Source: Amycolatopsis thermalba (lineage in GTDB: Bacteria > Actinomycetota > Actinomycetes > Mycobacteriales > Pseudonocardiaceae). From it: DNA of 64,000 nucleotides. This document shows, in pieces, positions 1 through 64,000 of the stretch. The stretch's first letter is position 1. Every line of letters begins with the position of its first letter. Position numbers and translations under genes: made by a program. Below the pieces are notes generated by a model. It had not been told where the DNA came from and made no database searches. It worked only from the letters and a program-made list of their open reading frames with translations. The stretch lies in contig NZ_PQHW01000015.1 in assembly GCF_003385215.1 (NCBI RefSeq), forward strand, positions 1 to 64,000. The letters run 5' to 3'.

Positions 1-95
1 GCCCCGGGACCGGCCCTCCCCCACCAACCCGGCGCGAACCGCCCGCCTCCGAAGCCGCCTCCTCCGGCTGAGCGGCTCGTGCCAGGATCGGGGGC

Positions 96-731
96 ATGAC
101 ACCAGAGGAGCTGTTGACCACCACCCGCAGCGTGCGCAAGCGGCTGGACCTCTCCCGCCCCGTGCCGCGCGAGCTGATCGAGCGGGCGATCACCCTCGCC
201 CTCCAGGCGCCCACCGGGTCGAACCGGCAGGACTGGCACTGGGTCGTGGTCACCGACGCCGACAAGCGCGCCCAGCTGGCCGAGCTGTACGCGAAGTCCT
301 ACAAGGCCTACCGCGACACGGGCCCGGCCCCGGAGGAGCGCTACGCCGGCGACGCGGACCGCACGGCCACCCAGCACCGGGTGATGAACAGCGCCGACTA
401 CCTGGCCGAGCACATGGCCGAGGTGCCGGTGCTGCTCGTCCCGGCGATCCACGTCCCGGGCGGCAAGCTCCCCGAGGGCAACCAGGCCGGGCTGTGGGGC
501 TCGATCCTGCCCGCGGTCTGGAGCTACATGCTGGCCGCGCGCACCCTCGGCCTCGGCACGGCCTGGACGTCGCTGCACCTGGTCTACGAGAAGGAGGCGG
601 CTGAACTACTGAACATTCCGGACCACGTCCGCCAGGCGGCGCTGATCCCCACCGCGTTCTACACCGGCGAGACGTTCAAGCCGGCGAAGCGGCAGCCCCT
701 GTCCGAGGTCCTGCACTACGACCAGTGGTGA
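96..731 (+). CDS. nitroreductase family protein
   Basis: Predicted FMN-dependent NAD(P)H oxidoreductase of the nitroreductase fold, 211 aa, the usual length. The FMN-contact motif RSVRKR lies at residues 11-16, APTGSNRQDW at 38-47 and the C-terminal GLGTAW loop at 152-157. The substrate cannot be read from sequence; quinones, nitroaromatics and flavins are typical of the family. A weak CAGGAT hexamer ends 7 nt before the ATG, so translation may be leaderless, as no Shine-Dalgarno is visible. The next gene starts 4 nt after the stop, so the two are probably cotranscribed. Confidence 0.88.
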   Translation: MTPEELLTTTRSVRKRLDLSRPVPRELIERAITLALQAPTGSNRQDWHWVVVTDADKRAQLAELYAKSYKAYRDTGPAPEERYAGDADRTATQHRVMNSADYLAEHMAEVPVLLVPAIHVPGGKLPEGNQAGLWGSILPAVWSYMLAARTLGLGTAWTSLHLVYEKEAAELLNIPDHVRQAALIPTAFYTGETFKPAKRQPLSEVLHYDQW

Positions 732-735
732 CCCG

Positions 736-1218
736 GTGCCCAGGAAGAGCGCGGCGTTCCTGCTCTACCGCCTGACCGGCGACGGCGGTCTGGAGGTGCT
801 CATCGCGCACATGGGCGGGCCGTTCTGGGCACGCAAGAACGAGCGGGCCTGGTCCATCCCGAAGGGCGAGTACACCGACGAGGACCCGCTGGTCGCGGCA
901 CGGCGCGAGTTCGCCGAGGAGGTCGGCGAGCCCGTGCTCGCGGGCGAGATCCTGGAGCTGGGCGAGTTCCGCCAGTCCAGCGGCAAGGTCATCACGACGT
1001 TCGCCGCCGAGGGGGACTTCGACCCGGCCGGGTTCGCGAGCAACACGTTCGAGATGGAATGGCCCAAGGGATCCGGCCGCGTGCAGGAGTTCCCGGAGGT
1101 CGACCGCATCGAGTGGACCGGTCCCGATCGCGCGGCCGAGCTGCTGGTGAAGGGCCAGGTGCCGATCGTCGAGCGCCTGCGGGAAACCCTGCTCGCGCGC
1201 GGAGTTCTGCGCGCCTGA
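736..1218 (+). CDS. Nudix hydrolase
   Basis: Nudix-fold pyrophosphohydrolase of 160 aa starting at GTG. The Nudix box lies at residues 44-65 and ends REFAEEVGE, so the metal-binding REx2EE core is intact. The first spacer is one residue shorter than the GX5E consensus (G-EYTD-E). The preceding AWSIPKGEY is typical of the actinobacterial MutT-like subgroup, whose substrate is unknown. It probably forms a two-gene unit with the upstream nitroreductase, with a 4-nt gap. Confidence 0.88.
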   Translation: MPRKSAAFLLYRLTGDGGLEVLIAHMGGPFWARKNERAWSIPKGEYTDEDPLVAARREFAEEVGEPVLAGEILELGEFRQSSGKVITTFAAEGDFDPAGFASNTFEMEWPKGSGRVQEFPEVDRIEWTGPDRAAELLVKGQVPIVERLRETLLARGVLRA

Positions 1219-1404
1219 ATGGCACGCGGCCGGCGCGCGACGCCATCGGCATCGCGCGTGTGCGGGAGCCCCGTTGGCAGGTAACGCCTCGGGGTTTCCG
1301 CACATCGAGCGGCTGCCGCGAACCCCGTCCGCCTCAAGGAAGCCACGCCCGGAGAACCGGCCCGATCGAGTTCGCCGAACGCTCAGAGCGCGCCCATTGA
1401 ATCG

Positions 1405-1720
1405 GGAGATCGAGCCACCGAATCCGGGGACGAACCGACCGAACAAGGAGACCGAGCCCACCAAACCCAGGCACCGAGCCCACCGAAACCCAGCGACCGA
1501 GCGCATCGAACCCGGAGGCCGAGCCCACCAAATCCAGACACCGAGCGCATCGAACCCGGAGGCCGAGCCCACCAAATCCAGACACCGAGCGCATCGAACC
1601 CGGAGGCCGAGCCCACCGAACCCAGACACCGAGCCCACCGAACCCAGCGACCCAGCCCAAATCCAGAGACAAGCCCACCGAATCCGAGGCCGATCCCACG
1701 GAGCCCACCGAACCCCGGAC
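1405..1720. repeat. 22/44-bp degenerate tandem repeat
   Basis: The 555-bp stretch between the Nudix gene and the SRPBCC gene contains a tandem array whose 44-bp unit is made of two related 22-bp halves. The halves begin accgagcgcatcgaacc and gccgagcccaccaaatcc. The units between about 1498 and 1630 are almost identical and the flanks are degenerate. Open frames cross the array on both strands but encode only low-complexity sequence, so I treat it as non-coding. Confidence 0.8.
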
Positions 1721-1773
1721 ACCCGCAACGGCGGGGATACCACGGCGCACCGCGAATCCCCGCCGCCGACGGC

Positions 1774-2262
1774 TCACGCGAGCGAAACCGCCACCTGCTC
1801 CAGCTTGTCGAGCGACTCCTGCATCCCGCCCTCCATACCGGACTCGAGGTGCCCGTCGCGGGCTTCCTTGCTCGGGTACTCGGCCAGCACGGTGAGCGTG
1901 GTCCGCCCGTCGTGCTCGGTCAGGGTCAGCGTGTTCAGCGAGGACGCGCCCGGCATGCCCTCGAACACCTCCGTCGACACGATCCGCTCGTGCGGCACGA
2001 CCTCCTGGTACTCGCCGTGGAAGGCGACCTCGAAACCGCCGTCCGCGACCATCACGTAGCGCCATCTCCCACCGGCCCGCAGATCGACCTCGACGGACGT
2101 CACCTCGCCACGCTCGCCCGCCCACCAGCGCTTCACCAGCTCCGGCGTGGTCCACGCCTGCCACACCAGGCGCGCCGGCGCGTTGAACTCACGCGTGATC
2201 CGAATCTGGTTGTCCGCCGGAAGCGTCACCTTCGCCGTACCGCTAGTCGTCACCGCGACCAT
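1774..2262 (-). CDS. SRPBCC / AHSA1-like protein
   Basis: START-like (SRPBCC) domain protein of 162 aa. The family signature REFNAPARLVWQAWTTPE at residues 24-41 is followed by KRWW. Members form a hydrophobic cavity, and their ligands are mostly unknown. I chose the ATG at 2262 because GGAGG lies 6 nt upstream; the ATG at 2268 would abut that ribosome site. The gene overlaps the end of the upstream ArsR regulator by 20 bp. ArsR-AHSA1 is a very common actinobacterial pair in which the regulator controls both genes. Confidence 0.85.
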   Translation of the reverse strand: MVAVTTSGTAKVTLPADNQIRITREFNAPARLVWQAWTTPELVKRWWAGERGEVTSVEVDLRAGGRWRYVMVADGGFEVAFHGEYQEVVPHERIVSTEVFEGMPGASSLNTLTLTEHDGRTTLTVLAEYPSKEARDGHLESGMEGGMQESLDKLEQVAVSLA

Positions 2263-2599
2263 CTCCATCCTCCAGTTCCTTGAGTTCTTCCAACACCGTG
2301 TCCAGACGGTCGAACCGCTCGTCCCACAACCGCTGGTAACCGCTGACCCACTCGTGGATGTCCTTCAACGGACGGGCGTTGATGCGGTACACCCGCTGCC
2401 GTCCCGAATCGCGAACCTCCACCAGCCCCACCTCCCGCAGGACCCGCAGGTGCTTGGACACCAGCGGCTGGGCGAGCCCGAGCACCGACACGAGGTCGTT
2501 CACCGGCTTCTCCCCGCCGGCCAGGAGGTCGAGGATCTGCCGCCGCCGCGGTTCGGCCACCGCGTTGAACGCGTCCGCTGTCGTCGCTGCCCGTGCCAT
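2243..2599 (-). CDS. ArsR-family transcriptional regulator
   Basis: Winged-helix repressor of 118 aa. The HTH is at about residues 32-57 (VNDLVSVLGL then PLVSKHLRVL) and the wing RDSGRQRVYRI at 63-73. It has no cysteines, so the metal sites of classical ArsR/SmtB members are absent and another signal must be sensed. The start codon lies 6 nt after a near-consensus -10, so the mRNA should be leaderless. The gene overlaps the SRPBCC gene and probably represses its own promoter through the palindrome described separately. Confidence 0.9.
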   Translation of the reverse strand: MARAATTADAFNAVAEPRRRQILDLLAGGEKPVNDLVSVLGLAQPLVSKHLRVLREVGLVEVRDSGRQRVYRINARPLKDIHEWVSGYQRLWDERFDRLDTVLEELKELEDGDGRGDD

Positions 2600-2605
2600 G
2601 CACCC

Positions 2606-2633
2606 AATATATACCCATATGGGAATGCGTCAA
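2606..2633 (-). promoter_or_regulatory. ArsR promoter with operator in the spacer
   Basis: Reading the minus strand, TTGACG (2633-2628), a 16-bp spacer and TATATT (2611-2606) match sigma-70 type boxes at 5/6 each. The spacer contains the perfect palindrome CCCATATGGG (2614-2623), a plausible ArsR operator. The -35 overlaps the stop codon of ridA. The ATG follows the -10 by 6 nt. Confidence 0.75.
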
Positions 2634-3037
2634 GGAACCCAGGCAACTGCATCGATTTCGACCAGGTAGCGCGGGTCGAACAGCGACTGCACCCCGACGA
2701 GCGTGCTCGCCGGGCGCGTCGTCACCCCGGCGTGCAGCGGCGCGAGAATCGCCTCGGCCAGCTCCGGCCGGTACCCCGCCACGTAGATCGTGTGCTTGAC
2801 CAGGTGCTCCCGGCTGGTGCCGGCCGCGGCGAGCGCGACGTCGATGTTGCGCACGATCTGCTCCACCTGCGCGACGTGATCACCCTCCCCGACCGGTTCA
2901 CCGTGGGCGTTCCAGGCGACCTGCCCGGAGAGGAACACCAGGCGCGACGCGGGGACGGTGACGGGCAGGCTGAACACTTGGGGCAGCGCGAAGAGCCCGG
3001 CCGGCTTGGCGTACTGCGGCATCTCACTCTCGGTCAT
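2630..3037 (-). CDS. RidA/YjgF family protein
   Basis: RidA-family protein of 135 aa, expected to be a trimer that hydrolyses reactive enamine/imine intermediates of amino-acid metabolism. The conserved substrate-binding Arg is at 108 in the motif RPASTLVGV, followed by LVEIDAVA at 125-132. The ATG at 3037 is preceded at 6 nt by TAGGCT (3049-3044), suggesting a leaderless transcript. It lies 30 bp upstream of the ArsR gene on the same strand, but that gap holds a separate promoter. Confidence 0.85.
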   Translation of the reverse strand: MTESEMPQYAKPAGLFALPQVFSLPVTVPASRLVFLSGQVAWNAHGEPVGEGDHVAQVEQIVRNIDVALAAAGTSREHLVKHTIYVAGYRPELAEAILAPLHAGVTTRPASTLVGVQSLFDPRYLVEIDAVAWVP

Positions 3038-3131
3038 CGCCGCAGCCTAGGACCGGCCACCCAGCGCGGCTATCTCGCGGAACCGGGCGGCAGCCACCGG
3101 CGACGGAGCCGCACGTGGCTAGCCTGGAGCC

Positions 3132-3536
3132 ATGACGCCTGGCGAACTCAAACGACTGTGCCTGTCCCTGCCGGGTGCGCGCGAGGAGTTCCCGTTCGGC
3201 GAGGCCAACAGCGTCTTCAAGGTCGCGGGCAAGATGTTCGCCCTCAGCCCGCTGGAGTCGACGCCGCTGCGGATCAGCCTGAAGTGCGACCCGGACCTCG
3301 CGGTGCAGCTGCGCCGCGACCACCCCGCGATCACCGCCGGCTACCACCTCAACAAGCGGCACTGGAACACCGTCGTGCTGGACGGCTCGGTGCCCGAGGA
3401 CCTGGTGCGCGAGATGATCGAGGACTCCTACGACCTGGTCGTGGCTGGGCTGCCGCGCCGGGAGCAGGAGAAACTCCAGTGGGTCGCGCTCGGCCAGGAG
3501 AAGGCGCCCCGCGGACCCACTAACCTACGCCGGTGA
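3132..3536 (+). CDS. MmcQ/YjbR family protein
   Basis: Small CyaY-like fold protein of 134 aa, full length for the MmcQ/YjbR family. It shows the family start ELKRLCLSLPGAREEFPFG and the central KCDPDLAVQLR and GYHLNKRHWNTV segments. These proteins are often annotated as DNA-binding, but their role is not established. TAGCCT at 3120-3125 lies 6 nt before the ATG, so it is probably leaderless. The stop overlaps the GTG start of the SARP regulator (GTGA), implying coupling. Confidence 0.82.
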   Translation: MTPGELKRLCLSLPGAREEFPFGEANSVFKVAGKMFALSPLESTPLRISLKCDPDLAVQLRRDHPAITAGYHLNKRHWNTVVLDGSVPEDLVREMIEDSYDLVVAGLPRREQEKLQWVALGQEKAPRGPTNLRR

Positions 3537-6500
3537 CCGTCGAGCTGAGCCTGCTGTCGCACGTCGCCTGCCGCGGGCGGGAGATCACCGCGCCCCGGTT
3601 GCGGAACCTCCTCGCGCTGCTCGCCGCCGACCTGACCACCGGCTGCGGCACGGGCCGGCTCGTCGGCGGGCTGTGGCCGGACGAGCAGCCCGAGAACCCG
3701 GTGAAGGCGCTGCAGATCCTCGTCTCGCGCGCCCGCTCCCAGCTCGGCGCGGACCTGATCGCCAGCACGCCCACCGGCTACCGCCTCACCCTCGAACCCG
3801 CCCAGGTCGACGCCGCGGCGCTGCTCCAGCACGCCTCCGCCGCCCGCACCGAGGATCCGGCGGCCGCGCTCGCCGAGGCGGACGCAGGGCTCGCCCTGTG
3901 GGACGGCTCCGCCGACGACGGCCTGGACCCGCTGTCCACCCTGCGCCGCGAACGGCAGTCCGCCCACCGCTTCCTGGTCCGGGCCCGCGGGCTGGCGCTG
4001 TCCCGGCTGGGCCGCCACGCCGAGGCGCTCGATCCGCTCACCGCCGCCGCGAGAGACCGGCCGCGGGACGAGGAAGTCCTGCTGGAACTGCTGCGGTCGG
4101 AGTCCGCGACCGCCGGCCCGTCGGCGGCGCTGGCCCGGTTCGAGACCCACCGCCGCGCCCTGCGGGACGACCTCGGCACCGATCCGGGGCCGGAACTGCT
4201 GTCCTGGCAACGGGAAACGCTCGCCGGCGAGCAGCCCGTGGTCCGGCACGGCATCCCGCACGACCCCAACCCGCTGCTCGGCCGCGCGGACGACATCGCG
4301 GCGATCACGCACCTGCTGCGCCGCTCCCGGGTCACCTCGATCGTCGGTCCCGGCGGGCTGGGCAAGACCCGTCTCGCCCACGCGGTCGGCCGGGCCGCCG
4401 AACAACCGCTCGTCCACTTCGTCGCGCTGGCCGGCGTCCGCGCCGACGAGGACGTCGCCGGCCGCGTCGCCACCGCGCTCGGGTTCGGCGGGGCGCGCCG
4501 CACGCCCGGCCCGCGCCCGCCGGACGACCTGACCGGCATCGCCGAGGTCCTCGGCGCCGCACCGGCGCTGCTGATCCTGGACAACTGCGAGCAGGTCCTC
4601 GACGGCGTCGCCGAGCTGGTCGGGGCCCTGGTGTCGATGACCCGCGACGTGCGCGTGCTGACCACCAGCCGCGCACCGCTGGGGCTGTCGTCGGAGTCGG
4701 TGTACCCGCTGCCGGAGCTGGACCTGGACACCACGATCGAGCTGTTCACCCAGCGCGCCCGGGCCGCGCGGCCGGACGCGGACCTGCCCGCGGACGTCGT
4801 GACCGGCCTGTGCCGTCACCTCGACGGCCTGCCGCTGGCGGTGGAACTGGCCGCGGCGCGGGTGCGGGTGCTGTCCGTCCCCGAGATCGCCCGGCGCCTG
4901 TCCGACCGGTTCGCGCTGCTGCGCGGCGGCCCACGCGACCGGCCTCAGCGGCACCGCACGCTGCAGGCCGTCGTCGACTGGAGCTGGCACCTCCTCGACG
5001 AGCACGCGCAGGCGGCGATGCGCACGCTGTCGGTGTTCCCGGGCGGGTTCACCGAGGACGCCGCCCGGCACCTGCTGGGCGGCCACGACACCCTCGACGT
5101 CCTCGGTGAGCTGTCCGGCCAGTCGCTGCTCAAGGTCGTCGACACCCCGGTCGGCACCCGGTTCCGGATGCTGGAGACGGTGCGCGAGTTCAGCGCCGCC
5201 CGCCTCGCCGAAGCCGGCGCGACCGCGCGCGTCACCGAAGATTTCCTCGCCTGGGCGCGGGATTTCGGTCTGGCGCACCACGAATCGGTGTTCGGCGCCG
5301 ACCCGTACACGGCGAGCGAACGGATCCGCGCCGAGCAGGACAACCTCGTGACGGCGATGCGGCTGGGCATCGAGCGCGGGGACGGCCCGACGGTCGCGGC
5401 CACGGCGGCGGCGCTGGGCGCGCTGTGGACGGCCGACTCCAACTACTCCCGCCTGGCCGCGCTCACCACGGACGTGCCCGCGGTGCTCGCGCACTTCCAC
5501 CCGAAACCGGAGTTCGTCGAGGTGACCCGCACCGCGGCGACCGTGTGCGTCACCGCGACCTTCATGCTCCAGGGCCCTCGCGCGGTGCGGTCGCTGCTCG
5601 TCCTGCGGCGGCTGCCCGAAGCGCCGCCGACCACGCTGATCCGGGCGCTGGCCACGGTGCTGGCCCGGTTCCCGGAGATCACGCGGTCCGGTCGCCGCGC
5701 GCTGGACGCCCTGTGCGAGAGCGAGCAGCCGCTGCTCGCCTACGTCGCGCGCGGCGTGGACAGCTACTGGTGGGAGACCGACGGCGACACCGCTCGCGCC
5801 CTCGCGTCGGCGCTGCGGATGCTGGACGCCGCCGAGGTTCCGGACGCGCCCTGGCTGCGGCTGATGGCGCGCGCCCGGCTCGGCGAGCTGCACCTGCAGC
5901 GGGGCGACGCCGGGGAGGCCACCCGGCACCTGAGCGCGGCGATGCGGCTGCTGCAGGATCTCGCGCCCTGGCCGGACACGATCGGCATCCGGTGGGGTCT
6001 CATGCTCGCCCGCCGCCAGGCCGGCGCGGTCGACGAGGCCGAACGCTGGCTCACCCGGTCCAGCCCGTCCACTGTGGACGACCGCTTCGACGTCGTCACG
6101 TTCGACCTCGGGGTGCGGGCGGAGATCGCGCTCGCCCGCAACGAGGTCGAGCACGGGCTGGCGCTGTGGCGGCAGGCGGTCGCCCGGCAGCGCGACAACG
6201 GCGTGCTGCCCCTGCGCGAAGCGCCCGGCCTGGACTCGTGGACGCTGGAGCTGATCTCGGTGACGGTGATCGCGCACGCGCAGCACGGCCGGCTCGACCT
6301 GGTCGCCGACCTCGTCGCCGAACTCCCCGCGCTGGTGCCGCCGCTGTTCAGCGAGAGCGCGGCGAAACTGCCCGCCTACCTGATCGGGATGGCGGTGCGC
6401 GGAACGGTCCTGCTCGCGCTGGGCGTGCTGGCGCTGGACCGCGGCGACCCCGCCGGGGTGCGGATGGTGGCGCTGGCCGAGCGGCTGGGTTTCCTGCGGA

Positions 6501-6658
6501 ACTTCCAGCCGACGATGTCGCCGGCCGGGATCCGGGCCGCGGCCGAGAACGCCGACGGGCCGGCGTACGCCGACGCGGTGTCGGAGTACGCCGGCCTGGG
6601 CCCGGACGAGCTGCGCCTGGCGGCGCTGGAGCTGGTCAGCGAGTCGGTTCGCGGTTGA
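3533..6658 (+). CDS. AfsR/SARP-family regulator (BTAD, NB-ARC ATPase)
   Basis: Large STAND-type activator of 1041 aa. Residues 10-85 form an OmpR-like winged helix and 92-235 a BTAD domain. An NB-ARC ATPase follows, with Walker A GPGGLGKT at 272-279 and Walker B LLILDNCEQ at 346-354; the C-terminal half is helical and TPR-like. Such proteins activate antibiotic or export genes by binding direct repeats. It starts at GTG inside the previous stop, and TAACCT at 3521-3526 could give an internal leaderless promoter. Its 3' end overlaps the convergent exporter by 23 bp, and matching direct repeats lie before that exporter, its likely target. Confidence 0.9.
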   Translation: MTVELSLLSHVACRGREITAPRLRNLLALLAADLTTGCGTGRLVGGLWPDEQPENPVKALQILVSRARSQLGADLIASTPTGYRLTLEPAQVDAAALLQHASAARTEDPAAALAEADAGLALWDGSADDGLDPLSTLRRERQSAHRFLVRARGLALSRLGRHAEALDPLTAAARDRPRDEEVLLELLRSESATAGPSAALARFETHRRALRDDLGTDPGPELLSWQRETLAGEQPVVRHGIPHDPNPLLGRADDIAAITHLLRRSRVTSIVGPGGLGKTRLAHAVGRAAEQPLVHFVALAGVRADEDVAGRVATALGFGGARRTPGPRPPDDLTGIAEVLGAAPALLILDNCEQVLDGVAELVGALVSMTRDVRVLTTSRAPLGLSSESVYPLPELDLDTTIELFTQRARAARPDADLPADVVTGLCRHLDGLPLAVELAAARVRVLSVPEIARRLSDRFALLRGGPRDRPQRHRTLQAVVDWSWHLLDEHAQAAMRTLSVFPGGFTEDAARHLLGGHDTLDVLGELSGQSLLKVVDTPVGTRFRMLETVREFSAARLAEAGATARVTEDFLAWARDFGLAHHESVFGADPYTASERIRAEQDNLVTAMRLGIERGDGPTVAATAAALGALWTADSNYSRLAALTTDVPAVLAHFHPKPEFVEVTRTAATVCVTATFMLQGPRAVRSLLVLRRLPEAPPTTLIRALATVLARFPEITRSGRRALDALCESEQPLLAYVARGVDSYWWETDGDTARALASALRMLDAAEVPDAPWLRLMARARLGELHLQRGDAGEATRHLSAAMRLLQDLAPWPDTIGIRWGLMLARRQAGAVDEAERWLTRSSPSTVDDRFDVVTFDLGVRAEIALARNEVEHGLALWRQAVARQRDNGVLPLREAPGLDSWTLELISVTVIAHAQHGRLDLVADLVAELPALVPPLFSESAAKLPAYLIGMAVRGTVLLALGVLALDRGDPAGVRMVALAERLGFLRNFQPTMSPAGIRAAAENADGPAYADAVSEYAGLGPDELRLAALELVSESVRG

Positions 6659-7415
6659 ACAGGGCCTTCGCCCACACGTAGCCGAGCAGGGCGATGCCCA
6701 CCCCCCAGCCGACCGCGGCCCAGCCGTACCAGCCGATCGGCGTGCCGGCGAGCAGACCACGCAGGGTCTCGATGACCGCGGTGAACGGCTGGTACTCGGC
6801 GAACCAGCGGATGCCCGACGGCATCGAGTCCAGGGGCACGAAGGCGCTGGACAGGAACGGCAGCAGCAACGTCATCGGCATCACGATGTTGCTCGCCCCC
6901 TCGACCGTCTTGGAGAGCTGGCCGAGCGCGGCGGAGAACCAGCTGAGGCCGAGCGTGAGCAGCAGCAGGACGGCGGTCACGAGCAGCCAGTCCCCGATCC
7001 CGGCCGAGGTGCGGAAGCCCAGCAGCAGGGACACGCCGAGGACGATCAGCAGGCTCGCCACGGCCTGGATCACGTTGCCCAGGACGTGTCCGGTGAGGAC
7101 GGACGCGCGGGCGATCGCCATGGTGCGGAAGCGGGCGACGATGCCCTCGGTCAGGTCGGAGCAGATCGCCACGGCGACCGGCATCGTGGCCGATCCGACG
7201 GTGAGCAGCAGCATTCCGGGCACCAGGTAGGCGAGGTAGTCACCGCTGGCCGGCCTCCCGGTGAGGCCGGCGCCGATCGCGCCGCCGAAGACGTAGTTGA
7301 ACAGCAGGAGCATGAGGATCGGCATCGCGGCGACGCTCAGCGTCATCGACGGGTAGCGCAGCGCGTGGCGGAGGTTGCGCCGCAGCATGGTGGCGGAGTC
7401 GGTGAGCGCGGGCAT
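6636..7415 (-). CDS. ABC-2 type permease (DrrB-like)
   Basis: Membrane subunit of an ABC exporter, 259 aa with about six transmembrane helices and the ABC-2 family pattern (FGGAIGAGL region near the N-terminus, PMTLLLPFLSSAFVP late). Its ATG at 7415 overlaps the stop of the ATPase gene (ATGA), so the two are translationally coupled. The pair resembles DrrAB daunorubicin exporters. The 3' end overlaps the convergent SARP gene by 23 bp. The substrate is unknown; a hydrophobic drug or self-made metabolite is the family expectation. Confidence 0.88.
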   Translation of the reverse strand: MPALTDSATMLRRNLRHALRYPSMTLSVAAMPILMLLLFNYVFGGAIGAGLTGRPASGDYLAYLVPGMLLLTVGSATMPVAVAICSDLTEGIVARFRTMAIARASVLTGHVLGNVIQAVASLLIVLGVSLLLGFRTSAGIGDWLLVTAVLLLLTLGLSWFSAALGQLSKTVEGASNIVMPMTLLLPFLSSAFVPLDSMPSGIRWFAEYQPFTAVIETLRGLLAGTPIGWYGWAAVGWGVGIALLGYVWAKALFNREPTR

Positions 7416-8374
7416 CAGCGGGAAACCTTCTCTTCGGTGGGGTGGCCGGTCAGGGCGAAGAAGACGTCGTCCAGGTCGGGCGTGTGCACGGCGAGGCCTT
7501 CGGGCTCGATGCCGGCGTGGTCCATGCGGTCGAGCAGCGCACGCAGCGACCGGACCCCGCCGTCGCTGGGGATCTGCAGGGTGAGGGCCTCGTCGTCGCG
7601 GGAGACCTCGCCGAACGTGCGGGCGGCCAGGTCGAGGGTCGGGGCGTCGGCGAAGCGCAGTTCGACGTGCCCGCCGGGGATGCGGCGCTTGAGTTCCGCC
7701 GGGCTGCCCTCGGCGACGAGCGCGCCGTGGTCGAGCACCGCGATGCGGTCGGCCAGCTCGTCGGCCTCCTCCAGGTACTGGGTGGTGAGGAAGACGGTGA
7801 CGCCGCGGCCGACGAGGTCGCGGATGATGTCCCACATGGTGTGGCGGCTGCGCGGGTCGAGCCCGGTGGTCGGCTCGTCGAGGAAGATGATGCGCGGCTC
7901 GCCGACCAGGCTCATCGCGAGGTCCAGCCGTCGCCGCATGCCACCGGAGTAGACGGCGGCGAGTTTCTTGCTCGCCTCGACCAGGTCGAAGCGTTCCAGG
8001 AGGTCCGCGGCCCGGCGGCGGCCCTCGGCCTTGGGCAGGTGGTGCAGGTCGGCCATCAGCCGGAGGTTCTCCTCGCCGGTGAGCTTGTTGTCGACGGCGG
8101 AGAACTGGCCGGTGACGCCGATGGCGGCGCGGACCTGCCCGGCTTGGGCGACGAGGTCGTGCCCGGCGATGCGGGCGCTGCCGGAGTCGGCCCGCAGGTA
8201 GGTCGACAGGATCTGGACCATGGTCGTCTTGCCCGCGCCGTTGGGCCCGAGCAGGGCGAAGATCGAGCCGGCCGGGATGCGCAGATCGATCCCGCCGAGC
8301 ACGACCTTGTCCCCGAACGCCTTGCGCAACCCGGCGACCTCGATGGCCGGGGTGGTCGTGGTGGTGGTGGTCAA
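7415..8374 (-). CDS. ABC exporter ATPase (DrrA-like)
   Basis: ABC ATPase of 319 aa. Walker A GPNGAGKTT is at 43-51, Q-loop Q90, signature YSGGMRRR at 142-149 and Walker B IIFLDE at 162-167. The H-loop position reads TTQYLEEAD, with Gln where most ABC proteins have His; this is a hallmark of the DrrA subfamily. A C-terminal DrrA-type extension follows residue 220. The start is TTG with GGAGGGGG just upstream. It powers the adjacent permease and is probably activated by the neighbouring SARP regulator. Confidence 0.9.
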   Translation of the reverse strand: MTTTTTTTPAIEVAGLRKAFGDKVVLGGIDLRIPAGSIFALLGPNGAGKTTMVQILSTYLRADSGSARIAGHDLVAQAGQVRAAIGVTGQFSAVDNKLTGEENLRLMADLHHLPKAEGRRRAADLLERFDLVEASKKLAAVYSGGMRRRLDLAMSLVGEPRIIFLDEPTTGLDPRSRHTMWDIIRDLVGRGVTVFLTTQYLEEADELADRIAVLDHGALVAEGSPAELKRRIPGGHVELRFADAPTLDLAARTFGEVSRDDEALTLQIPSDGGVRSLRALLDRMDHAGIEPEGLAVHTPDLDDVFFALTGHPTEEKVSR

Positions 8375-8410
8375 AGCCCCCTCCTCGGTGTGAGTTCCGT
8401 TGCTGGGACG

Positions 8411-8475
8411 AGCATCGGAGGAGGCGGCTTCAGGCCGGCTTCACCACGGTTTCAGGGGTGCCGGCGGCGGTTTCA
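8411..8475 (-). promoter_or_regulatory. SARP-type direct repeats before the ABC exporter
   Basis: On the minus strand, heptamers TGAARCC occur at 8475-8469, 8454-8448, 8443-8437 and 8432-8426. The last three are spaced exactly 11 bp apart and the first is 21 bp before them. Nine nt after the last repeat comes GATGCT (8416-8411), a possible -10. This is the geometry known for SARP activators. Confidence 0.7.
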
Positions 8476-8508
8476 GGGCCTCACCAGGACCGCCCGGTGA
8501 CACGAGCA

Positions 8509-8536
8509 GGGGCCCGTCCCCCCGAGGACGGGCCCC
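8509..8536 (-). terminator. terminator of the MFS gene
   Basis: Perfect 11-bp stem GGGGCCCGTCC / GGACGGGCCCC with a 6-nt loop, 16 bp beyond the MFS stop codon on the minus strand. It separates that gene from the exporter promoter region. Confidence 0.75.
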
Positions 8537-8551
8537 TTGATCCCCCTTGGG

Positions 8552-9976
8552 TCAGACTCGCGCGAGTTCCGGCTCCGGTGCGCGGCGCAGGCGCACCACA
8601 CCCGACGCCGCGATCAGCAGGCCCAGCGCGGCGATCCCGGTGATCACCGTCAGCGCCGGGGTCAAGCCGGTCAGCAGGGAGCCGCCGCCGCTGCCCGTGA
8701 GCACCGCCGTCACGATCGCGAGGCCGATCGCGCCGCCGACCTGCAGCGACGTGTTCAGCAGGCCTCCGGCCAGACCCTGCTCGTTGTCACTGATACCGGT
8801 CGTCGCCTGGATGTTCAGTGACGAGAAGGCCAGGGTGAAGCCGATGCCGAGCAGGATCATGCTCGGCAGCACCGAACCGGCGTACCCGGAGTGCTCGTCG
8901 ACCCGCAGGAACAGCACGTACGCGATCACGTGCGCCAGCACGCCACCCAGGATGGTGCGCGACGTGCCGACCCGCTCGATCAGCGGCTCGATCCGCGGCG
9001 AGCCGAACGCCACGATCAGCGCCGCGGGCAGGAACCCGAGCGCGGTCTCCAGCGCCGACCAGCCCAGCACGTCCTGCAGGTACAGCATCACCACGAACTG
9101 GAACCCGATGTAGGCCCCGAAGAACAGCGCCGCCCCCAGGTTGGCCCGCGCCAGCGGCCCGGAGCGCAGGATGCCCAGCCGCAGCAACGGGTGGCTGCTG
9201 CGCTTTTCGATCACCACGAACGCGGTCAGCAGCGCCACCGCGACGGCGAACGTGATCAGCGTCCGCGGCGCGGCCCAGCCGACCTCCGGCGCCTCGACGA
9301 CACCGAACACCAGCAGCAGCGAACCGGCCGCGCCGGTGATCGCGCCGGGCAGGTCGTAGCCGCCCGCCGAGTGGTCCCGTTCGTACGCCGGGACGACCTT
9401 GATCGCCGACACCAGCGCGATCAACGCGATCGGCACCGGCAGCAGGAACGTCCACCGCCAGCCGACCTCGGTCAGCAGCCCGGAGAACACCAGGCCGGCG
9501 GAGTACCCGCTGGCGCCGAACACCGCGAAGATGCTGATCGCGCGGTTGCGGGCCGGGCCCTCCTGGAACGTGGTGGTGATGATCGACAACGCGGCCGGCG
9601 CGGTGAACGCCGCCGCCAGGCCCTTGATGAACCGGCTCGCGATCAGCAGGGCGCCGTTGTCGACGAGACCGCCGAGCAGCGAGGCGACCGCGAACACGGC
9701 CACCGCGACGAGGAACACCCGCCGCCGGCCGAGCAGGTCCGCCGTGCGGCCGCCGAGCAGGAGCAACCCGCCGTAGCCGAGCACGTACCCGCTCACGACC
9801 CACTGCAGCGCGCTGGTGGACAGGCCGAGCTCGGCCTGGATGGACGGCAGCGCGACGCCGACCATCGAAACGTCGAGGGCGTCCAGGCCCACGACGGTGG
9901 ACACGGTCAGCAGCACGGCCCACAGCCGCGCGTCCCACCGTGTCGACGTGGTGGACAGGTGCGCAGGAGAAGTCAT
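8552..9976 (-). CDS. MFS drug-efflux transporter (DHA2, EmrB/QacA type)
   Basis: Proton-coupled efflux protein of 474 aa with about 14 transmembrane helices, the DHA2 layout. The motif-A loop reads GGRTADLLGRRRVF after the second helix. It is divergent from a MarR regulator; TAATCT (9989-9984) lies 7 nt before the ATG, with TTGCAT (10011-10006) 16 bp further up, so the transcript is probably leaderless. An operator palindrome covers this promoter. Expected role: MarR-controlled efflux of a toxic organic compound. Confidence 0.9.
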   Translation of the reverse strand: MTSPAHLSTTSTRWDARLWAVLLTVSTVVGLDALDVSMVGVALPSIQAELGLSTSALQWVVSGYVLGYGGLLLLGGRTADLLGRRRVFLVAVAVFAVASLLGGLVDNGALLIASRFIKGLAAAFTAPAALSIITTTFQEGPARNRAISIFAVFGASGYSAGLVFSGLLTEVGWRWTFLLPVPIALIALVSAIKVVPAYERDHSAGGYDLPGAITGAAGSLLLVFGVVEAPEVGWAAPRTLITFAVAVALLTAFVVIEKRSSHPLLRLGILRSGPLARANLGAALFFGAYIGFQFVVMLYLQDVLGWSALETALGFLPAALIVAFGSPRIEPLIERVGTSRTILGGVLAHVIAYVLFLRVDEHSGYAGSVLPSMILLGIGFTLAFSSLNIQATTGISDNEQGLAGGLLNTSLQVGGAIGLAIVTAVLTGSGGGSLLTGLTPALTVITGIAALGLLIAASGVVRLRRAPEPELARV

Positions 9977-9983
9977 GGCAGTC

Positions 9984-10055
9984 AGATTACATGCACACGC
10001 ATCTAATGCAAGAGGGTTTAATGCATTTGCATCAAATTCCCGCGCATGCTATGGT
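9984..10055. promoter_or_regulatory. divergent MFS/marR promoters with two 20-bp operators
   Basis: Two palindromes of form TTWnATGC-N4-GCATnWAA lie at 9987-10006 and 10017-10036, offset by 30 bp. Site 1 covers the MFS -10 and spacer. Site 2 covers the marR -35 TTGCAT (10027-10032), which is followed after 17 bp by TATGGT (10050-10055). Both promoters are therefore positioned for MarR repression. Confidence 0.82.
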
Positions 10056-10061
10056 GCCGCC

Positions 10062-10460
10062 ATGGGTGACGTCGCCGACGGACGGCTCGTGCAGCAGTGG
10101 CACGAGCTGATGGCCCTGCACGCGACCGTCTGCGGCGAGCTGGAATGCCGCCTGCAGGACCGGCACGGTATCGGGGTGAGCGAGTTCGAGGCCCTCGAGC
10201 GGCTCGCGACCTGCGACACCAAGTGCCGCTCCGCCGACCTCCTCGACGCGGTGCACCTGAGTCAGAGCGCCACCTCGCGCCTGGTCGCCCGCCTGGAGAA
10301 GGAGGGCCTGGTGGACCGCGCGATGTGCGAGCAGGACCGGCGCGGCGTCTTCGTCATGCTCACCGACGCCGGGCGGCGCCGCTACGAGGAGGCGAAGCCG
10401 ACCCACCGCGCGGTGCTGCGCGAGACACTCGGCCAGGCCCGTATCCCGAAGGCCGGTTGA
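10062..10460 (+). CDS. MarR-family regulator
   Basis: Winged-helix MarR repressor of 132 aa. The HTH is at about 57-80 (SADLLDAVHLSQSATSRLVA), with the wing at 86-100 (RAMCEQDRRGVFVML). It is rich in cysteines (C24, C29, C51, C55, C89). The CDTKC pair abuts the HTH and C89 lies in the wing, suggesting thiol-based sensing. The ATG at 10062 follows TATGGT by 6 nt (leaderless); a longer in-frame reading from 9816 would cross the operators and is unlikely. It presumably represses the divergent MFS gene and itself. Confidence 0.9.
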   Translation: MGDVADGRLVQQWHELMALHATVCGELECRLQDRHGIGVSEFEALERLATCDTKCRSADLLDAVHLSQSATSRLVARLEKEGLVDRAMCEQDRRGVFVMLTDAGRRRYEEAKPTHRAVLRETLGQARIPKAG

Positions 10461-10520
10461 CCCGCCGCTCCACGGGGTAGCTCACCGCCACGCGCAGACG
10501 CCGACGGTGGGAGTGCAACC

Positions 10521-11510
10521 GTGAGCGAGCACAGCAGGGAAAGCGTTGCCGGCCGGGCGAAGGCCGGCCTCGACCGCGTGGACGCGGTGCAGCGGGAACA
10601 CAAGTCGCTGTCGGTGCCGGTCGCCGTGGTGCGGAAGTTCCTCGAGGACCAGTCCACGAACCTGGCGAGCATGATCGCCTTCTGGGCGTTCTTCTCGATC
10701 TTCCCGCTGTTCCTCGTTCTGATCACGCTGCTCGGGTTCTTCGTGCCGGACAACCCGAAGACCGACGTGCTCGGGCACGTGGGCCAGATGTTCCCGCTGC
10801 TGGACCCCGCGACGATGCAGGGCTTCGGCGGGTCGGTGTGGGCACTGGTCCTCGGGCTGGTCACCGCGCTGTGGAGCGGGCTCGCGGTCGTGCGCGCGAC
10901 GCAGACCGCGTTCAACTCGGTGTGGGAGCTGCCCTTCCACGCGCGGCCGAGCCTGCCCGAGCAGATCGGCCGCAGCGTGCTCGTGCTGGTGACGATCGGG
11001 CTCGGGCTCGTCGTCAGCACGCTGATCAGCGGGTTCGTCTCCAGCGGCACGGACCTGCTGAACCTGGGGTGGCTGGGCCGGATCCTCGGTTACGCCGTCG
11101 CGATCGTCCTGGACATCGGGTTGTTCGTCGCCGCGTTCCGGATCCTCACCGACCGCGAGGTCTCCACGCGTGACGTGCTGCCCGGCGCGGTGCTGTCCGG
11201 TGTGCTGTTCTGGGTCCTGCAAACGCTTTCGTCGCTGATCATCAGCCGCTACCTGCAGAACGCGCAGAGCACCTACGGCACGTTCGCCACGGTCATCACG
11301 CTGCTGTGGTGGTTCTACCTGCAGAGCATCATCACGCTGCTCGGGGCGCAGCTCAACGTCGTCCTCAAGGACCGGCTGCACCCGCGCGCGCTGGTCGGCG
11401 CCCCGGAGACCGACGCCGACCACCGCGCCTACGAGTCCTACGCGGAGGAACGCGCCTACCACGAGCAGGAGCGCGTGGACACCGAGTTCCCGCCCGAGCA
11501 GCGCGGCTGA
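10521..11510 (+). CDS. YihY/BrkB family membrane protein
   Basis: Inner-membrane protein of 329 aa with six hydrophobic segments and the family pattern FWAFFSIFPLFLV near residue 55 and LLWWFYLQSIITLLGAQLN near 265. The C-terminus is a charged cytoplasmic tail. YihY/BrkB proteins were long mistaken for RNase BN; their function is not settled. GGGAG precedes the GTG start at 10521. The stop codon abuts the stop of the convergent MHS transporter with no gap. Confidence 0.85.
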   Translation: MSEHSRESVAGRAKAGLDRVDAVQREHKSLSVPVAVVRKFLEDQSTNLASMIAFWAFFSIFPLFLVLITLLGFFVPDNPKTDVLGHVGQMFPLLDPATMQGFGGSVWALVLGLVTALWSGLAVVRATQTAFNSVWELPFHARPSLPEQIGRSVLVLVTIGLGLVVSTLISGFVSSGTDLLNLGWLGRILGYAVAIVLDIGLFVAAFRILTDREVSTRDVLPGAVLSGVLFWVLQTLSSLIISRYLQNAQSTYGTFATVITLLWWFYLQSIITLLGAQLNVVLKDRLHPRALVGAPETDADHRAYESYAEERAYHEQERVDTEFPPEQRG

Positions 11511-12845
11511 CTACTCCGCGCCGGTCACGAACGCCTCCCGCTCGGCGGCCGGCCGCTCGCGCAGGGCGAGCACCGCGGCCAGCGTCACCAGGCAGGCCAG
11601 CAGCATGTACCCGGACACCGCGAGCGACGTGCCGGTCTCCCCGACCAGCCAGGTCGACACCAGCGGCGCGAACCCGCCGCCGAGGATCGCGCCGAAGGCG
11701 TAGGCGAACGAGACGCCGCTGTAGCGGATACCGACCGGGAACAGCTCGCTGTAGGCCGCCGCCTGCGGGCCGTAGGTCAGGCCGAGCCCGAAGCCGAGCA
11801 CGATCACCGCGGCCAGCATGAGCGGCACCGAGCGGGTGTCGAACAGCAGGAAGAACGGGAACGTCCAGGCCCCCATCGCCAGCGTGCCGACGAGGTAGGT
11901 GCGGCGCCGGCCCCACCGGTCCGACCAGTGCCCGGCCAGCATCGTGAACACGCCCCACGAGACGGCGCCGACCATGCCGATGGACAGCATCGTGGTGCTG
12001 GACAGCTTCAGCGTGCGGGTGCCGTAGGAGTTGATGAACGCGATCAGGATGTAGCCGACCATGTTGTTGGCGATGAACAACCCGATCGCGATGACGAGTT
12101 CGCGGCGGTTGGTGCGCAGCAGCTCGGCCAGCTGCGCCGAGCGGCGGGCGCGGCGGGCGCGCAGCTCGCTGAACACCGGGCTCTCCGACACGCGGGCCCG
12201 CACGAAGAAACCGACGGCGATGAGCACGACGCTGAGCAGGAACGGGATGCGCCAGCCCCAGCGGGCGAACTGGTCGTCGGTGGTCACCGCGGAGACGCTG
12301 AAGAACACCAGGTTGGCCAGCAGCAAGCCGATCGGCACGCCGATCTGCGGGAACGAGCCGAAGTAGCCGCGACGCCCGGGCGGGGCGTGCTCGACCGACA
12401 TCAGCGCCGCGCCGCCCCACTCGCCGCCGGCGGACAGGCCCTGCAGCAGCCGCAGCACGACGAGCAGGATCGGCGCGGCGACGCCGATCGAGTCGTAGGC
12501 GGGCAGCAGGCCGACGCCGATCGTGGAGATCCCCATCAGCAGCAGGGTCGCGACGAGAACCGCCTTGCGGCCGACGCGGTCACCGAGGTGGCCGGCGACG
12601 ATCCCGCCGATCGGCCGCGCCACGAAGCTCACGCCCAGCGTGGCGAACGAGGCCAGCAGCGCCGCGGTGCCGTCCAGCGAGGGGAAGAACTGCTTGCCGA
12701 ACACCAGACTCGCGGCCGAGGCGTAGATGAAGAAGTCGTACCACTCGATCGTCGTACCGACGAGGCTCGCGCCGACGACGCGGCGCAGCTGCCCGCCGTC
12801 GTGCGACCGGCTCGTCCGGGCCGAAGCCTCGGGCGTGTGCGTCAT
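11511..12845 (-). CDS. MFS transporter, metabolite:H+ symporter (MHS) family
   Basis: Twelve-helix uptake symporter of 444 aa from the ProP/ShiA/KgtP group. The N-terminal GTTIEWYDFFIYA signature and the GHLGDRVGRKAVLV loop identify the family. Substrates are typically organic acids or betaines; this one cannot be assigned. I chose the ATG at 12845 because GGAAGGG lies about 8 nt upstream; an in-frame ATG at 12917 would add 24 atypical residues. No regulator is adjacent. Confidence 0.88.
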   Translation of the reverse strand: MTHTPEASARTSRSHDGGQLRRVVGASLVGTTIEWYDFFIYASAASLVFGKQFFPSLDGTAALLASFATLGVSFVARPIGGIVAGHLGDRVGRKAVLVATLLLMGISTIGVGLLPAYDSIGVAAPILLVVLRLLQGLSAGGEWGGAALMSVEHAPPGRRGYFGSFPQIGVPIGLLLANLVFFSVSAVTTDDQFARWGWRIPFLLSVVLIAVGFFVRARVSESPVFSELRARRARRSAQLAELLRTNRRELVIAIGLFIANNMVGYILIAFINSYGTRTLKLSSTTMLSIGMVGAVSWGVFTMLAGHWSDRWGRRRTYLVGTLAMGAWTFPFFLLFDTRSVPLMLAAVIVLGFGLGLTYGPQAAAYSELFPVGIRYSGVSFAYAFGAILGGGFAPLVSTWLVGETGTSLAVSGYMLLACLVTLAAVLALRERPAAEREAFVTGAE

Positions 12846-12984
12846 GGGCCATCCCTTCCCGCCATTGGAAAGAAGATCAAAGGTTTGATTAGTTCCCTGG
12901 CAACGTAGATGCCACACTGCCGGAAGACCAGGGGCGGGTGCAGACCTTTACCGTCCTGAGACCTTCGGCTGGGACCGCTTCCGG

Positions 12985-13166
12985 CGGGCCGGGGCGCACC
13001 GAGCTGGCACGGCCAGCGGGACCTTGAGCAAGCGGGGGCGCGTCCGCTTCCGGCACGCCCGCGGCGCACCAGCCTCGCACAGGCCAGCCAGGGGACGCTG
13101 GGCAGGCAGGTGGGCACGTCCCCTGGCGGCAGACCCGCGGCGCACCAGCCTGGCACAGGCCAGCCA
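12985..13166. repeat. direct repeats in a 450-bp intergenic region
   Basis: The gene-free stretch 12846-13295 holds a 33-bp direct repeat with a single mismatch, at 13058-13090 and 13134-13166 (core gcgcaccagcct). A more degenerate copy lies near 12985-13020. Open frames cross it on several strands but have no family resemblance; I see no gene here. Confidence 0.6.
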
Positions 13167-13295
13167 ATCCCCCAGCACACCCCACCTGGCGCAGCCCCTT
13201 CCGCAGGCGAGCAGCCCCCGGCGCAGACCGCCGGGCGCGCTGCCCGGCCTCCGCCGTCCCCCACGCACCAGCCCGGCGCGAGCGAGCCGCCAGAG

Positions 13296-14087
13296 TCAGA
13301 GGAAGTCCCGCAGCCGCGTGGCGAACGCGGCCGGGTCGGCGGCGAAACCGGTGTGGTCGCCGGGGAACCGGGCCGGCTCCACACCCAGCTCCGCCGCCAG
13401 CGCCTCCGACGTGCATTCGCACAGCTGACCGGCGGATTCCTCCCCGATGCCGATCACCACCGGGCGGGTGCGCAGGACCTCGAAGTCCGGGATCCAGCGG
13501 GTGGTCGGGCGGTACATGCGCGCGTACTGGTAGTTCGCGTCGGCCAGGTCCCGCGGGCTCGGCTCCTGGGCGAAGAACTCCTGGAACACCGGCTCCGGGA
13601 GGTGGATGTCCGCCATCTCCAGGAACTTCCGCATGGCGCCCACCGGATCACCGGCGAAGTGCGTCGCGATGACCTCCCCGCCCTGGGCGCGGATCCGGTC
13701 GGCGTCCGGGAGCAGGTCGCTCAGCGGCGGCTCGTGCGCGATCACGGTCGTGACCAGGTCCGGGCGCGCCTGGGCGAGCGCGAGGGCGCTGACGGCGCCG
13801 CCGCTGGAGCCGAACACGACCGCGGGACCGGCGTCGGCGTGCTCGATGAGCCGGGCCAGGTCGTCGGCGCGGATCTCCGGCGTGGAGTCCTGCTCGGGGT
13901 CGTCCACCGGGCTGCGGTTGACGCCGCGCGGATCGGTGGTGAGCACCGTGTGGTCACCGGCGAGCAGGTCGGCGAGCGGGGCGAACGGGCGCGCGTCCAT
14001 CGGGGCGCCGACGAGCACGACGAGCGGGCCCTGCCCGCGGATCTCGTGGTGGAGACGCGCGCCGGGAACGGGAAGTGTCCGGGACAT
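13296..14087 (-). CDS. alpha/beta hydrolase
   Basis: Alpha/beta-hydrolase fold enzyme of 263 aa. The nucleophile elbow GSSGG at 93-97 places Ser95 as nucleophile, and GDHTGFA near the C-terminus supplies the probable catalytic His. The VVLVGAP strand near residue 23 carries the oxyanion region. The ATG at 14087 follows AGGAGG by about 6 nt. It is divergent from an ECF sigma factor gene 65 bp away, and such sigma factors often control an adjacent enzyme gene. The substrate is unknown. Confidence 0.82.
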   Translation of the reverse strand: MSRTLPVPGARLHHEIRGQGPLVVLVGAPMDARPFAPLADLLAGDHTVLTTDPRGVNRSPVDDPEQDSTPEIRADDLARLIEHADAGPAVVFGSSGGAVSALALAQARPDLVTTVIAHEPPLSDLLPDADRIRAQGGEVIATHFAGDPVGAMRKFLEMADIHLPEPVFQEFFAQEPSPRDLADANYQYARMYRPTTRWIPDFEVLRTRPVVIGIGEESAGQLCECTSEALAAELGVEPARFPGDHTGFAADPAAFATRLRDFL

Positions 14088-14152
14088 CAGAATCCTCCTG
14101 GGGAAGCGGTTTCGAAGGTGGTGACCGCCGGCGTGGGGCAGAATCATCGCTC

Positions 14153-15109
14153 GTGACGGAACTGGCCGTGGACCTGGAGCTGGCGCGCACCGGGGACGAC
14201 TCGGCGTTCACCCGGCTGGTCGAGCCGCTGCGGCGGGAGCTGCACGCGCACTGCTACCGGATGCTGGGGTCGGTGCACGACGCCGACGACGCGTTGCAGG
14301 AGGCGTTGCTGCGGGCGTGGCGGGGGCTGCCGGGCTTCGAGGGGCGCGCTTCGCTGCGGTCCTGGCTCTACACCGTGGCGACGCGCACCTGCCTGGACGC
14401 GGTGGAGCGGCGGGGCAGGCGGGCGCTGCCGATGGATCTCGGGCCGTCCAGCGATCACGTGGTCACCGGGGACGCGCCGCGCACGGACGTCGCGTGGCTC
14501 GGCCCGTACCCCACGGGTCCGGACACGCGCGCCGAACAGCGGGAGGCGGTCGAGCTGGCGTTCGTGGCCGCGTTGCAGCACCTGCCGGGCAACCAGCGGG
14601 CGGCACTGGTGTTGTTCGAGGTACTGGGGTTCTCGGCGGCCGAGATCGCGTCGATGATGAACACCTCCGCCGCCTCGGTGAACTCGGCGCTGCAACGGGC
14701 GCGGCGGATCATGCCGGCGCGGGAACCGGTGCCGGACGCCGCCCGGGTGCGGGCGCTGGCGTCGGACTACGCCGGCGCGCTGGAGCGGGGCGACGCGGAC
14801 GCGCTGGTGGCGCTGCTGACCGAAGACGTGACGTGGTCGATGCCGCCGATGCCGCACTGGTACCACGGGATCGACGCGGTGATGTCCTTCGCGCGCCGGT
14901 ATCCCCTCGCGTCCTGCGGCTCCTGGCGGCACCGGATCGTCTCCGCGAACGGCCTGCCCGCGGTGGCCTCGTACCTGAGCCGGGAGGCTGCGTTCGAGAG
15001 CTGGTCGATCAACGTGCTGACCCCGCGGGACGGCCGGATCGCGGAGGTCACCTCGTTCGTGGCGCGGGAGCACTTCGCGGCGTTCGGCCTGCCGGACGAA
15101 GTGGACTGA
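14153..15109 (+). CDS. ECF sigma factor with SnoaL-like C-terminus (TIGR02960/SigX5-like)
   Basis: Sigma-70 group 4 factor of 318 aa. Region 2 is at about 20-95 (DADDALQEALLRAWRGL, then WLYTVATRTCLDAVERR). Region 4 is at about 140-186 (LPGNQRAALVLFEVLGFS, then SVNSALQRARR). A C-terminal SnoaL/NTF2-like domain of about 120 residues follows. In related factors this domain replaces a separate anti-sigma factor and modulates activity. It starts at GTG 14153, with no ribosome site visible. It is divergent from the hydrolase, its most likely local target; no anti-sigma gene is adjacent. Confidence 0.88.
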   Translation: MTELAVDLELARTGDDSAFTRLVEPLRRELHAHCYRMLGSVHDADDALQEALLRAWRGLPGFEGRASLRSWLYTVATRTCLDAVERRGRRALPMDLGPSSDHVVTGDAPRTDVAWLGPYPTGPDTRAEQREAVELAFVAALQHLPGNQRAALVLFEVLGFSAAEIASMMNTSAASVNSALQRARRIMPAREPVPDAARVRALASDYAGALERGDADALVALLTEDVTWSMPPMPHWYHGIDAVMSFARRYPLASCGSWRHRIVSANGLPAVASYLSREAAFESWSINVLTPRDGRIAEVTSFVAREHFAAFGLPDEVD

Positions 15110-15129
15110 CCGCGCGGTCCTGAGTGGAC

Positions 15130-15161
15130 CGGTTTACCGGAGATCACGCCTGGGTAAACCG
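15130..15161 (+). promoter_or_regulatory. SigF/SigB-type promoter inside an inverted repeat
   Basis: GGTTT (15131-15135), a 16-nt spacer and GGGTAA (15152-15157) match the actinobacterial stress sigma consensus GTTT-N14-17-GGGTA. The same bases form perfect 9-bp inverted arms, CGGTTTACC and GGTAAACCG, with a 14-nt loop. The promoter lies 47 nt before the anti-sigma-like gene. Confidence 0.7.
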
Positions 15162-15203
15162 AAGATCCTCCGGTTGACGAGTCAGCGGAGGAGGTGATGC
15201 ACC

Positions 15204-15629
15204 GTGGACCACATGGTGCATCGGCCGGATCGGTTCACCAGTGTCGTGGACGGGCCGTCGGAACTGGCGGCGCTCCGGCGGCGAGTGCGATTCATGCTCG
15301 CCGGCGTCGGCGAACACCACGTCGTCGACGCGCTGCTGGCGACCGACGAGATCGCCAGCAGCGCCTGGCTGTCCACGCGCCAGCCGTTCACGGTGCGGCT
15401 GGGCTGGGCGGGCGCGGACACCATCCGGGTCGACGTGACGATCGCCGCCGAGCCACCCGCTCGCGGTGACCTCGGCACGTCGGCGGACGTCCTCGACGGC
15501 ATCGCCGCTCGGTGGGGCATGACCCCGCGCCGCGGCGGCACGATGCTGTGGGCGGACGTTCCGGTCGCCGCCCCGGTCGCGCCGGACGGACCGGCGCTGG
15601 ACGCGGTGCACGTGACGGAACCGGCCTGA
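15204..15629 (+). CDS. degenerate RsbW-like ATP-binding protein
   Basis: Protein of 141 aa that aligns by pattern to the histidine-kinase-like ATPase fold of anti-sigma kinases. An N-box-like helix LLATDEIASSAW and a C-terminal GIAARWGMTPRRGGTMLWADV strand pair are present. The N-box Asn and the DxGxG and GRGL nucleotide loops are missing, so kinase activity is doubtful. A GTG start follows GGAGGAGGT by 8 nt. It is downstream of a SigF-type promoter and upstream of a STAS antagonist, suggesting a partner-switching module. Confidence 0.7.
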   Translation: MDHMVHRPDRFTSVVDGPSELAALRRRVRFMLAGVGEHHVVDALLATDEIASSAWLSTRQPFTVRLGWAGADTIRVDVTIAAEPPARGDLGTSADVLDGIAARWGMTPRRGGTMLWADVPVAAPVAPDGPALDAVHVTEPA

Positions 15630-15712
15630 GTGGTCGCCGGTGGTCCGGCTCCGGGCCACCGGCGGCTGCGGATAGAGTGTGCGGGCTCGAGCAGACCGTC
15701 GATGGAGGATCC

Positions 15713-16087
15713 GTGCCGCAGGCCTTCGCCACCCGCTGGACGCGCGAGGGGAGCGAAGTGATCGTCACCATCGTCGGCGAGGTCGACCTCACCACCGCGC
15801 CCCGCGTCCGCGAAGCAGTGAAGGACGCCCGCGACAGCGTCGGTCCGGTGCCGCTCACCACGGTCATCCTCGACCTGTCCGAGGTCGAGCACCTGGACTC
15901 CCTCGGCCTGGCCGTCCTGGTCGAGACGGCCGCCGAATGCCACTCCGCCGAGCAGGCGCTGGCGCTGATCTGCCCGACGCCGGTCGTCACGCGGCCGCTG
16001 GAGATGACCGGCCTGAACGGCATCCTGACGATCACCGCCTCACTGGACGAGGCACGCGACGCGGCCCGGCGGTACCTGGAGCACTAG
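15713..16087 (+). CDS. STAS-domain anti-sigma factor antagonist
   Basis: SpoIIAA/RsbV-like protein of 124 aa. The STAS core VIVTIVGEVDLTTAP lies at 16-30, and LDSLGLAVL at 61-69 holds Ser63 at the regulatory phosphorylation position. It would bind an RsbW-type anti-sigma kinase when unphosphorylated and release the sigma factor. The start is GTG with TGGAGGA 4-10 nt upstream. It follows the degenerate ATPase by 83 bp, and its stop overlaps the convergent membrane-protein gene by 4 bp. Confidence 0.85.
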   Translation: MPQAFATRWTREGSEVIVTIVGEVDLTTAPRVREAVKDARDSVGPVPLTTVILDLSEVEHLDSLGLAVLVETAAECHSAEQALALICPTPVVTRPLEMTGLNGILTITASLDEARDAARRYLEH

Positions 16088-16542
16088 GCGCTGGTGGTGG
16101 ACCCGGGCCGCACGATCATCAGCACCGTGACCGTGGCCCACAGGATGTTGAAGATCCCGGTGTACATCGCCAGCCGGGCCGGGGCCCGCGGTGGGAGTTC
16201 CGCCTGCTCGGCCACGCCGTCGAGGATGCCCTGCTGGCGCGGCAGCACCACCAGCACCAGCACGGCCGCCGCGATCGCGGTGAGCACGATGGACACGACC
16301 ACCCACGCGTCGCCCGTCACGCCCAGGCTGCCGGCCGTCGCGAAGCCGAAGACCGGGATCGCGATGCCGACGGCGGCGTAGACCCGGCAGATGCGGTGCA
16401 GGGTGCGCAGGACCGCGAGGTCGTGGTCGGTGCCGGCGACGGCGCGGCGGGTCGCGACGGGGAACATGCTGGCCGCGACCGTGACCGGGCCGATCGCGAC
16501 GAGCGCCGCGAGCACGTGGAGGGAGAGCAGAACCTTCGTCAC
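16084..16542 (-). CDS. small four-helix membrane protein (DUF2269-like)
   Basis: Integral membrane protein of 152 aa with four hydrophobic helices, resembling DUF2269 members in length and in the early KVLLSLHVLAALVAIGP segment. The function is unknown. I placed the start at GTG 16542 because the hydrophobic helix then begins immediately; upstream in-frame codons give a charged, atypical leader. It overlaps the STAS gene tail to tail and shares no evident operon. Confidence 0.65.
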   Translation of the reverse strand: MTKVLLSLHVLAALVAIGPVTVAASMFPVATRRAVAGTDHDLAVLRTLHRICRVYAAVGIAIPVFGFATAGSLGVTGDAWVVVSIVLTAIAAAVLVLVVLPRQQGILDGVAEQAELPPRAPARLAMYTGIFNILWATVTVLMIVRPGSTTSA

Positions 16543-16672
16543 GGGCAGGGACGGTAACGGCCGCCGCCGATCTCCGGAACTGGCGCGATGGCCAACTTCC
16601 ACCGGATTCTCGCCAGCGGGCCGACCAGGGCGGTCCTGGCGGAGCCGGGTGGCGAGGGCCTACGGTGTCGCC

Positions 16673-17620
16673 ATGCACACCGTCGCCGTGCTGGCGCTGG
16701 ACGGCGTGGTCCCGTTCGACCTGGCCACCCCGATCGAGGCGTTCACCCGCACCCGGTTGCCGGACGGCCGCCCGGCCTACCGGGTGCGGGTCTGCGCCCC
16801 GAGCCCGACGATCGACGCGGGCACGTTCACGCTGCAGGCCCAGTGGGGCCTCGACGCGCTCGCCGACGCCGACACCATCATCCTGCCCGGCTGCGCGAAC
16901 CCGGCGGTGCCGGTGCCGGAGGACGTGCTGGACGCACTGCGCAAGGCGGCCGCGGACGGGACGCGCATCGCGTCGATCTGCGCCGGCGCGTTCGTCCTGG
17001 CCGCGACCGGGCTGCTCGACGGGCTGCGCGCGACCACGCACTGGGTCGCCGCGGACCTGCTCGCGCGGCGGCACCCGGAGGTCGAGGTCGACCCGGACGT
17101 GCTGTACGTGGACAACGGCCAGTTCCTCACCTCGGCCGGCGCGGCGGCGGGGCTGGACCTGTGCCTGCACCTCATCCGGCGCGACCACGGCTCCGCGGTG
17201 GCCGCCGACGCCGCGCGGCTTTCGGTGATGCCGCTGGAGCGGGAGGGCGGCCAGGCGCAGTTCATCGTGCACGACCAGCCGCCCGCGCCGCGGGGTACGC
17301 TGCTGGAGCCGGTGCTGCGGTGGATGACCGACCACCTGGACCGGGACCTGACGCTGGCCGACGTGGCGGCCCGGGCCGGCATGAGCACGCGGTCGCTGAA
17401 CCGCCACTTCCGCGAACAGACCGGGACGACGCCGCTGCAGTGGCTGCACCGCGAACGGATCCGGCAGGCGCAGTACCTGCTGGAGACGACGCGGCACCCG
17501 GTGGACCGCATCGCGGGCCAGGTGGGGTTCGGCTCACCGACCGCGTTCCGGGAACGGTTCCGGCGGGTGGTCGGCACGAGCCCGAACGCCTACCGGGCGG
17601 CGTTCCAGAAGCGGGACTGA
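16673..17620 (+). CDS. GlxA-type regulator (DJ-1/PfpI plus AraC HTH)
   Basis: Two-domain regulator of 315 aa. Residues 1-180 form a DJ-1/PfpI class I amidotransferase-like domain with Cys103 in SICAGAFVLAATGLL. Residues 220-312 form an AraC double HTH (LTLADVAARAGMSTRSLNRHF and VDRIAGQVGFGSPTAFRERF). The N-terminal domain is usually a ligand sensor rather than an enzyme in this family. TACGGT at 16661-16666 ends 6 nt before the ATG, so leaderless initiation is likely. The target gene is not evident. Confidence 0.9.
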   Translation: MHTVAVLALDGVVPFDLATPIEAFTRTRLPDGRPAYRVRVCAPSPTIDAGTFTLQAQWGLDALADADTIILPGCANPAVPVPEDVLDALRKAAADGTRIASICAGAFVLAATGLLDGLRATTHWVAADLLARRHPEVEVDPDVLYVDNGQFLTSAGAAAGLDLCLHLIRRDHGSAVAADAARLSVMPLEREGGQAQFIVHDQPPAPRGTLLEPVLRWMTDHLDRDLTLADVAARAGMSTRSLNRHFREQTGTTPLQWLHRERIRQAQYLLETTRHPVDRIAGQVGFGSPTAFRERFRRVVGTSPNAYRAAFQKRD

Positions 17621-17628
17621 CGCTCACC

Positions 17629-17835
17629 TCAGCCACGCAGGGACTCGTAGGGCTTCACCGCCGGGTAGTAGTCGGTGAACTCCGGGCGTGGCGCGCCGGT
17701 GCGGGCGGCCACCAGCAGGTCGAGGTAGTACTCCCAGCCCGGCCCGATCTCGCCGATGCCCTCGAAGAGAGCGATCCCCACCCCGCCATGCGCGGGACGG
17801 GGCCGTTCCGTCCAGTCCTGGTACTGTCCGCTCAT
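17629..17835 (-). pseudogene. C-terminal remnant of a SRPBCC-type protein
   Basis: The last 45 codons of this short minus-strand frame, IGPGWEYYLDLLVAAR then FTDYYPAVKPY, resemble the C-terminus of AHSA1/SRPBCC proteins of about 150-220 aa. The N-terminal domain is missing. The first possible ATG (17835) overlaps the start codon of the divergent TetR gene, so the 5' part appears to have been lost at that boundary. The alternative is an intact short gene of unknown function. Confidence 0.45.
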
Positions 17836-18445
17836 GACGCCCCGGACCCGTCGCGCGCCGAGCGGCGCCGCCGTGCTGCGTGTCGAACTCACCGACGCCA
17901 TCGTCGAGGTCGTGATCGACGAGCTGGCCGAGAAGGGCTACGCGCGCACCTCGATGGACGGTGTCGCCAAGCGGGCGGAGGCCGGGAAGAGCTCCCTGTA
18001 CCGCCGGTGGTCCTCGAAGCAGGACATGGTGGCCGACGCGGTGTCCCAGCTGAGCGTTCCGCTGGTCGACATCCCGGACAGCGGCTCGCTGCGCGGCGAC
18101 GTCGAGCGCGCGTTCGAGATGGTCGTCAAGTGGCTCAGCGACGAACGCCTGGGCCGGATCCTGCCCGACCTCACCGCCGAGGCCAAGCGCAACCCGGCGC
18201 TGGCCAAGGCGCTGTCCGAGCACCTGGAGAACCCGCGCCGCGCCAAGGCGGAACCGGTGCTGGACCGCGCGATCGCCCGCGGCGAGCTGCCGCCGGACGT
18301 GGACCGCGAGCTGGCGCTCGACATGTTCGCCGCCCCGATCTACTGGCGCTACACCGTCCGCCGCACCGAGATCACACCCGAGTTCCTGGCGACGCTGGTC
18401 GACTCGACGCTGGCGTTCCTCGGCGCGCGCCCGGCGCAGAAGTAG
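17834..18445 (+). CDS. TetR-family regulator
   Basis: TetR repressor of 203 aa. The N-terminal HTH at about 28-65 reads VIDELAEKGYARTSMDGVAK and then KSSLYRRWSSKQDMV. The C-terminal ligand domain (residues 75-195) resembles the TetR_C_11 type. TACTGT at 17822-17827 lies 6 nt before the ATG (leaderless). It is convergent with the flavin reductase operon with abutting stops; whether it controls that operon is not shown by position alone. Confidence 0.88.
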   Translation: MTPRTRRAPSGAAVLRVELTDAIVEVVIDELAEKGYARTSMDGVAKRAEAGKSSLYRRWSSKQDMVADAVSQLSVPLVDIPDSGSLRGDVERAFEMVVKWLSDERLGRILPDLTAEAKRNPALAKALSEHLENPRRAKAEPVLDRAIARGELPPDVDRELALDMFAAPIYWRYTVRRTEITPEFLATLVDSTLAFLGARPAQK

Positions 18446-18913
18446 TCACCGCAGCACCCGGAACGTGCTGCGGTGGAACACCACCGGCTCCGCGCCGGGG
18501 AAATCGGTCAGCGCCGTGATGCCGAGCAGCGCGATGACGTGGTCCCCGGCATCGACCTCGCCCGTCAGCCGGCATTCGATCTGCAGCGCACTGTCCTCGA
18601 CCAGCACCGCGCTGCCGCGAGCCACCCACGGCACACCGGCGAACCGGTCGCCCTCCGGCATCGCGAGGCTGCGGCAGATCGCGCCCTGCCCGGCCGACAG
18701 CACACTGACTCCCAGGGACGGCGCCCGGCGCAACTGCCGCCAGGTCCGCGAAGCCTTCCGCACGCACACCGACACCAGCGGCGGCTCCAGCGACACGGCG
18801 GTGAACGTGCTCGCGGCCATGCCCACCGGCTCGCCGCCGACCAACGCGCACACCGCGGCCACACCGCTCGGGAACTGGCCGAACGCCGCGCGCAGCGTCG
18901 TCCCGTCGATCAC
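18446..18913 (-). CDS. flavin reductase domain protein
   Basis: FMN-binding split-barrel flavin:NAD(P)H reductase of 155 aa, HpaC/DszD-like. It shows the family features FPSGVAAVCALVGGEPVGM near the start, SLEPPLVSVCVRK in the middle and the late GDHVIALLGI. It would supply reduced FMN to the DszC-like monooxygenase of the same operon. The GTG start at 18913 overlaps the stop of the esterase gene (GTGA), so it is the third translationally coupled gene. Confidence 0.87.
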   Translation of the reverse strand: MIDGTTLRAAFGQFPSGVAAVCALVGGEPVGMAASTFTAVSLEPPLVSVCVRKASRTWRQLRRAPSLGVSVLSAGQGAICRSLAMPEGDRFAGVPWVARGSAVLVEDSALQIECRLTGEVDAGDHVIALLGITALTDFPGAEPVVFHRSTFRVLR

Positions 18914-19848
18914 GTCCGCGCTCCTTCCCGCTCGGACGACCAGGCGTCGCGGAGGAACTCGATCGCCGGGTGGACCACCTCGGGGCTGCTGAACACCGCG
19001 GTCGCGTGATCGGCCCCGGGCACCACCTCCAAAGTGGACTGCCCGCCCGCGGCGAGCACGGCTTCGTGCAGCCGTCTGCTCTGCCCCAGCCCGCACCGGT
19101 GGTCGGCGTCGCCGTGGCTGATCCGGAACGGCGGCACCCGCGACGCCGCCGCCACCGCGCGCGACACCGCCGCCCCGGCCACCACGTCCGGCCGCGACGC
19201 CAGGGGAAACCCGAAGAACTGCGACCCGACATCCACCATGGTCCGCAGACCGGCCCGTGTGGGCTCGAAGGCGTCCTCGACGATCGTCGAGAAGTCCGTG
19301 ACCGGGTAGTGCAGCACCACCGCGGACAGCCGCGCGGACACCGCGGGGTGGTCGCCGACCGGCCGTCCGATCCGGCCGGTGAGCGCGGCCAGCGCCATCA
19401 GGTAACCACCGGCGGAGCTGCCCCACCCGGCGATGCGCGTGGGGTCCAGCCGGTACCGGTGGGCGTGCACGCGCACCCACCGGATCGCGGCGAGCACGTC
19501 CTCGACGGGCTCCGGGTAGCGCGCCTCGCCGGCGAGCCGGTAGTCCAGCGAGGCCACCGCGATCCCGTGCCGCAGCAGGGCCGCCCACGGGCCCATTTCC
19601 TTGACTCCGCCGAGGAAACTGCCGCCGTGCGCGTAGACCACGACCGGCACCGGACCGGCCGTTTCGAGCGGGACGTGCAGGTCCAGCGTCAGCGGGCGCC
19701 AGCCGACCGGGATCGCGTACCTGACGCCGAGGTACGACTCGGCCCCGTCGAGCACCCGGACCGGCCGGACCGTCCGCAAGCGAGGGTCAGCGAGGTGGTG
19801 CGAGGCCGGTCGCGTGAACGGGACCTCGGACGGATGTGGGAGCGTCAT
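18910..19848 (-). CDS. alpha/beta hydrolase-3 esterase
   Basis: Hormone-sensitive-lipase type esterase of 312 aa. The oxyanion motif HGGSF is at 74-78 and the nucleophile motif GWGSSAGG at 141-148 (Ser145). Asp in SHGDADHRC and His in GADHA complete the likely triad. It is the middle gene of a three-gene operon, with 4-bp overlaps on both sides. The context suggests it cleaves an ester or amide, either before oxygenation or after it creates an ester-like product. Confidence 0.87.
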   Translation of the reverse strand: MTLPHPSEVPFTRPASHHLADPRLRTVRPVRVLDGAESYLGVRYAIPVGWRPLTLDLHVPLETAGPVPVVVYAHGGSFLGGVKEMGPWAALLRHGIAVASLDYRLAGEARYPEPVEDVLAAIRWVRVHAHRYRLDPTRIAGWGSSAGGYLMALAALTGRIGRPVGDHPAVSARLSAVVLHYPVTDFSTIVEDAFEPTRAGLRTMVDVGSQFFGFPLASRPDVVAGAAVSRAVAAASRVPPFRISHGDADHRCGLGQSRRLHEAVLAAGGQSTLEVVPGADHATAVFSSPEVVHPAIEFLRDAWSSEREGART

Positions 19849-21083
19849 GCCTTCCGCACCCCCGGCAGGTAGCGGCCGGCGTCCGGGATCTCACCGGTCA
19901 GCTCGGCGGCGCCGACGAACGCGTTCTTGGCGTCGATGCTGTCGTGGCTGGCGAACGTGCGCGCGTTGCGCCAGAACCGGTCCAGCCGGTACTTGTTGGC
20001 GGTGCTGCGCGCGCCGGTGAGGTCGTGCACGCGGGCGGTCACGTCCAGCGCCGCGGTGGTGCAGGCGACCTTGACCTTGAAGAACTCGGTCATCAGCGCG
20101 CGCAGGTCGGTCGTCGCGCCGGCGTTCGCCAGCTTCCGGCAGGTGTCCAGCAGATAGGCGCGGCCCGCGGCGAGTTTCGCGGCCATCTCGCCGATCTGCC
20201 GGTGCATCAACGGATCCGCCATCGCGGAGGGGAACATCGGCATGCTCGCCCGGTTCAGCCCGCGCAGGTACTCCAGCATCGCCGCATACGCACCTTCCCC
20301 GATTCCCTGCAGCAGCAACGCGTGTCCCGGCAGGACGAGGTCCACGAACACGACCTCCGACTCCGGCGCCGCGTAGTGCCAGCCGTCGGGCACGAACACC
20401 TCGGCGTAGGTGATGGTCTGGCTGATCGTGCCGCGCTGGCCCATGTTGTCCCAGTCGCCGTGCGCCTCCACGCCGGGCGCGTCGAGCCGGATCAGCGCGT
20501 GGTGCCGGGAGGTCGCGCCGTCCGGCTCGGTGATGCGGAAGCTGACGTTGGCCAGGTCGCGTCCGCCGCCGCCGCTGTTGGTGTTGAACGTCTTCACGCC
20601 GTTGACGACCACGCCGCCGTCGACCCGGCGTCCGGTGACCGGGCCGGTGCCGCCGGTTTCGGCGTTGGAGGCGACGATGCGCCGCCCCTGGAAGATCAGC
20701 TCGTCGGCGATCGCCTGCTTGGTGGAGGCGGGCAGCGGCGCGGACATCACCTCGCGGGCCTGCAGGGCGGTGGTCGCCCAGCACTGGCCGGTCGAGCCGT
20801 CGCCGGCGGTCACCTCCAGCGCCGCCTCGACCACCCGGTCCCAGCCGGCGAAGGTGCCGCCCGTCCACAGGCCGCCGAACTCGACGGGGACGTTCGCGCG
20901 CTGCAGACCGGCCTCGCCGAGCAAGCGCATCGCCTCGGTGGGATCGACGCCGAGCGCGTCCACCGCCACGCCCAGCTCGGCGATGCGCGGCCGCAGCGCC
21001 TTGGCGCGGGCGACGATCTCGTCGTAGCTCGCGGGGGCCGACGGCCAGGCGGGGATTTCACGGTTTTGCGTGGTCACGGACAT
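19845..21083 (-). CDS. acyl-CoA-dehydrogenase-fold flavin monooxygenase (DszC/SfnC-like)
   Basis: Group D flavin monooxygenase of 412 aa with the acyl-CoA dehydrogenase fold. GDGSTGQCWATTALQ in the middle and NKYRLDRFWRNARTFASHD near the C-terminus are typical of DszC-like enzymes, which use FMNH2 and O2 to oxygenate S, N or C atoms. The start at ATG 21083 follows GGGAGG by 9 nt; an ATG at 21089 would be too close. It is first in an operon with the esterase and flavin reductase, divergent from an APC permease across a large inverted repeat. Confidence 0.88.
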   Translation of the reverse strand: MSVTTQNREIPAWPSAPASYDEIVARAKALRPRIAELGVAVDALGVDPTEAMRLLGEAGLQRANVPVEFGGLWTGGTFAGWDRVVEAALEVTAGDGSTGQCWATTALQAREVMSAPLPASTKQAIADELIFQGRRIVASNAETGGTGPVTGRRVDGGVVVNGVKTFNTNSGGGGRDLANVSFRITEPDGATSRHHALIRLDAPGVEAHGDWDNMGQRGTISQTITYAEVFVPDGWHYAAPESEVVFVDLVLPGHALLLQGIGEGAYAAMLEYLRGLNRASMPMFPSAMADPLMHRQIGEMAAKLAAGRAYLLDTCRKLANAGATTDLRALMTEFFKVKVACTTAALDVTARVHDLTGARSTANKYRLDRFWRNARTFASHDSIDAKNAFVGAAELTGEIPDAGRYLPGVRKA

Positions 21084-21112
21084 GAACATCGTCCTCCCGG
21101 GAGTTTTCGATG

Positions 21113-21234
21113 AATGGACGATACGGTGTCGTCCCGTCCAAAGTAACTCGCCCGGAGCGGGCCAACAAGAGTCTGGACAGCCGGGGAACATCCGGCGTAC
21201 GCTGCTTGGACGCGACGATACCGTATCGACCATT
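21113..21234. promoter_or_regulatory. 30-bp inverted-repeat operators between divergent operons
   Basis: Arms at 21113-21142 and 21205-21234 are inverted copies matching at about 27 of 30 positions. Each has an inner palindrome: CGATACCGTATCG at 21216-21228 is perfect around its centre base, and CGATACGGTGTCG at 21119-21131 has one mismatch. One arm lies 30 bp from the monooxygenase start and the other 65 bp from the permease start. The regulator is unknown. Confidence 0.78.
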
Positions 21235-21298
21235 CGCGAGCGCTGTTCCGTGGCGTGGTGGGGGGACCGCCATTCACCCCGGATGTCCAGGAGTGCTC

Positions 21299-22696
21299 AT
21301 GAACCCAGACGGAAACCACCAGTTGCGACCGAACGCGGTGGGCATCTTCGACATGATCCTCATGGTGATCGCGGTGACCGCGCCGCTCACCGCGGTCGCC
21401 TCTAACCTCTCGCTGAGCCTCGCGTTCGGCGCCAGCGTCGGCACGGTCGGCGTGCTCGTCCTGGTGCTGGTGATCCTGCTGGTGTTCTCCGCCGGTTACG
21501 TGGCCCTGAGCCGCCAAGTGGTCAACGCCGGCGCCTACTTCGCCTACATCGGGTTCGGCCTGGGGCGGCGGATGGGCGGGGCGTCGGCACTCGTGGCGAC
21601 GCTGGCCTACAACCTCGCGGCGGCCGGGATGTCGGTGGCCGTCGGGTACTTCGGGCACCTCGGGCTGTCGGCCTACCTCGGCGTGGACGTGCCGTGGTGG
21701 GTGATCGCGCTGGTGGCCACCGGTGCCACCTGGGTGGTCGGCTACTTCGGCGTGACGATCGCGGGGAAGGTGAACGTCTTCGTCGCCGTCACCGAGTTCG
21801 CGATGCTGCTGGCGTTCGCGATCGCCGTGGTGGCGCGGCGGCCCGGCGGGTTCTCGGCCGGCGTGTTCGCGCCGGGCGCCGTGTTCGGCGGCAACTTCGG
21901 CCTCGCCGTGGTGTTCTGCATCCTGTCCTTCGCCGGGTACGAGGCGGCCGCGATCTACGGCGAGGAGGCCCGGTCGGCGCGGCGGAACGTCGGCCGGGCC
22001 ACGTATTCCGCGCTGATCGTGCTGGCCGTGACGTTCGTCTTCGTCATGTGGGCGATCGCGGCGGCGTTCCCGGACGCGGTCGCGGTGGCGCAGGCCGATC
22101 CCGGTGCACTGCTGGTCGCCGCGATCACCGCCTACCTCGGCTCGTGGGCCGGGCCGGTGCTGAGCCTGATGATCACGTTCAGCTTCTTCGCGGCGGCGCT
22201 GTCCTTCCACGCGATCGCGTCGCGGTACATGTTCTCCCTGGCGCGCGACGGTTTCCTGCCGCGCGGGCTGAGCCGGGTGCACCCGCGGTGGCGGACACCG
22301 GTGCCGGCGGGGACCGTGCAGCTGGTGGTGTGCGTGCTGGTGGTCGTGCCGTTCGCGGTGGCGGGCGCCGATCCGATCGTGACCTTCTTCCCCGCGGTCT
22401 CCGGGATCACCGCGCTGGCGATCATCTACCTGATGGCCGCGTGCTCGGCGAGCATCGTCACCGCTGCCGCGCGCGGGCGGATCACCGGTCCGGTGTGGAC
22501 GGTGCGGGTGGCGCCGTCGATCGCGTGCGTGGCACTGGTGAGCTGCGGGGTGGTCATCGTCGCGCACTACCCGGAGATCACCGGTAGTGATTCGCCCGTC
22601 ATCAGCGCGCTGCCGCTGTCCCTCGTCGTCGCCGCGGTCTACGGCTGGTTCGCGGCGCGGACCCGGACCGTCACCGAGCAACCGGCCCTGGCCTGA
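21299..22696 (+). CDS. APC-superfamily permease
   Basis: Amino-acid/polyamine/organocation transporter of 465 aa with about 12 transmembrane helices. The N-terminal IFDMILMVIAVTAPLTAVAS and the FVILSFAGYEAAAIYGEEAR-like segment (here VVFCILSFAGYEAAAIYGEE) are characteristic. The ATG at 21299 has AGGAG upstream; earlier in-frame codons would run through the operator. It is divergent from the DszC-like operon, so the imported compound, probably an amine or amino-acid derivative, may be that operon's substrate. Confidence 0.88.
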   Translation: MNPDGNHQLRPNAVGIFDMILMVIAVTAPLTAVASNLSLSLAFGASVGTVGVLVLVLVILLVFSAGYVALSRQVVNAGAYFAYIGFGLGRRMGGASALVATLAYNLAAAGMSVAVGYFGHLGLSAYLGVDVPWWVIALVATGATWVVGYFGVTIAGKVNVFVAVTEFAMLLAFAIAVVARRPGGFSAGVFAPGAVFGGNFGLAVVFCILSFAGYEAAAIYGEEARSARRNVGRATYSALIVLAVTFVFVMWAIAAAFPDAVAVAQADPGALLVAAITAYLGSWAGPVLSLMITFSFFAAALSFHAIASRYMFSLARDGFLPRGLSRVHPRWRTPVPAGTVQLVVCVLVVVPFAVAGADPIVTFFPAVSGITALAIIYLMAACSASIVTAAARGRITGPVWTVRVAPSIACVALVSCGVVIVAHYPEITGSDSPVISALPLSLVVAAVYGWFAARTRTVTEQPALA

Positions 22697-22707
22697 AAGG
22701 AAGTCCC

Positions 22708-23106
22708 ATGAGCTACACCCCGAATCCCGGCGACACGCTGGTGTTCGAGAACGACCGCGTGCGGGTGTGGTCGATGACCCTGCCGCCGCGCGGGATGTAC
22801 GACTGGCACCAGCACCACCACGACCACCTGATCATCTGGCCGGACCCGGGCCGCGCGGAGGCGCAGCGCCTCGGCGAGGAGGAGTGGCCGGTGCGGCAGA
22901 CGGCGGAGGCCGGGTACGTGGCGTTCAAGACCGTCGGCAGTGGCGGGCCACTGACGCCGCACCGGATCCGCAACCTGGAGGACCACGCGGTGACGCACTA
23001 CATTGTGGAGCTGATCAGCGAGCCGTCACCGAGCCCGGTGGAACTGCCGTCGGAGACGAACGACCGCGGGTCGGCGGTGGACGTGCGTACCGGCGAGCCG
23101 TTCTAG
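22708..23106 (+). CDS. cupin-fold protein
   Basis: Small single-domain cupin of 132 aa. Motif 1 is GMYDWHQHHHDHLIIW near residues 29-44, with several possible metal-binding His; motif 2 is weaker (PHRIRNLEDHAVTHYIVEL). The gene starts 12 bp after the permease stop behind GAAAGGAAG, so it belongs to the same transcript. Whether it is an enzyme or a binding protein cannot be told; a role in the monooxygenase/permease pathway is inferred from context. Confidence 0.75.
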   Translation: MSYTPNPGDTLVFENDRVRVWSMTLPPRGMYDWHQHHHDHLIIWPDPGRAEAQRLGEEEWPVRQTAEAGYVAFKTVGSGGPLTPHRIRNLEDHAVTHYIVELISEPSPSPVELPSETNDRGSAVDVRTGEPF

Positions 23107-23115
23107 GAGGGTCAC

Positions 23116-23580
23116 GTGCGAGTCGCCCTGCGCCCGGCGACGGAGGGCGACCGCGAGTTCTGCTTCCGGCTGCACGAAGCCGCGATGGGCGCCTACGTCG
23201 CGGCCGTGTGGGGCTGGGACGAGCGGGAGCAGCGCGCGTACCACGACCGCGGTTTCGCTCCGGGCCGGTGGCGGATCGTCACCGTGGACGGTGCTGACGC
23301 GGGGATGCTCAGCGTGGAGCACCGCCCCGGCTCGCTGTACCTGGGGCGGATCGAACTGCTGCCGGAGTTCCAGGGCCGCGGCGTCGGGAGCCTGCTGATC
23401 ACGGACCTGATCGCCGACGCGGACCGGCACGAGGTCGCGGTGGAGCTGGACGTGCTGGCCGTCAACACGCGGGCCCGCGCGCTGTACCGGAGGCTGGGTT
23501 TCCGCGAGGTGCGCCGGCACGGTGACGGCGATCGCAAGATCACCATGAGGTACCACGGAACGCGGACGGGAACCCGCTGA
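23116..23580 (+). CDS. GNAT N-acetyltransferase
   Basis: GCN5-related acetyltransferase of 154 aa. The acetyl-CoA motif A is LLPEFQGRGVGSLLI near residues 77-91 (Q-x-x-G-x-G/A), and motif B is LDVLAVNTRARALYRRLGF. The GTG start follows AGGAGG, 9 bp after the cupin stop, so it is the third gene of the permease transcript. The acceptor could be the imported amine; this is inference from position. Confidence 0.85.
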   Translation: MRVALRPATEGDREFCFRLHEAAMGAYVAAVWGWDEREQRAYHDRGFAPGRWRIVTVDGADAGMLSVEHRPGSLYLGRIELLPEFQGRGVGSLLITDLIADADRHEVAVELDVLAVNTRARALYRRLGFREVRRHGDGDRKITMRYHGTRTGTR

Positions 23581-23788
23581 TCTGGCGAACCCCTGATCCC
23601 GGCGAGCGGGGGGGGAGACCGGTGGTGACCCGCGGGGCCCCGACCGTGGCACGCGGTGGCGCGCAGGGCACGGTGGCAGGCACAGCACGCGCGGGTTGGG
23701 GCGCGGTGGCCCGAGCCGAGGGCCTGCACAGCCCACATGGCTCGCGGTGGTGGCGCGGCGCGCGCAGCTCCCGGTGGCGGCACGGCAC

Positions 23789-24053
23789 CACAGCTCGCGC
23801 CGACGGCACAGCACGCACAGCCCCCGATGGCAGCACGGCACCACAGCTCGCGCCGACGGCACAGCACGCACAGCCCCCGATGGCAGCACGGCACCACAGC
23901 TCGCGCCGACGGCACAGCACGCACAGCCCCCGATGGCAGCACGGCACCACAGCTCGCGCCGACGGCACAGCACGCACAGCCCCCGATGGCAGCACGGCAC
24001 CACAGCTCGCGCCGACGGCACGGCACGCACAGCCCCCGATGGCAGCACGGCAC
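23789..24053. repeat. 53-bp tandem repeat, five copies
   Basis: Within the gene-free stretch 23581-24173, a 53-bp unit starts at 23789, 23842, 23895, 23948 and 24001. The first four units are identical as far as I can check and the fifth has one substitution. Degenerate related sequence precedes and follows the array. The period is not a multiple of three, so frames crossing it cycle through all three translations; I regard it as non-coding. Confidence 0.92.
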
Positions 24054-24173
24054 GCACAGCCGCCTCGACGGCGTGGCCGATTCGCGCCCGCAGCGCCGCC
24101 ACGCGCCGCCACGGCCCGCCCGCCGTGCAGCGCTGGTTGCGGCAGCGCAGCACAGCCGGCCCGCGCGGAAGCC

Positions 24174-24815
24174 CTAACCCGCCACCGGCTCCAGCACCTT
24201 CGCGCCCGTCTTCTCCCGCAGCTCCTCCTCCGTCACGCCCGGCGCGAGCCGCACCAGGCGGAGGCCCTCCGGGGTCACGTCCAGCACCGCCAGGTCCGTG
24301 ATGATGCGGTCCACCACCCCCGCGCCGGTCAGCGGCAGCGTGCACGTCTCGACGATCTTGGGGCTGCCGTCCTTCGCCACGTGGTCGGTGATCACGATGA
24401 TCCGCTTGGTGCCCGCGACCAGGTCCATCGCGCCGCCCATGCCCTTCACCAGCGCGCCGGGCACGGTCCAGTTCGCCAGGTCGCCGTTGGCGGCCACCTG
24501 CAGGGCGCCGAGGATCGCCAGGTCGATGTGCCCGCCGCGGATCATGGCGAACGACGTCGCCGAGTCGAAGAAACTCGCGCCGGGCTGGACGGTCACCGTC
24601 TGCTTGCCTGCGTTGATCAGGTCGGCGTCCTCCTCGCCCTCGAACGGGAACGGGCCCAGACCGAGGATCCCGTTCTCGCTCTGCAGGGTCACCCGCACGC
24701 CGTCCGGGATGTGGTTGGCCACCAGCGTGGGGATGCCGATGCCGAGGTTGACGTAGTCCCCGTCGCGCAGTTCCGCCGCCGCCAGCGCGGCCATCTCGTC
24801 GCGGCTCCAGCCCAT
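24174..24815 (-). CDS. 3-oxoacid CoA-transferase subunit B
   Basis: Family I CoA-transferase beta subunit of 213 aa. The active-site Glu47 lies in SENGILGLG, preceded by the [17 protein letters not shown] motif at 22-38. It forms the CoA-thioester enzyme intermediate when paired with subunit A, whose stop is 2 bp upstream of this ATG. Likely reaction: succinyl-CoA to a 3-oxoacid (acetoacetate or 3-oxoadipate); sequence alone does not separate ScoB from PcaJ. Confidence 0.9.
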
Positions 24816-24817
24816 GG

Positions 24818-25534
24818 TCACGCCTCCGTTCCGGCGAGCGCCCGCGGGCGCACCGTGCGCTTCTCGATCTCCTTCTCCCGCGGCGTGGCGACCACCAGGC
24901 GGTCGACGAACACACCGGGGGTGATCACCAGGTCCGGGTCGACGTAGCCGTCGAGCAGGACCTCGGTCTCCACCACCGTCACCCGGCCGCACGTGGCGAC
25001 GACCGGGTTGAAGTTGCGGGCCGCCATCCGGTACACGAGGTTGCCCTCCCGGTCGGCGGTGTGGGCGTGCACCAGCGCCAGGTCGGCGACGATGCCGCGC
25101 TCCTGCACGTAGGTCTCGCCGTCGAACTCGGCGTGCGGCTTGCCCTCGGCGACGGGCGTGCCGACCCCGGTCTTCGTGTAGAACGCCGGGATGCCGGCGC
25201 CACCGGCACGCATCCGCTCGGCCAGCGTGCCCTGCGGCGCGAACTCGACCTCGACCGTGCCGTCCAGGTACTGCTGCGCGAACAGCTTGTTCTCCCCGAC
25301 GTAGGACGCGATCACCTTGCGGACCTGCTTGTTCTCCAGCAGCAGCCCGAGCCCCTTGCCGTCCACGCCCATGTTGTTCGACACGATCGTCAGGTCGCGG
25401 ACGCCGGAGTCGCGGACGACCTCGATCAGGTCGTAGGGGATCCCGGACAGGCCGAAGCCGCCGACCGCGATCGTCATGCCGTCCCGCAGCGCGCCGGCCA
25501 TCGCGTCGGCGGCCGCGCCGAACACCTTGGACAC
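24818..25534 (-). CDS. 3-oxoacid CoA-transferase subunit A
   Basis: Alpha subunit of 238 aa with the CoA-binding glycine motif GGFGLSGIP at 25-33 and [11 protein letters not shown] in the middle. The GTG start at 25534 follows AAGGAGA by about 6 nt. It is transcribed with subunit B and divergent from an IclR regulator. CoA-transferase plus IclR is common in beta-ketoadipate pathways, but no other ring-cleavage genes of that route are adjacent, so acetoacetate metabolism is equally possible. Confidence 0.9.
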
Positions 25535-25653
25535 GTGAACTCTCCTTCGAGCGTCCGTGGAATGAGCACCTGTCCGCAGTCAAGACGACCTGGGAAAACC
25601 CGGTCAAGCAGGCGCACTGGATCTCTCGTCAGATGAACATCCCGGGCGCGGGC

Positions 25654-25675
25654 GTTCACTGAGTGGACATACCAT
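25654..25675 (+). promoter_or_regulatory. IclR gene promoter with imperfect palindrome
   Basis: GTTCACTGAGTGGAC (25654-25668) has 6-bp arms matching at 5/6. TACCAT (25670-25675) ends 6 nt before the IclR ATG, so the message should be leaderless and the palindrome would overlap the promoter. Confidence 0.5.
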
Positions 25676-25681
25676 GGGGAC

Positions 25682-26458
25682 ATGCCACCTGCCCATGTGA
25701 TCGGCCGCGCCGCGATCGTGCTGCGCGCGCTGTCCGCCGCGGGCGAGCCCGGCGCGTCGACGTCGGACGTGTCCCGCCTGACCGGGCTGGCGCGCCCGAC
25801 GGTCCACCGGCTGCTCGCCGCGCTGGCCGACGAGGGGTTCGTCGACCGCGACCAGCGCAGCGGCCAGTGGTACCTCGGCCCGGAGCTGTACCTGCTGGGC
25901 GAGTCGGCGGCCGCGCGTTACGACGTGACGCAGCACGCGCGGGCGAGCGTGCACCGGCTCGCGGCGGCGACCGGGGAGAGCGCGTTCTTCTCCGCCCGCC
26001 GCGGCGACGAGACGGTGTGCCTGCTGCGCGAGGACGGTGACTTCCCGATCCGGTCGTTCGTGCTGTACGAGGGCGCGCGGTTCCCGCTCGGGGTGGTCTC
26101 GGCCGGGCTGGTCGTGCTGTCGCTGCTGTCCGACCGGGAGATCGACGAGTACCTGGCGCGGGTCGACCTGACGGAGCGGTGGGGCGAGGCGCACGCGCCG
26201 GGGCCGCTGCGCGAGCGGATCGCCGAGACGCGGGAGCGCGGGTACGCCGTCAACCCGGGTCTGGTGGTCGAGGGCAGCTGGGGCATGGCGGCGGCGGTGT
26301 TCGGCTCGTCCGGGGAGCCGGCGTGGGCGCTGACGCTGACCGGGGTGGAGTCGCGTTTCCGCGAGCCGCGGCGGGCGCAGATGGGCGCGCTGCTGCTCAA
26401 GGAGGCCCATGCGCTGACGACGGCACTCCGCGCGGACCGGCAGCGCACCGGGCTCTGA
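25682..26458 (+). CDS. IclR-family regulator
   Basis: IclR regulator of 258 aa. The N-terminal winged helix is at about 10-70 (SDVSRLTGLARPTVHRLLAALADEGFV) and the C-terminal effector domain at 85-250, with RGDETVCLLREDGDFPIRSFV. It is divergent from the CoA-transferase genes with 147 bp between starts, so it most likely controls them in response to a carboxylic-acid intermediate. No ribosome site is visible; a TACCAT hexamer 6 nt upstream suggests leaderless translation. Confidence 0.9.
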   Translation: MPPAHVIGRAAIVLRALSAAGEPGASTSDVSRLTGLARPTVHRLLAALADEGFVDRDQRSGQWYLGPELYLLGESAAARYDVTQHARASVHRLAAATGESAFFSARRGDETVCLLREDGDFPIRSFVLYEGARFPLGVVSAGLVVLSLLSDREIDEYLARVDLTERWGEAHAPGPLRERIAETRERGYAVNPGLVVEGSWGMAAAVFGSSGEPAWALTLTGVESRFREPRRAQMGALLLKEAHALTTALRADRQRTGL

Positions 26459-26465
26459 AGGACCG

Positions 26466-27155
26466 TCAGCGCGCCAGTATCCGGCCCGCCACCAGCAGGT
26501 CGTGCGGGTACGTCACCTTGATGTTCTCCACCGCGCCCGGCACCCACCGCACCGGCGTCCGCGAGTACCGCTCCATCACCGAGGCCGTGTCGGTGCCCGC
26601 GAAGCCCTCGCGCGCGGCCTGTTCGTAGGCCGCGACGAGCGGGGCGGCGCGGAAGCCCTGCGGCGTCTGCGCGCGGACCAGCGTGCCCGGCGGCCGGGCG
26701 CCCTCGTCGGTCACGATGTCGTCCGCCACCACACCGGGCATCGCGCCGCCGTGCTCGCGTGCCGTGCGCAGGACCTCGGTGATCAGGGCGGGCGTGACGA
26801 GCGGACGGGCGCCGTCGTGCAGCAGGACCGCGTCGACCGCGCCGGATTCGATGCGCCCGGCCAGGTGCCGCAGGGCGTTCAGCTCGGAGTCCTGCCTGCT
26901 CGCGCCGCCGTGCACGATCTCGGCCCGCGCGCCGAGCCCGGACAACGCCTCCTCGGCGAGCGCCCGGTCCTGCGGCCGGATGACGAACACCAGCACGCCG
27001 ACCCCGGGCGTCCGGGCGAACGCCGCCAGCGACCACGCCACGATCGGCCGGCCCGCCAGCGGCAGGTACACCTTGTTCACGCCGGCACCGACACGCGTCC
27101 CGGCCCCGCTGGCCAGCACGACCGCGGCCGCCGTCGGGTTCTGCTCCGCAGCCAT
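26466..27155 (-). CDS. IspD/TarI-family cytidylyltransferase
   Basis: CTP-dependent sugar/polyol-phosphate nucleotidyltransferase of 229 aa. The nucleotide loop GAGTRVGAGVNKVYLPL is at 17-33, LHDGARPLVT near 113-122 and NIKVTYPHDL near the C-terminus. Canonical IspD (MEP pathway) has KITTPEDL at the last motif. The locus lacks ispF and carD, the usual ispD neighbours, so this may be a second paralogue acting on another polyol phosphate. TACGAT lies 6 nt before the ATG (leaderless). Confidence 0.8.
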   Translation of the reverse strand: MAAEQNPTAAAVVLASGAGTRVGAGVNKVYLPLAGRPIVAWSLAAFARTPGVGVLVFVIRPQDRALAEEALSGLGARAEIVHGGASRQDSELNALRHLAGRIESGAVDAVLLHDGARPLVTPALITEVLRTAREHGGAMPGVVADDIVTDEGARPPGTLVRAQTPQGFRAAPLVAAYEQAAREGFAGTDTASVMERYSRTPVRWVPGAVENIKVTYPHDLLVAGRILAR

Positions 27156-27182
27156 GCGCCGATCGTAGGCACCACCGGGCGG

Positions 27183-28634
27183 TCACGGTGCGCCCGGCAG
27201 GTCCCGCCGCTCGAAATCCGCCCGCAGGGCCGCACACCGGGCACGACCCCGCTCATACAGACGCCCGAACACGAACGCATCGGACACCGAATCACCCACC
27301 TGTTGCCGCAGGAGCTGTCCCGCGCTCACCAGGTCGTGGTACTCGCCCAGTTCGCGCTGCAGCGACTTCACCGCCCGCCGCCACGGGCGCACCCGCTTGC
27401 CCAGTACCGGTCGCGCGGCGTCGGCGACGTACCGCGCCGCCTTGGCCTTCTTGCGCACCTCGTGCAGGGCGGCGTCCCGGTCGCGGGCGTCGCGGACCGC
27501 CGCCATCGCCGCCGCCAGCCGCCGGTCCGCGCGGCGCAGTGCCTTCCGCAGCTCCCGGCGCCCGGATTCCGCCGAGGTCGTCAGCGGCGGGTCGGCCACC
27601 CACTCGTCGAGCGCCCCCAGCAGCCGCGCGTACCGCTCACTGGTCAGCTCCGCGAGCAGCGCCCGCCGCTCCCGTTCCGCGGCTTCGTCCAAACGCGACT
27701 CGAGCGTGCGGCGGGCGTGCTCGGTTTCCGGCTCGCGCGGGAACTTCGCCAGCTCGCCCAGCAGGGTCTCCCGCCGGACCTCGCCGTCCCGCGCCGGGGA
27801 CAGCACCCGCCCGGCCCACTTCAGCTCGTCGGCCAGCGCCTTCACCCGCTCGCGCACGAAGAGCCGCCGGTAGCCGCGCAGCGCGCTGCGCAACCGCCGC
27901 AGCGCGACCCGCAGCTGGTGCACCGCGTCGCCGTCCCCGCGCCGGACGCCTTCGTCGTGCCGCCGGACCGCCTCGACCTGCGTGCGCACATAGGCCATCA
28001 CGGTCTCCCCCGCGTTGCCCGGCGCACCGGCCGCGGCGAGGTCGTCGGCGAGCAGGCGCCGCAGCTTCGACGGCCAGTGCGCGGGCCGCACCCCGTCCGC
28101 GACGAGCGCCCGCGTGAGCGTGTCGAGCAGCCCGGGGTCCCCGGTGTCGAGTTCGACCTCGAGTTCACGCCAGCGGTCCAGGTGCGCGTGCTCGCCGGCC
28201 CGCTCGCCGTGGACGTGGTCGTCGGTCAGCACGGCCAGCCGCCGCCCGTCGGCGGCGGTCAGGTCGTGGGTGAACCGGTCGACGCGCAGGTGGGCGATCT
28301 CGACGAGGTCCGCACCACCGGTCCACTCGCGCGCGGCTTCGGCGAGTTCCGCGGGCAGGTGGTCGCCCGGGGGCAGCTGGGTCTCCTCGCGGGCGCCGTC
28401 GGCGGCGGGACGCTTGAGGTGCCAGCCCGCGTCCTCGCCGCCGGTGCGCCTGCGCAGGGTCACGCCCGCGCGCGCCAGGCGGAGGTCGCGCGTGTCGTAG
28501 TAGGTGTTGTCCAGCCGGGATTCCCGCGGCGGGGCCTGGTCGGCCACCGGCCCCACGCCGGCCAGCCGGGGCACCGGCCGTCCGTCGTCGAAGTCGAACT
28601 TCCGCTCCCGCTCGGTGACCGTTTTCGCGCCCAT
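27183..28634 (-). CDS. CYTH/CHAD domain protein
   Basis: Two-domain protein of 483 aa. The CYTH (triphosphate tunnel) domain begins with the ExExK signature TERERKFDF and spans about 1-190. The helical CHAD domain with its repeated conserved His/Arg residues spans about 205-480. CHAD domains bind inorganic polyphosphate, and CYTH domains act on triphosphates. I prefer ATG 28634, which places ExExK at the very start; GTG 28658 is possible. The upstream MFS gene ends 40 bp away on the same strand. Confidence 0.87.
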   Translation of the reverse strand: MGAKTVTERERKFDFDDGRPVPRLAGVGPVADQAPPRESRLDNTYYDTRDLRLARAGVTLRRRTGGEDAGWHLKRPAADGAREETQLPPGDHLPAELAEAAREWTGGADLVEIAHLRVDRFTHDLTAADGRRLAVLTDDHVHGERAGEHAHLDRWRELEVELDTGDPGLLDTLTRALVADGVRPAHWPSKLRRLLADDLAAAGAPGNAGETVMAYVRTQVEAVRRHDEGVRRGDGDAVHQLRVALRRLRSALRGYRRLFVRERVKALADELKWAGRVLSPARDGEVRRETLLGELAKFPREPETEHARRTLESRLDEAAERERRALLAELTSERYARLLGALDEWVADPPLTTSAESGRRELRKALRRADRRLAAAMAAVRDARDRDAALHEVRKKAKAARYVADAARPVLGKRVRPWRRAVKSLQRELGEYHDLVSAGQLLRQQVGDSVSDAFVFGRLYERGRARCAALRADFERRDLPGAP

Positions 28635-28673
28635 GTCCGGGAATTCCCCGGCGGTCACCGGCGGAAACCCCGC

Positions 28674-29954
28674 CTACCGCACGCCGCGGATGGGCAGGAT
28701 CAGCACCGCGCCCACCGCGGCCGCCGCCGCGCCGAGCAGGAACAGCGCCGGGAAGTTCTGCGGCATCGCCGCGGTGGCGCCGATCGACAGCACCGCCGGG
28801 GCCACCGCGGGCACCACCGAGCCGGGCAGGTTGTTCGCGATGTTCATCAGCCCGAGGTCCTTCGCCGGGTTCGCCGGGTCCGGCAGCACCTCCGTCACCA
28901 GCGCGATGTCGACCGCGAAGTACACACCCTGCCCGAGCCCGACCACCGCGATCGCGGCCAGGAAGAACGGGAACGAGTCCGCGACGGCCGCCAGCACGAG
29001 CCCGGCCGCGAAGATCGCCGCGGACGCGATCACGAACGGCTTGCGCCGGCCGAGCCGGTCGGACGCCTTCGCCGCCACCGGGGCGAAGATCAGCGCCGCC
29101 GCGGTCAGCACCAGGGTCGACAGGAACACCGCGCCCGCCACCTCGGCCGGCGGGAAGTGCAGCACGACCATCAGGTAGAACGCCTGGTACGCCTGCACCG
29201 CCGCGACCCCGAGGAACAGCAGGAACCGGCTCAGCCACGCCCAGGAGAAGTTCGCGTGCCGCACCGGGTTGAGCCAGAACGTGCCGAGCAGGTCGCGCCA
29301 CCCGAACGCCGGCCGGTCCGCCTTGTGCAGCCGCGGATCCTTCAGCACCACCGCGAACAGCACGCATCCGGCGACCGCGATGGCCGCGGGCAGCAGGATC
29401 ATCGCCGGCAGGTTCGGCGACACCAGCTGCGCCACGAACAACCCGATCACCACACCGACCGGCAGGCTCAACCCGACCACGGCGGACGCCGGTCCTCTTC
29501 GGTCCGGCGCGAACTGGTCCGGGATCACCGCGGTGATCGCCACCGTCGCCGAGGTCAGGCCGATCGCGGTGACGATCCCGGCGAGGGTCAGGGTCAGCGT
29601 GCTGGTGCCGGCGAGCATGCCCAGCGCGCCGAGCGCGAACAGCGCCGCGGCCAGCAGCAGGTAGGGCCGCCGCCGCCCGAGCCGCCCGGTGGTGCGGTCG
29701 GACAGCCGCCCGAACGCCGGGAACGCCACGAGCGCGCACAGGGCGCTGACGCCGGTGACGATCGAGACGGTGGTCGTGGCGCCGACCGGGTCGATCAGCG
29801 TCGCCTTGAGCGACAGCGTCAGGACCGCGGGCACCAGCTGGGCCATCGCCGCGCCGATCGCCGCGAACCCGAGGAAGAACAGGAAGCTGCGCCCCGGGTT
29901 GGTCCAGGTGCGCGGCGTCGTCGTGGTGGTTCCGGGCAGGGAGGACGTACTCAT
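28674..29954 (-). CDS. MFS transporter beside a glycosidase
   Basis: Twelve-helix major facilitator of 426 aa; motif A reads FGRLSDRTTGRLGRRRPYLL after helix 2. This extended loop and the overall pattern resemble SLC45/sugar-type members. The ATG at 29954 follows GAAAGGTG. The gene lies downstream of a GH3 glycosidase on the same strand, and both have the decamer CCATTGGTTG (or its complement) upstream, suggesting joint control. A sugar or glycoside substrate is inferred. Confidence 0.85.
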   Translation of the reverse strand: MSTSSLPGTTTTTPRTWTNPGRSFLFFLGFAAIGAAMAQLVPAVLTLSLKATLIDPVGATTTVSIVTGVSALCALVAFPAFGRLSDRTTGRLGRRRPYLLLAAALFALGALGMLAGTSTLTLTLAGIVTAIGLTSATVAITAVIPDQFAPDRRGPASAVVGLSLPVGVVIGLFVAQLVSPNLPAMILLPAAIAVAGCVLFAVVLKDPRLHKADRPAFGWRDLLGTFWLNPVRHANFSWAWLSRFLLFLGVAAVQAYQAFYLMVVLHFPPAEVAGAVFLSTLVLTAAALIFAPVAAKASDRLGRRKPFVIASAAIFAAGLVLAAVADSFPFFLAAIAVVGLGQGVYFAVDIALVTEVLPDPANPAKDLGLMNIANNLPGSVVPAVAPAVLSIGATAAMPQNFPALFLLGAAAAAVGAVLILPIRGVR

Positions 29955-30014
29955 CGTCGGCACCTTTCGCCTCGTTGCGAACTGCGGGAAGGATGACAGC
30001 GGCACCGGCGCCGG

Positions 30015-30137
30015 TTAAGGCGCGCGGTCAACCAATGGAACGGTTTCCGGAACGTCCACATGCGAGGCGAGCAACGCGCCAGTGCCGCCACGAACGCCTC
30101 GCCGTGGTGCGCAGGTCGTCGCGGGGTGGATCGGCAT
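30015..30137 (-). CDS. possible 40-aa peptide coupled to GH3
   Basis: A 40-codon frame starts at ATG 30137, 2 nt after the GH3 stop and behind GGGAGGG, so it is well placed for coupled translation. The peptide MPIHPATTCAPRRG and onward has no recognisable family, no signal peptide and no membrane segment. A sequence shared with the GH3 upstream region (30029-30038) lies inside it, which weakens the case that it is coding. Confidence 0.25.
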   Translation of the reverse strand: MPIHPATTCAPRRGVRGGTGALLASHVDVPETVPLVDRAP

Positions 30138-30139
30138 CG

Positions 30140-31942
30140 TCAGCCCTCCCGCCGGGACACGGCGCGGGGCCGCCAGTTCGTGGTCTCGAGCCCGTGGCCG
30201 AGCGGGAACACCGGGTCCTCGGTGCCGCCCGGCAGGTCCTCGGGGTGCGCCTCGACCGCGGCCATCGAGCGGGGCAGCTCGAACGGCAGCCGGCCCTCGG
30301 GGCGGGCGTGACCGAACACGACGTCGAGCACGGCGTCGTCGGTGGCGCCGAAGTCGGCCACCAGCGCGGCGGCGTGCTCGGCGAGTTCGGGGATCACGGC
30401 CGGCCGGTCGAGGAACACGTCGACCACCGTCGGGACCGTGGCGGCCAGCTCCAGCAGGTGCGCGCGCTCGTCCTCGGGCAGGTCCAGCCGCCCCTGGTGG
30501 AAGAACGCCTCGGGCAACGTCCGGCGCGGCTCGTACGGGGCCGCGATCCGGACCAGGGCGTAGTCGGCCTCCACCGGAGTGTCCACAATGGTCGCGTATG
30601 CGGCGGCTGTCCGGGGGTCGACGCCTTCGACGTAGAGCCGACATCCGGAGGGCAGGGGCAGCACGGAGTCGGTCAGCAGGGTCATCGCGCGCCGCTGCGC
30701 CGCCGCACCGGCCGCGGCGAGGTCCTCCCGGCCGACGGTCGTCACGGCGATTTCCTCGTTCACGTAAGGGTTTTCGAACAACCCCAGCCGGAACAGGACG
30801 GTCAGCACGCGGCGCACGGACTCGTCGATCCGGGCCTCGCTCACGCGCCCGCTGATCACCAGATCCGCGATCACCTCCGGGCACCACTCGCCGCCGAACT
30901 GGTCCACACCCGCGTCGAGCAGCATCAGCGCGCGCTCGGCGCGGTCCAGGTGCTCCACGCCCCACGCGCGCGCCGGCCACACCGTCCCGCCCGGCAGCAC
31001 CGAGTCCGTGAGCAGCCCGAAGTCCGTGCAGACGACGCCGTCGTAGCCCTCGTCCCGGCGCAGACGGCCGGCCACCACCTCGCGGTCGAAGGCGAACCCG
31101 ACCTCGGCGAGACCGGGCACGCCGACCGGGCGCCCGTAGTACGGCATGACGGCGGCGGCCCCGGCGCGCAGGGACGGGCGGAACTGGTCGAGGTGCTGCT
31201 CGAACCGCCCGGCCGGGTAGACCTGGTCCGGGCTCGCGGCGAAGTGCGCGTCCTCGCCGCCGGCCTGCGGGCCCGCGCCCGGCCAGTGCTTGACCATGCT
31301 CGCCACGGATCCGGGGCCGAGCCGCGGGCCCTGCAGCTCCTCGACGTAGGCCCCGGCGAGGCGGCCGACCAGGTCCGGATCGGCGCCGAACGTGCCGACG
31401 GTGCGCGCCCAGCGCGGCTCGGTGGCGAGGTCGGCCATCGGGTGGGTGGCCATGCGGATGCCGACCGCGGTGTACTCGGCGCGGATGGCACGGGCGAAGT
31501 CGCGGACCAGTTCCTCGTCACCGATCGCGCCGAACCCGAGCGGTTCCGGCCAGCGCGAGCAGCCACCGTCGGCGACCGAGGTGAGCGGGTTGTCGTTGGC
31601 CGAGTGGCGCGGATCGGAGGAGATCAGCACGGGGATGCCGAGACGACTGCGGGCGGCGAGGTCCTGCAGGCGGTTGTGCCAGCGGGCCAGCGGCCCGGCG
31701 GCGACCGGGGCCATGAGGGTGAGGCAGCGCAGGTGTTTGTCGCGCACGGATTCGGTGGTCGGGGCGGTGGGCATGATGCCGGCCGACTCCTCGACGAACC
31801 CACCGTCCGGCGTCACGGCGACCGGCGCGTGACACAGCAACCCGGTCTTCTCGGCGAGGGTCATCCGGCCGATGAGGTCCGCGACGCGCTCCTCGACGGG
31901 ACGGTCCGGATCCTTGTAGGGCACCAGCATGGTGGCGAGCAT
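30140..31942 (-). CDS. glycoside hydrolase family 3 protein
   Basis: GH3 beta-glycosidase-like enzyme of 600 aa. Residues 10-340 form the TIM barrel: the KHWPGAGPQAGGEDAH motif corresponds to the conserved KHFPGHG segment and GVVCTDFGLL carries the nucleophile Asp. The C-terminal sandwich domain is at 380-590. No signal peptide is seen, so it is cytoplasmic and probably acts on imported glycosides. ATG 31942 and the in-frame ATG 31930 are both possible starts. A palindrome lies 31 bp upstream. Confidence 0.87.
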   Translation of the reverse strand: MLATMLVPYKDPDRPVEERVADLIGRMTLAEKTGLLCHAPVAVTPDGGFVEESAGIMPTAPTTESVRDKHLRCLTLMAPVAAGPLARWHNRLQDLAARSRLGIPVLISSDPRHSANDNPLTSVADGGCSRWPEPLGFGAIGDEELVRDFARAIRAEYTAVGIRMATHPMADLATEPRWARTVGTFGADPDLVGRLAGAYVEELQGPRLGPGSVASMVKHWPGAGPQAGGEDAHFAASPDQVYPAGRFEQHLDQFRPSLRAGAAAVMPYYGRPVGVPGLAEVGFAFDREVVAGRLRRDEGYDGVVCTDFGLLTDSVLPGGTVWPARAWGVEHLDRAERALMLLDAGVDQFGGEWCPEVIADLVISGRVSEARIDESVRRVLTVLFRLGLFENPYVNEEIAVTTVGREDLAAAGAAAQRRAMTLLTDSVLPLPSGCRLYVEGVDPRTAAAYATIVDTPVEADYALVRIAAPYEPRRTLPEAFFHQGRLDLPEDERAHLLELAATVPTVVDVFLDRPAVIPELAEHAAALVADFGATDDAVLDVVFGHARPEGRLPFELPRSMAAVEAHPEDLPGGTEDPVFPLGHGLETTNWRPRAVSRREG

Positions 31943-31972
31943 GACGCCCGCCACCAGCGGCGATCCATCACC

Positions 31973-31989
31973 GTGCCATTGGTTGGCAC
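31973..31989. promoter_or_regulatory. palindrome upstream of GH3
   Basis: GTGCCATTGGTTGGCAC has perfect 6-bp arms around TTGGT. It lies in the 53-bp gap between the DUF3237 stop and the GH3 start. The decamer CCATTGGTTG (31976-31985) recurs in the opposite orientation at 30029-30038 upstream of the MFS gene, suggesting a shared regulator, perhaps LacI-type. No such gene is nearby. Confidence 0.55.
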
Positions 31990-31995
31990 ACCCGT

Positions 31996-32478
31996 TCAGC
32001 GCACCGCGTAGACGTCCAGCACCACCGCGTCCGGGCGGCGCAGCGCCGAGCTCACCGCCACCACGTGGTTCAGCCACGCGTAGTCCGGCGAGTCCTCGGC
32101 GGTTTCGAAGGTGATCGCGGTGCGGAAGCGGTACGTGGACGGCTCCGGGGACTGCCCGGCGAGCAACGCGGCCATCACCTCGGGCGGGCCGTGCCGCACG
32201 CCGCGGCTGGTGATCGACACCAGCGATCCGTCGTCGGCGCGTGCGGTGTAGCGCGCCTCGACGCGGACCCAGCCGTCGCTCTGCAGGATCTGCCAGTCCG
32301 CGCCGCCGGGCAGGACGTCCGCGGTCAGTCGCGGGCCCTCGAAGCGGCCGCCGGTGATCGGCACGATCCGGCGGCGGCCGTGGGGCGTGCCGCCGAGGTC
32401 GAGCACCTCGTCCAGCGTCACCTCCGCCCTGGCGAGGAACTCCAGCTCCGGCCGCGGTGGCTGCTGCGGGGTCACCAT
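31996..32478 (-). CDS. DUF3237 protein
   Basis: DUF3237 beta-barrel protein of 160 aa, full length. The family pattern GGRFEGPRLTADVLPGGADWQ lies near the middle and YRFRTAITFETA near the C-terminus. The biochemical function is unknown. It starts 14 bp after the LysR gene ends on the same strand; GATAGT 10 nt before its ATG may be its own -10. It precedes GH3 with a 53-bp gap that contains an operator-like palindrome. Confidence 0.8.
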   Translation of the reverse strand: MVTPQQPPRPELEFLARAEVTLDEVLDLGGTPHGRRRIVPITGGRFEGPRLTADVLPGGADWQILQSDGWVRVEARYTARADDGSLVSITSRGVRHGPPEVMAALLAGQSPEPSTYRFRTAITFETAEDSPDYAWLNHVVAVSSALRRPDAVVLDVYAVR

Positions 32479-32492
32479 GACCGCGCAAACTA

Positions 32493-33410
32493 TCAGGAAT
32501 TCTGACCCAGGACAGCCGTCGCGCGGAGGACCACCTCTCGCAGGTAGCGGTGCTCCGGGTCGTCGTCGTACATCGGGTGCCACCACATCGCCTCACGCAG
32601 CGGGCCGACCTCGAACGGGCACGGCAGCACCCGCACGGCCGGCTCGGCGGGCACCGCCGCGGCCAGCCGCCGCTGCAGCAGCGCGACCCGGCCGGTGCCG
32701 CGCACCAGGCTCGGCACGGTCAGGAACGTCTCGGTCACCACCTGGACGTGCAGTTCGATGCCGAGCATCCGCATCTGCCGCGCGGCGGGCGTCGACGCGG
32801 TGGGGCCGTGGTAGGTCACCACCCACGGCATCGCCTCGAGCTGCTCGACGGTCAGCTCCTCGCCGACCTCGGCGTTGTCGCTGGAGACCAGGCAGACCCA
32901 GTCGTCGAGGTACAGCTCGCGGTAGGGCAGGTCGGTGATGAACCCGTGCGGCATCAGCAGCAGGTCGTGGTTGACCAGCGCCTGGGCCGCCTGCTCGACC
33001 AGCGACGGGGTGTTCGCGGTGAGGCGCAGGCGCGTGCCGGGCGCCTCCGCGGCGAGCAGCGCGGCGATCTCCGAACCCAGCACCGCCACCCCGTAGTCAC
33101 TGATCAGCAGCGAGAACTCCCGCGTCGAGGACGCCGGGTCGAAGTCCGGTTCGGCGGCGAAGACCCGTTCCACACCGGTGATCGCGACCCGCACGCGTTC
33201 CGTGAGCTGGACTGCCAGCGGCGTGAGCCGGTAGGAGTTGCCGACGCGGATCAGCAGGTCGTCACCGAAGTGCCGGCGCAGCTTGCCCAGGTGCGCGGAC
33301 ACCGCGGGCTGGCTCAGACCCATGCTGGCGGCCGCCCGCGTCACACTGCGTTCCTGTAGCAGGGCGTGCAGCGCGACCAGCAGGTTCAGGTCCAGGCTCG
33401 CCAGGTTCAC
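32493..33410 (-). CDS. LysR-family regulator
   Basis: LysR-type activator of 305 aa. The HTH at about 21-54 reads SVTRAAASMGLSQPAVSAHL; the effector domain follows from about 95. It is divergent from the six-gene catabolic operon and is its presumed activator, sensing a pathway substrate or intermediate. It starts at GTG 33410 with TAGCCT (33422-33417) 6 nt upstream, so the mRNA is probably leaderless. The candidate binding site is described separately. Confidence 0.9.
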   Translation of the reverse strand: MNLASLDLNLLVALHALLQERSVTRAAASMGLSQPAVSAHLGKLRRHFGDDLLIRVGNSYRLTPLAVQLTERVRVAITGVERVFAAEPDFDPASSTREFSLLISDYGVAVLGSEIAALLAAEAPGTRLRLTANTPSLVEQAAQALVNHDLLLMPHGFITDLPYRELYLDDWVCLVSSDNAEVGEELTVEQLEAMPWVVTYHGPTASTPAARQMRMLGIELHVQVVTETFLTVPSLVRGTGRVALLQRRLAAAVPAEPAVRVLPCPFEVGPLREAMWWHPMYDDDPEHRYLREVVLRATAVLGQNS

Positions 33411-33434
33411 CAGCGCAGGCTACATCAGCGCGGC

Positions 33435-33449
33435 TGATACCACGCATCA
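33435..33449. promoter_or_regulatory. candidate LysR box
   Basis: TGATACCACGCATCA has perfect TGAT/ATCA arms spaced by 7 bp, a T-N-A-centred palindrome of LysR type. It lies 25 bp from the LysR start and 70 bp before the operon start. TGATACC recurs at 33467-33473, which could be the activation half-site. Confidence 0.55.
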
Positions 33450-33518
33450 CCGATTTCGTCTTCCCTGATACCGCCGCGGTGCCCGACAGTGGTCTTCGTC
33501 GCTCGAGGAGGAACCGAC

Positions 33519-34484
33519 GTGATCCACGACCGCACCGATCCCGAAGGCGCGATCGCCGCCGCGGCCAAGCGCTGCTCCAACTGGGGCCGCTGGGGAGCCG
33601 ACGACGTGCTGGGCACCCTGAACTTCCTGGACGAGGCCAAGCGCCGCGAAGGCGCCGCCCTCGTCCGGCAGGGCAAGAGCTTCTCGCTGGCGCAGCGGTT
33701 CGAGGCGGACGGCCCGCAGAAGGGCTGGCGCCGCCGCACCAACCCGGTGCACACGATGCTCGACACCGGGCTGGACGCCGAGCGCGGCCAGGGCTTCCCG
33801 CACGGTCTCGGTGGCGCGGACGACGTCGTGTTCATGCCGCTGCAGGCTTCGACGCAGTGGGACGGGCTCGGCCACATCTTCGACCACGGCACCGCCTACA
33901 ACGGCCGCCGCGCGGGTGACGTCGTGACCAGCGAGGGCGACCAGGTCACCGGCATCGAGACCACCGCGGGCCGGATCGCCGGCCGCGGGGTGCTGCTCGA
34001 CGTCGGGCGCGCGATCGGCACCGACGGCGAACTGCCGGACGGGTTCGCGATCACGGTCGAGCACCTGGAGGCCACGATCGCCGCGCAGGGCGGGACCGCC
34101 CGGGTCGGCCGCGGCGACCTGCTGCTGGTGCGGACCGGCCGGCTCACCCGCGCCCGCCGCGAGGGCTGGGGCGACTACGCCGGCGGCGACGCGCCCGGCC
34201 TGTCGTTCACCACCGCGGACTGGCTGCACGGCACCGAGATCGCCGGGATCGCCACCGACACCTGGGGGTTCGAGGTGCGGCCCAACGAGTTCGACGTCGC
34301 GTTCCAGCCGCTGCACCAGGTCTGCATCCCGCACATCGGCCTGTTCCTCGGCGAGATGTGGGACCTCGACGCGCTGGCCGCCGACTGCGCCGCCGACGGG
34401 GTGTACGAGTTCTTCCTCGCCGCCGACCCGGTCCCGGTGACCGGCGCGGTCGGCGCCCCGGTCGCGCCCGTCGCCGTCAAGTAG
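33519..34484 (+). CDS. cyclase-family hydrolase
   Basis: Metal-dependent cyclase/kynurenine-formamidase-like enzyme of 321 aa. The canonical HxGTHxDxxxH metal motif is represented by STQWDGLGH at 111-119, so the first His is replaced. This variant occurs in a subfamily annotated only as cyclase. Family members hydrolyse amides or lactams such as N-formylkynurenine and isatin. A GTG start follows GAGGAGGAA by about 5 nt. It is first in the LysR-linked catabolic operon. Confidence 0.85.
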   Translation: MIHDRTDPEGAIAAAAKRCSNWGRWGADDVLGTLNFLDEAKRREGAALVRQGKSFSLAQRFEADGPQKGWRRRTNPVHTMLDTGLDAERGQGFPHGLGGADDVVFMPLQASTQWDGLGHIFDHGTAYNGRRAGDVVTSEGDQVTGIETTAGRIAGRGVLLDVGRAIGTDGELPDGFAITVEHLEATIAAQGGTARVGRGDLLLVRTGRLTRARREGWGDYAGGDAPGLSFTTADWLHGTEIAGIATDTWGFEVRPNEFDVAFQPLHQVCIPHIGLFLGEMWDLDALAADCAADGVYEFFLAADPVPVTGAVGAPVAPVAVK

Positions 34485-34492
34485 GAGTTCCC

Positions 34493-35614
34493 ATGCCAGC
34501 CGTGAACAACGTCCTGGTGGTCGGCAGCGGCCTCGCCGGGACGGCCACCGCGATCGGTCTCGCCGCGCACGGCGTCGCCGTCGACCTGGCCGAGATCAAA
34601 CCCGACATCGCCGCCATCGGCTCCGGGATCACGTTGCAGGGCAACGCCTTGCGCGAACTGCGCAACCTGGGCGTGTGGGAACGGGTGCGCGCCGAAGGCT
34701 TCGGCTTCGACAGCCTCGGCCTGCGTGCCCCCGACCCCGCGGGCACCCTGCTGGTGGAGATCCCGGACGCCCGCACCGGCGCCCCCGACCTGCCCGCCAC
34801 GATGGGCATGCCGCGCCCGGCGCTGGCGCGGATCCTGCTGGACCGCGCCGCCGAAACCGGGGTGAAGACCCGCTTCGGCGTCACCGTCACCGAGCTGAAC
34901 CCCGACGGCGACGTGGTGCTCTCCGACGGCTCCACCGGGCGCTACGACCTGGTGGTCGGCGCCGACGGCATCCGCTCGTCGGTCCGCCGGATGCTCGGCA
35001 TCGAGCTGGAGACCCGCGCCACCGGCATGGGCATCTGGCGCGCGTTCGGCCCGCGCCCGGCGTCGGTCACGCGCACAGACCTGTTCTACGGCGGGCCGTG
35101 CTACATCGCCGGCTACTGCCCGACCGGGGAGAACTCGCTCTACGCCTACGTCGTCGAAGACGCCCAGGACCGCTCCGCGCTGACCCCGGACGAGCGGCTC
35201 GCCACGATGCGCGAGCTGGCCGCGGCCTACCACGGCCCGTGGGACGAGATCCGCGAGACGCTCACCGATCCGTCCCGGGTCAACTACACCTGGTTCGAAA
35301 CCCACGTGCTGCCGCCGCCGTGGCACCGCGGGCGCGTCGTGCTCATCGGCGACGCCGCGCACTCCTGCCCGCCCACCCTCGCGCAGGGCGGCGCGCAAGC
35401 CCTCGAGGACGCCGCGGTCCTCACCGAACTGCTGCTCGCCGCGGACACGCTCGACGAAAACCTGTGGCGGGCCTTCACCGACCGCCGCTACGAGCGCGCG
35501 AAGGCCGTCGTCGACGCGTCCAACCAGCTCGGCCAGTGGCTCCTCGACCACGAACAGGGCGACGTGCCGGGCCTGATGGGCCGCGTCGCCGCACTCGTCA
35601 CCCAGCCCGCCTGA
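34493..35614 (+). CDS. FAD-dependent aromatic hydroxylase
   Basis: Group A flavoprotein monooxygenase of 373 aa. The Rossmann motif GSGLAG is at 11-16, the DG motif GADGIRS near 160 and the GD motif RVVLIGDAAHSCPPTLAQG near 281-299. It would use NAD(P)H and O2 to hydroxylate an aromatic ring, preparing it for the next enzyme, an extradiol dioxygenase. It starts 8 bp after the cyclase stop behind AGGAG. The ring substrate is unknown. Confidence 0.9.
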   Translation: MPAVNNVLVVGSGLAGTATAIGLAAHGVAVDLAEIKPDIAAIGSGITLQGNALRELRNLGVWERVRAEGFGFDSLGLRAPDPAGTLLVEIPDARTGAPDLPATMGMPRPALARILLDRAAETGVKTRFGVTVTELNPDGDVVLSDGSTGRYDLVVGADGIRSSVRRMLGIELETRATGMGIWRAFGPRPASVTRTDLFYGGPCYIAGYCPTGENSLYAYVVEDAQDRSALTPDERLATMRELAAAYHGPWDEIRETLTDPSRVNYTWFETHVLPPPWHRGRVVLIGDAAHSCPPTLAQGGAQALEDAAVLTELLLAADTLDENLWRAFTDRRYERAKAVVDASNQLGQWLLDHEQGDVPGLMGRVAALVTQPA

Positions 35615-35627
35615 CCCAGGAGGACCC

Positions 35628-36566
35628 ATGACCGACCGACTCATCACCCACCTGCGCCACGTCGACCTGGCCGTGCCGGACCTGGCCCGGCAGCAGGACT
35701 TCTTCACCGGCGCCTGGGGCCTGACCACCGAGCACACCGACTCCGGCATCGCGTTCCTGGCCGCCGAGGGATCGCCCGAGCAGTACGTGATCCGGCTGCG
35801 CCAGGCCGCCGACAAGCGCATCGACCTGATCTCGTTCGGCGCCGCCACCCCGTCCGATGTGGACACCTTGGCCGCCCGGCTGGCGTCGTCCGGCGTGAAG
35901 CTGGTGAGCGAGCCCGGCGCCATCGACACCCCCGGTGGAGGCTACGGGTTCCGGTTCTTCGACAACGAGGGCCGCACCATCGAGATCAGCGCCGACGTGG
36001 CCGTGCGCGCGCACCGCAAGATCGAGGAGGGCGAGTCCGTCCCGGTGCGGCTGTCGCACGTGGTGATCAACTCCGCCGACCCGGAGGGCACTCGCGCGTT
36101 CTACGAGAAGCACCTCGGGTTCCGGCTCTCGGACATCCTGATGCACCCGCGGATGGGCGAGATGATGTGGTTCATGCGGGTGAACTCGTGGCACCACAGC
36201 ATGGCGATCGCCCGCTGCCCGCACCCGTCGCTGCACCACGTGTCGTTCGAGATGCGCGGGCTGGACGAGTACATGCGCGGCACCGGGCGGCTGCTGCGCG
36301 CCGGGGTGGAGAAGATCTGGGGGCCCGGCCGCCACCTGGCCGGCAACAACACGTTCAGCTACTTCCTCGACCCGCACGGCAACACGATGGAGTACACCAC
36401 CGAGCTGGAGCTGATCGACGAGGACACCTGGCACCCGCACCTCTACGACTTCAGCGACCCCGAGGTGTCCGACCAGTGGGGCACGGCGAACGCGATGAAC
36501 GAGTTCGTCGCGCAGAAGTCGTTCAACGATCCGGACAAGGGCCTGTTCGTCGCCCCGCCGGTGTGA
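35628..36566 (+). CDS. extradiol ring-cleavage dioxygenase (VOC fold)
   Basis: Type I extradiol dioxygenase-like protein of 312 aa with two VOC domains (about 5-125 and 140-260). Probable Fe(II) ligands are His144 (RLSHVV), His203 or His204 (LHHVSFE) and Glu255 (NTMEYTT), as in BphC and XylE. It would cleave the catechol-type product of the upstream hydroxylase by meta cleavage. It starts 13 bp after the hydroxylase stop, behind AGGAGG. Confidence 0.88.
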   Translation: MTDRLITHLRHVDLAVPDLARQQDFFTGAWGLTTEHTDSGIAFLAAEGSPEQYVIRLRQAADKRIDLISFGAATPSDVDTLAARLASSGVKLVSEPGAIDTPGGGYGFRFFDNEGRTIEISADVAVRAHRKIEEGESVPVRLSHVVINSADPEGTRAFYEKHLGFRLSDILMHPRMGEMMWFMRVNSWHHSMAIARCPHPSLHHVSFEMRGLDEYMRGTGRLLRAGVEKIWGPGRHLAGNNTFSYFLDPHGNTMEYTTELELIDEDTWHPHLYDFSDPEVSDQWGTANAMNEFVAQKSFNDPDKGLFVAPPV

Positions 36567-36576
36567 GGAGTTCCTG

Positions 36577-37527
36577 ATGCGTTTCGCCACCTACTCACTC
36601 GATGGCGTGGTCCGGGCCGGTGTCGTCGCCGGCGACGGCATCCACCCGCTGCCGCCCGAGGTGACGGTGCTCGACCTGGTGCGATCGGGTCTGCCCGCCG
36701 CGCTGGAGGCGGGTGCCGCCGCCCTGGGCGAACCGCCGGTGCCGCTGGACCGCGTGCGGCTGCTGCCGCCGCTGGCGCCGCCGACCGTGCGGGACTTCGT
36801 CGCGTTCGAGGAGCACGTGGAGGGCGTGGTCGCCAGCGTCTCCGGCGGATCCGGGGTCGTGCCGGAGTGGTACGAGGCGCCCACGTTCTACTTCACCAAC
36901 CCGTACGCGCTGCTCGGCGCCTTCGACGACGTGCCGGTGCCGCCGGGTTCGCGGCTGTTCGACTTCGAACTGGAGGTCGCGGCCGTGGTGGGGCGGGACG
37001 GGTCGTCGCTGACGCCGGAGCAGGTGGAGATCTTCGGGTACACGGTGTTGAACGACTGGTCCGCCCGCGACCTGCAGCGGCGGGAGATGAAGGTGCAGCT
37101 CGGCCCGGCGAAGGGCAAGGACTCCGCGACGACGCTCGGGCCGTGGCTGGTGACGGCGGACGAGCTGGAGTCCTATCGCGACGGTGACGGGTTTCTGGAG
37201 CTGGACCTGCGGGTGTCGGTGAACGGCGACCTGATCGGGCAGGACCTGTTGTCCAACATGGGCTGGCCGTTCGAGGAGCTGGTCGCCTACGCCTCGCGCG
37301 GCACCTGGGTGCGGGCCGGGGACGTGCTCGGGTCCGGGACCTGCGGCAACGGCGGTTGCCTCGCCGAGCTGTGGGGCCGGGGGCGGGACGTGCCGCCGCT
37401 GAAGCCGGGGGATGTCGTGGAGATGACCGTCGAGGGCATCGGCACGATCCGCAACACCGTCGTCGCCGGGGTGGACCTGCCTCCGGTGCGGGCGGCGCGC
37501 CCCCGCCCGCGGAAGCGCACGCGATGA
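36577..37527 (+). CDS. fumarylacetoacetate hydrolase family protein
   Basis: FAH-fold enzyme of 316 aa. The metal-binding segments FDFELEVAAVVG and GYTVLNDWSARDLQRREM, and the catalytic loop KGKDSATTLGPWLVT, are present. In meta-cleavage pathways this fold acts as hydratase, decarboxylase or acylpyruvase on the ring-fission product. It starts behind GAGGAG, 10 bp after the dioxygenase, and its stop overlaps the SDR start (ATGA). Confidence 0.88.
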   Translation: MRFATYSLDGVVRAGVVAGDGIHPLPPEVTVLDLVRSGLPAALEAGAAALGEPPVPLDRVRLLPPLAPPTVRDFVAFEEHVEGVVASVSGGSGVVPEWYEAPTFYFTNPYALLGAFDDVPVPPGSRLFDFELEVAAVVGRDGSSLTPEQVEIFGYTVLNDWSARDLQRREMKVQLGPAKGKDSATTLGPWLVTADELESYRDGDGFLELDLRVSVNGDLIGQDLLSNMGWPFEELVAYASRGTWVRAGDVLGSGTCGNGGCLAELWGRGRDVPPLKPGDVVEMTVEGIGTIRNTVVAGVDLPPVRAARPRPRKRTR

Positions 37528-38264
37528 GGGTCGCCGGCAAGGTCGTCATCGTGACCGGCGCCGGACGGGGACAGGGCGCGGCGGAGGCGCGGCTGCTGGC
37601 CGAGGAGGGCGCGCGGGTGATCGGCGTGGACCTCGATCCGTCACCGGCGGAACCGTTGCCCGGGGTCGAGTACGCGCGGCTGGACGTCACCGACGCCGCG
37701 GGCTGGTCCGCGCTGGTGTCCGGGTTGGACCGGGTGGACGGGCTGGTCGCCAACGCCGGGATCACCTGGCGGGCGCGGCTGGGCGAGGTCGATCCGGACG
37801 ATCTGGCGCGGGTGCACGACGTGAACGTGGGCGGCGTGGTGCGGGCGATCCAGGCGGTGCTGCCGGTGATGCCCGCGGGCGGGTCGATCGTGACGGTCGG
37901 CTCGGTGGCCGCGCTGACCGGGCACTACCCCGTCGCGTACACGGCGAGCAAGTGGTCCCTGCGCGGGCTGACCCGGGCGGCGTGCCTGGAGCTGGGCGCG
38001 CGCGGGATCCGCGTCAACGCCGTGCACCCGGGCTACATCGAGACGCCGATGACCGCGTCGGCTCCGGCGGCGTTCCGGGAGGCGAACATCGCCGAGACGC
38101 CGCTGCGCCGCACCGGAACCGTGGACGAGGTGGCGCCGCTGGTGGTGTTCCTGCTCTCGGACGACGCGTCGTTCATCACGGGCGCGGAAATCCCGGTGGA
38201 CGGCGGGCTGACCGCGCACGGCGGCGTGAAATCGATCAGTGACACACTTCGGAAAGGCTTTTGA
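37524..38264 (+). CDS. short-chain dehydrogenase/reductase
   Basis: Classical SDR of 246 aa. The cofactor loop TGAGRGQG is at 11-18, the NAG motif in LVANAG and the catalytic Tyr/Lys in YTASK; the C-terminus has the usual DDASFITGAEIPVDGG. It would oxidise or reduce a hydroxyl/keto intermediate of the pathway with NAD(P)(H). It overlaps the FAH-family gene by 4 bp and the next hydrolase gene by 1 bp, so translation is coupled. Confidence 0.9.
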   Translation: MRVAGKVVIVTGAGRGQGAAEARLLAEEGARVIGVDLDPSPAEPLPGVEYARLDVTDAAGWSALVSGLDRVDGLVANAGITWRARLGEVDPDDLARVHDVNVGGVVRAIQAVLPVMPAGGSIVTVGSVAALTGHYPVAYTASKWSLRGLTRAACLELGARGIRVNAVHPGYIETPMTASAPAAFREANIAETPLRRTGTVDEVAPLVVFLLSDDASFITGAEIPVDGGLTAHGGVKSISDTLRKGF

Positions 38265-39403
38265 TGTTCGAGTACTTCCCCGGCAACTACGTCTGGAACC
38301 TGGGCGTCGTCGCGACGCTGAACAGCGGCGGGCTCATCGACGAGGTCGACCGCGCCTGCCGTCCGATCAAGGAGGCCGCGCAGCGCGGTGAGGACGCCGG
38401 CACCGCCGACTTTCTGACGGCGTGGACCGCGCTCACCGACCAGCTCGTGGAGCAGGCGGAGGAAGCGGAGGCGGCCGGGCACACCCGCACCGCGCGGCAG
38501 TTGTACGCGCGGGCCACGAACTACCTGTGCCAGGCCGAGCGGATGCAGAGCGCGTCGGCGCCCGGGCGGCTGGACACCTACCGGCGGGTGCTTGCGTTGC
38601 AGGAGAAAGCGTTTGCGCCCGGCGTGTCGCGGGTCGAGATCCCGTACGAGGGCACGACGCTGCCCGCGTACTTCAGCGCGGCGCCGGTCGAGGGCCCCGC
38701 GCCGGTGATGATCATGTGGAACGGGCTGGACTCGACCAAGGAGCACATGTACTCCTCCGGGCACTGGGCGGAGCTGGCGGCGCGCGGGATCTCGTGCCTG
38801 ATGGTGGACTGCCCCGGGTCGGGCGAGGCGTTGCGGCTGCAGGGCCTGACGGCGCGCGTGGACACGGAGGCGTGGGCGGCGGCGTGCGTGGACTACCTGG
38901 TGGGCCGGTCCGATGTGGACTCGTCGCGGATCGGCCTGGTCGGATGGTCGCTGGGTGGTTATTACGCACCCCGCGCCGCGGCGTTCGAGAAGCGGCTCGC
39001 GCTGGTGGTGGCGTGGGGCGCGAACCACGACTGGGGGGCCGTGCAGAGGCGCCGCCTGGAGCGCGAGGGCGAGCGGCCGGTGCCACACTACTGGGAGCAC
39101 GTGCTGTGGGTGTGGGGGCACTCCGACCTGGAGGAGTTCATCGGCTTCGCGGACGCGGTCAACCTGGACGGCGTGGTGGAGAAGATCGACGTCCCGTTCC
39201 TCATCTGCCACGGCGAGAACGACCGGCAGATCCCGCTGGCGTACGCCCACCGCTCGTACGAGCAGGCAACGGCCAGCCCGCGGCGCGACCTGCGGATCTT
39301 CACCCCGGCCGAGGGCGCGACGGAGCACATCGGGCTGGACCACCTGCCGTACGTGAGCAGCTACGTCGCCGACTGGGTGGCGGACGTGTTCGCGGGCCGC
39401 TGA
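38264..39403 (+). CDS. alpha/beta hydrolase, DHPON-hydrolase-like
   Basis: Hydrolase of 379 aa with an N-terminal helical domain (FEYFPGNYVWNLGVVATLNSG) and a C-terminal alpha/beta core. GWSLGGYY carries the nucleophile Ser and TEHIGLDHL a late His. The layout resembles 2,6-dihydroxypseudooxynicotine hydrolase, which cleaves a ring-acyl C-C bond. The start is ATG 38264 (TGATG overlap with the SDR stop) behind GGAAAGG. It is last in the six-gene operon; a C-C bond hydrolysis step is inferred. Confidence 0.85.
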   Translation: MFEYFPGNYVWNLGVVATLNSGGLIDEVDRACRPIKEAAQRGEDAGTADFLTAWTALTDQLVEQAEEAEAAGHTRTARQLYARATNYLCQAERMQSASAPGRLDTYRRVLALQEKAFAPGVSRVEIPYEGTTLPAYFSAAPVEGPAPVMIMWNGLDSTKEHMYSSGHWAELAARGISCLMVDCPGSGEALRLQGLTARVDTEAWAAACVDYLVGRSDVDSSRIGLVGWSLGGYYAPRAAAFEKRLALVVAWGANHDWGAVQRRRLEREGERPVPHYWEHVLWVWGHSDLEEFIGFADAVNLDGVVEKIDVPFLICHGENDRQIPLAYAHRSYEQATASPRRDLRIFTPAEGATEHIGLDHLPYVSSYVADWVADVFAGR

Positions 39404-39419
39404 CCGGCATACTCCGGAG

Positions 39420-39737
39420 GTGACGGACGACGAGTGGCGGCAGCACGTGGAGGGCTGGCGACGCCTCCTGGCCGAACTGGAAGCAGAAGGCTGGCAAGCC
39501 ACGCTGACCTCCCCGGCGGCCCCGGTCCAGCTCGAAGGCCGCTTGCCCGAGGGCGAGCGGTTCTACTTCCGGGCCCGCCACGCCCACGTGCTCCTCTCCG
39601 TCGGCGGCGACGATCCCGCTGATGTCGGCGCTTGGGAAGGCGAGGTTCCGTTCGAGGGCGCCAGCTACCTGGCAGCAGAAGACGGCGCTCCCGTCATCCG
39701 GCTACTGCTTGCCCGCTACCGCGCGGACAAACAGTAG
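39420..39737 (+). CDS. hypothetical protein, 105 aa
   Basis: Small acidic soluble protein with no family that I recognise. It has a Trp-rich N-terminal helix (DDEWRQHVEGWRRLLAELE), then alternating strands and a C-terminal RLLLARYRADK. The GTG start at 39420 lies 16 bp after the hydrolase stop, and CATACT 6 nt upstream could give a leaderless message independent of the operon. A strong hairpin follows its stop. Reading-frame GC pattern and length suggest a real gene. Confidence 0.6.
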   Translation: MTDDEWRQHVEGWRRLLAELEAEGWQATLTSPAAPVQLEGRLPEGERFYFRARHAHVLLSVGGDDPADVGAWEGEVPFEGASYLAAEDGAPVIRLLLARYRADKQ

Positions 39738-39750
39738 CCCCGGCCCGCAG

Positions 39751-39782
39751 CTGGGCTTCGCGCCCGGCGGGGCGAAGCCCAG
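39751..39782 (+). terminator. hairpin terminator after the catabolic operon
   Basis: Perfect 11-bp arms CTGGGCTTCGC / GCGAAGCCCAG around a 10-nt loop, 14 bp after the stop at 39737 and followed by TCGTTT. The remaining 150 bp to the NADAR gene show no other feature. Confidence 0.75.
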
Positions 39783-39936
39783 TCGTTTCCGGCCCTGCCA
39801 GTGCAGGCCTCCGCGGCGTGCGGGCCGTCCGGCCCGATCACCCGCAGGCCACCGACCAGCGCCTGGGCGGTGCCGTGAGTCGCACCTGCCGCACCTCAGC
39901 CACCGGGCATCCGGCCGCGAGAGCGGATCACCCATC

Positions 39937-40476
39937 TCAACCTCGCAGCTGCGCCCGCGCGTCCATCAGCGCGAAGCCCAGCAGGTTCAGCCCCGGCCAG
40001 CGCTCCGGATCCCCGGCGCGCGGGTCGTCCGCCGCGGCGCCGATACCCCAGATCGCATCGACCGGGCTGGCCTCCACCAGCACCCGCGGGCCCGTGCCCA
40101 CCAGGAACCGCCCCAGGTCGGGGTTCTGGCCGAACTTCGCGACCGAACCGGCGACCACGATGTCGTACCGGGACGCCTCCCAGCGGGCCGGATCGAAGCC
40201 CGCCACCTGGCGGCCCAGCTCCTTCGCCCGCCCGGGGTGCGGGGCGCGCAGCACCTCCTCGGCCACCGCCGAGTCGCCGAACAGCAGCGCCTTGCGCCAC
40301 ATCATGTAGTGCTCCGCCGTGGCGAACTCGCGCCCGTCCACGGTGAACCGCGCCGGCCACCACTGGCTCAGGCACCCGCGCCCCGCGCTGCCGTCCGGCT
40401 CCGGCCGGTGACCCCAGAAGAACAGGTACTCGACTCGCTCACCCCGTCGCACCCGCTCGATCAACTCCGCTCGCAC
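39937..40476 (-). CDS. NADAR family protein (YbiA-like)
   Basis: NADAR-domain protein of 179 aa, full length. Signature segments EYLFFWGH, FATAEHYMMWRKALLFGD and the C-terminal WPGLNLLGFALMDAR match the family. YbiA members hydrolyse the N-glycosidic bond of early riboflavin-pathway intermediates, and related domains act on ADP-ribosyl groups. It starts at GTG 40476 with GATACT 7 nt upstream, so leaderless translation is likely. No riboflavin genes are adjacent. Confidence 0.85.
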   Translation of the reverse strand: MRAELIERVRRGERVEYLFFWGHRPEPDGSAGRGCLSQWWPARFTVDGREFATAEHYMMWRKALLFGDSAVAEEVLRAPHPGRAKELGRQVAGFDPARWEASRYDIVVAGSVAKFGQNPDLGRFLVGTGPRVLVEASPVDAIWGIGAAADDPRAGDPERWPGLNLLGFALMDARAQLRG

Positions 40477-40494
40477 AACCGGCAGTATCGCCGA

Positions 40495-41496
40495 TCAGAA
40501 GCCGGCGATCACCGTCTTTCCGACGGTCCGCCCGGTCTCCGTCAGCTCGTGCGCCTGCCGCAGCGTCGAAGCGTTGATCGGCTTCAGCTCGGTCGTCAGC
40601 GTGGTCCGGACCGCGCCCGCCTCGACCAGTTCGGCGACGTGCGCGAGCAGGTCGTGCTGGGCGATCAGGTCCCAGCCGTGCAGCGGCCGGGTGAACATGA
40701 GCTCCCAGTGGAAGCTGATGCTCTTCCCCTTGAGCGGCAACAACTCCAGCCCCTCCGGCTCGTCGATCGCGGTGATCGCGCCGCCGGGGCGCAGCAGCTC
40801 GGCGAACTCCTCGATTCGGCCGGCGGTGTTCGGGGAGAACACGTAGTCCACGCCGTCCGGCGCCACCTCCCGCACGCTCGCGACCAGCTCCCGGTGGTCG
40901 GCCACGTGGTGGGCGCCCAGCGAGCGCACCCAGTCCCGCGACTCCGGACGGGACGCGGTCGCCACCACGGTCAGCCCGGTCAGCGCCCGCGCCAGCTGGA
41001 TCAGGATCGACCCGACCCCGCCCGCCCCGGCGAGGACCAGCAGCGTGCCGGTGCTGTCCGGGCCGGCCCGGAACCGGTCGTGCAGCGTCTCGTACGCGGT
41101 GATGCTGGTCAGCGGCAGCGCCGCGGCCTGGGCGAACGACAGGCTCCGCGGCTTCGGGCCCACGATGCGCTCGTCGACGACGTGGTACTCGGCGTTCGTG
41201 CCCGGCCGGTCGATCGTGCCCGCGTAGTAGACCTCGTCGCCGGGCTGGAAGAGGGTCACCTCGGCGCCGGTCCGGGCCACCACGCCGGCCGCGTCGAAGC
41301 CGAGCACCCGCGGCTCGCCGCCCGGGTCGGAGCCGGCGCGCACCTTCGTGTCGACAGGGTTGACCGACACCGCCTCGACGCGCACCAGGAGGTCGTGCGG
41401 CCCCGACTCCCGGACCGGCAGCTCGACGTCCTCGAGAGCGGCGGGATCGGTGATGGGGAGGGGCTTGCGGTAGGCCACCGCGCGCATGGTCGTCAT
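40495..41496 (-). CDS. zinc-free NADPH:quinone oxidoreductase-like MDR enzyme
   Basis: Medium-chain dehydrogenase/reductase of 333 aa without catalytic zinc ligands. The GroES-like domain has VEAVSVNPVDTKVR, and the NADPH loop reads GAGGVGSILIQLA. It would reduce quinones or enones. It is divergent from an HxlR regulator with N-terminal cysteines, the arrangement of redox-sensing quinone detoxification pairs. TACCGT (41509-41504) lies 7 nt before the ATG, so it is probably leaderless. It ends 18 bp before the start of the NADAR gene. Confidence 0.88.
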   Translation of the reverse strand: MTTMRAVAYRKPLPITDPAALEDVELPVRESGPHDLLVRVEAVSVNPVDTKVRAGSDPGGEPRVLGFDAAGVVARTGAEVTLFQPGDEVYYAGTIDRPGTNAEYHVVDERIVGPKPRSLSFAQAAALPLTSITAYETLHDRFRAGPDSTGTLLVLAGAGGVGSILIQLARALTGLTVVATASRPESRDWVRSLGAHHVADHRELVASVREVAPDGVDYVFSPNTAGRIEEFAELLRPGGAITAIDEPEGLELLPLKGKSISFHWELMFTRPLHGWDLIAQHDLLAHVAELVEAGAVRTTLTTELKPINASTLRQAHELTETGRTVGKTVIAGF

Positions 41497-41503
41497 GGCG
41501 GCG

Positions 41504-41561
41504 ACGGTAGTAGGAAGGTAGTAGTTACCTGCAAGGCGCACAAGTTCCCATCGGATACCAT
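41504..41561. promoter_or_regulatory. divergent promoters with HxlR operator
   Basis: AGGTAGTAGTTACCT (41516-41530) has perfect 5-bp arms, and a GTAGTAGG copy lies just before it. The oxidoreductase -10 TACCGT (41509-41504) and the HxlR -10 TACCAT (41556-41561) flank it, so one bound dimer could repress both. Confidence 0.65.
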
Positions 41562-41567
41562 CGCAGC

Positions 41568-41915
41568 GTGCAGACTTGTGGTCCGAAGGACGTCTACGCC
41601 GCCGCGTGCCCGTGCCGGGACATGCTCGACCTGCTGGCGAACAAGTGGAGCGCGCTCGTGCTGGGCGCGCTGGAGGGCGGCCCGCAGCGGTTCGGCGCGT
41701 TGCGGGCGCGGCTGCAGGGCATCAGCCCGAAGGTGCTGACCCAGACGCTGCGCAAGCTCGAGTCGCACGCGCTGATCGAGCGCGAGGTGTTCCCAGAAGT
41801 GCCGCTGCGGGTGGAGTACCGGCTGACCCAGCTCGGCGCCGACGCGGCCGTCCCGCTGGCCGCGCTGCGCACCTGGGTGGAAGCCAACATCGACCGCTTT
41901 CCGCAGCCCGCCTGA
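41568..41915 (+). CDS. HxlR-family redox regulator
   Basis: HxlR/DUF24 winged-helix repressor of 115 aa. The HTH covers about 40-75 (QRFGALRARLQGISPKVLTQ). The N-terminus carries Cys4, Cys14 and Cys16 (AAACPCRDML), where DUF24 sensors such as YodB, HypR and QorR hold their reactive cysteine. It is divergent from a quinone-reductase-like gene, its probable target. The GTG start follows TACCAT by 6 nt (leaderless). Confidence 0.9.
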   Translation: MQTCGPKDVYAAACPCRDMLDLLANKWSALVLGALEGGPQRFGALRARLQGISPKVLTQTLRKLESHALIEREVFPEVPLRVEYRLTQLGADAAVPLAALRTWVEANIDRFPQPA

Positions 41916-41926
41916 GAAACTCGCGC

Positions 41927-41957
41927 TTGACCTCCAGCTCACTTCAGCTTCTAGCGT
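41927..41957 (+). promoter_or_regulatory. long-spacer promoter of the MFS gene
   Basis: TTGACC (41927-41932) and TAGCGT (41952-41957) are separated by 19 bp, the overlong spacing activated by MerR-type regulators. The spacer is weakly dyad-symmetric. The ATG follows the -10 by 7 nt. No MerR gene is in this window. Confidence 0.5.
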
Positions 41958-41964
41958 CGTCGGC

Positions 41965-43149
41965 ATGACGGATGTGACGGCGACCGCGGTGCGGATACTG
42001 CCCAGGACACTCCTGCTCACGCTGCTCGGCGTCAGCACGATGACCATCATGGCCAGCGCCACCATCACGCCCGCCCTGCCGGGCATGGAACACCACTTCG
42101 CGGGTACGCCGCACGCCGCGCTGCTGGTCCGGCTCGTCCTCACCCTGCCCGGCCTCGCGATCATGCTCGCCGCGCCGGTGCTCGCCCGGCTGAGCGGCCG
42201 GGCCGGGCGGGTCCGGGTGCTCGTGGCCGGCCTCGCTCTCTACGTCGTCGGTGGCGGGTCGGGCCTGGTGCTCGACTGGCTGCCCGGTCTGCTGGCCGGG
42301 CGCGCGGTGCTCGGCGTCGGCATCGCGGCGATCATGGTCACCTCGACCGCCCTGCTCGCCGACCACTACCCCGCCACCGAGCACGGCCGAGTGCTGGGCC
42401 TGCAGGGTGCCGCGATGGGGTTCGGCGGTGTCGTCGCCCTGCTGCTCGGCGGGGTCCTGGCCGACCTGAGCTGGCGCGGGCCGTTCGCGGTCTACCTGCT
42501 CGCCCTGCCGATGCTCGTGCTCGTCCTCCGGTTCGTGCCCGAGGCGCCGACGACCGCGCCGTCGCCGGACGGTCCACAACGGACACCGCGGCTGTTCGGC
42601 CTGTACGCACTGATGTTCCTCGGCGTCGTCGTCTTCTACACCGTCCCCACGCAGGCCCCGTTCTGGCTGGGTGAGATCACCGGCACCGGCCCGGTCGTGG
42701 TGGGCGTGCTGATCGCCGCGATGAACCTGGTCATGACGCTGGTCGGCCTGAACTTCCGGCGGCTGCGCGCCCGCTGGGACTTCCGGGTCCTCGCCGCGGC
42801 GATCTTCGCCGCCTACGCGGCCGGCCTGGTCGTCGTCGGCCTCGCCGGCGGGATCTGGATGGCGGCGATCGGCATGCTCATCACCGGCATCGGCATCGGC
42901 CTGCAGAACCCGGTGATGAACGGCTGGGTGGTCGCCTCGGTGGACCCCGCGGCCCGCACCCGCGCGCTCGGGATGCTCACCTCGGCGCTGTTCCTCGGCC
43001 AGTTCGCCTCGCCGCTGATCGCGCAACCGGTGGTCGACGGCGTCGGGCTCGGGAACACCTTCGTGCTCGCCGGCGCGCTCGGCCTGGTGATTTCCGTGGT
43101 GCTGGTTTTCCGGCGCGGCAGGGCAACCTCGGATTCCCCGGCGGCGTAA
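41965..43149 (+). CDS. MFS transporter (CynX/DHA-like)
   Basis: Twelve-helix major facilitator of 394 aa. Helix 1-2 region TMTIMASATITPALPGMEHHF and the GLQGAAMGFGGVVALLLGG segment of the central helices are typical of small drug/metabolite exporters. Translation begins at ATG 41965, 7 nt after a -10 hexamer, so the message is probably leaderless. A promoter with a 19-bp spacer suggests control by an unlinked MerR-type regulator. The substrate is unknown. Confidence 0.85.
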   Translation: MTDVTATAVRILPRTLLLTLLGVSTMTIMASATITPALPGMEHHFAGTPHAALLVRLVLTLPGLAIMLAAPVLARLSGRAGRVRVLVAGLALYVVGGGSGLVLDWLPGLLAGRAVLGVGIAAIMVTSTALLADHYPATEHGRVLGLQGAAMGFGGVVALLLGGVLADLSWRGPFAVYLLALPMLVLVLRFVPEAPTTAPSPDGPQRTPRLFGLYALMFLGVVVFYTVPTQAPFWLGEITGTGPVVVGVLIAAMNLVMTLVGLNFRRLRARWDFRVLAAAIFAAYAAGLVVVGLAGGIWMAAIGMLITGIGIGLQNPVMNGWVVASVDPAARTRALGMLTSALFLGQFASPLIAQPVVDGVGLGNTFVLAGALGLVISVVLVFRRGRATSDSPAA

Positions 43150-43185
43150 GGAGCTTCGTAAGCCCACCGACAGGGAGGAAAGGGC

Positions 43186-43551
43186 ATGCGCGTCAAGGGA
43201 ATCATCATGGGGGCGGCGACCGGGGCGGTCGGGCTGGCGATGTTCGCGACGCCCGCCGCGTCCGCGTCCGGCCCGGTGGACTGCGACCCGAACCCGGGTT
43301 CGACCGGCTCGTGCGGGTGGATCAACGTGGAGCCGGACGTGGTCCACCGCGGCGACGTGGTGGACGTGGAGGCCAGGTGCCTGAACGCGGAGGCCTACCC
43401 GGTGTCGGACGTGCTGCTGAACTTCACCCCGACCGCCGAGCCCACCCACTGGTCGGCAACGGTCTCCCGCAAGGCGAGGCCCGGCGAGCACACCGCAACG
43501 ATCACCTGCCCGGAAAACACCTACACGACAACGTTCTTGGTGGTCCGATAA
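43186..43551 (+). CDS. small secreted protein
   Basis: Exported protein of 121 aa. Residues 1-27 form a Sec signal peptide with a hydrophobic core (GIIMGAATGAVGLAMFATP) and a predicted cut after ASA. The mature part is an Ig-like or beta-sandwich stretch with three cysteines in CDPNPGSTGSC and EARC, plus TCPENTYTTTFLVV at the end. The function is unknown. A strong GGAGGAAAGG lies 3 nt before the ATG. Confidence 0.75.
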   Translation: MRVKGIIMGAATGAVGLAMFATPAASASGPVDCDPNPGSTGSCGWINVEPDVVHRGDVVDVEARCLNAEAYPVSDVLLNFTPTAEPTHWSATVSRKARPGEHTATITCPENTYTTTFLVVR

Positions 43552-43565
43552 GGACAGACGCGAGG

Positions 43566-43606
43566 CCGCCGGACGGTTCCGCCTCACGATCCGGACCGTT
43601 CGGCGG
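43566..43606. terminator. bidirectional hairpin between convergent genes
   Basis: Imperfect arms CCGCCGGACGGTTCC (43566-43580) and GGACCGTTCGGCGG (43593-43606), with one mismatch and one bulge, fill the 56-bp gap between two converging stop codons. Confidence 0.65.
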
Positions 43607-43607
43607 A

Positions 43608-44384
43608 TCACCTTAGTGGCTTGTAGCCGACTCCGGCAAGGCTTCCTCGACGAGCACGCTGGTCGTGAAGTGCGCGGGGGATGCTCGACCGCCAATCGGC
43701 CGCCGGAACCAGGCCCGGCGGAACGAGTTCGAGCCCCCGGAAGAACTCCGATATCTGCCCGGCCGTCCTCGGGATCACCGTGGCCGAATCCCGCGTGTAA
43801 CGCCGGACCAGTTCGGCGCGGTCATCGGGACTGGCCGACGCGTCGTCGACCACTCCGTGCGAGATGACGAGGTAGCTGCCCGGCGCCAAGGCCTCAACCC
43901 AGTCGTGGACCGGTGACGCGGGCTGGTCGATGAAATGCAGTACCGCGTTCATGAGCAACGCGGTGGGCTCCGCGAGGTTCAGCGGCCCATCCAGCCGCCG
44001 GAGCACCTCCGCCGGGCGACGAAGGTCACCGGAAATCACCTGAGCCTTCGCGTAACCGCTGGTCAGGCCGGACAGCGCGTCGACGACGTCCGGGTCGTTG
44101 TCGACGTACACGACGCGTGCGCCGGAGGCGAGTTCGTGGACATTGCCCCCAGGCGTCGGGTAGCCGGCGCCGACATCGAGGAACTGACGGATCCCCTGCT
44201 CGTGGCAGAACCTGACCGCCCGTTTGAGGAACTCGCGGCTGAGCTGCGCCCACTCCACGATGAAGGGAATCAACGGGTAGACCGTCTCCTCGGCGAATGC
44301 CTGTTCCACGTCGCCGTAGTGCCTTCCGCCGAGGTAGAGGCTGTAGAGCCGGGGGGCACTGGGTCTCTGCGCGTCCGAGGTCAA
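43608..44384 (-). CDS. DUF574 SAM-dependent methyltransferase
   Basis: Actinobacterial DUF574 (Methyltransf_19) protein of 258 aa. It has the SAM motif QFLDVGAGYPTPGGNVHEL and the following ARVVYVDNDPDVV acidic loop; YSLYLGGRHYGDVEQAFAE is the usual N-terminus. The target is unknown. Starting at TTG 44384 makes a TTGA overlap with the stop of the phosphatase gene, and AAGGAG lies 10 nt upstream; no ATG or GTG is available nearby in frame. A paralogue lies at 47026-47907. Confidence 0.85.
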   Translation of the reverse strand: MTSDAQRPSAPRLYSLYLGGRHYGDVEQAFAEETVYPLIPFIVEWAQLSREFLKRAVRFCHEQGIRQFLDVGAGYPTPGGNVHELASGARVVYVDNDPDVVDALSGLTSGYAKAQVISGDLRRPAEVLRRLDGPLNLAEPTALLMNAVLHFIDQPASPVHDWVEALAPGSYLVISHGVVDDASASPDDRAELVRRYTRDSATVIPRTAGQISEFFRGLELVPPGLVPAADWRSSIPRALHDQRARRGSLAGVGYKPLR

Positions 44385-45067
44385 GGTGGGGCTGCTCCTT
44401 CGCTCGCCATGATGGCTGCGGCCAAGTGGGCCGTGTCGTTGTGGGTGACCTGCACCCAGCGATGGTGTCGCTCCCGGATCCCGGGGACGAGGGGCTGCCG
44501 CTCCCAGCGGGTGATGCCAGTCGGAGTGACCTCGAACCCGGCGTGCACCCGTGCCTCTGGCGGCAACCGGAGAAAGAGATGAGCCGCTGTGGTGACGGTT
44601 TCCCCATGCCCGATGACGAGGATCCGCTCTCCCCGATGCCGATCGAGCAGCCGGGTGAGCCCTGCGGTGACGCGGACGAGATAGTCCTTCCACGTCTCCG
44701 CTCCCGGCGCGACGGCGATGTCCAGCCCGTCCTCGGGCCCCGCGCGGACCTCGGAGAGCACTTCCCGCCAAGGACGGCCGTCGGCCTCGCCGTAGTCGGG
44801 ATCGCGCAGGTCGTCGGAGACGGTGAGTGGGAGGCCGAGCCGCGCTGAGACGACTTCCGCGGTCTCCGCGACGCGCCGCACCGAAGTGGCGTACAGCGCG
44901 GCGAACGGCTTGACGTCGTGCTCCTGCGCGAGCGCAGCGGCCAGCCGGGCGGCTTGCCACCGGCCCAGCTCGGTCAGTCCGGTACATCCGCGGGGGCCTC
45001 CGACGATCCCCTCCCGGCCGCACCGGGACTCCCCATGGCGCGCGATAACCAAACCAGTGCTCTCCAT
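44381..45067 (-). CDS. histidine phosphatase family protein
   Basis: Phosphoglycerate-mutase-like phosphatase of 228 aa. The catalytic phospho-His motif ARHGES is at about 9-14 and the second active-site His in LVIGHGET. GLTELGRWQAARLA and YATSVRRVAETAEV are usual features. A probable general phosphatase acting on sugar phosphates or a nucleotide. The ATG at 45067 follows GGAGGG by 6 nt. It is coupled to the DUF574 methyltransferase by a 4-bp overlap. Confidence 0.87.
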   Translation of the reverse strand: MESTGLVIARHGESRCGREGIVGGPRGCTGLTELGRWQAARLAAALAQEHDVKPFAALYATSVRRVAETAEVVSARLGLPLTVSDDLRDPDYGEADGRPWREVLSEVRAGPEDGLDIAVAPGAETWKDYLVRVTAGLTRLLDRHRGERILVIGHGETVTTAAHLFLRLPPEARVHAGFEVTPTGITRWERQPLVPGIRERHHRWVQVTHNDTAHLAAAIMASEGAAPP

Positions 45068-45181
45068 CCTGGCCCTCCCGCCGGATTCCGCAGCCTTGAC
45101 GAACCGCCCTGCGTGGCGTACGCGCAGGGCAATACCGCTTCGGCCACACCCGGAATGGCAACGGGACGGGCACAATGTGTT

Positions 45182-45229
45182 CGGCAACGCCGCGTCGTAC
45201 GGCGCTGCCGAGCAAAACGGTAAATACCG
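45182..45229. other. hairpin and palindrome in the 275-bp divergent gap
   Basis: The gap 45068-45342 between the phosphatase and the PAS-like gene holds near-perfect 11-bp arms at 45182-45192 and 45200-45210 (one mismatch, 7-nt loop). The palindrome CGGTAAATACCG follows at 45218-45229. Both lie where the two divergent promoters should be. Confidence 0.5.
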
Positions 45230-45342
45230 TCCGTCATCCCGTCTAGGCCTGGTTGGGTGGATCAGTTTTCACCACGCCTCACATTTGGTTAACCTCTCGT
45301 CCGAGGTTCCGAATCGATCGGCACCTGACCGGACGAAGGTCG

Positions 45343-46506
45343 GTGAAGAACGTGAACGCCGCTCGGCGACAGCCGGGGACCGCGGAAGGAAACTGGGTAC
45401 TGGTCGACACCCGGCCCGACGACCCTCAGCGCGACAGGCACCGCGGGCGCAAGGTCGGACTCCTCCTCGCCGTGGGCCAGGCGAGCTACCACGGAGTCGC
45501 ACCGCGGAACGCACTCGACCACCGCCTCGCCCAGCATCTACTCAGGTACCGGCTGGAGCAGGCCGTGCGTGAGGGGAACCGGGTCGAAGCGGACCGGGTG
45601 ATCTACGCGGGCCGCGAGTGGAAAGTCCGCGTCCTGCCTATCACTTCACCCATCACCGGAACGGTGGTTGCGGCTGTGGGGTGCTACATCGACGCCGCCA
45701 CGGACTGGGCAACGGTGCCGCCCCCGCTCGTGGGCAGTTGGGAGTGGCGGATCACCGAAGCGGGAGCCGATCACGAGAACACGATCGCATGGACCGACGA
45801 GCTGTTCGAGCTGTACGGCTTGGCGCCACCGGAGGAGGAATCCCAGCCGGGCACGCCGAGGGAGCCCGCGGTTCGTCGGCGCTTTCCACACGGCCGCTGG
45901 TGGGACGGCACCTACTTCCTGAACAACCTGGTGATGGACTCGTGGCGCCCCGCGGTGCAGGAGTTCCGGGACCGGCTTCTGCACGACAGCGGCGGTGGTC
46001 TGCACCTCTGCAGCTTCAAGGCCCAGCACCGGGTGACCGGTCAACCGGTCGCGCTTCGCCTGGCCGGCCGGGCGGCTGCCGGCATGCCGGGGTGGTTCCA
46101 CGGCATCGTCACCATGGACGTCGGTGCGCGCAAGAACGCGACCTTTCCGACACCTCGACCACTGGCCCAGGCCTTTCTCGAAGCGTCCCGCGATCCGCTG
46201 ATCGTCGTGGATCGGATGCTGGAGGAACTGGACTCCGCGAACTCGCACTTCGACGGGTTGAACCTCGCGGTGCCGACCGACCACCACGTGCGCAAACTGG
46301 TACACCCGTTCGACGTACCCGCCCTGACCAAGCTCCTGAGGGAAGCCGGAGCAGCACCGGAACGCCCGGTGGGTCCGCAACGGCTGCGCCTCGCCACGTT
46401 GTCCGCGGACGTGTGGCGCGAATTCGAGATCCTGGCCGTCGGCGACGCACCCACCAGCGGAGGCGAGGTTCGTTACGTCGTGTGCCGGATCAGCGAGCCC
46501 TCGTGA
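45343..46506 (+). CDS. PAS/GAF-like protein of unknown function
   Basis: Soluble protein of 387 aa. The middle region (about 125-290) looks PAS-like: WEWRITEAGADHENTIAWTDELFELYGL is followed by a second, weaker repeat ending GWFHGIVTMDV. No kinase, HTH or cyclase output domain follows, so any signal must pass to a partner. The GTG at 45343 has GAAGGT upstream; an earlier GTG/ATG in frame gives a basic leader. It is divergent from the phosphatase/methyltransferase pair and followed by an IS remnant. Confidence 0.65.
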   Translation: MKNVNAARRQPGTAEGNWVLVDTRPDDPQRDRHRGRKVGLLLAVGQASYHGVAPRNALDHRLAQHLLRYRLEQAVREGNRVEADRVIYAGREWKVRVLPITSPITGTVVAAVGCYIDAATDWATVPPPLVGSWEWRITEAGADHENTIAWTDELFELYGLAPPEEESQPGTPREPAVRRRFPHGRWWDGTYFLNNLVMDSWRPAVQEFRDRLLHDSGGGLHLCSFKAQHRVTGQPVALRLAGRAAAGMPGWFHGIVTMDVGARKNATFPTPRPLAQAFLEASRDPLIVVDRMLEELDSANSHFDGLNLAVPTDHHVRKLVHPFDVPALTKLLREAGAAPERPVGPQRLRLATLSADVWREFEILAVGDAPTSGGEVRYVVCRISEPS

Positions 46507-46514
46507 TGGGCTAG

Positions 46515-47040
46515 ACGAGTATTGCGTAATTCGAGGTGGTAGCCGAAGACGGACCAACGGTGTTCAAGATCAAATAGGTCACCCTGGCCGTGGCCCATGC
46601 GCTGCAGGGGTTCACCTCGGACGCCCGGTGGCTGCGGTTCCTGCCTACCCGGATACTGGTGTCTTCCGGAGCCCGCCCGGCCAGTCCGGCGACAAACGTC
46701 GTCCGCGCAATGCGTTACCACCGATCGAGCAGGTCATGCGCTGGTTGGCGACGGACACCGCCCTGTGGACCGGCAACACCTGGATCGTTGGCTCTACCCC
46801 GGTCGAATGCGGACACTCTCTGCCCACCGTGAAGCACAGCTCATCGAGTCGGTCAACGACACACTCAACGGCCAGTTGGCCTGGAACGGCACGGGGAGCC
46901 CACCACCGAGGGCGTCGGCGTCCGCATCGCCCAACGTCTCCTGAGCCTGACCGCGGCGATCTGGCACAACCGCACCACCGGCCAACCCGTCACCTGATCC
47001 CTAACCGCCTACGACCATGACACAGTTACGCACTACTCGT
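46515..47040. mobile_element. decayed IS982-family element
   Basis: Terminal inverted repeats ACGAGTATTGCGTAA (46515-46529) and its complement at 47026-47040 match at 14 of 15 positions and enclose about 500 bp of transposase remnants. A full IS982 element is near 1 kb. No clear target duplication remains at the borders. The right repeat supplies the last codons and stop of the flanking methyltransferase gene. Confidence 0.8.
46578..47018 (+). pseudogene. IS982-type transposase remnant
   Basis: Fragments in different frames line up in IS982 order: VTLAVAHALQGFTSDARWLR, then IEQVMRWLATDTALW with STPVECG, then LIESVNDTLNGQL, then RIAQRLLSLTAAIWHNRTTG and AYDH. There are at least two frameshifts and a stop after GQPVT. 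About 100 residues, including most of the catalytic core, are deleted at about 46835-46840. The first catalytic Asp (normally DSTP) is Gly. The gene cannot encode an active transposase. Confidence 0.82.
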
Positions 47041-47907
47041 CCAGGTATCCACGCGAGCCACAGCACCGCGCATCGTGCGCTTGGCCCAGTCGGTGTGCCT
47101 GACGTGGTTTCCCGGCTCGGGCAGGCAGTCCGGGAGGTACGTGACCGGGGTGACCAGTGTCATCCCGTCGAAGAACCGCTCGACCTGCGACACGTTGCGC
47201 AACACGAACGGAGTGCCGATATCCCGTTCGTACACTTGCGAAAGCGCAATAAAAGGCGCGAGAGCTTCCGAGGGGAGATCTTCACCGCAGCCCAGGGAAA
47301 GCGCGAAGCAGCTGCCGGGCGCCAACCGGTCGGTGTACTGCCTCACCACGTCGTAGAGGTCCTCACCGTCGCGAAGTTGCACGAACGACAGAACGCACAA
47401 CATGCCCAGCCAGACCGGCTCACTGAAATCCAGCTGGGCGCGCACCGCTCTGTCATCGAAGATCATCTCGGGTTCACGGAGGTCGGCGTGCACCACCGCG
47501 GTGTTCGCGTTCCCCGCGAGCAACCGCCGGTACTCCTGCACCGGCGCCTGTTCGTAGTCGACGTAGACGACCCGCGCGTCGGGCTGGCCCGGCTGCGCGA
47601 CCTCGTGCACGTTGCCCCAACGGGGAAATCCACAGCCCAGTTCGAGGAACTGGCGGACACCCGATTTCAACGCGTACCGCACGGACCGGACGAGGAACTG
47701 GCGGTTGAACCGCGCGACGTTCTCCGGGACGTCGCGGTGCTCCGGCGGAAATTCCGCCAGCATCCGGCGAGCCGCTTCCCGGTCGTGCTCGGTGAGGCCG
47801 CTACCCCCCAGCTGCACGTCGTAGACACCGCCACAGGTCGCCCGGTCCACAGTGTGGCGAGGACCGTAGACGATCTCGGTCACGTCGCCGTCCGGATCAG
47901 TCGCCAT
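47026..47907 (-). CDS. DUF574-type methyltransferase with IS-derived C-terminus
   Basis: SAM-dependent methyltransferase of the DUF574 group, 293 aa. The SAM motif QFLELGCGFPRWGNVHEV and the ARVVYVDYEQAPV loop are intact, as are the N-terminal FNRQFLVRSVRYAL helix and the C-terminal domain. The final codons WTSSA and TAA lie within the right terminal repeat of the IS982 remnant, so the native end was replaced. It resembles the methyltransferase at 43608-44384 in pattern. No partner gene is coupled to it. Confidence 0.83.
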   Translation of the reverse strand: MATDPDGDVTEIVYGPRHTVDRATCGGVYDVQLGGSGLTEHDREAARRMLAEFPPEHRDVPENVARFNRQFLVRSVRYALKSGVRQFLELGCGFPRWGNVHEVAQPGQPDARVVYVDYEQAPVQEYRRLLAGNANTAVVHADLREPEMIFDDRAVRAQLDFSEPVWLGMLCVLSFVQLRDGEDLYDVVRQYTDRLAPGSCFALSLGCGEDLPSEALAPFIALSQVYERDIGTPFVLRNVSQVERFFDGMTLVTPVTYLPDCLPEPGNHVRHTDWAKRTMRGAVARVDTWTSSA

Positions 47908-48032
47908 CGGCTCCCCCGATCCCCCGTTGGTTGTGGAACATCAACTTGTACCTGTCAAATCGGCGGCCGAACAGGCGGAAGAGAATCGGCTTCCCGCGCC
48001 ACCTCGACACGGGACCGCTCCTGACGGCCGGG

Positions 48033-48584
48033 TCAGCCGTGCCACGGGCCGGAACCTCGGTGATTCGCGCGGTCACCGGTGCTCACCTCCCTTCGTAGCC
48101 GGGTCAGCCGTGCCGTCAGCCCGGCGATCAAGAACTCCAGCCCATCGCCCCGGGACAGGCAGGTCTCTACCAGTACCGCATGCGCGGCGAGCTCGCTCTC
48201 CGCGGCGAAGCCGGCCCGGTCCAGTTCCGCGACCACGGCCTCCACCAGCGGCGCGGCCGGCCCGCTGCCGGTGGCCACCGCCCGTCCGACGCCCGGGTAC
48301 CGGGCGACCGTCTCGCGCATCCGGGCGGCGAGCAGGCGGATCCAGTCCGCCCACGCGCCGCCGTCGGGGAGGCTGATCGCGGCGCACACCTCCGCCACGA
48401 CGGCCGCCTCCACGTCCGCCCGGTTGCCCACGTGGTAGCGGATCACGTTGGCCCGCGCGCCGACCGCGGCCGCGAGGTCGCGCATCGTCCAGCCGGACAG
48501 GCCCCGCCGCCGGGTCAGGTCCAGTGCGGCCGTGACGACCACCGAACGCGTGATCGGCGCGCGCTCACGGACGGGCGTCGACAT
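48033..48584 (-). CDS. TetR-family regulator
   Basis: TetR-like repressor of 183 aa. The N-terminal HTH at about 12-55 reads ALDLTRRRGLSGWTMRDLAA and then ANVIRYHVGNRADVE. The C-terminal domain is unassigned. The ATG at 48584 follows GAGGTCCGGG, and the gene overlaps the end of the upstream unknown gene by 20 bp, so the two form one transcription unit and the regulator probably controls it. Confidence 0.83.
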   Translation of the reverse strand: MSTPVRERAPITRSVVVTAALDLTRRRGLSGWTMRDLAAAVGARANVIRYHVGNRADVEAAVVAEVCAAISLPDGGAWADWIRLLAARMRETVARYPGVGRAVATGSGPAAPLVEAVVAELDRAGFAAESELAAHAVLVETCLSRGDGLEFLIAGLTARLTRLRREVSTGDRANHRGSGPWHG

Positions 48585-49617
48585 CCCGGACCTCGATGCC
48601 GCTCTCGCTGTACCGGACCTCGATCTCCGCACCGCCGCGGGTGCGGAAATCGATGCGCGGGCGGAGCCGCGGGGGGCCGAACTCGAACTGGTGCCGCCCG
48701 CTGTGCCCGGCGGGGAACGCGCAGAGCGGCGGGTGCTCGGCGTCCGGGTCGAGAACCGCCTGCAGCAGCGCGGGGCCGCCCCGCCGCGGCGGCGGGATCA
48801 GGCACTGCGGCCGGATCACGACGTCCCGGCCGCGGTCGTCCCACAGCACCCAGTGGTGCTCGTCGCCGGCGATCTGCACCCGGGCGCAGTGCCGCCGGTC
48901 GGCGCCGCCGTGACCGGGTTCGAGGACGCACTCGGCGTCCATCCTCGGCACGAGCCGCGCGCCGGGCACGGCGGCCAGCTCGCGCAACGCCTCCTCCGGC
49001 AGGGTCGTGACCGCCCCGCAGACCCCGGGGCTCTCGTAGTGGCGCAACACGTCCTGCGTCGGCCGGAGCAGCCGCTGGTCCCGCAGGTCGGCCACGTGCA
49101 GACCGGCCCAGAGCCGCAGACCCGCGTGCTCCTGCTGCCCGGGCCGCCAGCGCACACGCCCCAGCTGCTCGGGGGCGACGAGCGCGAACCGGGCGATCCG
49201 GCGCAGGTCCCACAGGACGCTGGTGAGGACGGCGGGCCCCAGTTCGCGCCAGTCCCGCTCCACCCGCAGGTCCCGCACCACCACCGCGCGCGGCGGACCG
49301 GCGGTGACCTGGGCGTCCAGGGCGCCGGTCAACGTGGCGGTCGCGAGGTCGACGTGCTCGGACAGAAAGGCGCGCACCGCGTCGGCGAGACCGTTGAACA
49401 ACGCGACGTCGATCTGCCCGAGTGTGCGCTCGGCGAGGTCCACGACGGCGTACTCCACGTGGCCCACCTCGTCCCCGAACGCCAGGCACGCGGACGAGGT
49501 CCACAGCTCGACGCAGTCGTCCAGCAGGGATGGTGTGGTCCACCAGTAGTAGCGACGGACGTGGCTGATCTCGAGTGCGACGAGGTCGCGCACGGAGTGG
49601 ACGAAGCCCGATGTCAC
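48565..49617 (-). CDS. unknown protein with two Cys/His motifs
   Basis: Soluble protein of 350 aa in no family that I recognise. The N-terminal 200 residues are helical. The C-terminal part carries two similar motifs: Cys230-VLEPG-His236 followed by His243 and Cys244, and Cys299-AFPAG-His305 followed by His309. The spacing suggests two small metal- or ligand-binding knuckles. The GTG start is at 49617; TATAGA (49692-49687) may be its -10. It is cotranscribed with a TetR regulator. Confidence 0.6.
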   Translation of the reverse strand: MTSGFVHSVRDLVALEISHVRRYYWWTTPSLLDDCVELWTSSACLAFGDEVGHVEYAVVDLAERTLGQIDVALFNGLADAVRAFLSEHVDLATATLTGALDAQVTAGPPRAVVVRDLRVERDWRELGPAVLTSVLWDLRRIARFALVAPEQLGRVRWRPGQQEHAGLRLWAGLHVADLRDQRLLRPTQDVLRHYESPGVCGAVTTLPEEALRELAAVPGARLVPRMDAECVLEPGHGGADRRHCARVQIAGDEHHWVLWDDRGRDVVIRPQCLIPPPRRGGPALLQAVLDPDAEHPPLCAFPAGHSGRHQFEFGPPRLRPRIDFRTRGGAEIEVRYSESGIEVRDVDARP

Positions 49618-49780
49618 AGCAGGATCCCGTTCGACGAGGGGTCACGGCTGCCACACCCCATGATCGCGGGGACGGGCTCACCTCTTTCTATACCAGGACC
49701 GCCGCCCCCGCCAACACCCGTACGGGGCAGGTTCGCCCCGTAGTATCGATCGGCACTCGTCGTGGGTGTTGGGAGGTTCG

Positions 49781-50848
49781 GTGGTCGCCGAGGAGGAGTC
49801 GGCTGGGGTGCGTGCGCTGTGGCGTGCCCGGCGCGCGCCGGACGCCGCCGACGTGCTCGCCGCCGCCCGGCGCATTGCCGGGCACCTCAGCGACGGGCTG
49901 ACCGGGCCGGGCACCCGCGCGGCGGCCAAGGGCGTCCGGTCCCTGCTCGGCGTGCCCGCCGCCGGCCTGGCCGACCTCTCCGGCGCCATCACCTGGGCCG
50001 GCCACCCCGCCGACGAGGACGCCGCCCGGGAACTCGTCTCCGCCGTCCTGCACAGTGAGACCCCAGGCGGGAAGGCGCCGCTGCGGGCGGTGCCCCTCGA
50101 CGTCGACGACGAGCTGGCCGGCGTGCTCGTCGTCGAAGGCGAGGCGCCGCGCGGGGCCGTGCAGGAGGTCGCGAAACTCGTGTCCGCCGCGCTGGAGCGG
50201 GGCAAGCTGGAGGCCTCCGCCGAACGGGCCGCCCAGTCGGAACTGCGGGCGCTGCGCGCGGAGATCTCCCCGCACTTCGTCTACAACGCGCTCACCGTCA
50301 TCGCCTCGCTGGTGCGCTCCGACCCGGACCGCTCCCGCGAGCTGATGCTCGACTTCGCCGACTACATCCGGCACAGTCTCGCCAAGCACGGCGAGTACAC
50401 CGCGCTCGCGGACGAGTTCCACGCCATCGAGACCTACCTCGCGCTGCAGCGGGCCGTCCTCGGCGACCGGTTGCGCGTGCAGATCCGCGTCGCGCCGGAC
50501 GTGCTCGCCGTGCCGGTGCCCTACCTGGTGCTGCAGCCGCTGGTCGAGAATGCCATCCGGCACGGGATCGAGCCGCTCGGCAGGCCCGGCACGGTGTCGG
50601 TGCGCGGCGAGGCGGAAGGGAACGACTGCGTGATCAGCGTGGAGGACGACGGCGTCGGCATGCCCCCCGCGGACGCCGAAGCGGTGCTCTCCGGCGACGG
50701 CGAGCGCGTCGGGCTGGCCAACGTCGACCGGCGCCTGCGCACCGTGTACGGCCCGTGGTACGGCCTGGTCGTGGAGACCGCGCCGGGCGCGGGCACGCGG
50801 GTCGTGGTGCGGGTGCCGATGTTCCAGCCCGGGGTGATCCTGCCGTGA
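49781..50848 (+). CDS. LytS-type sensor histidine kinase
   Basis: Cytoplasmic sensor kinase of 355 aa. A GAF-like domain spans about 35-140. The His_kinase H-box with phospho-acceptor His165 (ISPHFVYNALTVIASLV) and an HATPase domain at about 245-350 (LVENAIRHG, then EDDGVGMP) follow. It lacks the transmembrane LytS domain, so the signal is intracellular. The GTG at 49781 follows GGGAGG; GTG 49766 would remove that site. It overlaps the response regulator by 4 bp. Confidence 0.9.
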   Translation: MVAEEESAGVRALWRARRAPDAADVLAAARRIAGHLSDGLTGPGTRAAAKGVRSLLGVPAAGLADLSGAITWAGHPADEDAARELVSAVLHSETPGGKAPLRAVPLDVDDELAGVLVVEGEAPRGAVQEVAKLVSAALERGKLEASAERAAQSELRALRAEISPHFVYNALTVIASLVRSDPDRSRELMLDFADYIRHSLAKHGEYTALADEFHAIETYLALQRAVLGDRLRVQIRVAPDVLAVPVPYLVLQPLVENAIRHGIEPLGRPGTVSVRGEAEGNDCVISVEDDGVGMPPADAEAVLSGDGERVGLANVDRRLRTVYGPWYGLVVETAPGAGTRVVVRVPMFQPGVILP

Positions 50849-51609
50849 CCGGGCTGCGCGTGCTCGCGGTGGACGACGTCCCGCCCGCGCTCGAGGACAT
50901 CTGCCAGCTGCTGCGGGAGGCCCCCGAGGTGGCGGAGGTGACCGGCGCCGGTGACGCGCTGACCGCGCTGCGGATGATCCAGAACGAGCGGTTCGACGCG
51001 GTGTTCCTGGACATCTCGATGCCCGGCCTGGACGGGCTGGAGCTGGCCGGGCTGCTGGCGAAGCTGAGCGAACCGCCGGTGATCGTGTTCGTCACCGCGC
51101 ACGACGGCCACGCGGTGACCGCGTACGGCATCGGCGCGGTGGACTACCTGCTGAAACCGGTGCGCGCGGAACGGTTGTCGGCCGCGCTGGGGAAGGTGCT
51201 GCGGATGCTGCCCGCGGGCGCGGCGCGGTCCCCCGAGCTGGCCGACGCGCTGGACGCGCTGCCGGTGGAGTCGCGCGGGCGGACGCGGTACGTGCGGCGC
51301 AGCGAGGTGCTGTTCGTCGAGGCACACGGCGACTACGTCAAGCTGCACACCGGCGGCGGGGTGCACGTGGTGCGGATGCCGATCTCGCGGCTCGCCGAGT
51401 ACTGGGAGGGCAGCGGGTTCGTGCGGGTGCACCGCGGGTTCCTGGTGGCGCTGGACGCGGTGCGCGAGCTGCGGAGTGATTCGGTGGGCGGGCTGCTGGC
51501 GCACACGGCGGCCGGGGACGTCCCGGTGAGCCGCCGGCACGCCCGTGAGCTGCGGGAACGCCTGTTGCGGGCAGCGCAGCGCAGCGAGCTGAACCAGCGG
51601 GGGCGTTGA
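50845..51609 (+). CDS. LytTR response regulator
   Basis: Response regulator of 254 aa. The receiver domain has phospho-acceptor Asp56 (FLDISMPG) and Lys in YLLKPVRAERL. The LytTR DNA-binding domain occupies about 140-245 (VEAHGDYVKLHT, then VRVHRGFLVAL). It is coupled to the sensor kinase by GTGA and overlaps the following membrane-protein gene by 1 bp. The likely target is the downstream symporter genes, as in other LytS/LytTR-ActP loci. Confidence 0.92.
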   Translation: MTGLRVLAVDDVPPALEDICQLLREAPEVAEVTGAGDALTALRMIQNERFDAVFLDISMPGLDGLELAGLLAKLSEPPVIVFVTAHDGHAVTAYGIGAVDYLLKPVRAERLSAALGKVLRMLPAGAARSPELADALDALPVESRGRTRYVRRSEVLFVEAHGDYVKLHTGGGVHVVRMPISRLAEYWEGSGFVRVHRGFLVALDAVRELRSDSVGGLLAHTAAGDVPVSRRHARELRERLLRAAQRSELNQRGR

Positions 51610-51953
51610 TGCCCAACCGCCGCGTCGCCGTGATGAGTCCGCAGACCCGGCTCGCCCATGCGCGCCGGCGGCAGCGGGGGCGTTGGCGGCTGCCCCGCCT
51701 CGAAGCCGCGGACGCCGAGCGCGCCCTGCGGAACTACCGCCGGCAACGCCGCCGCGCGGTCGCCGCTCTCCTGCTGCTGTTCGCGATCCTCGCCGGGCTG
51801 CCCGCCCTGTTCGCGCTCTGGCCCGCGCTCGACCACACGCGCCTCGGCGGGGTGCCGGTCTCCTGGCTGATCCTGGCGGTCGGGCCCTACCCGCTGCTCA
51901 TCGTGCTCGGACACTGGCACCTCCGCCGCGCGGAACGGGCCGAGAGGCGCTGA
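51609..51953 (+). CDS. small two-helix membrane protein, symporter partner
   Basis: Protein of 114 aa with a strongly basic cytoplasmic N-terminus (HARRRQRGRWRLPR) and two hydrophobic helices (AVAALLLLFAILAGLPALFAL and VSWLILAVGPYPLLIVLG). It sits where DUF485 proteins precede ActP-type symporters and may be a divergent version of that partner. It overlaps the response regulator stop and the symporter start by one base each (TGATG), so translation is fully coupled. Confidence 0.72.
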   Translation: MPNRRVAVMSPQTRLAHARRRQRGRWRLPRLEAADAERALRNYRRQRRRAVAALLLLFAILAGLPALFALWPALDHTRLGGVPVSWLILAVGPYPLLIVLGHWHLRRAERAERR

Positions 51954-53692
51954 TGGTCGGCCTCTTCGCGGTCGCCCCGGTCGTCCTCGTCACGCTGCTC
52001 ATCGGGCTGCGCGGGGTCGCCGCGATGCGCACCACCTCCGACTTCCTCGTCGCCTCCCGGCGGGTCACCCCGCTGCTCAACTCGGCCGCCGTGTCCGGCG
52101 AATACCTGTCCGCGGCCTCGTTCCTCGGCGTCGCCGGGCTCGTCGTCAAGGACGGTGTCGGCGCGCTCTGGTATCCGGTCGGCTTCACCGCCGGGTACAT
52201 CGCCATGCTCGTCCTCGTCGCCGCGCCGATGCGCCGCTCCGGCGCGCTCACCGTGCCCGACTTCGCCGAAGCCCGCCTCGCCTCGCCCGCGCTGCGCCGG
52301 CTCGCCGCCGTCGTCGTGCTCGTCATCGGCGCGCTCTACCTCGTGCCCCAGTTCCGCACCTCCGGCCTGGTGCTGAGCGTGGTCAGCGGCACGCCCTACT
52401 GGGTCGGCGTCGTCCTCGCCGGGGCCGCCGTCGCCACCACGCTCGCGCTCGGCGGGATGCGTGCGGCGACCTACGTGCAGGCCTTCCAGTTCGTGCTGAA
52501 GGTCGTGCTGTTCGCCGTGCCCGCGCTGTGGCTGGCGATCACCGCCGGCGCCGCCGTCCGCGACGAGGCCCTGCACCCCGCCGAGTTCACCCAGCTGCGC
52601 CAGGACACCCACGTGGTCTTCCGCGTGGACGTCACCCTGGAGGCCCCCGAGCCCATCCAGGCCAGGGAACCCGACGGCACCCCGGTCACGCTCGCCACCG
52701 GCCCGCACACCTTCGCCGCCGGGGAGGAACTCGTCTTCCTCGCCGGGCAACCGGTCCCCCGGGTCCAGGGCGTCGCCGCGCCGGGCGCCCCGGGGTGGGA
52801 ACGGCCGCTGCTCAACCTCAACAACGAAGGCCACCCGCTGCTGGGCACGCTCGCCGTGCTGGTCGCGATCGTGCTGGGCACCATGGGCCTGCCGCACGTG
52901 ATCATGCGCTTCCACACCAGTCCGGACGGCCGGGCCGCCCGGCGCACCGCCGCCCTGACCGTGGCCCTGCTGTCCGCGTTCTACGTCTTCCCCGGCGTCT
53001 ACGGCGTGCTCGGCCGGGTCCTGGTGCCGCACCTGTACCTGTCCGGCGCCACCGACACCGCGGTCGTCGCGCTGCCGCTGCAGGTCGACACCGGCTGGGC
53101 GGGCACGCTGTTCACCGGGCTGCTCACCGCGGGCGCGTTCGCCGCGTTCCTCGCCACCTCGCTCGGCCTGCTGCTGGCGGTGTCCGGCGCGATCGCGCAC
53201 GACCTCGCGCCGGGCGGGCTGGCCCGGCTGCGCGGCACCGTGGTCGCCGCCGCGGCCGCGGTGGTGCTGCTCGCGTTGTTCGCCGTGCACCTGGACGCGG
53301 GCGTGCTCGTCACGTGGGGGTTCACCGTGGCGGCGTCGACGTTCTGCCCGCTGCTCGTCCTCGGGATCTGGTGGCCGCGGCTGACGGCGCGCGGCGCGAT
53401 CGCCGGAGTGCTCACCGGGCTGCTCGCCTCCTCCGGCGCGATCCTCGCGACGATGGCCGGGGCCGAGGTGGACGGCGTGCTCGCGATCCTGCTCGCCCAG
53501 CCCGCGCCCTGGTCGGTTCCGCTGGCTTTCGGCACCATGGTGGTGGTGTCCCTGCGTGGACGGCCGCCGGCCTGGGCGATCACCGCCATGTTGCGGCTGC
53601 ACCTGGACGAGAACCCGCCGCGGCAGGCCGCGCCGCGCCGCCGTTCGACCGGTTTCCGCTACCGCTCGTCGACCGTTCGTCGCGCCCGCTGA
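51953..53692 (+). CDS. sodium:solute symporter with long extracellular insertion
   Basis: SSS-family (ActP/MctP-like) transporter of 579 aa, with about 13 helices. SGEYLSAASFLGVAGLVVKDG near residue 45 is the conserved SSS motif, and GTMGLPHVIMRFHTSPDGRAARR occurs later. Between helices 6 and 7 it carries about 100 soluble residues (about 205-300), including a beta-rich stretch. The paralogue at 54102 has about 40 there. The substrate is probably a monocarboxylate. It is in the LytS/LytTR operon. Confidence 0.87.
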   Translation: MVGLFAVAPVVLVTLLIGLRGVAAMRTTSDFLVASRRVTPLLNSAAVSGEYLSAASFLGVAGLVVKDGVGALWYPVGFTAGYIAMLVLVAAPMRRSGALTVPDFAEARLASPALRRLAAVVVLVIGALYLVPQFRTSGLVLSVVSGTPYWVGVVLAGAAVATTLALGGMRAATYVQAFQFVLKVVLFAVPALWLAITAGAAVRDEALHPAEFTQLRQDTHVVFRVDVTLEAPEPIQAREPDGTPVTLATGPHTFAAGEELVFLAGQPVPRVQGVAAPGAPGWERPLLNLNNEGHPLLGTLAVLVAIVLGTMGLPHVIMRFHTSPDGRAARRTAALTVALLSAFYVFPGVYGVLGRVLVPHLYLSGATDTAVVALPLQVDTGWAGTLFTGLLTAGAFAAFLATSLGLLLAVSGAIAHDLAPGGLARLRGTVVAAAAAVVLLALFAVHLDAGVLVTWGFTVAASTFCPLLVLGIWWPRLTARGAIAGVLTGLLASSGAILATMAGAEVDGVLAILLAQPAPWSVPLAFGTMVVVSLRGRPPAWAITAMLRLHLDENPPRQAAPRRRSTGFRYRSSTVRRAR

Positions 53693-53769
53693 CGGTTGGT
53701 CGTCACGGCGCGGCACCACTCGTGGTGACCTCCTAACGTGTCCGCCACCACACGACAAGGAGGTCTCCA

Positions 53770-54105
53770 GTGGCGGCCACTGAGCACGATCTCGGCCACG
53801 AGGAGTGGACGCGCGTCCACTCCAGCCCCGAATTCGCGCAGTTGCGCCGAAGGCTGCGGGGCTTCGTCTTCCCGATGACCGCGTTGTTCCTGGGCTGGTA
53901 CCTGCTCTACGTCCTGCTCGCCGACTACGCGCACGGGTTCATGTCGATCAAGCTGGTCGGCAACTTCAACGTCGGGCTGCTGCTGGGATTGCTGCAGTTC
54001 GTGTCCACGTTCCTGATCACCGGTCTGTACGTCCGCTTCGCGAACCGGAAGCTGGACCCGATCGCCGACCGCATCCGTGACGAAGTCGAGGGAGGCGCGC
54101 GATGA
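53770..54105 (+). CDS. DUF485 membrane protein
   Basis: DUF485 protein of 111 aa with two transmembrane helices (MTALFLGWYLLYVLLADYA and VGLLLGLLQFVSTFLITGLY). DUF485 proteins are encoded directly before ActP or MctC symporters and are thought to be their partners. A GTG start follows AAGGAGGT, and the stop overlaps the symporter ATG (ATGA). The 77-bp gap after the previous symporter may hold a separate promoter. Confidence 0.9.
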   Translation: MAATEHDLGHEEWTRVHSSPEFAQLRRRLRGFVFPMTALFLGWYLLYVLLADYAHGFMSIKLVGNFNVGLLLGLLQFVSTFLITGLYVRFANRKLDPIADRIRDEVEGGAR

Positions 54106-55700
54106 CCCTCGCCGCGGGAGTCGCGGGCAGCAGCCCCGCGCTCAACATCAGCATCTTCGGCCTGTTCGTGGTCGTCACCCTGGTGATCGTGCTGCGCGCG
54201 AGCCGGAACACGAAGACCGCGTCGGACTACTACGCGGCCGGGCGGGCGTTCACCGGTCCGCAGAACGGCGTCGCGATCGCCGGTGACTACCTGTCGGCCG
54301 CGTCGTTCCTCGGCATCGCCGGTGCCATCGCGGTCTACGGCTACGACGGGTTCCTGTACTCGATCGGCTTCCTGGTGGCGTGGCTGGTCGCGCTGCTGCT
54401 GGTCGCCGAGCTGTTGCGGAACACCGGCAAGTTCACCATGGGTGACGTGCTGGCGTTCCGGATGCGGCAGCGGCCGGTGCGCGCGGCGGCGGCGACGTCC
54501 ACGCTCGCGGTGAGCTTCTTCTACCTGCTGGCGCAGATGGCCGGCGCCGGTGTGCTGGTTTCGTTGCTGCTGGGCGTGTCCAGCGGGATCGGGCAGTCGG
54601 TGGTCATCGCGGTCGTCGGCGTCGTGATGATCATCTACGTGCTGGTCGGCGGCATGAAGGGCACGACCTGGGTGCAGATCATCAAGGCGGTCCTGCTGAT
54701 CGCGGGTGCCGCGCTGATGACCGTGTGGGTGCTGGCCAAGTACGGGCTCAACCTGTCGGCGCTGCTGCAGGGCGCGGTCGACCGGTCCAACGAAGCGGTG
54801 CTGAACCCGGGTGCGCGCTACGGCGCCACCGAAACGTCCAAAATCGACTTCCTGTCGCTGGGCCTGGCGCTGGTGCTGGGCACCGCCGGGCTGCCGCACG
54901 TGCTGATGCGGTTCTACACCGTGCCCACCGCGAAGGAAGCACGCCGCTCGGTGGTGTGGGCGATCGCGTTGATCGGCCTGTTCTACCTGTTCACGCTGGT
55001 GCTGGGCTACGGCGCGAACGCGCTCGTCGGCGCGGACGCGATCCGGAGGGCCCCGGGGTCGGAGAACGCGGCGGCCCCGCTGCTGGCGCTGGAGCTGGGC
55101 GGCCCGGTGCTGCTCGGGTTCATCGCCGCGGTCGCGTTCGCGACGATCCTCGCCGTGGTGGCCGGCCTGACGATCACCGCGTCGGCGTCGTTCGCGCACG
55201 ACATCTACGCCAACGTGATCAAGAAGGGCCAGGTGGACACGAAGAACGGTGAGGTGCGGGTCGCCCGGATCACCGCGGTGGTGATCGGCGCGGTCGCGAT
55301 CGTCGGCGGCATCCTGGCGAAGAACCAGAACGTCGCGTTCCTGGTGGCGCTGGCGTTCGCGGTGGCGGCGTCGGCGAACCTGCCGACGATCCTGTACTCG
55401 CTGTTCTGGAAGCGGTTCAACACCTCGGGTGCGCTGTGGAGCATCTACGGCGGCCTGGCGATCACGATCACGCTGATCGTGTTCTCGCCCGCCGTGTCCG
55501 GGACGCCGAAGTCGATGCTGCCCAACGCCGACTTCGACTGGTTCCCGCTGCAGAACCCGGGCCTGGTGTCGATCCCGGCGTCGTTCCTGCTCGGCATCAT
55601 CGGCACGCTGCTGTCGAAGGAGCACGACGAGCGCAAGCACGCGGAGATGGAGGTCCGCTCGCTGACCGGCGCCGGCGCCGAGAAGGCGACGGCGCACTAG
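54102..55700 (+). CDS. cation/acetate symporter (ActP/MctC-like)
   Basis: SSS-family symporter of 532 aa with about 13 helices and standard ActP features. These include AGDYLSAASFLGIAGAIAVYGYDG near 63-83, GTAGLPHVLMRFYTVPTAKEAR in the middle and a C-terminal helix FLLGIIGTLLSKEHDERKH. Expected substrates are acetate, propionate or pyruvate taken up with Na+ or H+. It is translationally coupled to the DUF485 gene, and the pair follows a LytS/LytTR system. It ends at a strong terminator. Confidence 0.92.
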   Translation: MTLAAGVAGSSPALNISIFGLFVVVTLVIVLRASRNTKTASDYYAAGRAFTGPQNGVAIAGDYLSAASFLGIAGAIAVYGYDGFLYSIGFLVAWLVALLLVAELLRNTGKFTMGDVLAFRMRQRPVRAAAATSTLAVSFFYLLAQMAGAGVLVSLLLGVSSGIGQSVVIAVVGVVMIIYVLVGGMKGTTWVQIIKAVLLIAGAALMTVWVLAKYGLNLSALLQGAVDRSNEAVLNPGARYGATETSKIDFLSLGLALVLGTAGLPHVLMRFYTVPTAKEARRSVVWAIALIGLFYLFTLVLGYGANALVGADAIRRAPGSENAAAPLLALELGGPVLLGFIAAVAFATILAVVAGLTITASASFAHDIYANVIKKGQVDTKNGEVRVARITAVVIGAVAIVGGILAKNQNVAFLVALAFAVAASANLPTILYSLFWKRFNTSGALWSIYGGLAITITLIVFSPAVSGTPKSMLPNADFDWFPLQNPGLVSIPASFLLGIIGTLLSKEHDERKHAEMEVRSLTGAGAEKATAH

Positions 55701-55717
55701 CGGCCGCGCCTCGCCCG

Positions 55718-55753
55718 AGCCCCCGGCACCCCTGCCCTGGTGCCGGGGGCTCG
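55718..55753 (+). terminator. strong terminator after actP
   Basis: Perfect 14-bp arms GAGCCCCCGGCACC / GGTGCCGGGGGCTC with an 8-nt loop, 17 bp after the stop and followed by GTTC. Confidence 0.85.
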
Positions 55754-55809
55754 TTCACGCCGAGGCACCACGGCCAACAAAACCAGGCCCGACGCGCCCC
55801 GCCGCCGGC

Positions 55810-56280
55810 CTTCGCGCCGCCGCGGTTCGCGCCCAGCAGCCCGGCCGGCCGCAAACCAGAAACACACGCCGAGGCGCCGCCCCCTCTTCCGAGCGCCGGG
55901 GGCCTCCCGCATCCCGGGGGCCGTTCATGCCGGCGCCCGGCTGCCACCCATCCCCCGCGGTGGTGGGCGCCGACTCCGTGCCGAACCGAACGCGGGTTGC
56001 GCGCGCCGCCGCGGTTCGGACTCAGCACCCCCGGCCGGCCGCAAACCAGAAACACACGCCGACGCGCCGCCCCCTCTCCCGAGCGCCGGGGGCCTCCCGC
56101 ATCCCGGGGGCCGTTCATGCCGGCGCCCGGCTGCCACCCATCCCCCGCGGTGGTGGGCGCCGGCTCCGCGCCGGGGCATCATCCCGCCGCGAACCGAACG
56201 CGGGTTGCGCGCGCCGCCGCGGTTCGGACTCAGCACCCCCGGCCGGCCGCGAATCAGAAACTCACGCCGACGCGCCGTCC
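55810..56280. repeat. about 190-bp tandem repeat, 2.5 copies
   Basis: Between the actP terminator and the ArsR-type gene a unit of about 190 bp is repeated: ccgttcatgccggcgcccgg recurs at 55921 and 56111. The sequence gaaccgaacgcgggttgcg recurs near 55982 and 56191, the second copy displaced by a 19-bp insertion. A third, partial copy runs into the last codons of the downstream minus-strand gene. I see no gene in 55754-56261. Confidence 0.85.
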
Positions 56281-57212
56281 ACCAGCGCGATTCCCAGCGG
56301 GGTCAGTGAATGACGCACCGTGTTGCGGTTGCGGTGGCTGGCTATCAGGCCCGCCGCGCGCAGCACCGACATGTGCTTGCTCGCCGCGGATGGGGTCACG
56401 CCCAGGCGCGCCGCCAGGTCCGACGTACTGCAGCCCGCGGCCGCCAGGGTCATCGCCGCCGCGCGGGTTGGGCCCAGCAGCGCGGCGAGGGCCCGCGGGG
56501 TGGCGTGCGGGGCGCGGCGGACGCGCGGGTCCTCCGCCAGGGCGGGGTATCCAAGGCGCACCGGGCCGGCCGAACCGGGCACGAGCCACGGCTGCACCGC
56601 GAAGTACGTGGGCACCAGCAGCACCCCGGCCGTCCGCCGTGGTGCGCCCGGGCTCGCCACACCGGTCACCAGGTACGGCGGCTCCCACCGCAGCACCGGG
56701 CGCAGCGCGGCCAGCAGCCCGTCCACCCCGCCGTCGGCCAGCGCCTGGATGCGCGCCTGCCGGTCCAACTCGACCCGGGCTCGCACGCTGTCCCAGTGCG
56801 GCGCCAGCGCGGCCATGAAGTACTCCCGCAACGCCTGCACCAGCCGCGACAACGCGGCGTCCGCGCCGGACCGCAGCGCCGCGGCCCACGGCGGCAGGCC
56901 GCGCGGCTCCGGCAGCCCCGCCAGCGCGGTCCGCACCCGGTCCGGCGGCGTCTCCAGCACCGCGGCGAGCCCGGACGCCAGGTCACCGCCTGCGGGCAGC
57001 AGGAACTCCGGCACCTCCCCCGAGCCGTAGAGCCACCGCAGCACCGGGAACGACTCCGGCAGCCGCCCGCGGACCCGGCGGCGCCACCAGCCGAACGCCA
57101 CCTCGTCGTCGTCCCGCAGCAGCCGCACGCTGCTCGCCAGCTCCCAGCACGGATCGGCCACGTTGCACAGCCCGACGCGGGTCAGATCGCGCGACTTCAG
57201 CTCCAGGCGCAC
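56262..57212 (-). CDS. ArsR-type regulator with N-terminal effector domain (DUF5937-like)
   Basis: Regulator of 316 aa. Residues 1-235 form an uncharacterised helical domain. The C-terminus is a winged helix (LAAAGCSTSDLAARLGVTPSAASKHMSVL, about 250-285) of the ArsR class. This domain order occurs in actinobacterial DUF5937 regulators. The GTG start at 57212 has GGAAAGG upstream. The last few codons coincide with the end of the 190-bp repeat. The lectin gene is divergent and is the nearest candidate target. Confidence 0.8.
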   Translation of the reverse strand: MRLELKSRDLTRVGLCNVADPCWELASSVRLLRDDDEVAFGWWRRRVRGRLPESFPVLRWLYGSGEVPEFLLPAGGDLASGLAAVLETPPDRVRTALAGLPEPRGLPPWAAALRSGADAALSRLVQALREYFMAALAPHWDSVRARVELDRQARIQALADGGVDGLLAALRPVLRWEPPYLVTGVASPGAPRRTAGVLLVPTYFAVQPWLVPGSAGPVRLGYPALAEDPRVRRAPHATPRALAALLGPTRAAAMTLAAAGCSTSDLAARLGVTPSAASKHMSVLRAAGLIASHRNRNTVRHSLTPLGIALVDGASA

Positions 57213-57399
57213 CGGCGATCCTTTCCGCGACGAACGTCAGCACTGGGGAGATCGTTCGCGATGCCGGTCCGTTACACCGCTGAACAGCGTTGTTGAGCGG
57301 CCAGGAAATGTGGTCGACGCCGGAGCGCCCGCGTGGGGAAGATCCAGTCTCCGGGGTGCGGCCGGAGGATTCCGCGCCCCGTCACGGAATGGGGAATTC
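57213..57399. promoter_or_regulatory. divergent gap with CGCTGAACAGCG palindrome
   Basis: The 187-bp region between the ArsR-type gene and the lectin gene contains CGCTGAACAGCG (57278-57289, perfect 5-bp arms) and ATCGTTCGCGAT (57251-57262, 4-bp arms). Either could be the regulator's operator. No clear -10/-35 pair was found. Confidence 0.45.
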
Positions 57400-58014
57400 A
57401 TGAGAAGACTCAAGCGGCCGTTCGCGGCCGCGGCGCTGCTGGCCGGCCTGCTTTCGCTGTTCGTCGCGCCCAGCGCGGGCGCCGCCCAGCAGAACGGCGA
57501 GCCGGTCACGTCGCTGGACGGGCTGGTGCTTCGTCCGGCGCACCCGAACCAGGTCAAGGGCGGCATCACCACGATGGCCGACGAGCAGGCCTACCTGCTC
57601 GGCCCGGCCTCGGACCCGACGCGCTGCCTCGACGCCGACCTCAACACCATCAACCGCAACGGCACCAAGGTGCAGCTGTGGGCCTGCGACGAGTACGCGG
57701 CCCAGCAGGGCTGGTACATCCGGCAGATCCCCGAGGGCTACTACCGGCTCCAGAACGCCTACAGCGGCCGGTACCTCGACGCCGACCTGAACACGATCAA
57801 CCGCAACGGCACCGTCGTCCAGCTGTGGGACTACGTCCCGGGCGCGAAGAACCAGTGGTTCGCGGTCAGCGAGATCCCCGAGGGCTACCTGCGGCTGCAG
57901 AACGTGCACAGCGGCCGGTACCTCGACGCGGACCTGAACACCAGCAACCGCAACGGCACCGTCGTGCAGCTGTGGCAGTACGTGGCGGGCGCGAAGAACC
58001 AGTGGTGGTTCTGA
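57400..58014 (+). CDS. secreted ricin-type beta-trefoil protein
   Basis: Exported carbohydrate-binding protein of 204 aa. A Sec signal peptide spans about 1-28 (cleavage near AGA-AQ). From residue 65 there are three trefoil repeats with a 49-residue period. Each holds LDADLNTxNRNGTxVQLW (near 77, 126 and 175) and the later two also have GAKNQWF/W. No catalytic domain is attached, so it is a stand-alone lectin. GGGGAATTC precedes the ATG at 57400. Confidence 0.88.
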   Translation: MRRLKRPFAAAALLAGLLSLFVAPSAGAAQQNGEPVTSLDGLVLRPAHPNQVKGGITTMADEQAYLLGPASDPTRCLDADLNTINRNGTKVQLWACDEYAAQQGWYIRQIPEGYYRLQNAYSGRYLDADLNTINRNGTVVQLWDYVPGAKNQWFAVSEIPEGYLRLQNVHSGRYLDADLNTSNRNGTVVQLWQYVAGAKNQWWF

Positions 58015-58023
58015 CGGCCTGAC

Positions 58024-58056
58024 GAGTGCCGGGCGCCGCACCGGCGCCCGGCACTC
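58024..58056. terminator. bidirectional terminator
   Basis: Perfect 15-bp arms GAGTGCCGGGCGCCG / CGGCGCCCGGCACTC with a 3-nt loop, centred between the converging stops of the lectin (58014) and the molybdenum hydroxylase (58063). Confidence 0.88.
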
Positions 58057-58062
58057 ACCGGG

Positions 58063-60228
58063 TCAGAGCACCTTGTCCAGCGTGATCGGCAGGTCGCGCA
58101 CCCGCCGCCCGGTCGCGTGGCGGACCGCGTTCGCGACCGCCGCGGCGACCCCGGTGATGCCGACCTCACCCGCGCCGACGACGCCCAGCGGCATCGTCGG
58201 ATCCGGGTCGTCCAGCATGGTCACGTCGATGCGCGGGATGTCGGCGTGCACGGGCACGTGGTACTCGGCGAGGCTGGGGTTCATGATCCGCCCGGTGCGC
58301 GGGTCGACCAGGGTTTCCTCGGACAACGCCATCCCGATGCCCATCACGATCCCGCCGCGCAGCTGGCTCGCCGCGGTCTTCGCGTTGACCACCGTGCCGA
58401 TGTCGAACACCCCGAGCCAGCGCGAGATCCGCACCTCACCGGTGTCCGGGTCCACCCGCACCTCGCAGAACTGCGCCCCGGACGCGGCCCGCACCAGCCG
58501 CCGGTCACGCAGGAACCGGCCCATGAACCGGGCCTGCCCGGCGATCCGGCCGAGCCGGGTGTCCGAGCCGACGGACACCTCCACGTGCGGCACCCCAGTC
58601 CGGCGCACGGCCGCCACCAGGTCGTCCCCGGACCTCGTCCGCAGCCGCCGCTTCAGCTTCTCCGCCGCTTCGACCACACTGGCCGCCACGCTCGCGGTCT
58701 GCGTCGAACCGCCCGCGGTGGACGCCATCGGCAAGGCCGAGTCGCCGTACTCCACGCGCACCGCGTCCACCGGCACCCCGAGCGCGTTCGCGGTGATCTG
58801 CGCCTGGGCGGTCGCCGCGCCCATGCCCATCTCCTGGAAGCCGCAGCGCAGCAGCACCGTGCCGTCGGCCGAGAGCCGCAACGTGACGTTGGCGGGGAAG
58901 AGCCACGCCGGGTGGTAGGCGGTGGCCACGCCCATGCCGACGAGCCACCGGCCGTCGCGCATCGAGCCCGGCTCCGGGGGCCGGTCCCGCCAGCCGAACC
59001 GCCGCGCGCCCAGCTCGTAGGCCTCGCGCAGCCTGCGGTGCGTGAACTCCTTGCCGTCCAGCGGGTTGCGCTCCGGCTCGTTGCGCAGGCGCAGCTCGAT
59101 CGGGTCCACGCCCAGCTCGACGGCCAGTTCGTCGATCGCCGACTCGACGGCGAACGTGCCGATCGACTCGCCGGGCGCCCGCATCGCCGTGTTCGGCACC
59201 AGGTCCAGCTCGACCGTGCTCGCCTGGACCAGGATGTGCTCCGCGGCGTAGAGGTGCCGCGACTGCGAGGTGACCTGCTCGGGCATGCCGCCGACGCGCC
59301 CGGTCCGGCTCACGCTCGTGTGGATCAGCGCGGTCAGCCTGCCGTCGTGGTCCGCGCCGAGCGCGACGCGCTGGATCGACGGCGTCCGGCCGCCGACCGT
59401 GCGGTACACACCTTCCCGGGTCAGCGCGAGCCGCACCGGCCGTCCGGTCGCGCGGGCGGCCAGCGCGGCGAGGATCGTGCCCGGCCAGACCATGCCCTTG
59501 CCGCCGAAACCGTCGGCGACGAACGGCGCGATCACCCGGACGTTGCCGACGGGAACGCCGAAGCGGATCGCGAGGTGCGTGCGGCACCAGTCGATGGACT
59601 GGGTCGCGTCGTGCACGGTCAGCCGGTCGCCGTCCCACTCCGCGATGGTCGCGTGCGGTTCGATCGCGTTGTGGTGGTGCGGCGGCGTGGTGTACCGGTG
59701 GTCCACGGTCACCGCCGCCGCGGCGAACGCCTTCTCCGCGTCGCCCTTCTTCGCCTCGCCCGGGGAGACCGGGTTGTTCGGCTGCTTCTTCGCGTGCGGC
59801 GCCGCCGCGGCGAAGTCCACTGTGGATGGTGAAGGAGCGTACTCGGCCCGCACCAGCGACGCCGCTTCCTTCGCCGCGGCCGAGGTCTCCGCGACCACGA
59901 CGGCGATCGGCTGCCCGTCGAAGTGCACCTCGTCGGTCTGCAGGTAGTTCACCGAGGTGCCGGAGGCGAGCGTGCTGAGGTTGAGCGGGTTCACCTTCGG
60001 CGCCGGCTTCAGCGGGGGCGCGTCGTGGTGGGTCAGCACCGCGATCACGCCGGGTACGGCGCCGGCCGCCGTGGTGTCGAGGCGGGTGACGCGGCCGCGG
60101 CTGATCGTGGCGTGCACGAGCGCGGCGTGGGTGAGGCCGGGGCGGCGGTGCTCGGCCGCGAACCGGGCCGCTCCGGTGGTCTTGGCCGGGCCGTCGCGGC
60201 GGTCCAGCGGGGCGCCGATCACGCTCAT
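58063..60228 (-). CDS. xanthine dehydrogenase family Mo-cofactor subunit (PaoC/YagR-like)
   Basis: Molybdopterin-cytosine-dinucleotide binding large subunit of 721 aa. GGKGMVWPG and CGFQEMGMGAATAQAQI are cofactor-contacting motifs, and the catalytic Glu lies in VGAGEVGITG near the C-terminus. It resembles the aldehyde oxidoreductase PaoC/YagR rather than xanthine dehydrogenase, because of its length and its small-subunit partners. It is last in a three-gene operon, overlapping the FAD subunit by 4 bp. Confidence 0.9.
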   Translation of the reverse strand: MSVIGAPLDRRDGPAKTTGAARFAAEHRRPGLTHAALVHATISRGRVTRLDTTAAGAVPGVIAVLTHHDAPPLKPAPKVNPLNLSTLASGTSVNYLQTDEVHFDGQPIAVVVAETSAAAKEAASLVRAEYAPSPSTVDFAAAAPHAKKQPNNPVSPGEAKKGDAEKAFAAAAVTVDHRYTTPPHHHNAIEPHATIAEWDGDRLTVHDATQSIDWCRTHLAIRFGVPVGNVRVIAPFVADGFGGKGMVWPGTILAALAARATGRPVRLALTREGVYRTVGGRTPSIQRVALGADHDGRLTALIHTSVSRTGRVGGMPEQVTSQSRHLYAAEHILVQASTVELDLVPNTAMRAPGESIGTFAVESAIDELAVELGVDPIELRLRNEPERNPLDGKEFTHRRLREAYELGARRFGWRDRPPEPGSMRDGRWLVGMGVATAYHPAWLFPANVTLRLSADGTVLLRCGFQEMGMGAATAQAQITANALGVPVDAVRVEYGDSALPMASTAGGSTQTASVAASVVEAAEKLKRRLRTRSGDDLVAAVRRTGVPHVEVSVGSDTRLGRIAGQARFMGRFLRDRRLVRAASGAQFCEVRVDPDTGEVRISRWLGVFDIGTVVNAKTAASQLRGGIVMGIGMALSEETLVDPRTGRIMNPSLAEYHVPVHADIPRIDVTMLDDPDPTMPLGVVGAGEVGITGVAAAVANAVRHATGRRVRDLPITLDKVL

Positions 60229-61217
60229 GCCGCACCTCCGCCGGTCGCCAGCTGACGCAGGGTCGCCACGATCGTGCGGGTGGCCAGGCCGACCTTGAAC
60301 GCGTTGGCCTCGCGGGTCACCGCGGGCGCGAGTTCCGCTTCGGCGGCTCGCCGGAAGGTCTCGTCGGTCGCCGGCTCGCCGATCAGCAGGCGTTCGGTCT
60401 CGGCCGCGCGCCAGGGTTTCGTGGCGACACCGCCCAGCGCCACCCGCGCCTCGGCGATCTCCCCGCCCTCGACGCGCAACGCGGCGGCGACCGAGACGAG
60501 GGCGAAGGCGTAGGAGGCGCGGTCGCGGACCTTGCGGTACCGGGAGTTCGCGGCCACCGGCACCGGCGGCAGCTCGACGGCGGTGATCAGCTCGTCGGGC
60601 GCCACAGTGGTTTCCAGGTGCGGGGTGTCGCCGGGTGTGCGGTGGAAGTCACCGATCGGGATCCGCCGGGTCCCGCGAGTGCTCTCGACCTCGACGACGG
60701 CGTCCAGCATCACCAGCGCGACGGCCAGGTCGGACGGGTGGGTGGCGATGCAGGAGTCGCTCACGCCCAGGACGGCGCCGGCACGGGCGAACCCGTCGAG
60801 CGCGCCGCATCCGCTGCCCGGAGTGCGCTTGTTGCACGGCGCGGCGTCGTCGTAGAAGTACAGGCAGCGGGTGCGCTGCATCAGGTTGCCGCCGACGGTG
60901 GCCATGTTCCGCAGCTGGGCCGACGCGCCGTGCAGGATCGCGTGGGCCAGCACCGGGTACCGCGCGCGGATCACCGGGTGCGCGGCGAGGCGGCTGTTCC
61001 GCACGAGCGCGCCGACGCGGACCCCGCCGCCGGGCAGTTCCTCGACGCCGGTCAGCGGCAACCGGCTGACGTCGACCACGGTGCCCGGCCGCTCGATGCC
61101 CTCCCGCATCAGATCGACGAGGTTCGTGCCGCCGCCCAGGAACTTCGCGTCGCCCCCGGCGACGGCCGCGAGCGCGGACGGCACGTCCGGGGCGCTGACG
61201 TAGGTGAACGATCTCAT
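60225..61217 (-). CDS. FAD-binding subunit (PaoB/YagS-like)
   Basis: FAD subunit of a molybdenum hydroxylase, 330 aa. The FAD motifs KFLGGGTNLVDLM at 25-37 and TVGGNLMQRTRC at 107-118 are present. Cys118, Cys128, Cys137 and Cys156 match the extra [4Fe-4S] insertion known for PaoB. Its ATG at 61217 overlaps the stop of the [2Fe-2S] subunit, and its stop overlaps the start of the Mo subunit, so all three are coupled. Confidence 0.9.
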   Translation of the reverse strand: MRSFTYVSAPDVPSALAAVAGGDAKFLGGGTNLVDLMREGIERPGTVVDVSRLPLTGVEELPGGGVRVGALVRNSRLAAHPVIRARYPVLAHAILHGASAQLRNMATVGGNLMQRTRCLYFYDDAAPCNKRTPGSGCGALDGFARAGAVLGVSDSCIATHPSDLAVALVMLDAVVEVESTRGTRRIPIGDFHRTPGDTPHLETTVAPDELITAVELPPVPVAANSRYRKVRDRASYAFALVSVAAALRVEGGEIAEARVALGGVATKPWRAAETERLLIGEPATDETFRRAAEAELAPAVTREANAFKVGLATRTIVATLRQLATGGGAA

Positions 61218-61699
61218 TCCGCGACCTCCCGGATGGCCTCGACGATGCCGTTGTAGGCGCCGCAGCGGCACAGGTTGCCGCTCATGCGCTCGCGGATCTC
61301 CTCGTCGCTCAGCTCGGGGGAGGTGGTCAGGTGCTCGGTGACCGCGCTCGGCGCGCCCTCCTTGTGCTCGGCGAGCATGCCCACCGCGGAGCACAACTGG
61401 CCCGGCGTGCAGTAGCCGCACTGCAGGCCGTCCGCGCGGACGAACGCCTCCTGCAGCGGGTGGCCGAGGCCCTCGACCGTGGTGATCTCCCGCCCGTCGT
61501 ACTGCACCGCCAGGGCGAGGCAGGAGTTGATGCGGTCGCCGTCGGCCAGCACGGTGCACGCGCCGCACGCGCCCTGGTCGCAGCCCTTCTTCGTGCCCGT
61601 CAGGCCCAGCTCCTCGCGCAGCGCGTCGAGCAGGCTCACCTGGGGCTGGACGTCCAGCCGTTGCGCGGACCCGTTGACCCGCAGTGACACCTCGACCAT
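61214..61699 (-). CDS. [2Fe-2S] subunit (PaoA/YagT-like)
   Basis: Electron-transfer subunit of 161 aa. Cys40, 45, 48 and 60 bind the ferredoxin-type [2Fe-2S] cluster (GCDQGACGAC), and Cys94, 97, 144 and 146 the second cluster (QCGYC, CRC). It lacks the Tat signal of E. coli YagT, so this complex is probably cytoplasmic. GGGAGGAG precedes the ATG. It is first in the operon and divergent from a TetR regulator. Confidence 0.92.
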   Translation of the reverse strand: MVEVSLRVNGSAQRLDVQPQVSLLDALREELGLTGTKKGCDQGACGACTVLADGDRINSCLALAVQYDGREITTVEGLGHPLQEAFVRADGLQCGYCTPGQLCSAVGMLAEHKEGAPSAVTEHLTTSPELSDEEIRERMSGNLCRCGAYNGIVEAIREVAE

Positions 61700-61731
61700 G
61701 TCGGCTCCTCCCGGTTTGTTCAGAAGCTAGC

Positions 61732-61768
61732 AGGACGCCGTCCTCTTAACAAGAGAACGGCGTTCTCT
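61732..61768. promoter_or_regulatory. paired TetR operators
   Basis: AGAGAACGGCGTTCTCT (61752-61768) is a perfect 7-bp-arm palindrome. AGGACGCCGTCCT (61732-61744) is a related one with 5-bp arms. Their centres are 22 bp apart, two helical turns, between the hydroxylase operon and the TetR gene. TAGACT (61781-61786) may be the TetR -10. Confidence 0.75.
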
Positions 61769-61795
61769 AATCGGGGGTCGTAGACTGATCCGGCG

Positions 61796-62458
61796 ATGTC
61801 GAAAGAGTTCCTCCGCGCGCGGCGCCCGGAGCACAAGCAGCAGCGACGCGAGGCGATCCTCGCGGCGGCGCGGGAGCTCGCGCTCACGTCGGGTGTGCGG
61901 AACGTGAGCCTGGGCGGTGTGGCGGCCGCGGTCGGGCTCGCGAAGTCGAACCTGGCGCGGTACTTCACCACCCGTGAGGAGATCTACCTGGAGCTCGCGC
62001 GCCAGGAGTTCGACGCCTGGGAGACGGCGGTCCTGGCACGCATCACCGAGGCGTCCTCGCCCGATGCGGTGTTCGACGCCCTGGTCGACACACTCGAAGA
62101 GCGCCCGCTGTTCTGCGACCTGCTCTCCCACAGCTCGACGACGCTGGAGCACAACGTCACGGTCGAGGCGGCGCGCGCCTTCAAGCTCCGGACGGCGGAG
62201 GCGCTGGCGAAGGTGGCGTCGGCCGTCGCACGGGCCCGCCCGGACCTGACCGAGGAGGAGGCACGCGAACTGGTCGCCGCGGCGGCCGGGTTCGCCGCGC
62301 TGCTGTACCCGGCCGCGAACCCACCACCGGTGATGGCGAAGCTCTACGCGGAGGACCCGGTGATCGCCGCGCTGTGCATCAAGTTCGCCCCCACGGCAAA
62401 ACGCATGCTGCGCGCACTGGCCGCAGGCCTACCAACACTGCGCCAACCCCACGACTAA
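61796..62458 (+). CDS. TetR-family regulator
   Basis: TetR repressor of 220 aa. The HTH at about 22-62 reads ALTSGVRNVSLGGVAAAVGL and then SNLARYFTTREEIY. The C-terminal domain resembles the TetR_C_17 type. It is divergent from the molybdenum hydroxylase operon, with two palindromes in the 96-bp gap, so it probably represses both. The inducer is likely an aldehyde or heteroaromatic substrate of the enzyme. Confidence 0.9.
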   Translation: MSKEFLRARRPEHKQQRREAILAAARELALTSGVRNVSLGGVAAAVGLAKSNLARYFTTREEIYLELARQEFDAWETAVLARITEASSPDAVFDALVDTLEERPLFCDLLSHSSTTLEHNVTVEAARAFKLRTAEALAKVASAVARARPDLTEEEARELVAAAAGFAALLYPAANPPPVMAKLYAEDPVIAALCIKFAPTAKRMLRALAAGLPTLRQPHD

Positions 62459-62522
62459 AAACGCCCACAACCGCCGCCCGGCAACGCAACGCACCAACCC
62501 CCACGAGCCACCCCTCTCCCGC

Positions 62523-62623
62523 AACCCGATCCCCAGCCACATCGGTTGCCGAGCAGCGGGGTCAAGGTACTCTTTCCAGCCTTGACGCCGCTTCTCGGCA
62601 ACCGAACACTGAAAGATCGGGTT
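62523..62623. repeat. nested inverted repeat, possible mobile intergenic element
   Basis: An inner stem pairs 62542-62567 with 62580-62605 (26 bp, two mismatches, 12-nt loop). An outer stem AACCCGATC / GATCGGGTT pairs 62523-62531 with 62615-62623. It lies in the 248-bp gap between convergent genes. The following bases to 62706 hold three short copies of cgtagcg. No gene is supported here. Confidence 0.85.
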
Positions 62624-62706
62624 CGGGAGGGGCAATCCGGGCGTAGCGAAGCGAAGCCGGCGCTTTTCAAATACGCGCGTAGCGCAAGAAACCCGCGTAG
62701 CGCCCC

Positions 62707-63459
62707 CTACAACCCCGGAGCAGCAGCCCCGAACCCCCCGTACTTGCCAGCCTTCGCACGCTTCCGCACCTCATCGAAGTGCCGATGCACAGCCTCCTCG
62801 GCAGCATCCGCATCCCCAGCCACCAGGGCATCCACGATCGCCTGATGCCGCTTCGCCGTCGAAACCGCCGACCCCGCCGGCCCGCCCAGCTCGGACTCCG
62901 CCGCCCGGTACACGTCCCAGAACAACCGCGTCAGCTCACGAGCGAGATCGAACCCCGCCTCCGCGCAGATCAGGTCGTGGAACTCGCGGTCGGCGGCCGC
63001 GCCGTCCGGTCCCTTGCTCCGCATCCGCGTCACGCACTCGCGCAGCGCGGAGATCAGCTCCGGCCGGTGCCGCCGGGCCACCCGGCGGGTCAGCTCGGTC
63101 TCCAGCATCTCCCGCACCTCGAGCAGGTCCCGCAGCCGGCCCGTGGTGCCGGCGCCCGGGGTGCGGGTGCGGAACAGCAGCCACGTGCGCAGCGCCTCGG
63201 ACCCGGCGGACCCGACGAACGTGCCGTACCCGTGCCGCACCTCGACGATCCCCAGCGCCCGCAGCGCGCGGATGGCCTCCCGGATGGAATTGCGGCTCAC
63301 CCCGATGTCGGCCATCAGGTCCAGTTCGGTGGGCATGGGCGAGCCGGGCGGGAGGTCCCGCTCGATGATCAGGTCGATGATCCGTTTGCTGATCTCGTCG
63401 CCGAGCTGAGGGCGTGCCACGTCCAACTCCCCGCCTCTGACCGCCGAATTTCCGGACAT
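62707..63459 (-). CDS. FadR-subfamily GntR regulator
   Basis: GntR/FadR regulator of 250 aa. The winged helix occupies about 17-85 (ELDLMADIGVSRNSIREAIR, then RHGYGTFV), and the FCD ligand domain about 105-235 (EMLETELTRRVARRH and a late HHxAIVDAL-like KRHQAIVDAL). FCD domains bind carboxylates through a metal. It is divergent from a solute-binding protein gene, and the palindromes in the gap point to control of both. The start is ATG 63459. Confidence 0.9.
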   Translation of the reverse strand: MSGNSAVRGGELDVARPQLGDEISKRIIDLIIERDLPPGSPMPTELDLMADIGVSRNSIREAIRALRALGIVEVRHGYGTFVGSAGSEALRTWLLFRTRTPGAGTTGRLRDLLEVREMLETELTRRVARRHRPELISALRECVTRMRSKGPDGAAADREFHDLICAEAGFDLARELTRLFWDVYRAAESELGGPAGSAVSTAKRHQAIVDALVAGDADAAEEAVHRHFDEVRKRAKAGKYGGFGAAAPGL

Positions 63460-63531
63460 CCTACGTCAGACCCCTTGACCACGGGTCGCGCCGCTGTTTA
63501 CTCTCACCCGGTCGATGGACGTCCTACGTCC
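63454..63531. promoter_or_regulatory. FadR operators and SBP promoter
   Basis: GGACGTCCTACGTCC (63517-63531) is a palindrome with perfect 6-bp arms. GGACATCCTACGTCA (63454-63468) is a close relative overlapping the regulator's start. TTGACC (63475-63480) and TACTCT (63499-63504, 18-bp spacer) form a plus-strand promoter just before the first operator. Confidence 0.72.
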
Positions 63532-63578
63532 TACTTCCTGCTCCGGCCTGATCAACGACGCACAAGTCAGGAGACGTC

Positions 63579-64000
63579 ATGTCGCACAGCTTGTCCGGTC
63601 TCAGCCGCCGCGATTTCCTGCGGTACACCGGACTGGCCGGCACGGCCGCGGCCTTCTCGGTCACCCTGGGGGCCTGTGGCGGACCGGCATCCACCAACAG
63701 CACCGGCAGCTCCACCGGCACGCTCACCGCCGTCATCGGCTACGGCAACAACCAGACCTGGGACCCGCTGCAGACCGCGTCGGCGTTTTCGATGGCCGCC
63801 AACCTGCACTGCTACGAATCGCTGGTCGAGGGCGACCCGATCACCCGCGACCCGTTCCCCGGCCTGGCCAAGGCGCTGCCGTCCGACCTCACCGGCACCA
63901 GCCTGGAGTTCGAGCTGCGCGACGGCGCCAAGTGGCACGACGGCACCCCGGTGACCGCCGACGACGTCGTCTTCACCTACGCCCGCGTGCTGGACCCCAA
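63579..64000 (+). CDS. Tat-exported lipoprotein, ABC solute-binding protein (family 5), partial
   Basis: The N-terminal 140 residues of a peptide/nickel-type solute-binding protein; the rest lies beyond the window. SRRDFLRY is a twin-arginine motif at residues 9-16, and LGAC at 30-33 is a lipobox with Cys33 as lipid anchor. The mature part opens LTAVIGYGNNQTWDPLQTAS and continues with FELRDGAKWHDGTPVTADDV, the family 5 signature. AGGAGA precedes the ATG. Permease and ATPase genes are expected downstream. Confidence 0.9.
   Translation, partial: MSHSLSGLSRRDFLRYTGLAGTAAAFSVTLGACGGPASTNSTGSSTGTLTAVIGYGNNQTWDPLQTASAFSMAANLHCYESLVEGDPITRDPFPGLAKALPSDLTGTSLEFELRDGAKWHDGTPVTADDVVFTYARVLDP

Follow-up and report, generated by a model that had tools for sequence, protein, structure and literature searches.

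The 64-kb window, by which we mean the whole stretch of DNA analysed here, carries a regulator gene and a two-gene ABC exporter that converge tail to tail. The regulator (3533..6658, plus strand) is a large SARP of 1041 amino acids, composed of a winged helix, a BTAD, an NB-ARC/STAND ATPase, and a TPR-like C-terminal half. The exporter, encoded on the minus strand, consists of a DrrA-type ATPase (7415..8374), whose TTG start at 8374 lies behind GGAGGGGG, and an ABC-2 permease (6636..7415; Pfam ABC2_membrane, 2.3e-25), whose start overlaps the stop of the ATPase gene (TGATG) and whose 3' end overlaps that of the SARP gene, in agreement with the convergent disposition of a BTAD/NB-ARC regulator and an exporter noticed in an earlier, sequence-only reading of this DNA. 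The ATPase exceeded the drrA cutoff of TIGR01188 (324.3 vs 312.45 bits) and also matched Pfam ABC_tran; the permease, with 67.4 bits, remained below the drrB cutoff of TIGR01247 (223.05), being nonetheless an ABC-2 permease. The genes nearby encode a nitroreductase, a RidA-like protein, a hydrolase, and an MFS protein, and among the nearby genes scanned no anthracycline or other biosynthesis cluster was recognised. Since several relatives that keep the exporter and the repeat array in front of it lack the MFS gene (8552-9976) beside them, we excluded that gene from the module. A GC-rich hairpin located 3' of this upstream gene (8509..8536, minus strand; z -3.2), strong and terminator-like though without a T run, sets the array apart from the MFS transcript.

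In the SARP, the winged helix spans residues 1-90, with the recognition helix at 56-71, and the BTAD residues 94-228. Membership of the BTAD family was clear (PF03704, E 7e-19; 69.1 bits vs a cutoff of 22.1), and residues 20-232 matched AfsR (8hvr; phmmer E 2.2e-10), which match identifies an OmpR-type winged helix. The AF2 model (mean pLDDT 82) contained in that region the helices 21-32, 40-47, and 56-71 plus the wing strands 76-85, and in Foldseek its N-terminal part was aligned with the SARP domain of AfsR in the transcription complex with a TM of 0.70. The remainder of the model matched the STAND-TPR protein 6mfv (E 5.6e-10), Apaf-1, and MalT, and on the basis of these structural matches we classify the protein as a large SARP, possessing a C-terminal STAND ATPase and a TPR region; the Pfam AAA_16 and TPR matches stayed below their cutoffs. 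The P-loop, GPGGLGKT, was nearly invariant. The protein is not an AfsR orthologue, for it scored 54 bits with the AfsR equivalog NF053617, whose cutoff is 1430.

In front of the ATPase gene, four TGAARCC heptamers occur on the minus strand, with start-to-start distances of 21, 11, and 11 bp: a distal TGAAACC (8469..8475), followed after 21 bp, or some two turns of the helix, by a triplet phased at exactly 11 bp, which triplet is formed by TGAAACC (8448..8454), TGAAGCC (8437..8443), and the promoter-proximal TGAAGCC (8426..8432). A -10-like hexamer, GATGCT, lies at 8411..8416, 9 nt after the last heptamer (GCCTCCTCC). The coordinates thus bear out the heptamers, their phasing, and the candidate -10 as originally described. 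Sites for SARPs follow the rule of direct repeats spaced by 11 or 22 bp, with some 8 contacted bp in each and the last one 8 bp from the -10 (PMC10936776, PMC7040171). The phasing and the -10 distance of about 8 nt that the first reading had given for SARP/AfsR proteins agree with these sources, and the array conforms to them exactly: when the conserved 8-mer TGAARCCG is taken as the unit, the third copy ends 8 bp before the -10. Among 16 aligned promoters the spacers diverged, while the heptamers (the second of the triplet included), the phasing, and positions A2 and T6 of the -10 were constant. A sigma-70 promoter scan returned no promoter and no recognisable -35, and an Rfam scan gave no match.

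That such an array might be a functionless chance repeat or a product of tandem slippage could seem plausible from the window taken by itself. The motif is not enriched there (11 occurrences of TGAARCC vs 6.9 expected), and though a triple at 11 bp would be expected only about 8e-8 times per 64 kb, the motif had been picked post hoc. Furthermore, a blind scan for three heptamers with at least 19 of 21 pairwise matches at lags of 8-20 yielded about a dozen other triples of similar scores, mostly at multiple-of-3 lags, and for this reason we placed no weight on the window statistics. As judged from the window the array appears only moderately unusual; the comparative data, instead, are compelling. 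The heptamers, the phasing, and the -10 distance have been kept across genera while the spacers diverged, and a second, unlinked array stands in front of a P450 gene, so that the probability of chance or slippage becomes practically nil and conservation rules this reading out.

Within the genus we compared 19 genomes, of which 12 have the SARP, 6 lack it, and one (G009) retains a SARP with a deleted core. The 12 SARPs, 58-100% identical and in every case convergent with the exporter, included two copies (G012 and G014) whose alignments were fragmented or fitted badly at the N-terminus. All 12 genomes possessed the site before the exporter (E <= 3.2e-9), with the triplet, its phasing, and the -10 distance preserved. 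The distal repeat was found at 21-22 bp in most close-clade genomes and was missing from the more distant members of the genus. In these latter the exporter begins with an ATG at a short distance from the -10, while in the close clade, which includes the window, it has a short leader and a ribosome site. The 6 SARP-less genomes contained only SARP paralogues of 35-40% identity and no TGAARCC array or site. In G009 the SARP was deleted between about codon 17 and codon 855 (G009:C1:5438700-5441100), and the ATPase and a P450 were both frameshifted; the two arrays were retained, and the adjoining MFS gene was intact, with 96% identity. What we observe in that genome is, in short, a coherent decay of the three genes for the SARP, the ATPase, and the P450.

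A model built from sequence only, comprising the array and the -10, was searched over the whole 7.24 Mb genome and matched exactly two places: the exporter promoter, with 48.8 bits, and C165:782-824, with 40.2 bits, the next score being 16.7. The search for further arrays that had been suggested at the outset hence produced exactly one additional site, and that site precedes an unlinked CYP105-like P450 (site and gene, C165:782-2018; PF00067), whose best PDB relatives include CYP105AS1. The exact pair TGAARCC-N4-TGAARCC occurred three times in the genome, two of them within the array of the window; the third (C163:31036), having no in-register third copy and no gene start behind it, was dismissed as fortuitous. 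The P450 promoter displays the array, 9 nt, a -10 of the CANGCT type, 6 nt, and the ATG, in that order, and since the ATG comes only 6 nt past the -10, the P450 transcript is probably leaderless. This arrangement was present in all six genomes having this P450, intact or broken.

Unlinked arrays in front of other partners were found in named genomes whose SARPs are about 50-60% identical to that of the window. In P. xinjiangensis a second array precedes a different P450 (38% identical to CYP1); in P. kujensis, where the SARP has no adjacent exporter, the array is in front of a 64% identical P450; in K. banguiense it precedes a second DrrA-type exporter, itself beside a SARP copy of its own; and in S. 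viridochromogenes an unlinked DrrA ATPase. A single other genus contributed four genomes (G094, G124, G145, and G161) in which the gene converging on that of the SARP encodes not the exporter but a P450 of a third kind, likewise lying behind an array. As separate observations, K. philippinense has a related P450 with a weaker array, and at G103:C47:58229 an array and -10 lie directly before a gene for a short secreted protein with SVRITSVSD repeats, which protein might possibly constitute a third type of target.

The scan of 249 family genomes, carried out with stricter filters, recovered 17 with a strict site, 16 of which bear the SARP, the 17th being G009 (Fisher p = 1.6e-11; outside the genus, 1.2e-4). 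The strict cutoff was reached in 16 of the 51 SARP-bearing family genomes, but since arrays from outside the genus have changed and the model responds poorly to diverged ones, the lack of a strict site in the other 35 is no evidence of its absence. Recognisable arrays were seen in 21 of 21 named loci from other genera whose SARP, belonging to the clade of the window's SARP, is 50% or more identical and has an exporter adjacent to it; in 18 of them the -10 lies 9 nt from the last heptamer and in the other 3 after a fourth, degenerate repeat, and most have an ATG at 21-22 nt. Conservation of the repeats in relatives that keep both genes, on which the first reading had staked its proposal, therefore held inside and outside the genus.

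We then analysed 61 named loci from many actinobacterial genera in which a SARP has a convergent exporter. A lag of 11 was the best three-copy repeat lag in 47.6 of the 61 exporter promoters. The corresponding figures were 4.5 for dinucleotide shuffles, 6.8 out of 57 for the regions upstream of SARP genes, and 6.2 out of 61 for the coding DNA of the ATPases; the score of the three-copy lag-11 array was below 15 in 12 of the 61 loci. The heptamers vary by clade, and so does the recognition helix: TGAANCC accompanies KA(L/V)QxxV, GCAAGG accompanies NALHTQ, TGTCAG accompanies NALQxL(V/A)SRLR, and TGTCGG accompanies GALQALVGR. The identity of the SARP DNA-binding domain was correlated with array similarity (Mantel rho 0.54; 0/2000 permutations), also when the ATPase was controlled for (partial Mantel 0.46; 0/2000 permutations), while the ATPase given the domain reached only 0.17, so that exporter identity adds little and the heptamers follow the SARP DNA-binding domain better than they follow the exporter. 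Site presence that tracks the SARP and repeat sequences that co-vary with its DNA-binding domain support the link between array and regulator that the first reading had proposed. As kinship inflates simple counts, the co-decay in G009, the unlinked targets, the replacement of partners, and the partial Mantel correlation weigh most in our judgement.

Three other ways of assigning the array have to be weighed against control by the convergent SARP. PhoP is likewise an OmpR-type winged-helix protein that binds 11-bp direct repeat units, with the consensus GTTCACC, and it is expected in nearly all actinobacteria. One plus-strand unit of the array, CTTCACC, agrees with that consensus in 6 of 7 positions, and at afsS the sites for AfsR and PhoP overlap (PMC10972967). 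The ACC of this match, however, falls partly in the spacer, whose bases varied among the 16 aligned promoters, whereas the CC of TGAARCC, outside the match, was conserved; nor did those promoters contain conserved GTTCACC units. In addition, the sites follow the SARP instead of occurring nearly everywhere, the heptamer varies with the SARP DNA-binding domain, and the only two strong sites of the genome precede the exporter and the P450, all of which makes assignment to PhoP extremely unlikely. Binding by a paralogous SARP, which we deem very unlikely, might be invoked because this same genome encodes further BTAD/NB-ARC proteins, 36-40% identical to the one in the window. Two of these proteins, nevertheless, form tail-to-tail modules with convergent exporters of their own, on C201 and C135, and these modules have other 11-bp repeats: GCTGACA/GCTGTGC/GCTGTCA (GCTGNCA-like) in the former and of the GTGTCAG type in the latter. 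Moreover, the SARP-minus genomes of the genus retain paralogues and are without a TGAARCC array.

The sign of the regulation can also be questioned, inasmuch as the medium-size SARP Atr32 was described as a negative regulator (PMC6835768), so that the window SARP might be a repressor blocking the promoter until induction. Yet the last repeat stands 8 bp in front of a weak -10, in a promoter without a recognisable -35, which is the activating position of AfsR, and in G009 the targets decayed along with the regulator, as would be expected if the latter were needed for their expression; we hence regard repression as very unlikely.

We consider it highly probable that the array is the operator through which the convergent AfsR-like STAND-SARP activates the DrrAB-like exporter and the CYP105-like P450. 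On the side of sequence, this proposal is founded on the array, its phasing and -10 distance, the conservation, the two-site regulon, the co-loss, and the domain co-variation; from these we infer the binding of the repeats by the SARP and the transcriptional activation as well as the existence of an inducer and a purpose in detoxification. SARP protomers would occupy adjacent 11-bp units, one protomer to each and all on the same face of the DNA, with the last next to the weak GATGCT, where, by analogy with AfsR, they might dock sigma region 4 and the polymerase and hold them at this -10, so that the exporter would be switched on. The same SARP would turn on the unlinked P450 by means of the second array. 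STAND proteins are switches that respond to ATP and ligand (PMC10936776), and the NB-ARC/TPR part most likely gates the activation by sensing a compound. The module could then represent an inducible response of efflux plus oxidation, and the dedicated exporter, together with the repeated P450 partners and the lack of a recognised biosynthesis cluster nearby, suggests that this response is directed at toxic compounds.

Several elements go beyond what the sequence-only reading contained: the P450 as a co-target, the general occurrence of the module, heptamers that differ by clade, and a start that is probably leaderless. We further think it rather probable that a widespread actinobacterial stress system is represented here, in which STAND-type large SARPs act as private compound sensors, each controlling, through a heptamer of its own phased at 11 bp, a convergent exporter of the DrrAB type, a P450, or both, away from biosynthesis clusters. 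Paralogous modules within one genome would then be insulated from each other because the recognition helix evolves together with the heptamer, and the SARP-DNA code could be read from such pairs. SARPs are mainly known as activators of antibiotic gene clusters, and the control proposed here would lie outside that usual setting; in the open-access literature we found no published module of SARP, exporter, and P450. A large SARP family apparently wired to efflux pumps and P450s would provide a predicted function for many unstudied BTAD/NB-ARC genes; the promoter rule—phased heptamer, 9 nt, weak -10, and often a leaderless start—may serve for finding targets; the dozens of natural helix-heptamer pairs offer a way into how SARPs select DNA; and the question of which signal is detected by the STAND part of a large SARP becomes addressable with simple promoter reporters.

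With respect to known systems, the likeness to the daunorubicin exporter DrrAB resides in the ATPase, which passes the drrA cutoff; the permease, below that of drrB, and the nearby genes scanned, among which no anthracycline cluster was recognised, set the two apart. In the atratumycin cluster, Atr32, Atr29, and Atr30 similarly combine a SARP with NB-ARC and ABC transporter genes, but Atr32 is a medium SARP within a biosynthesis cluster, reported as negative, and the part of that report available to us showed no operator or transporter control (PMC6835768). With the MalT-type STAND regulators the window protein shares the NB-ARC/STAND ATPase and the TPR-like region, as reflected in the structural matches to 6mfv and to the maltose-system regulator 8bob; its DNA binding, in contrast, would be exerted by the N-terminal SARP domain and not by a C-terminal LuxR helix-turn-helix. 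PimR and other SARP-LAL regulators also have three heptamers with 4-nt spacers before a dedicated target, the heptamer being CGGCAAG, the target a regulator within the polyene cluster, and the PimR operator not overlapping the -35 (PMC5930380). Another parallel is AfsR at the afsS promoter of S. coelicolor, where a large SARP with a winged helix, BTAD, NOD, and TPR places side-by-side protomers on 11-bp direct repeats, and 8 bp separate the 3' repeat from the suboptimal -10 hexamer CACTGT (PMC10936776). AfsR, nonetheless, is global, kinase-modulated, and served by a two-repeat box, whereas the SARP of the window has three or four TGAARCC repeats, and its partners are a convergent exporter and a P450.
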